Shown piece after piece: positions 1 through 46,970 of a DNA stretch of 46,970 bases. The translations under genes and the position numbers were made by a program. Source of the stretch: Gemmatimonadaceae bacterium (GTDB lineage: Bacteria > Gemmatimonadota > Gemmatimonadetes > Gemmatimonadales > Gemmatimonadaceae); assembly GCA_026786185.1 (NCBI GenBank), contig JAJAYP010000057.1, positions 1 through 46,970 on the forward strand, in the 5' to 3' direction. The notes below the pieces were generated by a model. It worked only from the letters and a program-made list of their open reading frames with translations, ran no database searches and was not told the DNA's origin. Positions within the stretch are counted from its first letter, which is position 1. Every line of letters starts with the position of its first letter.

Positions 1-383
1 CGCCAGTAGAACGCGACGAAGCCGCCCCACAGCCCTGACGATGGCGCGTATGCACCGCGGGGTGCGTTCACTCCCAGCCCGATGGCGATTGGCAGGAGGG
101 CGACGACACCGGCGAAGAAGATCATCCAGGACCGATCGGTCTCGGACTCCAGCCGTCCGAACAGCCGCAGGGCGTGGACGGCGGGAACCGCCGGCACGAG
201 CGAGGCAGCAGGCCAGCCGAGAAACGCGACGAGCGGTTCCGACAGGATCCGGCCCACGGGACCCATGTCGAAGCCCGCGCCCAGGTCGCGAAGCGCGAGG
301 GAGAGCAGCGCGCCGGCGAGGAACACGGCGGAAAGGAGGAGCGCGATACCGATGAGTTCGCGCTTGATGCCAGTACTGCCCAC
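1..383 (-). CDS. ftsK: DNA translocase FtsK/SpoIIIE, N-terminal membrane region (partial, runs off window)
   Basis: Manual translation of the minus strand from GTG at 383: MGSTGIKRELIGIALLLSAVFLAGALLSLALRDLG...DRSWMIFFAGVVALLPIAIGLG...LWGGFVAFYW; multi-TM pattern like the FtsK N-terminus. Confidence 0.6.
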   Translation of the reverse strand, partial: MGSTGIKRELIGIALLLSAVFLAGALLSLALRDLGAGFDMGPVGRILSEPLVAFLGWPAASLVPAVPAVHALRLFGRLESETDRSWMIFFAGVVALLPIAIGLGVNAPRGAYAPSSGLWGGFVAFYW

Positions 384-387
384 GGAG

Positions 388-1134
388 TTACCGCTCGCGT
401 TCAGGCCCCAGCTTGGTGATCATCCGGTCCTGGTAGATCGGGATGACCGGGAACGAATCCACGGCCGCACATGCCGTCAGATCCCCTTCGAATCCCGCGG
501 CGGCCAAGGCCCGGCCATGCGCCGCGGTAGTGAAGAGCCGCATCAGGTTGTCGCCGTACTTCCGGTCGATCAACGACGCGGCGAGCGCGGCATCGTTCAG
601 CTCGATGTCGGCAAGCCGCCTGGAAATATTGTGGACGTACCGGCCAGCGCACGCGGCGTCCTCGAGCGCGAATTGCCGCTCCTGCCCCGCGCAGACGATC
701 GCGATGTCCGCACCCCCGCGCAACGCGGAGCGCAACATCGTGCTCACACCCGTCAGGTTGACGTACGACGCGACCACGACGTCACGAGCGCCCTGCACCG
801 CCAGCAACGCCTTGGTCCCGTTGGTGGTGGCCAGGAGGACGCTCGTCCCCTCCACGACATCGCGCGTGTGCTCGAGCGGAGAGTTGCCGAGGTCGAACCC
901 CTCCATCTTCAGCATCCGCCTCTCGCCCGCGAGCCGGAACGAGCCACGCTCCATCTGCTTGGAGCGCATGATCGCGTCCTCGGAGCTGTCGAACGGCACC
1001 ACCGACTTCGCGCCGTTGGCGAGCGCCACGGCGATCGTCGTCGATGCGCGGAGGACGTCGACGACGGCGACGACTCGCCCCTGCACATCCTGCGGCGTGA
1101 GCTGTTGCACGCCGTACAGCACATCGACCCGCAC
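388..1134 (-). CDS. comB: 2-phosphosulfolactate phosphatase (ComB family)
   Basis: 248 aa ORF; VVAVVDVLRASTTIAVALANGAKSVVPF, GERRMLKMEGFDLGNSP, LLATTNGTKAL typical of the ComB family. Confidence 0.85.
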   Translation of the reverse strand: MRVDVLYGVQQLTPQDVQGRVVAVVDVLRASTTIAVALANGAKSVVPFDSSEDAIMRSKQMERGSFRLAGERRMLKMEGFDLGNSPLEHTRDVVEGTSVLLATTNGTKALLAVQGARDVVVASYVNLTGVSTMLRSALRGGADIAIVCAGQERQFALEDAACAGRYVHNISRRLADIELNDAALAASLIDRKYGDNLMRLFTTAAHGRALAAAGFEGDLTACAAVDSFPVIPIYQDRMITKLGPERER

Positions 1135-2490
1135 CTAGCCCGGCTCCTTCATCAGGTCCGGTTCCCGTTCCAGGAACTTCGTGTCCACGTCACCGCTCTG
1201 GAAGCGGGGGTTCTGCATGACGCGCGCGAGGAACGGAATGGTGGTCATGGGACCCTCGATGATGAACGTCTCGAGGGCCAGCCGCATCTTTGCGAGCGCC
1301 TCGGGACGATCGCGCCCTTGGCAGATCACCTTCGCGATCATGGAATCGTAGAAGGGCGGCACCGTGTAGCCGGCGTACACGTGGGTGTCGAGGCGCACGC
1401 CGTTGCCGCCCGGCGGATGGAAGGTGTGGATCTTTCCGGGCGACGGCTGGAAATTGCGGTTGGGGTCTTCCGCGTTCACGCGGCACTCGATGACATGCCC
1501 GCGCAGCGGAGGCATCTCGAGAACTGAGAGCCGCTCCCCCGCGGCGACCCGGATCTGCTCCTTCACGAGATCGATGCCGGTGATCATTTCCGTGACCGGA
1601 TGCTCGACCTGTATGCGCGTGTTCATCTCCATGAAATAGAACGAGCCGTCCTCGTCGAGCAGCATCTCGATCGTCCCCGCACCCACGTATTCGATGGCCT
1701 TGGCGCCCGCGACGGCGGCGTCGCCCATGCGCTTGCGGAGATCGGGTGTCATCGCAGGACTTGGCGATTCCTCGATCAGCTTCTGGTGGCGGCGCTGTAC
1801 CGAGCAGTCCCGCTCGCCCAGATGGATGACGTTGCCGAACTTGTCGCCCATGATCTGGAACTCGATGTGCCGCGGGCGCATGAGGTACTTCTCGACATAC
1901 ACGTCACCGTTGCCGAACGCCGACAGCGCCTCGCTGCGCGCGAGCTGGAAGGAGCGCGCGAAGTCATCGGCGTCCTTCGCGACACGCATCCCCTTTCCGC
2001 CGCCGCCCGCCGCCGCCTTGATGATCACGGGAAAGCCCATGCGCTTCGCGAAATCGAGCGCCTCGTCGACGTCCTCCACCGGACCCGGCGTGCCAGGGAC
2101 GATCGGCACGCCCACCGCCGTCATCGCCTTGCGGGCCGCCGCCTTGTCGCCCATGACGCGGATCTGCTCGGCGGTCGGCCCGATGAACGCCAGGTTGCTC
2201 GCCGTCACGATCTCGGCGAACTCGGCATTCTCGGCCAGGAAGCCGTAGCCGGGATGGATCGCGTCCGCGCCCGTGATCTCGGCCGCGGCGATGAGACGGG
2301 GAATCTTCAGGTACGAGTCGCGCGCCGGCGCCGGACCGATGCAGACGTCGTCGTCGGCGAATCGCACGTGCAGCGATTCCCGGTCCGCCTCCGAATAGAC
2401 CGCGACGGTCTGCACGCCCAGCTCGCGGCACGCCCGGATGATGCGCAGGGCGATCTCGCCGCGATTGGCGATGAGCACTTTCTTGAACAT
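1135..2490 (-). CDS. accC: acetyl-CoA carboxylase, biotin carboxylase subunit
   Basis: [28 protein letters not shown]-grasp motif [44 protein letters not shown] at 2490. Confidence 0.97.
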
Positions 2491-2509
2491 GACTTGCCGA
2501 GTCCTGCGG

Positions 2510-3694
2510 TCAGGCGGTGGAGTCGGTCTCGAAGCCGGACCAGCTCGTGTCGCTGGTGCCGGCCACGCCCTGGGCGCGCAGCGCGAACTCGCTGGGGCTG
2601 GTGGCATAGAAGACCGCGCTCTCGTAGGAAATGATCCCCTGCGAGTAGTACGCCATCAGCGCCTGATCGAAGCTCTGCATGCCATACTGCACCGTGCCTT
2701 CCTTGATCAGGTCCGGGATGTTGAGCGTCTTGTCCATGTCCCGGATCTGGTCGCGCACCGTTTGCGTGTTGATCAGCACCTCCACCGCGGGCACACGGCC
2801 CGGCTTGTCCGAACGCGGCACCAGGCGCAGGGAGACGACCGCCTGCAACGCGCTCGCCAGCGAAAACCGCACTTCCGCCTGCTGGTGTGGCGGATAGAAC
2901 GAGAGCACGCGATTGATCGTCTGCGTCGCATCGGTCGTATGCAGCGTGCTGAACACCAGGTGCCCGGTGTCGGCCGCCTTGAGCGCGGTGTCGAGCGTTT
3001 CCAGATCGCGGATCTCGCCGATGAGGATGACGTCGGGATCCTGTCGCAGCACGCGGCGAAGCGCCTGCGCGAACGTCGCAGTATCGGTGCCGACCTCGCG
3101 CTGGTTGATGTTGCAGTTGATGTCGCGATGGAGGAATTCGATCGGATCCTCGATCGTGATGACGTTCGCCTTCCGGTGCTCGTTCAGGTGCTGGATCATC
3201 GCCGCGAGCGCGGTGCTCTTGCCCGACCCGGTGATACCGGTGACGAGCACCAGACCACGGGGGCGCAACGCGATCTCCTCGAGCACGGGCGGAAGATTCA
3301 GCTCCTTGAGGGTCTTCGCCTGATACGGAATGGAGCGCATGGCGTAGCAGAGCGATCCGCGCTGCTGATACACGTTGCACCGAAAGCGGCCGATGCCGGG
3401 CACGCCGATGGCGAAGTCGCACTCCTTGTTGTCGGTGAACTCCTTCACCTGACGCGGCGTCATCAACTGCTCGGCGAGACCCTTCAGGTCTTCGGGCTTG
3501 AGCGGGGGGTGATCGAGCGGCACGAGGTCGCCATGCAGCCGCAACGTCGGCGGCCGGCCCACCTTGAGATGCAGGTCGGATGCGTTGCGCTGCACCAGCT
3601 GCTGGAGCACGTCCTTGAAGTTGAACGTGCCAGCCGCGGCTCCGGCTGGAGTGCCAGCCGAGCCGGGGGCCGACGGAGCCGGGCGCTTAGCCAT
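2510..3694 (-). CDS. PilT/PilU-type twitching motility retraction ATPase
   Basis: Walker [54 protein letters not shown]; the C-terminus [32 protein letters not shown] looks PilU-like. Confidence 0.93.
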
Positions 3695-4190
3695 TCGGAT
3701 CGATGCGGAAGAGCGCCTGTCCGTACTCCACGGGCGCGGCATCCGGCGCCATCACCTCGGTCACCACGCCCGAGACCTCTGATTCGATTTCGTTCATGAT
3801 CTTCATCGCCTCGATGATGCAGAGGATCTGGCCCTTCGAGACGCGGGTGCCTACCGACACATAGGGCTTGGCGCCAGTCTCGGGAGCGCCATAGAACGTG
3901 CCGACCATTGGAGACTTCACCTCGGTCCCGGCCTTTCCCTGCGGACCCTTCGCCGATTCGTCGATCGCTGGCAGTCCATCGGCCGGCGTCGGACGACCCG
4001 GCGGCAGCGCGGCGGGCGCCGCGAGCAACGGGGCCAGTACCGGCTGCGCCGCAACCTGCATGGCGCCTCGTCCCGTGGGACTCTTGGAAATGCGGATCTT
4101 GAGACCCTTGTCCGACGAGATCTCGATCGAGTCCACCGTCGATTCGTCGAGGATGTCGATGAGCTTCTTGACGTAGCGTAAGTCGATCAT
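3687..4190 (-). CDS. accB: acetyl-CoA carboxylase biotin carboxyl carrier protein
   Basis: MIDLRYVKKLIDILDESTVDSIEISSDKGLKIRISK N-terminus; biotinylation motif IIEAMKIMNEIES. Confidence 0.97.
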   Translation of the reverse strand: MIDLRYVKKLIDILDESTVDSIEISSDKGLKIRISKSPTGRGAMQVAAQPVLAPLLAAPAALPPGRPTPADGLPAIDESAKGPQGKAGTEVKSPMVGTFYGAPETGAKPYVSVGTRVSKGQILCIIEAMKIMNEIESEVSGVVTEVMAPDAAPVEYGQALFRIDPNG

Positions 4191-4209
4191 AGGCCCACTG
4201 GATTGGTCG

Positions 4210-4231
4210 TGCCGCGGTTCTTCGCGCGGCA
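4210..4231. other. short GC hairpin in the pepP-accB spacer (possible attenuator/terminator)
   Basis: TGCCGCG-GTTCTTCG-CGCGGCA, perfect 7-bp stem immediately after the pepP stop. Confidence 0.4.
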
Positions 4232-4232
4232 T

Positions 4233-5321
4233 TCAGCCGAGCTCCATGAGCTCGCGCGGAAACTCCGTCAGAATGTGCGGTCCGTCTGCACCGAGCACCA
4301 CATCGTCCTCGATTCGCACGCCGCCCCACCCGGGACGATAGATGCCCGGTTCGATCGTCACCACAGCACCTTCCGGGAGCACACCATCAGCCGTTCGCGC
4401 CAGGCGCGGCGATTCGTGCACCTCCAGCCCGATGCCGTGGCCGAGACTGTGACCGAACTGCTCGCCGAAGCCGGCCCGATCAATGTAGTGGCGCGCGATG
4501 GCATCGGCATCCCGTCCGGTCATTCCGGCCCGCACTCCGCGCGTAGCGCGCTCATTCGCGCCGCGCACGATGTCGTACACCTCGCGTTGTGCGTCGTTGG
4601 CTTTCCCCACCACCACCGTGCGCGTCACGTCCGAACAGTAGCCACCCACCTCGGCGCCGAAATCCATCAGCAGGAAATCCCCGTGCTCCAACGCTCGCGT
4701 CGAGGAGCGCGCGTGCGGCAGTGCCGAGCGGGGGCCGCTGGCGACGATGGAGGGAAAGGGAAACCCTTCGCTCCCCTCATCGCGTAATGCCTTCTCGAGC
4801 ACGCCCGCCACCGCGAGTTCGGTCATGCCCACCGCGAGCTGAGGCAGCGTGCGCGCCAGTGCTCGTGTCGCCACGTCCGCCGCCTCCTGGATTCGCGCGA
4901 TCTCGTCGCCGTCCTTCCGCTCGCGCAACGTCTCGACGAGATCCACCGTCGGACGCCATTGCCACCGCGCGCCCGACTCCACCAGCCGCTGGAAGTCGCG
5001 ATGCTGCACGTGTGCCGTCTCGAATCCCAGCACCTTGACGGACGACATCGCCGCGAGCTGCTGCCAGAGCCCCGTCCACAGGCTCGCGGCCTCGATCGAA
5101 ATGCGCGCGATCGCCCCCACCTCCTCGGCGACCTGCGTCTGATAGCGGAAGTCGGTGATGAGGACGACGTCGCGCGCCGTGATGACGAGCAACGCGCTGG
5201 ATCCGGAGAACCCGGTGAGATACCGGATGTTCGAGAGGCCGGTCAGGAGCAGTCCATCGAGGTGCGCCGCCGACAGGCCGTCCACGAGCGCGGCGATTCG
5301 CATCGGCCGCATGTCGATCAC
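4233..5321 (-). CDS. pepP: Xaa-Pro aminopeptidase (M24 family)
   Basis: M24 fold motifs MDFGAEVGGYCSDVTRTVVVG, HSLGHGIGLEVHESPRL, GAVVTIEPGIY; GTG start overlaps the aroQ stop. Confidence 0.9.
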   Translation of the reverse strand: MIDMRPMRIAALVDGLSAAHLDGLLLTGLSNIRYLTGFSGSSALLVITARDVVLITDFRYQTQVAEEVGAIARISIEAASLWTGLWQQLAAMSSVKVLGFETAHVQHRDFQRLVESGARWQWRPTVDLVETLRERKDGDEIARIQEAADVATRALARTLPQLAVGMTELAVAGVLEKALRDEGSEGFPFPSIVASGPRSALPHARSSTRALEHGDFLLMDFGAEVGGYCSDVTRTVVVGKANDAQREVYDIVRGANERATRGVRAGMTGRDADAIARHYIDRAGFGEQFGHSLGHGIGLEVHESPRLARTADGVLPEGAVVTIEPGIYRPGWGGVRIEDDVVLGADGPHILTEFPRELMELG

Positions 5322-5767
5322 GCGTCCGCCTCCCGACGACGCAGCTCGTGTACGAGCCCGCGCAGGGCGAGCTCATACCCATGTGTGCCCAGCCCCACCA
5401 CCACCCCGAGCGCGGCGGATGCGAGCATGGAGTGCCGTCGCTCGGGCTCGCGCGCGTACACGTTGCTGATGTGTACCTCCACGAACGGGAGCGCGATGCC
5501 GGAAAGCGCGTCGCGCAACGCGAGACTCGTGTGCGAGTATGCGCCGGCATTCACGACGACACCGTGCGCGCGCCCACGGAGCGCATGCACCATGTCGACG
5601 AGCGCGCCTTCGCCGTTGTGTTGCATGCACTCGATGTCGATTCCGAGCTCTCGCGCCACGTCCGACAGTCTCGCGTCCACTTCGGCGAGTGTCGTCCGAC
5701 CGTAGATGGCGGGCTCGCGGCTGCCGAGCAGGTTGAGGTTCGGTCCGTTCAGGACGGCGATCCTCAC
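5318..5767 (-). CDS. aroQ: 3-dehydroquinate dehydratase, type II
   Basis: VRIAVLNGPNLNLLGSREPAIYG; VVNAGAYSHTSLALRDAL; VEVHISNVYAREPERRHS; GTG start overlapping the upstream stop (GTGA). Confidence 0.95.
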   Translation of the reverse strand: MRIAVLNGPNLNLLGSREPAIYGRTTLAEVDARLSDVARELGIDIECMQHNGEGALVDMVHALRGRAHGVVVNAGAYSHTSLALRDALSGIALPFVEVHISNVYAREPERRHSMLASAALGVVVGLGTHGYELALRGLVHELRRREADA

Positions 5768-7821
5768 TTCGGCTTGAGCCCCTGCAGCCACGAGTTGAAT
5801 TGCTCGATGTCGTCGGCGTTCCGCTCGGCGGGCTCGGTGGCCGCCGACGGATCACTCGTCGCCGGCGTCGACGGCGTCGAGGTTACGGCCGGCTGATCCC
5901 GGGCGCTCGAATCCGGCGCGAAGAACTCGTCGAAGGAAAAATTCTGCGACGCGCGCGGCGGACGAGGTGCGCCACCGCGAAAGACGCTGTCCAGCGATAG
6001 CTCACCCGCGGCCGCCCGCGCTGGACGTCCGCTGATGACCGGAGACGACTCCGGTCCGCCACCGAACGCCTGGGCGAGTGCCGAGGCAGCCGAGTCTTCC
6101 GACGTTCCGGAGGAGCGCGTCCCGAACAACGCGTCGATCGAGCCGCCGCCAGCCTGGGTTGCGGCGCCTCGCTCGATGCCGGTGGCCATGACCGACGTGG
6201 GGGTGGGCCGCGCCGGCGGCGGCGCGACATCCTGTTCGGATCGCGAGGCGGGCTCCATCGCGGGTGAAGACTCCATCCACGTCTCCGGCGCTGCCTCCGG
6301 TGCGGGGGCAGAATCAGGTGCACCCTCGGATGCACGCACGGGCTCGGGCGTGAGTTCCCACGCATTCTCGGGCGTCGACGCGGGCGTTCCCGGGGCGAAG
6401 TCCTCATCCGAGGGCGGCGCCGCAGCGGCGGCGCGTTCTCCGGGACGCAGTGTGGCGAAGCGAGCGAGAAAGTCACGAATCGACTGCCCTGCGGGCTCCG
6501 GATTCGCCGGTTGCAGCTCCGCGACGCGCGCGGCCAGTCGCTCGTCGCCGGGCTTGGCCGACAGCAGTTGCCGATACACTCCGAGCGCCTGATCGCGCAG
6601 ACCCTGCTTCACGAACAGCTCGGCCATCGTCTCGGTGACGAAAGGTGCACCGGCTGGCGAGGTGCTCTCCGACGAATGCGCTTCCGCCGGCGCCGCGGCC
6701 ACAGGAGCAGGCATCGGTACAGGCGTGGGGTCGGGCAGCGGATCGCCGAAGTCCATCAGCGCTGCCTCTGCGGCGATGACCGAGGGGGGAAGCTCGGGGG
6801 GTATGCGGAGCACCTCATCGTCCACGGCGGGCACCTCGGGCGGCAGGTCCGGAGGCGCATCCCAACCACGTTCAGCCTTCGGCGGCACGATCATGCCGCG
6901 CGCCGCCAGGTCCGGATCGTCCGCGCGCTCGAACTCGGTCGCGGCGCTCACCTGCGACTGGCTCATGTCGGAGGTGTGGCGGCTCGGCGTCGGCTCCGAC
7001 GTGTCGAGCATGATGAGGTCGGGTCCGCCGTCCGGCGTATTGCGCTCGAATGCCCCCACGCTCGTCTCTTCGAGTCCAGCCAGCGGTTCGATGTCCGACG
7101 ACGGTCGCGTGAACTCCCCAGGCTCCAGGCTGCTGCCGAGATCGCGCGCATGATCGACCGGACCACCGAGGGGAGAGAACTCCACCGATTCCAGCCCCTC
7201 GGCCCGCCCTCCCTCGCCTGTGGCCGCCACGCGCTCCGGGCCTGCGGACGCGTGCTGAGTGATCGGCGGGGCGAACTCGGATGTCGAATCGAGGGCGTTG
7301 GTCGTCGGGAGCGGCGGCGGCATCGGCGGGGGAGCGTCCCACGACGAGGCGGACGTGGATTCTCCGCTGGTCGCCACGTGCGTCGTCTCGCTCGAACCAT
7401 CAGCCGATCCGCCGCTCGCGCGATCCGAATCCATCGAGGCGATGAGCGCTTGAATCTCCTCGTTGCGCGGATCCGCGTCGAGCACGCGATCGTACCAGCG
7501 GCGCGCCGATTCGGCATCGCCCTGTCCACGCGCGATGTCGCCGAGGTGGCGCAAGGCGATGAGGTTTTCCGGATCGAGGGTGAGCGCCGTTTCGAAGACG
7601 GTGCGCGATTCCTCGAAGCGCGACGCTTCGAACAGCGCCTGTCCGTACACGATGTGCCCGCTCATGTGGCCGGGCTGCTGCGGCAGGAACTCCTCGCAGA
7701 TCATGATCGCCTGCTCGATCTCGCCAGCTTTGCGGAACTCGTTGGCGAGCGGAGCGAAGTACCGCCGCGGATTCTCGTCGAATTTCTTTTTGAGCTCGTC
7801 GATGCGGGCGGTGCTGGCCAT
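5764..7821 (-). CDS. tetratricopeptide-repeat protein with long low-complexity region
   Basis: N-terminal TPRs (IDELKKKFDENPRRYFAPLANEFRKAGEIEQAIMICEEFLPQQPGH...), a second TPR-like block, a Pro/Ala/Ser-rich region, and C-terminal tail DDIEQFNSWLQGLKPK; ATG at 7821. Confidence 0.85.
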   Translation of the reverse strand: MASTARIDELKKKFDENPRRYFAPLANEFRKAGEIEQAIMICEEFLPQQPGHMSGHIVYGQALFEASRFEESRTVFETALTLDPENLIALRHLGDIARGQGDAESARRWYDRVLDADPRNEEIQALIASMDSDRASGGSADGSSETTHVATSGESTSASSWDAPPPMPPPLPTTNALDSTSEFAPPITQHASAGPERVAATGEGGRAEGLESVEFSPLGGPVDHARDLGSSLEPGEFTRPSSDIEPLAGLEETSVGAFERNTPDGGPDLIMLDTSEPTPSRHTSDMSQSQVSAATEFERADDPDLAARGMIVPPKAERGWDAPPDLPPEVPAVDDEVLRIPPELPPSVIAAEAALMDFGDPLPDPTPVPMPAPVAAAPAEAHSSESTSPAGAPFVTETMAELFVKQGLRDQALGVYRQLLSAKPGDERLAARVAELQPANPEPAGQSIRDFLARFATLRPGERAAAAAPPSDEDFAPGTPASTPENAWELTPEPVRASEGAPDSAPAPEAAPETWMESSPAMEPASRSEQDVAPPPARPTPTSVMATGIERGAATQAGGGSIDALFGTRSSGTSEDSAASALAQAFGGGPESSPVISGRPARAAAGELSLDSVFRGGAPRPPRASQNFSFDEFFAPDSSARDQPAVTSTPSTPATSDPSAATEPAERNADDIEQFNSWLQGLKPK

Positions 7822-7970
7822 CAAAGCCTCGGTGGCGGCGCGCGGGCAGGGGTAGGATGAAGCGGATGAAGATACGGTACACGAGGGACAAGTCAATCAG
7901 AAGTGCCACCGTCACTTGATTTTAGCCCTTCTCGCCGGATAGCTTTTGCAGCTTCTCTCCGTCACTTTTT

Positions 7971-7990
7971 CCAGCTGCATCCAGCTGCAT
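7971..7990. repeat. exact tandem 10-bp duplication CCAGCTGCAT x2 upstream of the ppiD RBS
   Basis: ccagctgcatccagctgcat read directly, followed by aaggag at 7992-7997. Confidence 0.9.
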
Positions 7991-8005
7991 CAAGGAGTCC
8001 CGCTC

Positions 8006-9841
8006 GTGCTCCAAACCATGCGGAGCTCCGCCAAGGTCGTGATGTGGGTTCTCCTCGCATCCTTCGTTGGCGGGTTCCTTCTCGTCGAAACATCCGGCCT
8101 CCTGGGTCGCAGCGCCGTCACCCCCACCACGGCCGTCGCGTCGGTGAACGGTGCGGACATCCTGTACACCGATTGGCAGCGCCGTTCCCAGCAGATGGTG
8201 CAGCAGCAGCAGCAGCAGCAGTCGCAGTCCGGGCGTTCGCTCACGCAGGACGAGATCAGCCGGATCGACAACCAGGCGTTCGACGAGATGGTCGCCGAGC
8301 TGCTGCTGCAGCAGGAGTACGAGCGTCGCGGCATCACGGTGTCGGACGACGAGCTGCGCGACTACGCGCGTTTCGCGCCGCCACAGTGGGTGCGATCCGC
8401 GCCCGACCTGCAGACCGAGGGTGTGTTCGACCCCGCCAAGTACCAGCGCCTCCTGGCCAGTTCGCAAGCGCGGCAATCGGGCCTGCTCGTGTCGCTCGAG
8501 CAGTACTTTCGCGGCGAGGTGCCGAAGCAGAAGCTGTTCGAGCAGGTGACGAGCGGCATGTTCGTCCCGGATGCGGAGCTGTGGCGTTCGTGGCAGGACG
8601 CCACGGACAGCGCGTCGGTGAGCTTCGTCGTGTTCCGGCCGAGCATCACGGCTGCCGACACGGCCGTGAGCGAGGGTGAGCTGCGCAAGTATTACGAGGC
8701 GCATCGGAGCGAGTTCGATCGGCCGGCCCACGCGTCACTGAGCGTGCTGTACATCCCACGCATCGTCTCGGCGGCCGACAGTGCAGCGGTCCGGTCGCGG
8801 ATCACGGCGCTGCGCGCGGAGATCGCGGGCGGCGCCAAGTTCGAGGACGTGGCGAAGCGTGAATCAGCCGACTCCGCATCGGGCGCGGACGGTGGGAGCC
8901 TTGGCAAGAGCACTCGTGGCCGTCTGGTCCCCGCATTCGAGCAGGTCGCGTACGGGCTCAAGGCCGGCGAGCTCTCGCAGCCGGTGTTGACCCAGTTCGG
9001 GTATCACCTCATCAAGCTCGACGCGCGCGCCGGCGATACGCTGACGCTTCGGCACATCCTGCTGCGCATCGAGCCGAGCGATTCGTCGGCGGCCAGGGTG
9101 GATCGCTCGGCGGACCAGCTCGCGCGGATCGCCGCGAGCAGCGAGCAGCCCGCGAAGTTCGACGAAGCAGCGCGGACGCTCAAGCTCACCCCATTCCGGG
9201 TCTCGGTGGTGGAGGGCGAGCCGGCGCAGCACGACGGGAAGTACATCCCCAGCGTGAGCGCGTGGGCGTTCGCCGGCGCGAGCGCGGGCGAGAGCAGCGA
9301 TCTCTTCGATGCAGAGGACGGCTACTACATCGCTCGCCTCGACACGTTGTCGGGCGGCGGCAAGACCTTCGATGCGGTCAGGTCGGCGGTGCGTGAGCGC
9401 GTCGGGCTCGATCGCGCCGTGGAGCGCGCCGTGCCTGATGCCCAGGCGCTGGCCCAGGCGGCTCGACGCTCGAGCCTCGAGGCTGCCGCCGCCGCGAAGG
9501 GAATGACGGTGACGAAGACGGGCATGACCACCCGTGGCGGCGCCGCGCAGCAGTTCGGGAGTCTCGGCGAGGCAGTCGGCGCCGCGTTCGCGCTCCCGGC
9601 GAGCACGCTCAGCGCGCCGATTCGTCAGCGGGACGGCGTGTTCGTGATGCGCGTCGATGCCCGCAAGCCCGCCGATCGCGCCGCGTTCGACACCCAGAAG
9701 ACCGACCTGCGTGGGCGACGGGTACAGCAACTTCGGCAGCAGCGCCTCCAGATGTTCCTCGAGGACCTGCGGAAGAGCGCGAAGGTGACCGACAACCGCA
9801 AGGACATCAACGCCCAGTTGCGGCGGCAGGCGGTGACCTGA
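8006..9841 (+). CDS. ppiD: peptidylprolyl isomerase with SurA_N and parvulin domains (PpiD-like, membrane anchored)
   Basis: GTG start with AAGGAG 8 nt upstream; N-terminal TM VVMWVLLASFVGGFLLVETSGLLG; parvulin blocks GGSLGKSTRGRLVPAFEQVAYGLKAGELSQPVLTQFGYHLIKLD and TLRHILLRI. Confidence 0.88.
   Translation: MLQTMRSSAKVVMWVLLASFVGGFLLVETSGLLGRSAVTPTTAVASVNGADILYTDWQRRSQQMVQQQQQQQSQSGRSLTQDEISRIDNQAFDEMVAELLLQQEYERRGITVSDDELRDYARFAPPQWVRSAPDLQTEGVFDPAKYQRLLASSQARQSGLLVSLEQYFRGEVPKQKLFEQVTSGMFVPDAELWRSWQDATDSASVSFVVFRPSITAADTAVSEGELRKYYEAHRSEFDRPAHASLSVLYIPRIVSAADSAAVRSRITALRAEIAGGAKFEDVAKRESADSASGADGGSLGKSTRGRLVPAFEQVAYGLKAGELSQPVLTQFGYHLIKLDARAGDTLTLRHILLRIEPSDSSAARVDRSADQLARIAASSEQPAKFDEAARTLKLTPFRVSVVEGEPAQHDGKYIPSVSAWAFAGASAGESSDLFDAEDGYYIARLDTLSGGGKTFDAVRSAVRERVGLDRAVERAVPDAQALAQAARRSSLEAAAAAKGMTVTKTGMTTRGGAAQQFGSLGEAVGAAFALPASTLSAPIRQRDGVFVMRVDARKPADRAAFDTQKTDLRGRRVQQLRQQRLQMFLEDLRKSAKVTDNRKDINAQLRRQAVT
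8201..8221 (+). repeat. (CAG)7 microsatellite encoding poly-Gln in the ppiD-like gene
   Basis: cagcagcagcagcagcagcag read directly; protein ...QMVQQQQQQQSQSGRS... Confidence 0.95.
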
Positions 9842-9853
9842 GAACTGATAACT

Positions 9854-9901
9854 GTAGGTCGGTAGGTCGGTAGGTCGGTAGGTCGGTAGGTCGGTAGGGC
9901 G
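9854..9901 (+). repeat. tandem octamer array (GTAGGTCG)5 plus one GTAGGGCG
   Basis: Six consecutive octamers at 9854, 9862, 9870, 9878, 9886 and 9894 read directly. Confidence 0.97.
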
Positions 9902-9909
9902 GAAACATG

Positions 9910-9942
9910 AAGGGCACACCGGACGCTGTTCGGTGTGCCCTT
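9910..9942. terminator. bidirectional intrinsic terminator-like hairpin between convergent ppiD and tatA
   Basis: AAGGGCACACCG-GACGCTGTT-CGGTGTGCCCTT, perfect 12-bp stem with 9-nt loop. Confidence 0.8.
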
Positions 9943-9950
9943 GCAGTAAC

Positions 9951-9990
9951 ACCTACCCACCTACCCACAAACCCACCTACACAAAACCCC
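9951..9990 (-). repeat. degenerate period-8 array (ACCTACCC family), inverted relative to the GTAGGTCG array
   Basis: Octamers ACCTACCC, ACCTACCC, ACAAACCC, ACCTACAC, AAAACCCC; reverse complement GGGTAGGT. Confidence 0.85.
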
Positions 9991-9995
9991 AGTCC

Positions 9996-10256
9996 TCAGA
10001 TCAATCGCTTCGGCTCGGGCCGCACGTCCTCGGACGCCTGCCGCGATGTCGCGAGCGGGTCCGGCGCAGGCAGACGCGCCTCGGTGCGGGGCTCGGGCTC
10101 GGTCACGGACCGTTCCACGTCGTTGATGTTCTTCTTGAACTCCCGGATCCCCTTGCCGAACGATCCGCTGATCTCCGGAATGCGCTTGGCACCGAAGAGG
10201 ACGAGCACGATGACTAGCACGATCACCAGCTCGCCGAAACCAAGATTGAAGGGCAT
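9996..10256 (-). CDS. tatA: twin-arginine translocase subunit TatA/TatE
   Basis: 86 aa; MPFNLGFGELVIVLVIVLVLFGAKRIPEISGSFGKGIREFKK. Confidence 0.95.
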   Translation of the reverse strand: MPFNLGFGELVIVLVIVLVLFGAKRIPEISGSFGKGIREFKKNINDVERSVTEPEPRTEARLPAPDPLATSRQASEDVRPEPKRLI

Positions 10257-10265
10257 CGAAAACTC

Positions 10266-10550
10266 CTAGAAGAGCGATCGGGCGATGAGATACGCGATCA
10301 GGACACCGAGCAGGCTCAACAGCGAAACGTCGAGTGCGACGGGTCCCAGCGAAAACTTGAGGATCACCAGGTCAAGCGTCACTGGCCCCACAGAGGGAGT
10401 CACGCCAGTGGTAAGGAATTCCTTCACCGCTCCGACAGGCAAGAATCGGCGCGCGGCGACCGTCAACAGTCCGCCCGTGATGAAACCGGCCGCGAGCGTG
10501 AGACTGTGAAAGCCTGCATTGTGCTTGGTGGATCCCCGATGAGGAGGCAT
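10266..10550 (-). CDS. small membrane protein resembling DUF4321
   Basis: 94 aa with two hydrophobic segments; GPVTLDLVILKFSLGPVALDVSLLSLLGVLIAYLIARSLF. Confidence 0.6.
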   Translation of the reverse strand: MPPHRGSTKHNAGFHSLTLAAGFITGGLLTVAARRFLPVGAVKEFLTTGVTPSVGPVTLDLVILKFSLGPVALDVSLLSLLGVLIAYLIARSLF

Positions 10551-11557
10551 TACGACCGCCGGTGCATGACGTAGATGATGGCCCCGGCGAGCGCGGTGCG
10601 CGCCGGTGTATCGGGAAGGCCGTCGAGCGCCTCCTCGGCTTCATGGGCGAACTGTTCTCCCCGGATCTGCGCGCTGGCGATGCCCCCGGCGTCGGTCACC
10701 AGTGCGATGGCTTCGGCAATCTGGTCGTCGCCGGGCGCATCGGCCGCGAACAGCGCATCGATTCGCTGCCGGTCCTTCGCGGAGAGTCTCGGTAACGCGG
10801 CGATGAGCGGCAGGGTGACCTTGTGCTCGCGCAGGTCGAGCCCCGACGGCTTGCCAGTCACCGAGGCCGTTTCCGTGTAATCCAGGATGTCATCCGCAAC
10901 CTGAAACGCCATTCCGAGCCGTTCACCATAGCGCTTGAGCGCGAGTCGATGCGGTGCTGCGCCGCACATCGCGCCGGTCTCGCATGCCGCACTGAGCAGT
11001 GACGCGGTCTTCGCCTGAATCAACGCGTCGTAGTCCGCCTCGTCGAACGAGAGCGCATCCACGGCCGCCAGCTGCCGCATCTCTCCGATCGTGAGCTGCG
11101 TGGAGACGCTCGTGAGCACGCGCAGCAGGTCGAGGTCTTCCATGGCCACGAGCGCCTCGAGCGCACGGGAGTAGAGGAAGTCCCCCATGATGACGCTCAC
11201 CTGGTGGCTGAACAGTGAGTTCACGGTTGGAAGGCCGCGCCGTAGCGCGGAGTGGTCGACCGAGTCGTCATGAACGAGCGAGGCCAGGTGCATCAGTTCC
11301 ACCGCCGCGGCGAGCGTCACCACGCGCGGCTGCGGCGACTCCGTCGTTTCGCTGGCCAGCAGGGCGAGTGTGGGCCGGAACATCTTGCCCTGCATCTGGA
11401 GCAGATGGCCGCTCACCTGCTCGATCAGCGGCAGGTCTGCCGTCACGACACGCCGCATCTCGGCGACGACGTCCTCCAGACGCTCCGATACGGGCGCCTG
11501 GATGGCGCGTAGCGCGGACGTCGCCGGAACGCGCGCGCGGGTCGCGGCTCCGGTCAA
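10550..11557 (-). CDS. polyprenyl (trans-isoprenyl) diphosphate synthase
   Basis: Asp-rich motifs LVHDDSVDHSALRRGLPTVN and FQVADDILDYTET; likely TTG start overlapping the upstream stop (TTGA). Confidence 0.9.
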   Translation of the reverse strand: MTGAATRARVPATSALRAIQAPVSERLEDVVAEMRRVVTADLPLIEQVSGHLLQMQGKMFRPTLALLASETTESPQPRVVTLAAAVELMHLASLVHDDSVDHSALRRGLPTVNSLFSHQVSVIMGDFLYSRALEALVAMEDLDLLRVLTSVSTQLTIGEMRQLAAVDALSFDEADYDALIQAKTASLLSAACETGAMCGAAPHRLALKRYGERLGMAFQVADDILDYTETASVTGKPSGLDLREHKVTLPLIAALPRLSAKDRQRIDALFAADAPGDDQIAEAIALVTDAGGIASAQIRGEQFAHEAEEALDGLPDTPARTALAGAIIYVMHRRS

Positions 11558-14127
11558 CGGCGCGCGCCTTCGAGCGCGACCAACCGGTCGCCGACATCGC
11601 GGAACTGGATGTCGACGACGAAGACGCGATGATAGAAGTCGACTGCCGCCTCGTGTTGTCCTCTCTCCTCGGCGCATCGTCCCAGCAGGTACAACACACC
11701 GACGAGTTGCTCGTCGCGCACGTTCCGCTCGTTGAGGGCGCGCGCGAGGACGGTGGCCGCCATGGGGTATTGCTCCTTCTCCATGAACGACTGGCCGAGT
11801 GCCTCATAGCTCGGCACGCGGTTCGTCGGAGAACGCAGCGCCTTCTGGAATTCGCCGATCGCCTCGTCCAGCAGCCCCATCTCCTTGTATGCGACCCCGA
11901 GATCGTAGTGGCTCTGATGATCTTCGTCGTCGATGTTCTCGGCGATTCCCTGCTTGAACTTCCGGAGCATGTCCTGGAAGTCCGCCTCCTCGTCGCCCGT
12001 GGGCTCCTGCTCCTGCACCACCATCCGCGTGTTCTTCTGCACCTCGTCGCCGCGTAGCCAATCACCAAGGTTCACGAACTCGTCGTCACCCACCGATGCG
12101 CGAGGCGCGGTGACTGGTGCGGACGGGCGCGAGCCGCTGCCGCCGGCACGGCCCGTCTGCGGTGCCGGTACGGGTGCCGGTGGAGCCTCCGGGGCCGGAA
12201 ACGCCTCGAGCGCCGCCTGGACGCGCGCGTCGTCGGGTGCGAGATCCAGCACGCGCTGATAGATCGCCCGTGCCTTGTCGAGCGTACCCGCCCGAAACAG
12301 CGCGTCTGCGAGCTGGAGATACGCCTCGATCAGCGTGCCCCGCTCGTTGCGGCGAAATGCGTACTCGACCCGCTTCTGGTGATGTCGCACGGAGCTCGCA
12401 TCGAGGCGCACGATCTCGTCGACGAGCGACGAGGCGGCGTCGAGGTTGTCGGCTCGCTCGAAACCGAGCATCGCCGCTTCCAGTTCGCGGAGGCCACCCT
12501 CCCGATCACCGCTGTCGAGCAGGGCTTCGGCAAGTCGACGACGAATCCCATGATCCTCCGGGTCGGAGTCCACGATGTTCTGCAGCACCTCGACCGACTG
12601 CGCCGCCTTGAGCGTGGAGCTCCGGCGTGCGGTGAGCGGGCCAGTGTCGGGTGACGGCGCATCGGCCATCGCCTCCTCTCCGATGGCGATATCGTGCGAG
12701 CGCAGCGGCGGTGACTCCAGCACCGGTTCCCTCTCGACCTCGAACGCCTTCGGCGGCGCGTCGGCGCGTGGCGGACCGAGGTCCATCAGCGGGATGTCGT
12801 CGGTGGGTCGCGACCTCGCCCTGGACTGCCCCACGTCGAACGTGATCGCGTCCGGCATGATGAGATCGAGTTCGCCCCCCACCGGCGTCTCGTCGACGTC
12901 ATCGAGAAGCAAAAAGTCAGGCGATGCCGGTCGTGACGGTTCAGGCGCTGGTCGCTTCGGTGCGGGCGCCGCTGGCGGAGCCGCCTCGGGCTCCATCATG
13001 TCGAAGTCGAGCAGTCCGTTATCCATGCCGCCCATGGGACTCACATTCGACTCGGCACTGCCAAAATCGACTGTATCGAGGTCGAGCAACGATTCCGATC
13101 CCGCGAACTCGTTATCCGCGCCCGTTCTCGTGACCTCGAGTCCATCGAGCAGGCCTGACGAGGGCGCATCATCGAACTGGTCGAAGCCTGCCGAACGCGT
13201 CAGCCCGTCCAGCACCTCGGGCTCCAGTGGCGGCAGGTCGAGCAGGTCGGGTTCCGGAGCGACAGGCTCCTTCGGCCGCGCCTCGACAGCCGCTCGCGGC
13301 GGAGCGGCCATGCGTTCCACCACGGGCGGAGCGACCGGGGGGGCAAACGATTGCGCAGCGGGCGCCGCGACCGGCTTGACGGGGGGCGTACTCACCGAGG
13401 GGGCGTCGATGACCCGTTGTGTTCCCGACGCTCGTTTCGCCGGCGTATCGTTCAAATCGAGAAAGACGAGGTCTCCCGCATTCCGCCTGGGCGCATGCCC
13501 GGGCGCACGAGGCTCCACGGAGGCATCAATGGCCTTCATGCGCGAGACGGCGGCGTCGGCCTCGGCCTGCCGTCCCTCCTGCATGTATCGCTCGTACACG
13601 AGCTGCAGCTGCTCGATGGCTTCCTCGCCACGCTTCGCCTTGAGCAGTTGATCGGCGAGCATCAGGCGAATGTCGTCCTGATCCGGACACAGATCGGCGA
13701 ACTCCTTCAGCGCGCGAAAGGCCTCGTTCAGCTTCCCCGACTTCTGCATCCGGTCGGCATACTCGAGGAAGTTGGCCTTGGCGTCGCCCTTGAATCCCTT
13801 GTGAGCGCTGATCTTTCCGAGCTTGTAATAGATCGAGTTCCGGCCGGGCGAGCTGCGCAGGATCTTGTTGCACAGCGCGATGGCGTTGTTGTAGAAGCCC
13901 GTATCGACGTAATGGTCGACTGCCTTCTCGTAATAGTCGACGGCGTCGGCGACGTTGCCCTGCTTGAGATGAATGTCGCCGACCCGGTTGTACAGCGTGA
14001 CATCCACCTCGTCACGCGACCCTTCGTAGCTGTCGAGGATTTCGACGTAGACCGCCAGCGCCTTGTCGAACTGCTTCTTCAGCTCGAGCTCGGCTGCCTT
14101 TTTCTTCAGCTTGGCGACATCAGGCAT
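11554..14127 (-). CDS. large TPR protein with N- and C-terminal TPR blocks and disordered middle
   Basis: 857 aa; MPDVAKLKKKAAELELKKQFDKALAVYVEILDSYEG...; C-terminal YDLGVAYKEMGLLDEAIGEFQKALRSPTNRVPSYEALGQSF; Pro/Ala-rich centre. Confidence 0.88.
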   Translation of the reverse strand: MPDVAKLKKKAAELELKKQFDKALAVYVEILDSYEGSRDEVDVTLYNRVGDIHLKQGNVADAVDYYEKAVDHYVDTGFYNNAIALCNKILRSSPGRNSIYYKLGKISAHKGFKGDAKANFLEYADRMQKSGKLNEAFRALKEFADLCPDQDDIRLMLADQLLKAKRGEEAIEQLQLVYERYMQEGRQAEADAAVSRMKAIDASVEPRAPGHAPRRNAGDLVFLDLNDTPAKRASGTQRVIDAPSVSTPPVKPVAAPAAQSFAPPVAPPVVERMAAPPRAAVEARPKEPVAPEPDLLDLPPLEPEVLDGLTRSAGFDQFDDAPSSGLLDGLEVTRTGADNEFAGSESLLDLDTVDFGSAESNVSPMGGMDNGLLDFDMMEPEAAPPAAPAPKRPAPEPSRPASPDFLLLDDVDETPVGGELDLIMPDAITFDVGQSRARSRPTDDIPLMDLGPPRADAPPKAFEVEREPVLESPPLRSHDIAIGEEAMADAPSPDTGPLTARRSSTLKAAQSVEVLQNIVDSDPEDHGIRRRLAEALLDSGDREGGLRELEAAMLGFERADNLDAASSLVDEIVRLDASSVRHHQKRVEYAFRRNERGTLIEAYLQLADALFRAGTLDKARAIYQRVLDLAPDDARVQAALEAFPAPEAPPAPVPAPQTGRAGGSGSRPSAPVTAPRASVGDDEFVNLGDWLRGDEVQKNTRMVVQEQEPTGDEEADFQDMLRKFKQGIAENIDDEDHQSHYDLGVAYKEMGLLDEAIGEFQKALRSPTNRVPSYEALGQSFMEKEQYPMAATVLARALNERNVRDEQLVGVLYLLGRCAEERGQHEAAVDFYHRVFVVDIQFRDVGDRLVALEGARR

Positions 14128-14181
14128 CGTCGAGGGGCGGGCTCCGCGAGGGGCGTCCCCGGCCTCGAGGAAGAGGGGGGC

Positions 14182-15468
14182 TCAGCGGTGAAAACCTAGT
14201 GCTAAGTCATGGGCATGACAAGGTTTGCCGCGTGCCCACGACGCTGCGCAACGGCCGGCGCCATACCAGTAGGGCAGCTCGCGGACATCTTCGACCTCCC
14301 AAAGCGCAATGTCGGCGGAGAAGCCGGGTGCAAGTTGCCCAACGCGATCGGCCAGCCCCAGCGCCGCCGCGCCGTTCACGGTGCCGGCGATCAGTGATTC
14401 GGCCACCGAGAGCCTGAGCTGACTGACGCCAAGGGTGAGCACCAGCGGAAAGTTCGTCGTCGGCGAAGTGCCGGGATTGAAATCGGTGGCCAGGGCGACT
14501 GGAACTCCCGCGTCGATCAGCCGACGAGCGGGCGCGTGGTCACGCTTGCCGAGAAACAGCATCGTGCCCGGCAACAGCGTCGCCACTGTGTCGTTCGCGG
14601 CGAGGGCGGCGATCCCGCCATCGCTTACCGCAGCGAGATGGTCGGCCGAGATTGCGCGCATCGCGCCGGCCAGCTCCGCACCACCGCCGGCGACGAGTTC
14701 GTCCGCATGCAGCTTGATGGCGAGCCCGCTTGCCCGTGCAGCAGAGAGGATCTCGCGCGATTCGTCCACGGTGAACACGCCAGGCTCGCAGAAGACATCG
14801 GCGAACGACGCCAGCGAATCGCGCACCACGGCGGGCAGCATCTCGTGCAGGAGGAGATCGATGTACGCGCGCCTGCCGTCGCCTCGCTCTCGATACTCGA
14901 TCGGAATCTCGTGGGCGCCAAGCCAGGTGGCGAGGATCCGCATGGGCAGGATTTCGGCGAGCCGGCGTACGACGCGCAGGGTCTTGAGCTCGTCGTCGAG
15001 GGTGAGCCCGTAACCGGACTTGACCTCCACCGTCGTGATCCCGGATGCGGCGAGGGCGCGCAATCGCGGCTCGGCCAGGGCGTACAGCTCGTCTTCGCTT
15101 CGCGTCCGAAGATCCCGCACCGATGCGTGGATGCCTCCGCCGCGCCGTGCCATCTCCATGTACGGCACGCCTGCCGCGCGCTGCTCCTGCTCGGAGTACC
15201 GCGGCCGGCCGAACACGGCGTGGGTGTGCGAGTCCACGAATCCTGGCGTGAGCACGCCGCCGGCGCAGTCCACTTCAGTCGCGCCCGCTCCGCCGCGGCG
15301 CAGCGTGCGCTCGTCATCGACACTGGTAATGGTGCCAGCCGTCACCAGTACGCCGACACCCGTGCGAACCACAGCATCCGCCATTTCCGGCCCGCGACGG
15401 CCACGGCCCGGTCCGGCGCAGGTCACCACCTGCCCCGCGTTGACGAACAGGAGCTGCGCGGGCGTCAT
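14182..15468 (-). CDS. hutI: imidazolonepropionase
   Basis: GGVLTPGFVDSHTHAVFGRPRYSEQEQRAAGVPYMEMARRGGGIHASV; VEVKSGYGLTLDDELKTLRVVRRL; TDFNPGTSPTTNFPLVLTLG; ATG at 15468 overlaps the rSAM stop. Confidence 0.95.
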   Translation of the reverse strand: MTPAQLLFVNAGQVVTCAGPGRGRRGPEMADAVVRTGVGVLVTAGTITSVDDERTLRRGGAGATEVDCAGGVLTPGFVDSHTHAVFGRPRYSEQEQRAAGVPYMEMARRGGGIHASVRDLRTRSEDELYALAEPRLRALAASGITTVEVKSGYGLTLDDELKTLRVVRRLAEILPMRILATWLGAHEIPIEYRERGDGRRAYIDLLLHEMLPAVVRDSLASFADVFCEPGVFTVDESREILSAARASGLAIKLHADELVAGGGAELAGAMRAISADHLAAVSDGGIAALAANDTVATLLPGTMLFLGKRDHAPARRLIDAGVPVALATDFNPGTSPTTNFPLVLTLGVSQLRLSVAESLIAGTVNGAAALGLADRVGQLAPGFSADIALWEVEDVRELPYWYGAGRCAASWARGKPCHAHDLALGFHR

Positions 15469-16454
15469 TCCGGCGCGTGCGCGGTGCCCATCACGTCGCG
15501 CACCCGCGAGAATCGGAGCGGCGCCTGCGCCTCGCCACGACATGCATAAAAGCACGCATTGCACTCGATGGGCTCGTACCGCTTGAAGTCGCGCCAGTGA
15601 AAGTCGGTTGGAAAGTCCGGACAGCGCTTGACGTGCCCGGTGGGATCCAGGTGGATGGTACGCAGTCCGGAGCGGCACGGCTGCATCGCGTCGCCGCGTG
15701 CCCAGCGCGGAATCTGCTCCAGATACGCATCGGAGTTGGTGATCACACCGCGCCGCCGGCGCTTGTAATCGAGCAGTGCCTCGACCGCATCGTTCAGGTC
15801 GTCGAGCTGCGGACCCGCAAGGAGATGATCGCGATTCCCGTTCTTGGAATCGGTATACACACTGAAGTTGACACCGCATCCGATGGCTGCCGCCCGCTCG
15901 ACGATCGGCAGCAGCTCGTCGAGGTTGTCGTCCTTGATGACGGTGTTGAAGCGGATGTTGTCGATGCCGCGGGCGCGCATCGCGTCGACGGCATCGAAGA
16001 TCTTCGCCGTGAGCCCGGGAATGCCCCGTGCGACGTCGTGGCGGCCGTCGAGATAGTCGAGCGAGATGTTGAACTGGTGAATGCCCGCGGCCCAGAGCGA
16101 CTGCGCGCGCTCGGGCGTGAGCATTCCGCCGTGAGTGATGAGCGTCGTGTACTTGAGGCCGGGCACGCGATCGACATCGGCCACCATCTGCTCCAGGTCG
16201 CGGCGCAGCAGTGGCTCGCCGCCGGTCCAGGTGACGAGCATCGGATTGAAGTAGCGTGTCGCGTCGACGAACGAGTCCAGCTCGTACTGCTTCGCCGACG
16301 CGGGCGTCTTCCAGTAATCGCAAAAGCCGCAGCGCGCGTTGCAGCGCTCGGTGACCTCGAAGTGAACGAGCACGGGCCGACGACTCGCGACCTTCCAGAG
16401 GTATTTGCCGATGAACAATGGTACGTGATACGGCTTGAACCGCGCCGAGAGCAT
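15465..16454 (-). CDS. radical SAM protein with Cys-rich (SPASM-like) C-terminus, function unknown
   Basis: CNARCGFCDYW (CxxxCxxC); TWTGGEPLLRRDL; C-terminal CRSGLRTIHLDPTGHVKRCPDFP...IECNACFYACRGEA. Confidence 0.9.
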   Translation of the reverse strand: MLSARFKPYHVPLFIGKYLWKVASRRPVLVHFEVTERCNARCGFCDYWKTPASAKQYELDSFVDATRYFNPMLVTWTGGEPLLRRDLEQMVADVDRVPGLKYTTLITHGGMLTPERAQSLWAAGIHQFNISLDYLDGRHDVARGIPGLTAKIFDAVDAMRARGIDNIRFNTVIKDDNLDELLPIVERAAAIGCGVNFSVYTDSKNGNRDHLLAGPQLDDLNDAVEALLDYKRRRRGVITNSDAYLEQIPRWARGDAMQPCRSGLRTIHLDPTGHVKRCPDFPTDFHWRDFKRYEPIECNACFYACRGEAQAPLRFSRVRDVMGTAHAPE

Positions 16455-16503
16455 CAGTGGTCTCGGGCGTATCTGTCGTCCTGAGCGCACCTGTCGTGTC
16501 GAA

Positions 16504-18183
16504 TCACCTCGACCCCATCGGGATGTTGATTCCCGTGCGAGCGGCCGCCGACCGGGCCGCGTCGTAGCCGGCGTCGGCATGTCGCGCCACCCCGATACCG
16601 GGATCGTTCGTCAACACGCGCTGCAGCCGCTCGCGCATCTCCGGCGTGCCGTCGGCCACGATGACCTGGCCAGCGTGGAGCGAGTTGCCGATGCCCACAC
16701 CACCACCATGGTGGAACGACACCCACGTCGCGCCGCTCGCGACGTTGAGCATCGCGTTCAGGATGGGCCAGTCGCTCACCGCGTCGGTTCCATCGAGCAT
16801 CGCCTCCGTCTCGCGGAACGGGGAAGCGACACTGCCGGTGTCCAAGTGGTCGCGCCCGATCGCGATCGGTGCCGAGAGCTCGCCACTCGCGACGAGATCG
16901 TTGAGCGCCACGCCGAATGTCGCGCGATCGCCCTGACCGAGCCAGCAGATGCGCGCGGGCAGGCCCTGAAAGTGGATCCGCTCGCGTGCCAGGGTGATCC
17001 AGCGGTGCAGATGCTCGTCGTCGGGGAACAGCTCCAGCACGAGACGATCCGTGCGGGCGATGTCGGCGGGATCGCCGGACAGCGCGACCCAGCGAAACGG
17101 ACCCTTGCCCTCGCAGAACAGCGGCCGGATGTACTCCGGGATGAAGCCGGGAATGTCGAACGCGTCCGTCACCCCGGCGTCGTGGGCGACGGTGCGCAGG
17201 TTGTTTCCGTAATCGAAGGTCACGGCGCCGCGTCGCCTCAGCTCCAGCATCGCGCGCACGTGTCGCACGGCCGTTGCCGTGCTGGCCGCGACATATCCGG
17301 ACGGGTCGCGCTGCCGCCATGCCGCTGCGTCGTCGAGCGAGACGCCATCGGGCACGTAGCCGCGCAGCATGTCGTGCGCACTCGTCTGATCGGTGAGGAC
17401 ATCGACGCTCACGCCGCGTCGCACGAGCTCCTCGAGCGCCGGCGCGGCGTTCATCGTCACCGCCACCGAATACGCTCGGCCGTCACGCCGCGCCTGCTCG
17501 GCCAACGCGATCCCTTCGTCGAGGGTGCTGGCCTTCGCGTCGCAATACCCGGTAGCCAGACGCTTGTCGATGCGCGACTCGTCGACGTCGAACGCGAGCA
17601 CCACCGCGCCCTGCATCGTGGCCGCCAGCGGCTGCGCGCCGCCCATGCCGCCCAATCCCGCCGTCACGACGAGGCGTCCGGCGAGCGAGCCGCCGAAGTG
17701 CATGCGCGCCACCGCGCCGAGCGTCTCGTACGTGCCCTGCACGATGCCCTGGGAGCCGATATAGATCCAGGAGCCGGCGGTCATCTGCCCGTACATCATC
17801 AGCCCCTGGCGTTCGAGCTCGCGAAAGTGTTCCCACGTCGCCCACCGGCCGACGAGGTTGGAGTTCGCGATGAGCACGCGAGGCGCACCGCGATGCGTGC
17901 GGAAGACGGCGACCGGCTTGCCGCTCTGCACGAGGAGCGTCTCGTCGTGCTCGAGCGCACGAAGCGAGGCAACGATGGCGTCGAATGCCTCCCAGTTCCG
18001 GGCCGCCTTCCCCGTCCCACCGTACACCACCAGGTCATCGGGTCGCTCGGCCACCTCGGGATCGAGGTTGTTCATCAGCATGCGGAGCGCGGCCTCCTGC
18101 GGCCACCCCTTGCAGGTGAGCGTCGAACCGCGCGCCGCGCGCACGACGCGAGCGCCCACCGCTCCAATCGCCAGCGTGCTCAC
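16504..18183 (-). CDS. hutU: urocanate hydratase
   Basis: [91 protein letters not shown] start overlapping the hutH stop. Confidence 0.97.
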
Positions 18184-19703
18184 GCCGACCCTCCGACTCC
18201 AGTGGTGAAGTGGCCCCGCTCGATACCCTGCGCCAGCCCCATGATGTCGGGCGAGAGCACGCGGTCGCGCTCGAGCGGCGCCACGAGCTCCCGTACCAGG
18301 CGACGCCCGTGCTCCGCGCCGCGGCCTGCGCGCAGTGGCAGACGGTAGTCCAGCCCCTGAGCGGCGCACATCAACTCGATGGCGAGCACGTGCCGGACGT
18401 TGTGCACGATGCGGCGGAGTTTCCACGCGGCGCCCATCGCCATGGGCACGACGTCCTCCTTGTTGCCATCCGTCGGGATGGTGTCCACGCTCGCCGGATG
18501 CGACAGGACCTTGCATTCACTCGCCAGCGACGCCGCGGTCACCTGCGCCATCATGAAGCCGGAGTTCACGCCCGCATCCATCGTCAGGAAGGGCGGCAGG
18601 CCCTGATTGAGATCTGGATGGACGAGCCGGTCGATCCGTCGCTCGGACATCGTGGCGAGATTGGTGAGGGCGATCGCCATGAAGTCGAGCGCCATGGCGA
18701 CGGCCTGTCCGTGAAAGTTGCCGCCGCTCAACAGCTCGCTGGTCTCCGCGAAGACGAGCGGGTTGTCCGTGGCGGCGTTGAGCTCGCGACCAATGACCCC
18801 CGCGCAGAAATCGATGGCGTCCAGCACGGGGCCGTGGACCTGCGGCATGCAGCGCAGCGCGTACGGATCCTGGACGCGGGGATCGTTGTCACGATGCGAC
18901 TCGCGTATCTCGCTCTCGCGCAGGAGCGACCGCAGCAGCGCAGCGCTCGCCGCCTGGCCGAGTTGGCCGCGCGCATCCTGGATCCGCGAATCGAAGGCGA
19001 CGGGGGTGCCGAGCAGCGCCTCGAGCGTCATGGCGCCGGCGAGGTGCGCGACCTGCCAGAGCCGGTGTGCATCCACCACGGCAAGCGCCGCGATCGCGGT
19101 GTGTGCCTGCGTCCCATTGATGAGGGTGATGCCTTCCTTCGGACCGAGCTGCACGGGCTGGAGCCCAGCGGACGCAAGCATCGTCGCCGCGTCGGCGCGC
19201 TGGGCGCCCCGATGGAGGTCGCCTTCGCCGATCAGCGCCAGCGCGAGGTGCGCGAGTGGCGCGAGGTCGCCGCTCGCGCCGACGCTGCCCTGCTCCGGGA
19301 TCGGCGGATAGAGCCCGGCGTTGAGCATATCGATGAGTAACTCGACGAGCGCAGGCCTGGCGCCTGAATATCCCTTGGCGATGACGTTGGCGCGGAGAAG
19401 CATCATCGCCCGCGCTTCACGCTCCGGCAGCAGCGCGCCGACCCCGGCCGCGTGGCTGCGCACGAGATTGACCTGCAGCTCACCGAGGCGGGCGCGCGGA
19501 ATGGAGACGTCGGACAGCTTGCCGAACCCGGTCGTGACACCGTAGGCGACGGCGTTGCTCTCGACCAGCGCTGACACGACTTCGTGCGCGCGCAACATGC
19601 GGAGTCGAGCGGCTGGCGCGAGCTCGACCACCGCGCCGTCCGCGACCGCCACGACGTCGTCGAGAGAGAGAGACTGTCCGTCCAGCATCACGGCGGTCGG
19701 CAT
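18180..19703 (-). CDS. hutH: histidine ammonia-lyase
   Basis: MIO-forming [53 protein letters not shown] at 19703 preferred over TTG at 19733. Confidence 0.97.
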
Positions 19704-19796
19704 CGACGCAATGTCCTGCGTGCGGCGCGACAATACAAGTCTCGGGGACGATCCTGCGATTCAGCCCCGTCCCTTTCGCATCGCACGGACCGCATT

Positions 19797-19811
19797 CATG
19801 CACGATGCATG
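19797..19811. promoter_or_regulatory. interrupted palindrome CATGCA-CGA-TGCATG in the lptD-hut spacer, candidate operator
   Basis: 6-bp perfect inverted repeat with 3-nt spacer, upstream of hutH on the minus strand. Confidence 0.3.
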
Positions 19812-19832
19812 CGATGCTGGGCGGCGATGACG

Positions 19833-22800
19833 CTAGAAGCCCTGGTTCTTGTAGGTGCTCTTGTGGTAATCGAACTTGAGATCGGGCTCTGCCTTCAGCG
19901 AGATGAGGAAGTTGAAGGAGAAGCTGCCGTTGGGCGACTGCGTGAAGGCGAAGATGGCGCGCCAGTCGTGGAGATCACGCTGCAACGAGACGATCTGGCT
20001 GGCGAAGTTCTTGTTCTCGAAGTCGTACGAGGTGTTCCAGGTCGCCGCCCAGTGCTGGGTGACGTTGAAGTTGAGGTTGCCGCTCAGCGACGTGGAGTTC
20101 GGATAGCGATAGATGGGCGATCCGATGAGGCCCGACGTGATGGGCACCACCGTCGTCGGATTCGTCGACTCGCGTGCGATGCACTGATCGTACACGCCGA
20201 CACGTCGCAGCTCCGCCGTGTTGAACTGCGTGCAGCGCGACGCCGCGGTGAAGTCGATCACATTGGCGCCGTCGGCCACCGGTCGCTGCCGTTGCGCGCT
20301 GAACTGGAACGACGCCTGCCACCCTTGGGTGATGGTCGGCAGGAAGCCCGCGTTCCGCGCCGCGCGCCCGGCCACCGGTTGTGAGGCGACCTGCCGCGCG
20401 TACCGGTCATCGCCGGGCGCCCGCAACTGGTCGGTGCTCGCCTGGCTCGGCGGCACCGCCCTGCCGAACAGCCGCGAGAAGACCGCGAACGGATTGGCCG
20501 TGTTGCTGAAGGAGAACGACGCCGTGACGCGCTCGCGAAACGGTGAGAACTTCGCCGAGTCGCTCACCGTCGAGCCCTGGAACAGCGAGTAGTCCACCCC
20601 GAGGTCGAGCCCCGGCAGCAGGTCCGACCGCACGGTGTAGTTGAAGTTCTGGGTCGTGAGCCCACGGATCGCGTCGCGTGTGTACCTGGCGCGCTCGAAG
20701 TCGTAGGACAGGGCGCTGAAGTTCAGCGACAGCAGCTTGAGTTTGTCGCCCGACTCCGGATTGGAGTCGTTGAGCGACCGCGTCTTCGCCTCGATGTTCG
20801 TCGAGAGCTGGAAGGAAAGCTGGTTCTGCTGGAGAGCGCCGAGATAGCCGTTCGGTTGGCCGTTCGAGCCGGCGCGCGTACGCCCGAGCGCCGCGAGATA
20901 CGCATCACTGACATCCGCTTTCGGCGCGTAGCTGTACCCGATCTGCGGAGTGATGGAGTGCCGAATGCGCGTGAAGGGACCGAACCCGCCGAACAATCCG
21001 AACAACGTCGGGGACGCCGACACGCTGAAGCTCGGCCGCTTCGACTGATGCACCCACCGCCCCCCCGTCCGCTCGTTGCGGATCCAGTAGGCCGACCCGT
21101 CCACGTTCGACAGCGACATGGACGCGGAGAGGTTGTAGTTGTTGCGAGCCAGCGCCGGCAGGGTGAACACCGGCGTCCAGTCGACCTGTGTGCCGTACGT
21201 CGACGCGAAGATGCGTTGTTCGATCCGCCCGGTGGTCACGTCCGCCACGAGCGCAGCTTCCGGAAAATCATTGCGGTGCGACGTGACCGTGAACCGGTTG
21301 CCGAGCGAGTAGCCGAAGATGGTGAGCGGCGTATCGAACGACAGGTTGCTGTCGTAGGAGTTCCGGCGCAGCGTGTCGCCGAAGATGGAATCGACGCCGG
21401 CAGGCGTCGTTCCGGACCGGAGCAGCAGCCCCAGCGATGACGGCTGGTCGATGCCCGTGACCTGATGCGACGTGTAGCTCAGGCTTGGCGTCCACGTCAG
21501 CCAGCTCCCGAGACTCAGCGGGCTGGTGTTCACGCTGAGGCTCGGGAAGGTCTGGTCGGTCTGGCTGCGTCCCGGCTGCTGGCTGCGCGATCCCCCCAGC
21601 GTGAAATCGGCCGGACCTACCTTCTGGTGATACGACGCCGATGAGCGGATCGTCGACAGGACGGCATACGGGTTCACGGTCGTCGACCGCTGGATCTGCG
21701 TGCTGCTCACGTAGTTCAGGTCCATGCGCAAGGAGCTGTTGCGCGTGAAGTCCTGTGAATGCCCCCAGCTCACCGCCGAGTTGCGCTGCTTGCCCTGGAT
21801 GGTGTACGCGGTGGCGAGATTGCCCGTGACGTAGCGCTCCAGCCACCGGTACCGGAACTCGCCGTTGTACCTCGTGAACGCGACGTCATTCAGGGTGAGC
21901 TGCCCCGCGGAGCTTCGCCAATCGAACGACGCCTGGGCGTCGATGAAGTCGCTGATCGCCCAGTAGTAGCCGAGTCCTTCCACCTGGCGGCGATAGGACG
22001 GGCTGTTGCGGACGATGTCGCTCACCCCGACGTTCGGGGAGAGGATGCCGCTGTGGCGCCCCCCGCGAATATCCTGGAAGAGAAAGGGAAGCCACAGCAC
22101 CGGCACATCGCCGATGTAGAGCACGGCGGGTCGCGCGACGACGAACGAACCCGTGCGCTTGATCTCCCGCGCCGCGAAGTGATAGTCGGGAATGGAATCG
22201 TCGCAGGCGGTGATCGTGCCATCCCGCAGATAATAGGTGGCGTCGTTCGCGCTCTTGATCGAATCACGCCCTGCCACGACGACCACGCGTTCCCCGGTGA
22301 TCTGCAGGACCTCGCCACTCTGCGGAATCGAGGTGCGAATGTCGCGGACGCTCGCGCGACGGGTCGCGATGTCGTAGGTCCCCGGTCCGCGACTGACGAT
22401 CGGCGCCTGCCCCGGTGAGACGAACACGCTGCGACCGGTGGAGTCGGTACCGACCCGGACAGCGCTCCCCGTCCCGCTGTAGCTGATCGAATCCGACTTC
22501 ACCAGCTGCGAATCGCGCTGGACGATGGCCTTCGTGGTGAGCTGGATGGCTCTCGTCACCGCATCGAACGAGATCGATTCGCCCTGATACTGCGTGACGC
22601 TGTAGCCCGGCGTGTTGAGCAGCCGGAGCATCACCGAATCCGGCGCGGCGAAGTTGGCCTTCCCGATCGTGTCGCGCACTGCCAGCGAGTCACCCCGCGG
22701 CCGAAGCGTATCGGAGCGCGCGCGGGGTACGGATCGGGGGGCCTGCGTCGGCCGGTTCACCTGAGCGACCACCGCCGGCGCCTGCGCCGCGAGCGCGATC

Positions 22801-22847
22801 GCCGCCAACACGATAGTCGCGCCCGGCATCCGGCGCCGACGAGTCAC
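19833..22847 (-). CDS. lptD: LptD/OstA-like outer-membrane LPS assembly protein
   Basis: 1004 aa; signal peptide; DATYYLRDGTITACDDSIPDYHFAAREIKR...PVLYIGDVPVLWLPFLFQDIRGGRHSGILSPNVG then long beta-barrel-like C-terminus. Confidence 0.85.
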   Translation of the reverse strand: MTRRRRMPGATIVLAAIALAAQAPAVVAQVNRPTQAPRSVPRARSDTLRPRGDSLAVRDTIGKANFAAPDSVMLRLLNTPGYSVTQYQGESISFDAVTRAIQLTTKAIVQRDSQLVKSDSISYSGTGSAVRVGTDSTGRSVFVSPGQAPIVSRGPGTYDIATRRASVRDIRTSIPQSGEVLQITGERVVVVAGRDSIKSANDATYYLRDGTITACDDSIPDYHFAAREIKRTGSFVVARPAVLYIGDVPVLWLPFLFQDIRGGRHSGILSPNVGVSDIVRNSPSYRRQVEGLGYYWAISDFIDAQASFDWRSSAGQLTLNDVAFTRYNGEFRYRWLERYVTGNLATAYTIQGKQRNSAVSWGHSQDFTRNSSLRMDLNYVSSTQIQRSTTVNPYAVLSTIRSSASYHQKVGPADFTLGGSRSQQPGRSQTDQTFPSLSVNTSPLSLGSWLTWTPSLSYTSHQVTGIDQPSSLGLLLRSGTTPAGVDSIFGDTLRRNSYDSNLSFDTPLTIFGYSLGNRFTVTSHRNDFPEAALVADVTTGRIEQRIFASTYGTQVDWTPVFTLPALARNNYNLSASMSLSNVDGSAYWIRNERTGGRWVHQSKRPSFSVSASPTLFGLFGGFGPFTRIRHSITPQIGYSYAPKADVSDAYLAALGRTRAGSNGQPNGYLGALQQNQLSFQLSTNIEAKTRSLNDSNPESGDKLKLLSLNFSALSYDFERARYTRDAIRGLTTQNFNYTVRSDLLPGLDLGVDYSLFQGSTVSDSAKFSPFRERVTASFSFSNTANPFAVFSRLFGRAVPPSQASTDQLRAPGDDRYARQVASQPVAGRAARNAGFLPTITQGWQASFQFSAQRQRPVADGANVIDFTAASRCTQFNTAELRRVGVYDQCIARESTNPTTVVPITSGLIGSPIYRYPNSTSLSGNLNFNVTQHWAATWNTSYDFENKNFASQIVSLQRDLHDWRAIFAFTQSPNGSFSFNFLISLKAEPDLKFDYHKSTYKNQGF

Positions 22848-23620
22848 GCCGGTACCTCGTGTGCCGCCGCGCTCTCCGCCGCCGCTGCCGCCGCCTTCTT
22901 CCGGAACACGATGAGAGAGAGGAGGATGCTCACTTCATACAGCAGGTACAACGGCACCATGAGCGCCACCGACGTGACGAACAGGTCGCCCGGCGTGATG
23001 ATCGCCGCGACGACGTACGAGCCGAGCAGCGCATGGCGGCGATACTTCGCGAGGAACTTCGGGGTCACCAGCCCGAACAGCGAGAGCAACAGGACGGCGA
23101 TCGGCAACTCGAAGACTGCGCCCATGGCGAGTACCATGCTCGTGACGAAACCGAAGTAGGCCGAGACGGTGATCATCTGGTCGAACGCCTTGTCGCCCAG
23201 ATTGAACAGGAACTTGAGCGTCAGCGGGAGCACGTAGTACCACGCCAGCGCCGCCCCTCCGATGAACAGCCCCACGACCCCCAGGATCACAGGGATGGCG
23301 ATACGCTTCTCGTGTCGATGCAGGGCCGGCGAGAGGAAGGCGTATACCTGCCAGATCAGGACCGGCAGCGCGAGCACGATGCCGACCATGATCGACGTCT
23401 GCAGCAGGATCGAGAATCCCTCGCCCGGCGCCGTGTACACCAGCTTTCGCCCGTGCAGGAAGGGCAGGATCGGGCCCTGCATCCATGTCAGCAGGTCGAA
23501 TCGATAGACGAGGGCGAACGCGATCGCGACGCCCACGAGCACCGCTCCGAGCGACCAGATGATCCGCCAGCGCAGCTCCTCGAGATGATCGAGAAACGGC
23601 ATTTCCCCCGTACTGCCCAT
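22844..23620 (-). CDS. tatC: twin-arginine translocase subunit TatC
   Basis: MPFLDHLEELRWRIIWSLGAVLVG; multi-TM; FELPIAVLLLSLFGLVTPKFLAKYRRHALLGSYVVAAIITPGD. Confidence 0.95.
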   Translation of the reverse strand: MGSTGEMPFLDHLEELRWRIIWSLGAVLVGVAIAFALVYRFDLLTWMQGPILPFLHGRKLVYTAPGEGFSILLQTSIMVGIVLALPVLIWQVYAFLSPALHRHEKRIAIPVILGVVGLFIGGAALAWYYVLPLTLKFLFNLGDKAFDQMITVSAYFGFVTSMVLAMGAVFELPIAVLLLSLFGLVTPKFLAKYRRHALLGSYVVAAIITPGDLFVTSVALMVPLYLLYEVSILLSLIVFRKKAAAAAAESAAAHEVPA

Positions 23621-23661
23621 TACGTCACCCGCCCTGCCGGTCGAAGGTTATTCGGACATGC

Positions 23662-24435
23662 TCAGAACGTTTTCAACTGCTCGCGCGCCAGCGACGCCTC
23701 GTCCGACCGCGGGTATTCCCTCACAATCCGCTCGAACGCCGCGCGCGCCTGCGCCGTGCGCCCAGCCGCCCGGATGGAGATCGCGTGCTTGTACAACGCC
23801 GTCGCGGCCTTGGGCGACGAAGGATAGCGCTGCACGACCAGCCCGTATACCGAGTCGGCCGCGACCTGGTTCCGCTCGGCGGCATACGTCTCCGCAATGT
23901 AGATCATGGCTTCGGGTGCGTCTTCCGAGCGCGGATACGTCCGGAGGAGCTCTTCGAACCCGCTTCGCGCCACCCTCGCACTGCCGCGACGGAGCTGGTC
24001 GAGCGAGCTCTGGAAGAGCTGCGCCGGACCCGGACCCGAGGGCACGGCACGGGTCGTGTCGCCCTGAACGGGAACGGGCGGAGCGGCCGCCATCTGACTC
24101 CGCTCCTCCAGTGACGCGCGCAGCTCCTGCAGCCGCCGTTGACTCTGGCCGCTCAGCTCCTGGATCTGGAGAATCTGTCGGCCCATCTCGTAGTGATCCG
24201 TTGCCACGGTGGATTGCAGCTTCGCGAGCCGCGCGCTCACCGCACGCACGGAATCGTTGGACTGGACGATCTGATTCAACACCGCAGCGACCTGTGCACT
24301 CCGGGCCGTGTCGGCACGAGCCGCCGCCGATTGCATCGTGCTCAACTGGGTCTGCAGCAGGAACACGTCGCGCTTGGACGCGACGCAGCCGCCGAGCGCC
24401 AGCACGGCCGCGGAGAGGAGGGCGAGTCGGCGCAT
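23662..24435 (-). CDS. cpoB: Tol-Pal system protein YbgF/CpoB
   Basis: Signal/lipobox-like LALGGCVAS; coiled coil; C-terminal TPRs (YPSSPKAATALYKHAISIRAAGRTAQARAAFERIVREYPRSDEA). Confidence 0.85.
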   Translation of the reverse strand: MRRLALLSAAVLALGGCVASKRDVFLLQTQLSTMQSAAARADTARSAQVAAVLNQIVQSNDSVRAVSARLAKLQSTVATDHYEMGRQILQIQELSGQSQRRLQELRASLEERSQMAAAPPVPVQGDTTRAVPSGPGPAQLFQSSLDQLRRGSARVARSGFEELLRTYPRSEDAPEAMIYIAETYAAERNQVAADSVYGLVVQRYPSSPKAATALYKHAISIRAAGRTAQARAAFERIVREYPRSDEASLAREQLKTF

Positions 24436-25055
24436 CAGTCGCGGGTCCGCACGAGGATACCACTCGCGCCGCGCACTTCGAACTCGGCGCGGCGATTCTG
24501 CTGATACGCCGACTCGTCGCCACCGGATGATGCAGGCTGCGAATCGCCCAGGCTCTGCGTCGACACGCGGTTCTCCGCCACACCCTTGCCGGTCATATAT
24601 CGCTTCACCGTCGCCGCGCGGCGCTGGCCGAGCGCCAGGTTGTACTCGGCGGTGCCGCGCTCGTCGGTATGCCCAGTGACCACGAGCGTGATGGACGGAT
24701 TCGCCTGAAGCACGGCGGATTTGGCGTCGAGCACTGCCGCGCCGTCATCGCGCAGCTGGTCGCGATCGTAGTCGAAGTAGACGCGCTGCGCGAGGATGTT
24801 CCCCATGTCGAGCTGGGCCTGCCGGTCACCCGCGGCATCCCGCGACGCGGCAGCATTCGCCGCCGCAATCGAGTCGGCACGGCGCTGCGCGGCTTCTGCC
24901 GCCTGCGCATCGGCGCGTCGCTGCGCCGCCGCGGCGTCTACGCCCGCCGGAACCGGCGTTGCCGCCGGAGTGACCTTCCGCCGGCATCCTTCGAGCGCCG
25001 CGAACGAGGAACAGGCGAGCAGCGTGAGGACAAGGGAGCGAGCATTCATGTACAT
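24435..25055 (-). CDS. pal: peptidoglycan-associated lipoprotein Pal
   Basis: OmpA-like VYFDYDRDQLRDDGAAVLDAKSAVLQANPSITLVVTGHTDERGTAEYNLALGQRRAATVKRYM; lipobox LEGC. Confidence 0.95.
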   Translation of the reverse strand: MYMNARSLVLTLLACSSFAALEGCRRKVTPAATPVPAGVDAAAAQRRADAQAAEAAQRRADSIAAANAAASRDAAGDRQAQLDMGNILAQRVYFDYDRDQLRDDGAAVLDAKSAVLQANPSITLVVTGHTDERGTAEYNLALGQRRAATVKRYMTGKGVAENRVSTQSLGDSQPASSGGDESAYQQNRRAEFEVRGASGILVRTRD

Positions 25056-25098
25056 CTCCGGTTGAGAACGAGCATCGCGCGAGTAAGCGTGACAGGAT

Positions 25099-26382
25099 TC
25101 ATGGTTCGCCGAGTCTCGGCGACCATGACGGCAGGCGGACCGACGCGCCGCGCGTGAGCTGTCGCGCACGGCCGCTTTCGGCATCGATGACCCAGAGTTG
25201 ACGCGTTCCCGAGCGATTGGACACGAAGACCAGGTGGCGGGCATCGGGCGCCCACGACGGATCGTCGTTACTGCCGTCGCTCGTCAACTGCTTCAGTGCG
25301 CGGTCACGCAAGCCGACCGTGAGTAGCTGGAACTGACCGTCGATTCGCGACTGGAACGCGACGAGCCGTCCGTCGGATGACCAGTCGGGACTTGCGCGAT
25401 ACGCGCTCTCGCCGACGTCGAGCGGCGTGAGGAGATCGACGTTGGTGCCGTCCGCATCCATGGTATAGATCTCCGGATGCCCCGCCCGTCCCGACATGAA
25501 GGCGATGCGACGGCCATCGGGGCTGAACGAGGGAGAGACGTTGTCGCTGCCTCGGCCGACCGAGAGCCGGCGTGCGGCGCCTCCGCTCGCCGGCACGCTG
25601 TACAGGTCGACGCCATCGTCTTCGCCGTGCGCGTAGACCACGCTCGCCCCGTCGGGGGTGAAGACCGGCGAGATGAAGACCCCACGTCCGCTCGCGACCG
25701 TGCGCCCGCGGCCGCCGATATCCTGCACGACGATCTGCGATGGGACGTACGTGGAATACGTGATGGTCCGGCCGTTGGGATGCCATGCCGCCGAGCCGGG
25801 TGTCACCGCGCCCGCCAGCGGCGACTCACCATGGCCATCGCTGTCGATGAGCCAGAGCCGGCCACCTCGCGTGAAGAGCACCCGGGTCCGCGAAATACCA
25901 CGCGTGCCCGTGAGCGACTGCTCGAGCTCGTCGGAGAGCCCGTGCACGGCCGACCGCCATGCGCGCACACTGGACGCGGGCGGCGCCACGTAGTCGCGAA
26001 TGAGCGCCGTCTGACGCGTCGCCACGTTGTAGACCGCGAGGTGCAGACCGCTCGGAGTGGGAGTCACCTGAATGGCCGCGGCCGCGCCAAGCTGAGCGAG
26101 CAGCGACCAGTTCGGCGCGCCGGCGCGCGCAACGGCACGCGATGCGGACGCGTCGAGGGGGATCACGGTGATCCGATCGCCGAGATCGAGATCGCGGCTC
26201 ACGATCGCCGCCACCGAGTCGCCGAGCGCGGTGGACACGGGCAGGACGACGACACCAGGCTTGGTCCCCGGGTCGTACGTGAGTCCGATGCGAACGCCGC
26301 GTGACGTCGTGTCCTGCGCCACCACGAGTGAGGGCGCTGCGACCAGCACTGCGGCGAGCACGCGAAAGAACGGCAGGTGCAT
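25099..26382 (-). CDS. tolB: Tol-Pal beta-propeller protein TolB
   Basis: Repeated PSFSPDGRRIAFMSGRAGHPEIYTMDADGTN and PSWAPDARHLVFVSNRSGTRQLWVIDAESG blades. Confidence 0.93.
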   Translation of the reverse strand: MHLPFFRVLAAVLVAAPSLVVAQDTTSRGVRIGLTYDPGTKPGVVVLPVSTALGDSVAAIVSRDLDLGDRITVIPLDASASRAVARAGAPNWSLLAQLGAAAAIQVTPTPSGLHLAVYNVATRQTALIRDYVAPPASSVRAWRSAVHGLSDELEQSLTGTRGISRTRVLFTRGGRLWLIDSDGHGESPLAGAVTPGSAAWHPNGRTITYSTYVPSQIVVQDIGGRGRTVASGRGVFISPVFTPDGASVVYAHGEDDGVDLYSVPASGGAARRLSVGRGSDNVSPSFSPDGRRIAFMSGRAGHPEIYTMDADGTNVDLLTPLDVGESAYRASPDWSSDGRLVAFQSRIDGQFQLLTVGLRDRALKQLTSDGSNDDPSWAPDARHLVFVSNRSGTRQLWVIDAESGRARQLTRGASVRLPSWSPRLGEP

Positions 26383-27112
26383 CAGCGGATCAGGCGAGGG
26401 TCGAAGCTGAAGATCACCGGGAGCACGTCATCCGGAAATCCGGCGGGAAGGGGACCGAACGACCGCGCCGCGGCTTCTACGGCACCCATCGCCTCGGTGT
26501 CGAAGGAGTACACGCCGGACCGCGTCGTCAGGCGGATGCCGGTCACGCTACCGTCACGTCGAATGAGGAATGCGACGACCGCCGTGACGCCGCTGCGCGA
26601 CGGCTTGAAGTTCACGGCGATCTGGCGCACGACGTTCTGGAGGTACCCGGGATACGGGAACTCGATCCCATCCACGCGCACGTTGGCGACATCGGCACCG
26701 CGACCGCCCTGCGGCCCGCCGCCCGCCGCCGGCGCCGGCGCCGGCGGTGCTTTCACGTTGCACCGCGCGGCGCCAGCAACCGGCGTGGCGGCCTTGACAG
26801 GCTTCGTGCGAACAGGGCGTTTCGTCCGGGATGCAAGTGGCGGCATGCGCGACGGATCGGGCGTGGACCGCGCTGGTACCGCGGGCGTCGGCGCCACCGT
26901 TGCCGGCGCAGGCGCGGATGCCGCTGGCGGCTGCACGATCCCGGTTTGACGCGGGCCCGGCGGCGCCGCGATGAGGCTGACTCGATACATCGGCGGGGCC
27001 GGAATCGAGGGAGCGCCACGCACGAGCAGGAACGCCGCGACGACGATCGCGTGCGCCGCCGCGGACGCCGCGATCGGCACGCGGAGCGACAGGGCCTGGG
27101 GCATCACCGCGC

Positions 27113-27116
<4 letters not shown>
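26382..27116 (-). CDS. TonB/TolA-type energy transducer
   Basis: N-terminal TM, Pro-rich linker, C-terminal PYPGYLQNVVRQIAVNFKPSRSGVTAVVAFLIRRDGSVTGIRL. Confidence 0.88.
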
Positions 27117-27526
<410 letters not shown>

Positions 27527-27527
27527 C

Positions 27528-28256
27528 TCAGATCCGCCCTTCGCGAACGAGCAGCGCGATGACCGTCGTGCCGAATCCTTCCAGCAGGTTGTCGAGCCGG
27601 TTCAGCCGGTTCGCCAGGATGTTGTACCCGAACGTCGCGGGGATTGCGACGCTGAGAGCCGCGGCGGTGGCGACGAGCGCCTCCGCCACACCCGGCGCCA
27701 CCGCGGCCAGGTTGCCGGACCCTGTCGTGGCGATGCCGACGAAGGCGCTGATGATGCCGAGCACCGTGCCGAGCAGTCCGATGAGCGGGCTCGCCGAGCC
27801 GATCGTCGCGAGCCATGGAAGGAATCGGCCGAGGCGGTCGCGCTCCGCCAGCGATTCCGCGTCCATCACGAGGCGCAACGTCTCGACACGTGACGCCGCG
27901 GCCGTCGGCGCCAGCTGCGCGATCGCCTCTCCGCCGTGCTGGTCGGTGCGCATGGCACCGGATCCGATGAACTGGAAGGCACGCACGAGCAACCGATGCG
28001 AGGCGCTCGGTGAGGCGTGCTTCACGGACACACCGACGGAATCGAGACCGCCCGCACGCTCGATCTCTCGCGCGAACGCAGTGGACGACCGCAGCGCCCG
28101 CGTGAGCTCCCGGCCGACGCCGAGCATGATCGCCCAACTGACGAGGGAGAGCACGACGAGGATCACCAGCACCACCTGCGTCGCCGTGCTGGCGTGCAGG
28201 ATGAGTTCCTTGGCCGAAGTCGGCACGGCGCCGGCCGACTGCAACAGAAGCATCAT
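27528..28256 (-). CDS. ExbB/TolQ/MotA proton channel family protein
   Basis: LFVVLSL-type TM; LPWLATIGSASPLIGLLGTVLGIISAFVGIATTGSGNLAAVAPGVAEALVATAAALSVAIPATFGYN; ATG at 28256. Confidence 0.93.
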   Translation of the reverse strand: MMLLLQSAGAVPTSAKELILHASTATQVVLVILVVLSLVSWAIMLGVGRELTRALRSSTAFAREIERAGGLDSVGVSVKHASPSASHRLLVRAFQFIGSGAMRTDQHGGEAIAQLAPTAAASRVETLRLVMDAESLAERDRLGRFLPWLATIGSASPLIGLLGTVLGIISAFVGIATTGSGNLAAVAPGVAEALVATAAALSVAIPATFGYNILANRLNRLDNLLEGFGTTVIALLVREGRI

Positions 28257-28260
28257 GCGC

Positions 28261-29238
28261 TCACGCGGTGCGGGGAGACCGGCGCCGCGCGTCGTGCCGC
28301 GCCGCGAACGCCGCGTAGCTGCGCGCGAGTCCTTCATCGAGATCCACCTGGGGACGCCAGTCGAGCAGGCGAGCGGCCTTGCTGATGTCGACGAACGACT
28401 CCTGCTGCTCGCCGGGCCGATGCGGCGCATACTCGATGTCGAGCTCACGCTTCGCCGCCACATGCAGCACCTCCGCCAGCCGCAGCACAGGCGTGCCGAT
28501 GCCGGTGCCGATGTTGAAGGCACGCGAGTCGAGCAGCGCGCGCGCCGGCAGCGCTCGTGTGGCGGCACGCCACGTCGCATCCGCGACGTCGGTGACGTAT
28601 ACGTAGTCCCGCGTCTGCAATCCGTCGCCGAAGATGGTCAACGCCTGGCCGTCCAGCAGTCGTCCGCAGAAGATGGCGACGACGCCCGCCTCACCGTGCG
28701 GATCCTGGCGCGGGCCGTAGACGTTGCCGAATCGCAATGCCACGGTGTCGAGCCCGTGCACCCGCGCGTAGTACGCCAGGTACAGCTCCACCGACAGCTT
28801 GGCGATCGCGTACGGCGACTCGGGATCCTTGGTGAACGTCTCGACATTGGGGGGCACAGTATGGTCGCCGTACAGCACGCCGCCTGTGCTGGAGAACACA
28901 AATCGCGTGGCCGGTGAGTGATGCCGGACGGCCTCCAGCAGCGCGAGCGACCCGAGAATGTTGGTCCCCGCATCGAACACCGGTTCCGCCACACTCTTCC
29001 GCACATCCATCTGCGCCGCGAGGTGCACGATGGCAGTGGGGGTCAGCGAGGCGACGAGCGCGGCGGCCGCAGGGTCACGGATGTCGAGCGCATGCACCTC
29101 CGCGCCAGCCGGCACGTTCTCGCGTTTCCCCGTCACGAAGTTGTCCACGACGTGCACTCCCCACCCTTCCGCCAGAAAGCGCTCGGCGACGTGCGACCCG
29201 ATGAAGCCCGCGCCGCCGGTGATCAGGACTGTCGACAT
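28261..29238 (-). CDS. NAD-dependent epimerase/dehydratase (UDP-glucose 4-epimerase-like)
   Basis: MSTVLITGGAGFIGSHVAERFLAEGW; YxxxK as SPYAIAKLSVELYLAYY. Confidence 0.92.
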   Translation of the reverse strand: MSTVLITGGAGFIGSHVAERFLAEGWGVHVVDNFVTGKRENVPAGAEVHALDIRDPAAAALVASLTPTAIVHLAAQMDVRKSVAEPVFDAGTNILGSLALLEAVRHHSPATRFVFSSTGGVLYGDHTVPPNVETFTKDPESPYAIAKLSVELYLAYYARVHGLDTVALRFGNVYGPRQDPHGEAGVVAIFCGRLLDGQALTIFGDGLQTRDYVYVTDVADATWRAATRALPARALLDSRAFNIGTGIGTPVLRLAEVLHVAAKRELDIEYAPHRPGEQQESFVDISKAARLLDWRPQVDLDEGLARSYAAFAARHDARRRSPRTA

Positions 29239-30548
29239 CAGCTGTCGTCCCGTCGTTCCGGCTCGCGCGGCGGCACGTCCGTCCTCGAGGAGCTGACGTC
29301 ACGCTCGTCCAGGGCGAAGAGGTAGCGCGCCGCGTCGACGATGCCGAGACCATGTCCATTCGCCGCAGCCGCGCGGAGGCGGACCGTGGGCTCGTGCAGG
29401 AACTTGTTCATGAGGGAGTGTGAGAAATGATCGACAGCGGCGCGCTGGTCGGCAGTGAGATCGGGAATGCGGCGGAACGTCTCCGCGAGTTCGCGATCGC
29501 GCATGCGATTCATCTCGTCGCGGAACTGGGTGAGCACCGGTACGGCAGCGAGTCCAGCCACCCACTGCCAGAATTTTTCGACCTCGGCCGTCACCACCGC
29601 CTCGGCCGCAGGCAGCGCGCCGTGACGACGGGCGAGATTGGAATTCACAACGGCGTGCAGGTCATCCATGTCGTACAGGAACACATTGTCGAGCTGGGCG
29701 ACCGCTGGATCGACGTCGCGCGGCACGGCAATGTCGAGAATGCAGAGCGGCCGATCACCCCGACGCGCGACGGCCGCGCGGACGCGCTCCGCACTGACCA
29801 CCGGGCGTGGTGCGGCGGTGGAACAGAGCAGCAGGTCGACGTCGGCCAGCGCCTCCCACGCGTCGTCGTAATGCACAGCGGTCGCGCCGTACTGCGCGGC
29901 GAGCTCCGACGCTCGCGCGAAGGTGCGATTGGCCACGACGGCGGCCCGGACCCCCTCCTGCTGCAGTGAGGCCAGCGCGAGCTCGGCCATCTCTCCCGCG
30001 CCGAGGACCATCGCGCGCCGTCCGGCGAGCCTGCCGAAGATCTTCTTGGAGAGCTGGACCGCAGCCGAACTGACGCTCAGTGCGCCGTGGCCGAGCGTCG
30101 TCTCGCTGCGCACGCGTCCCCCCACGAGCAAGGCACTCTGGAAGAGCCGGTTCAGCACTGTGCCCGCGGCAGGCCGGCAGCCCTCCCACGCGTCGCGCAC
30201 CTGCCCGTGGATCTGCGCCTCACCGACGACCATCGAATCCATTCCCGACGCGACGCGAAAGAGATGCGCTACGGCGTCGCGGTCGCGCCGCACGTATCCG
30301 TACGCACTCGCATCGGCGTCGAGCCGTTGCGACAGCAGCGCCCACCCCGCCGACACGGCGTCTCCCTCGCCCTCGACCAGGTACAGCTCGGTGCGATTGC
30401 ACGTCGACAGCAACACGCCTTCGCGCGTACGCGCGCCGTCGCGCAGGTGAGCGAGTGCAGGGAGCACGTCGGGACCACGAAACGCGAGCCGCTCGCGTAC
30501 ATCGAGCGGTGCGCCGTGATGGCTCACGCCGACGACGATCACCGCCAT
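29238..30548 (-). CDS. hemA: glutamyl-tRNA reductase
   Basis: VGVSHHGAPLDVRERLAF; VLLSTCNRTELYLV; GMDSMVVGEAQIHGQVRDAW; MVLGAGEMAELA. Confidence 0.97.
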   Translation of the reverse strand: MAVIVVGVSHHGAPLDVRERLAFRGPDVLPALAHLRDGARTREGVLLSTCNRTELYLVEGEGDAVSAGWALLSQRLDADASAYGYVRRDRDAVAHLFRVASGMDSMVVGEAQIHGQVRDAWEGCRPAAGTVLNRLFQSALLVGGRVRSETTLGHGALSVSSAAVQLSKKIFGRLAGRRAMVLGAGEMAELALASLQQEGVRAAVVANRTFARASELAAQYGATAVHYDDAWEALADVDLLLCSTAAPRPVVSAERVRAAVARRGDRPLCILDIAVPRDVDPAVAQLDNVFLYDMDDLHAVVNSNLARRHGALPAAEAVVTAEVEKFWQWVAGLAAVPVLTQFRDEMNRMRDRELAETFRRIPDLTADQRAAVDHFSHSLMNKFLHEPTVRLRAAAANGHGLGIVDAARYLFALDERDVSSSRTDVPPREPERRDDS

Positions 30549-31147
30549 GCCGACACCCGTGCCGCGAGCTCGCCACTCTCGACGGCGTCGCAGAATCGCT
30601 CGTCGATCAGCAGGTCGGCGCGGCGACGCCAGGACTCCCCCTTGCCGTCGTCGAGCAGTCGCCGGCGCAGCGCGGACAGGTCGGACAGCGCACTCGCGTA
30701 TCGCGCATCGAATCGCATGGCGATCGCATCGCGAATGCGCGCGGCGGCGCTGGGCACGCCACCGGCGCTCACCCCGACGATGAGCGCACCGAGGCGATGC
30801 GTCGCCATCGTCGAGAAGCTGCCCTCGCCCGGCGCGTCGGCGACGTTGACGAGGCGCCCGGCGGTGCGCGCGTCGAGCGCCGCGGCGGCGTTGACCGCCC
30901 GGTCATCGGTCGCGACGACGACGAGCTGTGCGTCCGCGATGTCCGACGTCGCATACGTCCGCGTCATGAGCTCCAGTCGCCCGCCCGACACCCGGTCGTG
31001 CAGCGGCTGGGCGATCGCCGGCGCCACCACACGCACGTGGGCGCCGGCGTCCAGCAACGCCGTCGCCTTGCGTACCGCCACCGCGCCGCCACCGACGACG
31101 AGTGCGCGAACCCCTGCGCCTTCGATGAGAATGGGGAACCCGCTCAC
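30539..31147 (-). CDS. precorrin-2 dehydrogenase/sirohydrochlorin ferrochelatase-like (Met8/CysG-N)
   Basis: VSGFPILIEGAGVRALVVGGGAVAVRKATALLDAGAHVRVVAP; LVVVATDDRAVN; LVNVADAP; GTG start overlapping the ccsA stop. Confidence 0.9.
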   Translation of the reverse strand: MSGFPILIEGAGVRALVVGGGAVAVRKATALLDAGAHVRVVAPAIAQPLHDRVSGGRLELMTRTYATSDIADAQLVVVATDDRAVNAAAALDARTAGRLVNVADAPGEGSFSTMATHRLGALIVGVSAGGVPSAAARIRDAIAMRFDARYASALSDLSALRRRLLDDGKGESWRRRADLLIDERFCDAVESGELAARVSAWR

Positions 31148-31953
31148 AGAAACCGACCCCGCGCATTCGTCTCCGCGACGCGAAACGCCACGTACAGCAC
31201 GATGACGGCGGCGAACGAGACACTGGAGTAGATCGCGGCGCGCCGCGCTTGCCATCCGCCCACCACTCGCCCGAGCGCGATGCCGGAGACGGCGAGCCAC
31301 GCGCCCATGGCCCAGATCACCTTGAGCACGCTCATCTCGCGGTACGCGAGCGAGTAGGACACCGCCAGCACGACTCCGAGCGTGAGTCCCAGCCAGCCTG
31401 CGATCGCCGCGAGGTGGTTCACACGGTCGAGCGTTGCGAGCGGAGGGAAAAACCGGTAGATCGCCCCGAACCGGCGTGACTTGAGCTCACGGCGCTCGAC
31501 GAGATACATGCAGCCCGCTGCGGCCGCGGTGCCGAACGCGGCGATGCCGAGGAAGCTCAGCGCGATGTGGGCGATCAGCCATGCGCCGCGGACGCCCGAC
31601 GGTTCCACGCCGGGAATCAGGCCGATGATGTTGGCGCACATCGTCGCGATCGCCGCCAGAGGCGCCGCCACGAGCGTAAGGCTCACGTCGCGCGCGACCA
31701 CCTCGGCAAACAGCAGCGTTGCGGCGAGGACGAGTCCGGCGAACGAGAGCGACGGCCCGAGTCCTGTGAGCGGCAGCTGGCCCACACGCTGCGCGTACGC
31801 GAACAGGCCGGCAGCGTGCGCCAACAGCCCTGCAGCGAGCAGCGCGGCGACTCCACGCACGGGCGGGCCCACCGGACGCGCAAACGGCGTCGCGGCAAGT
31901 GCCGCGGCGCCGATGTAACAGGTGATGGCGACGAAGTGGGCGATCGCGGTCAT
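31144..31953 (-). CDS. ccsA: cytochrome c biogenesis protein (CcsA/HemX-like)
   Basis: 269 aa multi-TM; HIALSFLGIAAFGTAAAAGCMYLVERRELKSR; WAMGAWLAVSGIALGRVVGGWQARRAA. Confidence 0.82.
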   Translation of the reverse strand: MTAIAHFVAITCYIGAAALAATPFARPVGPPVRGVAALLAAGLLAHAAGLFAYAQRVGQLPLTGLGPSLSFAGLVLAATLLFAEVVARDVSLTLVAAPLAAIATMCANIIGLIPGVEPSGVRGAWLIAHIALSFLGIAAFGTAAAAGCMYLVERRELKSRRFGAIYRFFPPLATLDRVNHLAAIAGWLGLTLGVVLAVSYSLAYREMSVLKVIWAMGAWLAVSGIALGRVVGGWQARRAAIYSSVSFAAVIVLYVAFRVAETNARGRFL

Positions 31954-31975
31954 GGCGGTCGCGTAATCTAATGCA

Positions 31976-32011
31976 CGGACAGGCGTTACGGCATCATGTC
32001 ACGCCTGTCCG
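31976..32011 (-). terminator. hairpin downstream of the LysM gene
   Basis: CGGACAGGCGT-TACGGCATCATGTC-ACGCCTGTCCG, perfect 11-bp stem. Confidence 0.6.
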
Positions 32012-32019
32012 GGACTGAC

Positions 32020-33201
32020 TCAGGGCATGCGCGCCGTGATCCGCACACTTTCACCCACGCGAATGGCCGGAAGCTCCTGCGACGTGATGCGGGCCGAGGC
32101 GCCGAACGGCGTCACGCGCACCACTTCGCCGCGCGCGATCTCGATCTCCGGGATCGCGGGCCCGATGTCGCTCGTCATTTCCTTGCGCGGGCGATAGACC
32201 AGGATCTCGTCGCCGATGCGCACGCCATCCTTCGCCGCCAAATCGAACAGGACGTAGTAGTTCAGCGAGGGCAGTACCGTCTTGTCCCGGTGGATGTATC
32301 GGATCTTTGCCGTCTGGCCGGCGTCCATGGCCACCGCAATGGGCGTCTGCGTGGCCCCGGCACCTGCCGTGTCCAGCGGAACGACGAACTGGTCGGTATC
32401 GAGATGGCTGTACAGCTCCACCACCTCCCCGAGCGCCGCGTCGCCGTCACGCGGCGGCCGCACCACCTGCACGATCGCCGTCGGGACGACGACCATGCCG
32501 ACGCCCTCGATGTACTCACCGAGTACGTACGTGAGATACCGTTCCCGTTCGGCCGCGACGCTGCCGGGGGGCGGTGACATCAGGACCTTGTCGTAGAGCT
32601 GGAAGTTGGTCGTCGCGTTGGGCTTCTCGATGCCGGGAATATCGGCGCCGATGAGAACCCGACCCGGACCACGCGGCCCCTTGTCTCCGTCGAAGTACGG
32701 CGCGCGCACCACGTTGCCGATCGCGACCCTCGGCGGCAACGCGGCGTTGGCCATTCCGTCCCGGTTCGGCCGGGGCATGATGCGCGGCGCGAAGATCGTG
32801 GGTCCGGCAACGCGACGTGGCTGCTCGGGCTCCTCGGGCTGCGCGCGAGTGAGCATGCGGGTCGTGTCGGACGGCGACGCACCGGCCGCGACGGCGGCCC
32901 CCGACGTGCGACCAGGCAGGCGAAGGGTCTCGCCCGGATAGATCCAGTGGGGATCCTCGATCTGGTCCGTGTTCAACCGATAGATCTCGGGCCACTGGAA
33001 TGGGTCGCCGAGGTAGGTCTGCGCGAGGTCCCACAGCGTGTCGCCACGCTTGACGATGTGCGTCGCCGAGTCGGTGCGCACGTTCTGCGCACATACACTG
33101 GCGGCGGAGCCGACCAGGACGAGGGCGGCGGCGCTGAATGACCAGCCGAGACGAGGAATCTTCACGCGCTCGAGGGCTGCTGCGCCTACGGAAAGGCGCA
33201 T
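32020..33201 (-). CDS. secreted LysM-domain protein with uncharacterised C-terminal region
   Basis: Signal peptide; LysM THIVKRGDTLWDLAQTYLGDPFQWPEIYRLNTDQIEDPHWIYPGETLRLP; ATG at 33201. Confidence 0.88.
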   Translation of the reverse strand: MRLSVGAAALERVKIPRLGWSFSAAALVLVGSAASVCAQNVRTDSATHIVKRGDTLWDLAQTYLGDPFQWPEIYRLNTDQIEDPHWIYPGETLRLPGRTSGAAVAAGASPSDTTRMLTRAQPEEPEQPRRVAGPTIFAPRIMPRPNRDGMANAALPPRVAIGNVVRAPYFDGDKGPRGPGRVLIGADIPGIEKPNATTNFQLYDKVLMSPPPGSVAAERERYLTYVLGEYIEGVGMVVVPTAIVQVVRPPRDGDAALGEVVELYSHLDTDQFVVPLDTAGAGATQTPIAVAMDAGQTAKIRYIHRDKTVLPSLNYYVLFDLAAKDGVRIGDEILVYRPRKEMTSDIGPAIPEIEIARGEVVRVTPFGASARITSQELPAIRVGESVRITARMP

Positions 33202-33320
33202 GGGAAACGGAGGCGCCGCGCCGGAAATGACGGGGCTTGTCCGTAGGACGACTGACCCCTCGGGGGGATACCGGCGGCAGGCGCCGGGCCCCGCCCGGCA
33301 CCCCTCCTTCCCGGGCAACG

Positions 33321-35249
33321 CTAACGCATCGTGAGTCCGCCCGTCCGGTTCTCCCGCGCCTTCTCGCGGACCCGCTGCGCGACGATGCACGCCGCTGCCG
33401 CGCGCCGGGCGACATCCGCACCCGCGACGAACCGCTCCCGATCGAAGCGCGGTCCGAGGGCCGCGCGTGCCGTATCCGCAACCGTCGTCATGCCTGACGG
33501 ATAGGCCGCCGCGGAGAACGTGAAATCCGTCGCAGCCCCTGCGGTGTCGCCCAGGATGAGCCTGGCCCGCGCGCGGTTGATGTAGGCGAGCGACGGCGCA
33601 CAGAACGCACCACGACGCATCGCGGCCAGTGCGGAGTCGGCGTCTGCATGGCCCAGTCGAGCATCTCCATCGCGAAGCGCTGCCGACGAAAGCACGCCGA
33701 AAGCCATGCCTCGGTACCGTTCGCAGCGGGTCCGCCATCCGCCCAGCGTCTCCGCGATCGGCCGGCGACCGGCGGGCAGTTCGCATCGCCGCGCCGCTCT
33801 CTCACGCAGCGCCTTCGTCCGATCATCGTTCGCCGTGGTGCGGGTCGGCCCGGTCCTCACCATGCGCGCCATCATGTAGATGTTGCCATCCGTACCGTTG
33901 TCTGCCTGCCTGCCGCTCCAGAGCGTCCGGGTCGACGAATCGCCGTACGTCATCGCGAGACGAAGCGCGTCCTCGAAGCCGCGATTGGGCACGGGCGCGG
34001 CGCGATACGCTCGATCGAGCGACGCCAACCACGACCGGATGGAATCCCGCAGGGCGGGCGGCTCACGCAACTCCATGTCGTGCAGTGCACCGGCGAGATC
34101 GGCGAGCGCACGCGGGTCCTCCGGATGCTCTTCGACCAGACGCGCCACCCAGCGCAGCGCCTCGCCCGGCTCCTCGATCGCGTTCGCGAACAGCGCCATG
34201 TGATGCAGGCGTTCCGCGTCCAGGTTCCTGGCCCCCCAGAGCCGTTCATGCATCGAGGCGTACTTCCGCTCGCCGCTCTGGAAGAACCGGAACATGTCGA
34301 AACCGCCGATGGTCGATCTCGACGCACGCGCGTAGGCCCAGCCGGCCGGATGGCTCGGGAAGTAGCGCTTGAGCGAATCGGCCACATCCACGGACTGGCG
34401 CGGACGAAAGTGGGATGGGCCGCCGAACCAGGCGGGATCGATGTCACGTGCCGCAACGAATGACGCATACGACGGTTCCCGCGACGCCGTCCCGCCAATG
34501 ATGATCCAGGGCCGCACGCCGTCCGCATCGAACTCGTCCTGCTCGAGATCGAGCACGGTGAGACCGAGCGCCAGGAAGGTGCGCGGGAGTGTGAGGGTCG
34601 CGACGTACGTACCGTCGGGAGCGCGTGTCAGCGTCCCGAGCGAGTCTCCGAGTCCGGCGAACACCTCGCCGCCGAACGCAGACGGATAGGCGCCCGCGCC
34701 CGTGGCCTGTCGCCCAACGAGGATCAGCGTTGGCGTTGGCGACATCCATTCCGCGGGCTGGTACCGCACGCTGAGCTGCCCCCCGGGCACTGGACGAGCG
34801 GGCGAGAAGGTCAGCCGGCTCGTGCCCGCCGCCTCGAGGCTTGCACGATGTGGCCACGCCACGACAGCGGCGACGGCGGCCGCGGCCACGAGCCCCGCAC
34901 CGATGACCATTCGTCGCGACCGGTTGCGGTGCGGGGCGATGCGCGATGCTGATGCGCGAGGCTCGCGTGCAAGCGGATCCCCGACCAGCAGCGTCGGCAT
35001 GGCAGCGACCGTCGCCGCGCGATTCGCCGACGCGTCGATGCGACTCCAGAGTCCCGCCGGGGCAATCGCGCCCTCCGTCGCGCGAAGTGCCGACCCCAAC
35101 CCGCGAATCTCCTCGACGATGCCGCGACACCGCTCACAGTGGGCGAGATGTCGGCCGACCCGCGAGCCGGCCGCGCCGTCGCGATCATCGTCCACGTGCG
35201 CAGAGAGCGCGTCGAAGCCGGGATGAGTCATCCAGAGCTCACTGGTCAT
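33321..35249 (-). CDS. zinc-finger anti-sigma factor fused via one TM to a large TPR-like C-terminal region
   Basis: RHLAHCERCRG (HxxxCxxC); TM MVIGAGLVAAAAVAAVVAW; start codon overlaps the upstream sigma gene stop (ATGA). Confidence 0.8.
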   Translation of the reverse strand: MTSELWMTHPGFDALSAHVDDDRDGAAGSRVGRHLAHCERCRGIVEEIRGLGSALRATEGAIAPAGLWSRIDASANRAATVAAMPTLLVGDPLAREPRASASRIAPHRNRSRRMVIGAGLVAAAAVAAVVAWPHRASLEAAGTSRLTFSPARPVPGGQLSVRYQPAEWMSPTPTLILVGRQATGAGAYPSAFGGEVFAGLGDSLGTLTRAPDGTYVATLTLPRTFLALGLTVLDLEQDEFDADGVRPWIIIGGTASREPSYASFVAARDIDPAWFGGPSHFRPRQSVDVADSLKRYFPSHPAGWAYARASRSTIGGFDMFRFFQSGERKYASMHERLWGARNLDAERLHHMALFANAIEEPGEALRWVARLVEEHPEDPRALADLAGALHDMELREPPALRDSIRSWLASLDRAYRAAPVPNRGFEDALRLAMTYGDSSTRTLWSGRQADNGTDGNIYMMARMVRTGPTRTTANDDRTKALRERAARRCELPAGRRPIAETLGGWRTRCERYRGMAFGVLSSAALRDGDARLGHADADSALAAMRRGAFCAPSLAYINRARARLILGDTAGAATDFTFSAAAYPSGMTTVADTARAALGPRFDRERFVAGADVARRAAAACIVAQRVREKARENRTGGLTMR

Positions 35250-35821
35250 GTCGAACCTCGCAGCAGGTCGCGCAGCTGGCGCCGCGCACGATGAAGTCGC
35301 ACTTCCGAGTTGGCGACGGAAATTCCGAGCGCCTCGGCGATCTCCCGGTGGTCGAAGCCCTCGAGCTCCCGGAGCAGGAAGACGGTCCGATGCTCCTCGG
35401 ACAGGAGCGTCACTGCCTTCTGGATCGTCAGCCGATCCAGCACGTGGTCCGCTCTCGCGACGAGCGAGGCGACGCCGTCGATGCTCACTTCGCGACGGCG
35501 TCGTCCACTTCGCAGCAGGACCAGCGCCTGGCGGACCGCGACGCGACGAAGCCAGGCGGGAAAGGTCGCCGTCGCGCCGGTGAAACCGCGAAGCGCCATT
35601 GGCAGCCGGACGAACAGGTCCTGCGTGACGTCCTCCGCGTCGGCTGAACACCTCGTGTACCGACGCGCGACGGCGAATACCATGTCTCCGTACAACACGA
35701 AGAGCCCGCCCAGCGAGTCCCGGTCGCCTGCGATGGTCAGGTCCAGTCGGTCTCGCAGCGACACCACGACATCGGCGGTGAGCGTCACGGCGGCAGCGGT
35801 TCCGTTTCGTGGGCGGGGCAT
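35246..35821 (-). CDS. ECF-type RNA polymerase sigma factor
   Basis: 191 aa; YTRCSADAEDVTQDLFVRLPMAL (region 2) and LSEEHRTVFLLRELEGFDHREIAEALGISVANSEVRLHRARRQLRDLL (region 4). Confidence 0.95.
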   Translation of the reverse strand: MPRPRNGTAAAVTLTADVVVSLRDRLDLTIAGDRDSLGGLFVLYGDMVFAVARRYTRCSADAEDVTQDLFVRLPMALRGFTGATATFPAWLRRVAVRQALVLLRSGRRRREVSIDGVASLVARADHVLDRLTIQKAVTLLSEEHRTVFLLRELEGFDHREIAEALGISVANSEVRLHRARRQLRDLLRGST

Positions 35822-35896
35822 GACTGAGGATGCCGGAAGGGGGCGAAAGCTTACAGTGCTCCCTGTGTGACGCGCCGCGCGCTCCTCACGAAACGA

Positions 35897-35927
35897 GGCG
35901 GCGACGAACCCGAGTGGGTCCGCCGCC
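35897..35927 (-). terminator. candidate terminator hairpin downstream of ssb
   Basis: GGCGGCG-acga-ACCC-gagt-GGGT-c-CGCCGCC, bulged 7+4-bp stem starting 27 nt past the ssb stop. Confidence 0.5.
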
Positions 35928-35953
35928 GCGATCTTTCCACATTCCTGGCCGTG

Positions 35954-36466
35954 TCAGAACGGCAGGTCGTCGTCCTCGTCGGCGAGCGCACCCGGGAAGT
36001 CCTCGAAGTCGTCCCCGCCCGCGCCTGCCTTCGCCTTCGCCGGAGCTGCCGACCGCGCGCGCGTCCCTCCGGCCGCTTCCGCATCCCCGTCCGCGCCCCC
36101 GCTCCGAGATCCGCCGCCCGAGCCTCCGCCGAGCATGATCAGCTCGCGCACATTGATCTCGGTGGAGTATCGCGTCTGGTTCTCCTTGTCCTGCCACTGG
36201 CGATACTCGATCCGCCCTTCCACGTAGAGCTTGTCACCCTTCTTCACATACTTCTCGACGATGTCCGCGAGCTGCGAGCTCTTGGTGTTCCACACCACGC
36301 AGCGATGCCATTCGGTCTTTTCCTGCTTGGATCCGCTCGCATCGTTCCACGATCGGCTTGTGGCGAGCGAGAAGGTCGCGACCCGGTTGCCCCCCGTCGT
36401 CGAGCGAACCTCGGGATCGTTCCCGAGGTTTCCAATCAGCGTCACCTTGTTCAAGCTCCGGCTCAT
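35954..36466 (-). CDS. ssb: single-stranded DNA-binding protein
   Basis: MSRSLNKVTLIGNLGNDPEVRSTTGGNRVATFSLATSRSW; acidic tip DFPGALADEDDDLPF. Confidence 0.97.
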   Translation of the reverse strand: MSRSLNKVTLIGNLGNDPEVRSTTGGNRVATFSLATSRSWNDASGSKQEKTEWHRCVVWNTKSSQLADIVEKYVKKGDKLYVEGRIEYRQWQDKENQTRYSTEINVRELIMLGGGSGGGSRSGGADGDAEAAGGTRARSAAPAKAKAGAGGDDFEDFPGALADEDDDLPF

Positions 36467-36523
36467 ACACTCCTCCCTGGGCGAGATGTCGTTGCATCGC
36501 CAACATGCTAAAGATAAAGTCCA

Positions 36524-36537
36524 GGTGCGGGGGCACC
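36524..36537 (-). terminator. candidate terminator hairpin after rimI
   Basis: GGTGC-CCCC-GCACC on the minus strand, followed by TGGACTTTATCTTT. Confidence 0.45.
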
Positions 36538-36601
36538 AATCTGCTGCACACATCCTTGAAACAGCTGCGTTTGCGACTGCGACTTCATGTGACACCTTAC
36601 T

Positions 36602-37099
36602 TCACGACGGCACCAGATCCCGCCTGAGCAGCAGCGCGTCCTCGTTCGGGTGCTGATAGTAGCCTCGCCGGCGCCCGACCTGCACGAAGTCCAGCGATCG
36701 ATAGAGCCCGCGCGCGGCCGCGTTCGACTCGCGGACTTCCAGGTAGAGCGCGCGAACGCCGTCGGCGACCATGTCGAGGATGATCTGGTCCAGCAGCGCG
36801 CGCGCCACACCGCGCCCTCTCGCATCGGGTGCTACCGCGACGTCGGCGATCTCGCCTTCGTCCGCCATCACGAGGGCGAGCACGTATCCCACGAGCACCG
36901 GTGCCGCACCACCCTCACCGCTGGCCCTCCCTGATTCCTCCGCAACGAGCACGCGCATGTGGCGCAATGCGTGGGCGGCCGACAGTGTCTCGAAACTCCA
37001 CGGATCGGAGAACGAGACGCGCTCGATCGACGCCATGGCGTCGAGATCAGCCGGCACACATCGCCTGACGGTCAGGGTCACGTTGGCGAACGCGCTCAT
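36602..37099 (-). CDS. rimI: ribosomal protein alanine N-acetyltransferase RimI (GNAT)
   Basis: LTVRRCVPADLDAMASIERVSFSDPWSFETL; IADVAVAPDARGRGVARALLDQII; LEVRESNAAARGLYRSLDFVQVGRRRGYY. Confidence 0.93.
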   Translation of the reverse strand: MSAFANVTLTVRRCVPADLDAMASIERVSFSDPWSFETLSAAHALRHMRVLVAEESGRASGEGGAAPVLVGYVLALVMADEGEIADVAVAPDARGRGVARALLDQIILDMVADGVRALYLEVRESNAAARGLYRSLDFVQVGRRRGYYQHPNEDALLLRRDLVPS

Positions 37100-37758
37100 C
37101 GCGGCACCAGCGGCCGACCGTGCTCCGATTCCCACCTGACCTGCGCCTCGGCCAGTCGTCCGTACGCGGGCTCCCAACGCGCCAGGTCGGCAGGTGGGGT
37201 CGAGTCGAGCATCTTTGTGAGATACACCACACTCCGCGCATGCGGCCCCGAATTCACGCCCGTCGTCCCCTCGCCGACCAGCCTTGCATCGGCGTGCTCC
37301 GCCGTACGTTCGACCTCCGATGAGGCAACACGACGCGCCGGCCACAGCAGCGAGATGTCGCCGTCGGCCGCGACGTCATAGAGTTCGACATAGTGCTCAC
37401 CGCGCAGCGCATCGAGCGCCGCGAGGAAGCGTCCCCGGGAGTGCATCCCGCTGGACGCGACAACCAGCGCCAGCGACGACACCGGGACGAGCGGTATTCC
37501 AATGGCCATCGCGATGCCCTTGGCAATTCCGCCCGCGATGCGCAGGCTGGTGAAGCTCCCGGGCCCGGCACCACACACGACGCGGCCGAGTTGCGCCGCC
37601 TCGACCCTGCACTCCTCGAGCACCGCGGCGACGGCGGGCATCAGGGCCTCGGAGTCGCGTCCCCGCATCGCCACGGTACGCTCGCCCACGAGCGTGGAGC
37701 CGTCCAGCACCGCCACGCTCCCCGCATAGGTCGCCGCATCCAGCGCGAGGGTGATCAT
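37096..37758 (-). CDS. tsaB: tRNA t6A biosynthesis protein TsaB
   Basis: [46 protein letters not shown]. Confidence 0.93.
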   Translation of the reverse strand: MITLALDAATYAGSVAVLDGSTLVGERTVAMRGRDSEALMPAVAAVLEECRVEAAQLGRVVCGAGPGSFTSLRIAGGIAKGIAMAIGIPLVPVSSLALVVASSGMHSRGRFLAALDALRGEHYVELYDVAADGDISLLWPARRVASSEVERTAEHADARLVGEGTTGVNSGPHARSVVYLTKMLDSTPPADLARWEPAYGRLAEAQVRWESEHGRPLVPR

Positions 37759-38234
37759 GCGTGCCACCCGGCGTACAACAGCCGGCGATCGGGATCGCCG
37801 GGGAGATGCTGCAGCGACAGAGTCACGTGCCCGCCGGTCAGTCGGTCACCCGCACGCTCCGGCCACTCGACGAGCACGACCGCCCGCGACGTCAACAGCT
37901 CGTCCCACCCGAGCTCCTCGAGCTGGTCGGGTCGCTCCAGTCGATAGAGGTCGAGGTGGTGCACGGGAGATCGCGGCGCCGAATATTCGTGCGCGAGCGC
38001 GAAGGTAGGCGAGGTCACCGCTTCCGTGACGCCATACCCGGTGCAGATCGCCTGCACCAGCGTGGTCTTGCCGGCGCCCAGTTCACCGGACACGGTGCCC
38101 AGCAGCGGCGCGTGCGTCGCGCGGCCGAACCGAAGTCCCCAGTCGCGAAGCTGTTCCTCGCTCATCGCGAGCGCCCCGCGATCGGCGAGGGCGGGCACGA
38201 GCGGCGGGTGCACCGGCGCCGGTGTCTCGGTCAC
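37755..38234 (-). CDS. tsaE: tRNA t6A biosynthesis ATPase TsaE
   Basis: [55 protein letters not shown]. Confidence 0.95.
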
Positions 38235-40303
38235 CGCCGCGCGCCCGCCTTGGCGTCTGCGGCGACCTTCCCGCGGACGGGCGCGCCGGCCATCCGGGCC
38301 CTGACCTCGAACAGCTGGTCGCGCAGGCGCGCCGCCGCTTCGAAGTCGAGTGAAGTGGCGGCCTCGCGCATCTGGTCCTCGAGCATCTTCACGAGCACCT
38401 CCGGCTCCACCATCTCGTAGCTCGGACCCGTCGCCTCGGCCACTTTCTTCCCGCGACGCGGCTTCTCGTCATCGCGCTCGAGCCGTGCGTCGGCGACTCG
38501 CGTGATGAAGCGCACCTCGTCCACGCTCTTCGACACGGACGTCGGCGTGATGCCATGCTTCTCGTTGTGCGCCGTCTGGATCTCGCGCCGACGTGTCGTC
38601 TCGTCCATGCATCGCTGCATCGAGCCCGTGATACGATCCGCGTAGAAGATGGCCTTGCCGTTCACGTGCCGCGCCGCGCGGCCGGTGGTCTGGATCAGCG
38701 ACCGGTCGGAGCGAAGGAACCCCTCCTGGTCCGCGTCGAGAATCGCCACGAGCGACACCTCGGGCATGTCGAGTCCCTCGCGAAGAAGGTTGATGCCGAC
38801 GAGCACGTCGAATTCGCCGAGCCTGAGCCCACGCACAATCTCCATCCGCTCGATCGCGTCGATGTCGGAGTGCATGTAGCGCACGCGCACCCCTACCTGC
38901 TGCAGGTAGTCGGTGAGATCCTCGGACATCCGCTTCGTGAGCGTGGTCACGAGCACCCGCTCCCCGACCTTCACCCGCTTGTGGATCTCACTCAGCAGGT
39001 CGTCCACCTGCCCGCGCACCGATCGCACCTCGATCACCGGATCGATCAGCCCCGTGGGGCGAATGATCTGCTCGACGACGACGCCCTCCGACAGTCGGAG
39101 CTCCAATTCACCGGGCGGCGCCGACACGAAGACGGCGCGCGGCGTGAGGGACAGGAACTCGTCGAACATCAACGGCCGGTTGTCCAGCGCGCTGGGCAGA
39201 CGGAATCCGTAGTCGACGAGCGTGAGCTTTCGCGCGCGGTCGCCGTTGAACATGCCGCCGATCTGTGGCAACGTGACATGCGATTCATCCACGACGACCA
39301 GGAAGTCCTCGGGGAAGTAGTCGAACAGGCACGCCGGCCGCTCGCCCGACTCGCGACCGGACAGGTGCCGTGAGTAGTTCTCGATGCCGGCACAGGTGCC
39401 GATCTCGAGCATCATCTCGATGTCGAAGTTCGTGCGACTTTCCAGGCGCTGCGCTTCGAGCAGCCGACCGTTCACGCGCATTTCCGCCAGCCGGCCCGTC
39501 AACTCCTCGCGGATCACCTTGACGGCGCGCTCCAGCGTCGGGCGCTGGGTGACGAAATGCTTGGCCGGATAGATCGCCGCGCGCTCCAGCGTCGCGATGG
39601 TCTCGCCGGTGAGCACGTTGATCTTCGAGATGCGCTCGACCTCGTCCCCCCACAGTTCGACGCGGACGCCTTGCTCCTCGTACGCCGGAAAGATCTCCAC
39701 GGTGTCACCGCGCACGCGGAAGGTGCCGCGCTCGAACGCGACGTCGTTGCGGTTGTACTGGATCCGCACGAGGGAGCGGAGCACGTCGTCGCGATTGACC
39801 TTCTGGCCCTGCGTGAGCGTGACCATCTGCTCGCGGTACGACACCGGATCGCCGAGTCCATAGATGGCGCTCACGGTCGCCACGATGATGACATCGTTTC
39901 GCTCCATGAGCGACGACGTCGCGCGCAGCCGAAGGCGATCGATGTCCTCGTTGATCGACGCGTCCTTCTCGATGTACGTGTCGGTGGTGGGGACGTACGC
40001 TTCCGGCTGGTAGTAGTCGTAGTACGAGATGAAGTACTCGACGGCGTTCTGCGGAAAGAAGCTCTTGATCTCTCCGTACAGTTGCGCGGCCAGCGTCTTG
40101 TTGTGACTCAGCACCAGCGTCGGCTTGCCGTATCGTGCGATGACGTTGGCCATCGTCATCGTCTTTCCTGAGCCGGTGACGCCGAGCAACGCCTGGAATC
40201 GGTCGTCGCGGTCGAGCCCCTGCATCAACTCGGCGATCGCCCTGGGCTGGTCGCCAGCGGGTTCGAACGGGGCCTGCAGGAGAAAGTTCGCGCGCGGAGC
40301 CAT
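38231..40303 (-). CDS. uvrB: excinuclease ABC subunit B
   Basis: [51 protein letters not shown]-terminal UVR motif. Confidence 0.99.
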
Positions 40304-40340
40304 GACGGGAATCTAACGCCTTCGGGGACTGTTCGGGAGG

Positions 40341-40423
40341 CCGGTGAAACCGTGAACCGTGAACCGTGAACCGTGAACCGCCGATCACCGTTCACCGTCA
40401 GTCGACAGACGTCAGTCGTCACT
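40341..40423. repeat. period-7 mosaic tandem array filling the relA-uvrB spacer
   Basis: 40350-40377 (CCGTGAA)x4, CCGCCGA, (TCACCGT)x2, CAGTCGA, CAGACGT, CAGTCGT, then CACT; preceded by CCGGTGAAA; overlaps the relA stop codon. Confidence 0.9.
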
Positions 40424-42584
40424 CCGGGTTGATCCGCTCCCGCCTCTGCACGTCCGTGATGCCTTTCACCTTCCGCGCCGCCTTGATGATCTTCTGGAGG
40501 TGCGCGAGGTTCTCGACTTCCACCAGCACGGCGCCGGACGCTCGACCATCCGCCGTCTTCAGCTCCATGCTCCGGATGTTCGTGCCCGACTCGCTCACCG
40601 CCGCGGCCACGTCCGCGTACAGACCGCGACGGTCGTTGCCCTCCAGCGCCAGGCGGACGGTGAACCGCTCGCCCTCGGCTTCCTGCCAGTCGATCTCGAG
40701 CCGGCGCTCCGGCTCGTGGGCCAGGAAGAGCAGGTTGGGACAATCAGCCCGATGGATGCTCACGCCGCGTCCGCGCGTCACGTAACCGGTCACGGGATCC
40801 CCCGGGACCGGTTGGCAGCACTGGGCGTACCGGACCATCAACCCATCGACACCCTGGATGCGCACACCCTTCGTTCCGCGCACCCGGTCCACGAGCCGGT
40901 CCACGAACGTCGGCTTGACCGGCTCCTTGTCGACGTAGTCGGGGAAGAGGTGCTTGAGCGCCAGCCCGACGTTCACGTCCCCCTGCCCGATCGAGGCGTA
41001 CAGATGAGTCGCGTCGGTGAGCGAGAGCTCCCGCGCCGCCGTCGTGAGCGTCGCCTCCTCGGGCCTGATGAGCCGACGCCGCTTGAGCTCGCGCTCGAGA
41101 ATGTCCTGCCCGAGCTTCACCGACGAGGCGTGCTCCTCGTGGCGGAGCCACTGCCGGATCTTGTGCCGCGCGCGCCCCGTGCGGACGTGCGCGAGCCAGT
41201 CGCGGCTGGGTTTTGCCGATGGCGACGTGATGATCTCGACCTGCTCCGAATTCCGGAGCGATCGCGAGAGCGGGGCGATGCGCCCGTTGATCTTCGCGCC
41301 GTTACAGTGAAGGCCGACCTGCGAGTGCACCGCAAACGCGAAGTCGATTGGTGTCGCGCCCTTCGGTAGCTGAATGACGTCGCCGTTCGGGGTGAAGACG
41401 AAGATCTCGTCGGCGTAGAGATCGAGCTTCAGGAACTCCAGGAACTCGTCCGGCGTCTTGGCGTCCAGCTGCAGCTCCAGGATCTGCCGGAACCACGTGA
41501 GGTGGCGATCCAGCTCGTCGCCACTCTTCGCGTCTTCCTTGTACAGCCAATGCGCGGCGATGCCGAAGTCGGCGGTGCGGTGCATCTCCTTGGTGCGGAT
41601 CTGGATCTCGTACACTTGTCGTCCGGGGCCGAACACGGTCGTGTGCAGCGACTGATATCCGTTCGACTTCGGTTGCGCCACGTAATCCTTGATGCGCTCC
41701 TGCACCGGGGTCCAGCCCTCGTGGATGATGCCGAGGGCGTGATAACAGTCGGGCACGGAGTTGACGAGTACGCGGATCGCCAGAAGGTCGTAGATCTCCT
41801 CGTACGGCTTCTCCCGCTGCTTCATCTTCTTGTAGATCGACCACAGATGCTTCGGACGCCCCGTGACCTCGACGTCCCGGATCCCCGCCTTCTCGAGCTC
41901 CGCTTCCAGCGGGTCACGCAGTGACGCGATGAGCGCCTCACGCTCTCCCCGCTTCTGCGCCACCTTCTTCGCCAGCAGCTTGTATTCGTCACCCTCGAGG
42001 TGCTTGAACGCGAGATCCTCGAGCTCCCAGCGCATCTTCGCCATGCCAAAGCGGTGCGCGAGCGGGGCGTAGAGATCGCGCGTCTCCTGTGCGATGCGGT
42101 GCTGCTTGTCGAGCGGCAGGAATTCCAGCGTTCGCATGTTGTGCAGCCGATCCGCGAGCTTCACGATGATGACGCGCGCGTCCTTGGCGATGGACAGCAA
42201 CAGCTTGCGATAGCTCTCGACCTGCCGCTCCTGATTCGATCCGCTGTTCGGCAGCTTCGCGATCTTCGTCAGCCCGTCGACGATGGCCGCGATCTCGCCG
42301 CCGAATTCCTGTTCGACCTGCGCGATGTCGAGCTTCGTGTCCTCCACGACGTCGTGGATCAGGCCACTCGCGACGGTGGTCGTGTCGAGCTGCAGCTCAG
42401 CGAGGATCTTGGCGACCTCCACGCAATGGGTGACGAAGGGTTCACCCGAATTCCGGAACTGGCCGCGATGCGCGGCCTCACTGAACCGGTAGGCACGCGC
42501 GAGCACATCCTCGTCGAGACGACTGTTGGCCGCGTCGCCGAGGAACCAGCCCGGAATGATCTCGTGCAGCGCCGTCGCCGTCAC
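40419..42584 (-). CDS. RelA/SpoT-family (p)ppGpp synthetase/hydrolase
   Basis: SGLIHDVVEDTKLD (HD domain); synthetase, TGS (VFTPNGDVIQLPKGATPIDFAFAVHSQVG) and C-terminal ACT regions. Confidence 0.97.
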   Translation of the reverse strand: MTATALHEIIPGWFLGDAANSRLDEDVLARAYRFSEAAHRGQFRNSGEPFVTHCVEVAKILAELQLDTTTVASGLIHDVVEDTKLDIAQVEQEFGGEIAAIVDGLTKIAKLPNSGSNQERQVESYRKLLLSIAKDARVIIVKLADRLHNMRTLEFLPLDKQHRIAQETRDLYAPLAHRFGMAKMRWELEDLAFKHLEGDEYKLLAKKVAQKRGEREALIASLRDPLEAELEKAGIRDVEVTGRPKHLWSIYKKMKQREKPYEEIYDLLAIRVLVNSVPDCYHALGIIHEGWTPVQERIKDYVAQPKSNGYQSLHTTVFGPGRQVYEIQIRTKEMHRTADFGIAAHWLYKEDAKSGDELDRHLTWFRQILELQLDAKTPDEFLEFLKLDLYADEIFVFTPNGDVIQLPKGATPIDFAFAVHSQVGLHCNGAKINGRIAPLSRSLRNSEQVEIITSPSAKPSRDWLAHVRTGRARHKIRQWLRHEEHASSVKLGQDILERELKRRRLIRPEEATLTTAARELSLTDATHLYASIGQGDVNVGLALKHLFPDYVDKEPVKPTFVDRLVDRVRGTKGVRIQGVDGLMVRYAQCCQPVPGDPVTGYVTRGRGVSIHRADCPNLLFLAHEPERRLEIDWQEAEGERFTVRLALEGNDRRGLYADVAAAVSESGTNIRSMELKTADGRASGAVLVEVENLAHLQKIIKAARKVKGITDVQRRERINPE

Positions 42585-43297
42585 AGCAGGCCTGTCTCCG
42601 CGAAACTGGTGTATCGCCCCCGACCGATGATGACATGGTCGTGAACGGGAATGTCGAGCAGCTTCCCCGCCGCCACGAGCTGCTCCGTCACCAGCCGATC
42701 GTCGGCGCTCGGCGTAGGATCGCCGCTCGGGTGGTTGTGCACGAGAATGACCGCCGCGGCCCGCTCGGCGATCGCCTCGCGAAACACTTCCCGCGGATGC
42801 ACGAGGGACGACGTGAGGATTCCGCGGGTGACCAGGATGTCGCGCTCGAGCCGATGCTGCGCATCCAGCACCGCCACATGAAACTCTTCCACCGGCAGAT
42901 CCTCGAGGCGTGGGGCGAACAGCCGAGCGACGTCCCGCGGGGACCGGACCGGCGCGCCGTCGTCGCGCACTTCAGCGGCAAGCCGTCGCCCGAGCTCGAG
43001 CGCCGCATGCACCGTTACCGCACGTGCCATTCCGACACCGCTCGTTGCGGTCAACGCGGCCACGGGCTGCGTCGCCATGCGTCTCAAGGAACCACCTGCC
43101 CCAGCGAGAAGTGCCTGGCCGACGTGGAGCGCCGAACCGCCGATCGTGCCCGCGCCGACCAGCAGGGCGAGCAGCTCCGCCGAACTGAGGGCCGCGGCGC
43201 CGAGTGCGACGAGCCGTTCGCGCGGGCGCTCCGATCGGGGCAACTCCCTGATAGATAGCGCGGTGGGCAGGGGCTGGCTAGACAGCGGACTTGCCAT
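42581..43297 (-). CDS. radC: RadC family JAB/MPN-domain protein
   Basis: LSIRELPRSERPRERLVALGAAALSSAELLALLVGAGT; FHVAVLDAQHRL; ILVHNHPSGDPTPSADD. Confidence 0.95.
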   Translation of the reverse strand: MASPLSSQPLPTALSIRELPRSERPRERLVALGAAALSSAELLALLVGAGTIGGSALHVGQALLAGAGGSLRRMATQPVAALTATSGVGMARAVTVHAALELGRRLAAEVRDDGAPVRSPRDVARLFAPRLEDLPVEEFHVAVLDAQHRLERDILVTRGILTSSLVHPREVFREAIAERAAAVILVHNHPSGDPTPSADDRLVTEQLVAAGKLLDIPVHDHVIIGRGRYTSFAETGLL

Positions 43298-43458
43298 GAC
43301 GACCTCCGGAAGCGGAAATGCTCCCCGCGATCGCGGCGAGCGTCCGAATCCATATCACGCACCCGCAGTGCGGCCGTCATCAATCGCCCGCGCGCGACGT
43401 CCCCATCGCCAGGAGCCGTCTGCGCCAGGTGCAACATCGCCCGCACGAGCATGCGGAG

Positions 43459-43487
43459 ACGGCCCGTCGCACCAGGCGACAGGCCGT
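43459..43487 (-). terminator. candidate terminator hairpin downstream of secA
   Basis: ACGGCC-c-GTCGC-ACCAG-GCGAC-a-GGCCGT, 6+5 bp with one 1x1 mismatch, ~30 nt past the secA stop. Confidence 0.55.
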
Positions 43488-43517
43488 CCATCGTTCACCG
43501 GCGCTCGGTTCGCATGC

Positions 43518-46817
<3,300 letters not shown>

Positions 46818-46825
46818 GCAGTCCT

Positions 46826-46970
46826 CTAGCGATACAGCCGGTGCTCCGCGATGTAGTCCGCGACGTCGTCCGGCACGAAACCTCGAATGGTGCGCCCCGC
46901 GCATATCCGGGCGCGCCGCGCGGTGGGCGCGATGGCCCCCCGCCCCGCTTGCAACCTCGGCACACCGGCC
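46826..46970 (-). CDS. nadD: nicotinate-nucleotide adenylyltransferase, C-terminus (partial, runs off window)
   Basis: Manual minus-strand translation ...GRGAIAPTARRARICAGRTIRGFVPDDVADYIAEHRLYR*, resembling the NadD C-terminal end (VPxxVxxYIxxxxLY). Confidence 0.7.
   Translation of the reverse strand, partial: AGVPRLQAGRGAIAPTARRARICAGRTIRGFVPDDVADYIAEHRLYR

Follow-up and report, generated by a model that had tools for sequence, protein, structure and literature searches.

Mirrored tandem-repeat arms around a hairpin between ppiD and tatA belong to a gene-end element that recurs in a Gemmatimonadaceae genome and its relatives

Introduction

The STRR sequences of cyanobacteria are heptamer tandem arrays dispersed in non-coding DNA, as are the arrays described here, and we know of no mirrored two-arm architecture among them. 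The preliminary description of the present locus offered STRR as a loose analogy; loose it is, and nearer parallels have been published (Rehm 2015, PMC4692102). Rehm et al. 2015 described GGGAATC and GGGGA(C/T)T heptamer repeats as dispersed tandem arrays in Xanthomonas and Nostoc, in which the G-rich strand is the sense strand in the 50 bp after a stop, overlap included, and the antisense strand in the 50 bp before a start (PMC4692102). They are scarce between divergent genes, and each Xanthomonas genome carries 70-75 inverted pairs in convergent orientation (PMC4692102). The Xanthomonas repeats are the closest known system and match the layout found here. Like them, the arrays of the Gemmatimonadaceae genome studied here are dispersed, mostly intergenic, built from one short tandem unit, oriented by the same rule relative to stops and starts, and scarce between divergent genes. 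They differ in the sequence and length of the unit and in the coexistence of two families in one genome. Convergent gaps hold about 50% of sites here and 16% of repeats there, and here a separate hairpin lies between the arms at many sites, with the unit swapped between species at one site. G-tracts of three, of the GGGNATC type, are absent: the octamer GTAGGTCG has GG only, and the heptamer GTGAACC, with no GG, is unable to form G-quadruplexes.

TAACTGA direct repeats occur in Beggiatoaceae, Cyanobacteria and Bacteroidetes, mainly just upstream of starts and almost never inverted (MacGregor 2015, PMC4679880). The present arrays are likewise short, intergenic and dispersed, heptamers among them, and a TAACTGA-like dimer stands at 9842-9853; however, the main units, GTAGGTSG and GTGAACS, are located at stops rather than upstream of starts, and are mirrored. 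REP/BIME elements of the GTAG and CGTC superfamilies are dispersed intergenic palindromes that form inverted dimers at the 3' ends of convergent or unidirectional genes (Di Nocera et al. 2013, PMC3733652), their REPs being units of 20-40 bp that bear an unpaired tag, accompanied by a RAYT for the GTAG types (PMC3733652). The elements reported here adjoin 3' ends in the same way as GTAG REPs, but have long tandem arms, carry GTAG in each unit where it is predicted to be paired, and come without a Y1 transposase in the five genomes searched for one. With bidirectional intrinsic terminators they share a GC-rich hairpin with A/T flanks, set between convergent genes and kept in position through the family, whereas mirrored tandem arrays flanking the stem are foreign to standard terminators. 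Earlier reports of heptamer or octamer repeats at gene ends were piecemeal (Xanthomonas, Nostoc, Beggiatoaceae), and guesses at their role differed between quadruplexes, RNA-binding proteins and slippage.

Results

The ppiD-tatA cassette was located in the window, the whole stretch of 46,970 nucleotides that was analysed (Table 1). As first described, it comprises an octamer arm, a hairpin and a mirrored degenerate octamer arm, and all three were found in the sequence. Within the interval given for the cassette, 9842-9990, the first 12 bases (GAACTGATAACT) form a short TAACTGA-like dimer instead of octamer. Stretches resembling this dimer also adjoin other arrays of the genome (for example L039 and L203). 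The stem, given as 12 perfect base pairs, does contain these 12, and continues through a G.T wobble and two further pairs to 15 bp. Folded as RNA, the whole gap forms one composite hairpin on either strand (-73.8 and -81.6 kcal/mol, z below -6; z = -6.6 for the -73.8 kcal/mol fold). The left array has the top TRF score of the window, 91, against a maximum of 84 over 60 dinucleotide shuffles of the window, a margin that alone is modest; recurrence is the decisive evidence.

Table 1. Features of the ppiD-tatA gap and a second element in the window.
Feature	Position	Strand	Basis or remark
PpiD/SurA-type peptidyl-prolyl isomerase gene (ppiD)	8018..9841	+	Pfam Rotamase + SurA_N_2; stop TGA at 9839-9841
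GAACTGATAACT, short TAACTGA/GAACTGA-type heptamer dimer, from ppiD stop to octamer array	9842..9853	+	sequence
Left arm, (GTAGGTCG)5 GTAGGGCG	9854..9901	+	TRF score 91, unit split
Central hairpin, AAGGGCACACCGGAC-GCT-GTTCGGTGTGCCCTT, 15 pairs (one G.T), 3-nt loop	9910..9942	.	fold; candidate bidirectional terminator, member of dispersed family
Right arm, minus-strand GTAGGTGG GTTTGTGG GTAGGTGG GTAGGTGT, four degenerate octamers	9949..9980	-	TRF, unit split
tatA (twin-arginine translocase subunit), convergent to ppiD	9996..10256	-	Pfam TatA_B_E; stop at 9996-9998
Second element, (GTGAACC)4 / (AACCGTG)4.7 with short mirrored arm, GTGAACC family	40352..40395 (40348-40395 as (AACCGTG)4.7)	.	between two minus-strand genes

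We searched for the octamer in the source genome, a draft of 3.5 Mb in 327 contigs (G000), and found it at about 27 loci, in a fragmented assembly where several arrays lie at contig ends and copy numbers are possibly collapsed. A two-octamer pattern with up to 3 mismatches gave 80+83 matches, as compared with 31+38 for the reversed-pattern control, and a three-octamer pattern gave 37+32 as compared with 0+0. The first view of the cassette as a composed unit is borne out, and the unit recurs. Contigs C19, C21, C28, C114, C122, C128, C192, C272, C290, C291, C303 and C322 carry arrays close to their ends, at most a few hundred bases away; the repeats probably break short-read assembly, and the true copy numbers may be higher than those counted.

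Similar cassettes, sought elsewhere in the genome and among relatives, are present in both. When the three-octamer search was run on 60 genomes (the source genome and relatives from its genus, family and order), 8 contained matches, and the reversed control gave zero in those 8. Dense octamer sets occur in G000 (69 matches) and G004 (18), and GTAGGACG variants in G002 and G010 (8 each); the same search found none in the sister species G003. The GTGAACC heptamer family has 245 matches in G000, 191 in G003 and almost none in the other genomes searched, and adds dozens of loci in these two species. Some 70 sites were read in G000 and G003, and they have a common layout, with either the octamer or a 7-letter unit. 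The element combines a hairpin family, GGGCACACC...GGTGTGCCC, with tandem arrays on its two sides that are inverted relative to each other, their unit of 7 or 8 bp being specific to the clade.

Placement relative to genes was read over 447 kb of G000 and 281 kb of G003, comprising array surroundings and arbitrary contigs. Genes were called with a purpose-made codon-usage caller, which leaves stop positions independent of start choice and start distances less certain. The loci were found through the arrays themselves, so that placement is free of gene-context bias and the sample does not give array frequency. Convergent gaps held 21 of 41 sites in G000 (expected 12-14%) and 13 of 26 in G003 (expected 17-20%), an over-representation of 2.5-4 times, and divergent gaps held one of the 41 and none of the 26. 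The arrays are thus strongly tied to gene 3' ends and convergent gaps, the enrichment that the preliminary description had proposed to look for, and random placement is excluded. The setting between convergent genes is favoured, but about half of the elements lie between co-directional genes; there, 13 of 16 two-armed elements are closer to the upstream stop than to the next start.

The strand of the arms follows the stop codon closely. Among G-rich arms facing away from a stop, 70 of 76 begin within 25 bp of it (median 3 bp), a near-stop count reached in none of 5000 trials of random placement inside the same gaps. The stop codon itself is overlapped by 31 of the 76, and is often the TAG of GTAGG or the TGA of GTGAACC. 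Sense arms facing a start are rare and distant; the G-rich strand is sense after stops and antisense before starts. Some sites have a single arm, in places immediately before a start codon. Ten genes next to octamer sites were assigned to housekeeping families or to none (S10, chlorite-dismutase/HemQ family, acyl-CoA dehydrogenase, MacB/ABC). A link to mobile or surface genes was considered and rejected, no transposase being among these ten.

We examined how the two arms are combined. In 37 pairs of adjacent arms the G-rich one leads, and the two reversed adjacencies each have an extra 2-unit arm. Both arms belong to the same family in 19 of 20 pairs in G000 (10 octamer/octamer, 9 heptamer/heptamer, 1 mixed; Fisher p = 1e-4), and in the predicted fold the shorter arm is paired with the opposite one over 75-100% of its length, except at the single mixed site. 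At this site (L038, contig C290, 4-169), a hairpin of the same family separates eight GTGAACC units from seven GTAGGTCG units. In the octamer pairs of G000 a C-variant arm is always joined to a G-variant arm, judged by the majority of units (10/10), and we take this rule to be a trace left by an ancestral element with a fixed orientation. Selection against perfect palindromes was rejected as its cause: G004 pairs the same variant on both arms, and heptamers are exempt.

The centre between the arms measures either 0 to about 20 bp, the abutting arms then serving as the hairpin, or else 30-63 bp, often with a hairpin of its own; one centre is of 140 bp. A hairpin between the arms, as first described, is therefore found at many sites but is not obligatory, since the arms (nearly) abut and form the hairpin themselves in approximately half of the two-armed sites. 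When 22 copies of the central hairpin were compared, compensatory changes were seen in 9 of its 15 stem pairs, a level reached by 0 of 500 shuffles; these copies were selected for at least 12 paired positions, which inflates their paired percentage. In G003 a single 63-bp sequence, GTAACGRCG-AAGGGCACACCGGAC...GTCCGGTGTGCCCTT-...GACGCCCTTAC, is repeated in many centres, and because these copies sit at unrelated loci the element spreads as a unit with a fixed orientation. GTAACGRCG is found beside octamer arms in G004 as well, which suggests a common core bearing different arms.

We compared the ppiD-tatA gap across relatives, where the repeat unit was found to differ between species at one orthologous site, a feature invisible to a reader of a single sequence. 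G003, whose PpiD is 81% identical, keeps GGGCACACCGG...CCGGTGTGCCC with GTGATCC/GTGAACG arms; G002 has a related hairpin between GTAGGACG arms; and in G021, G018 and G045 the mirrored arms are built from still other units (CAGAGA-type in G021, GTGAGAG in G045). In the relatives with arms the unit type is the same on both sides, though it varies among relatives. The gap contains the hairpin without arms in G001, G005, G007 and G008, and is only 10 bp long in G004. A strong hairpin is present in nearly all relatives whose gap is 50-180 bp. In G013 (L067) a longer insertion, whose inverted ends are near GATGCCAGTTTGT, occupies the gap of 675 bp.

Other orthologous sites of G000 and G003 also carry different arrays: an octamer in G000 against a two-armed heptamer element in G003 (L031/L160), an octamer against a small heptamer hairpin (L043/L150), and a single against a double heptamer (L138/L155). 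The four array sites common to both species are not counted as proof of site preference, as both sets were picked for arrays. At the L043 and L037 sites the octamer is absent from more distant members of the genus.

Discussion

These data describe a real, recurring gene-end element that is related to the Xanthomonas repeats already described. With moderate confidence, we propose that the cassette is a copy of a dispersed, oriented, REP-like palindromic element of gene 3' ends that has a bidirectional intrinsic terminator as its core and arms that lengthen the stem or, where they abut, take its place. The central hairpin would terminate transcription from both sides, serving ppiD from one and tatA from the other, and the 3'UTR of each mRNA would carry an arm just before the hairpin. 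In read-through transcripts both arms could pair into a long imperfect stem, acting as a back-up terminator, an RNase III target or a 3'-end shield; this pairing would matter only on read-through, because termination right after the central hairpin keeps the arms in separate transcripts. Where there is no central hairpin, the abutting arms would themselves be the hairpin. The arms would change length in both directions by slippage, and copies would move between gene ends.

We infer termination, read-through pairing and an effect on stability from what can be read directly in the DNA, namely the hairpin, its conservation and its placement. As expected of a bidirectional terminator, a stable stem with compensatory changes lies between convergent genes, and a role at transcript ends, as first suggested, or as a terminator is plausible. 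One copy (L203, contig C188, around 2940-3040) consists of GAACTGA repeats, a GTAGGTGG array and then AAAGGGCACACCGGACTTGATCCGTGTGCCCCATTTTTTT with seven T. By its sequence this copy would be a textbook intrinsic terminator, which indicates that the hairpin family can probably supply a canonical one. The hairpin in the window has a weak U-tract only (CCCTTGCAGTA), and a consensus terminator scan found none. A known RNA family was rejected, the Rfam search returning chance matches below threshold only.

The main rival, less probable but to be taken seriously, is that the arms are selfish or neutral passengers. A dispersed palindrome with slippage-grown arrays would survive only at gene ends, being harmful elsewhere, and the hairpin would terminate while the arms stay idle. 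Units swap freely between species while the hairpin stays, and the hairpins without arms in G001, G005, G007 and G008 indicate that arms are dispensable. Spread as a unit fits the common 63-bp core of the G003 copies at unrelated sites, the 10/10 pairing of C- and G-variants is expected from copying one oriented element, two G003 elements have an orthologous G000 site without an array, and the neighbours are ordinary housekeeping genes. Harm avoidance covers the placement of the arms, but not directly their G-rich-first order or the use of one family in both. Stops in the unit strand that follows the stop codon (GTAG, GTGA), with none in the complement, could explain orientation, yet the GGGAATC repeat of Xanthomonas obeys the rule with stops on neither strand. 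We keep both readings, functional arms and merely tolerated ones, and consider the terminator with arms most likely.

It is improbable that the arrays are bound by a DNA- or RNA-binding protein, or fold into G-quadruplexes, and in this way insulate convergent transcription or stall forks. With GG at intervals of 4 nt, octamer arrays could form two-tier quadruplexes, and GGGAATC forms quadruplexes in vitro with transcript starts and stops nearby (Rehm 2015, PMC4692102). However, (GTGAACC)n is placed alike and has no GG, so that quadruplexes are rejected as the general cause, and a unit that is wholly different between sister species would be hard for a conserved binding protein to follow.

Still less credible is a trans-acting RNA network, in which G-rich 3'UTR arrays would pair with C-rich arrays before the start codons of other mRNAs. 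Single C-rich-sense arms do lie 1-25 bp before starts at L031, L042, L045, L049 and L128, and a post-transcriptional role was proposed for TAACTGA repeats near starts (MacGregor 2015, PMC4679880), but such sites are few and may be leftover right halves of hairpin elements. Classical REP/BIME elements mobilised by a RAYT (Y1) transposase are the most doubtful candidate: the GTAG motif, the intergenic palindromes and the 3'-end location are as reported for REPs (PMC3733652), but GTAG is here paired and in tandem rather than a single unpaired tag, and a search for Y1_Tnp (PF01797) gave no match in G000, G002, G003, G004 or G010, the array-bearing genomes checked, which largely refutes such mobilisation.

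In the present genome two unrelated units follow common rules of placement and polarity, and at one orthologous gap the unit is swapped with the hairpin and mirrored layout retained. Together these findings make the architecture separable from the sequence, and leave quadruplexes out as a general cause. Tentatively, mirrored 3'-end arrays may be a recurrent architecture in unrelated bacteria, with the layout kept and the unit replaced on both arms together in each lineage. If so, selection would act on arm-to-arm pairing, or a copying machinery would write both arms, and no particular sequence would be under selection.

Other units were seen among the genomes read. In G002 a nested element is present (L192, L193), with outer GTAGGACG arms enclosing inner mirrored CGGTTTA/CGGTTTG heptamer arms. 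CAGAGG/ACAGAG-type tandem repeats with mirrored CCTCTG arms occur at L103 3600-3626 (G000), L119 6634-6658 (G004) and L070 (G021), and are a further unit family with identical layout in several relatives.
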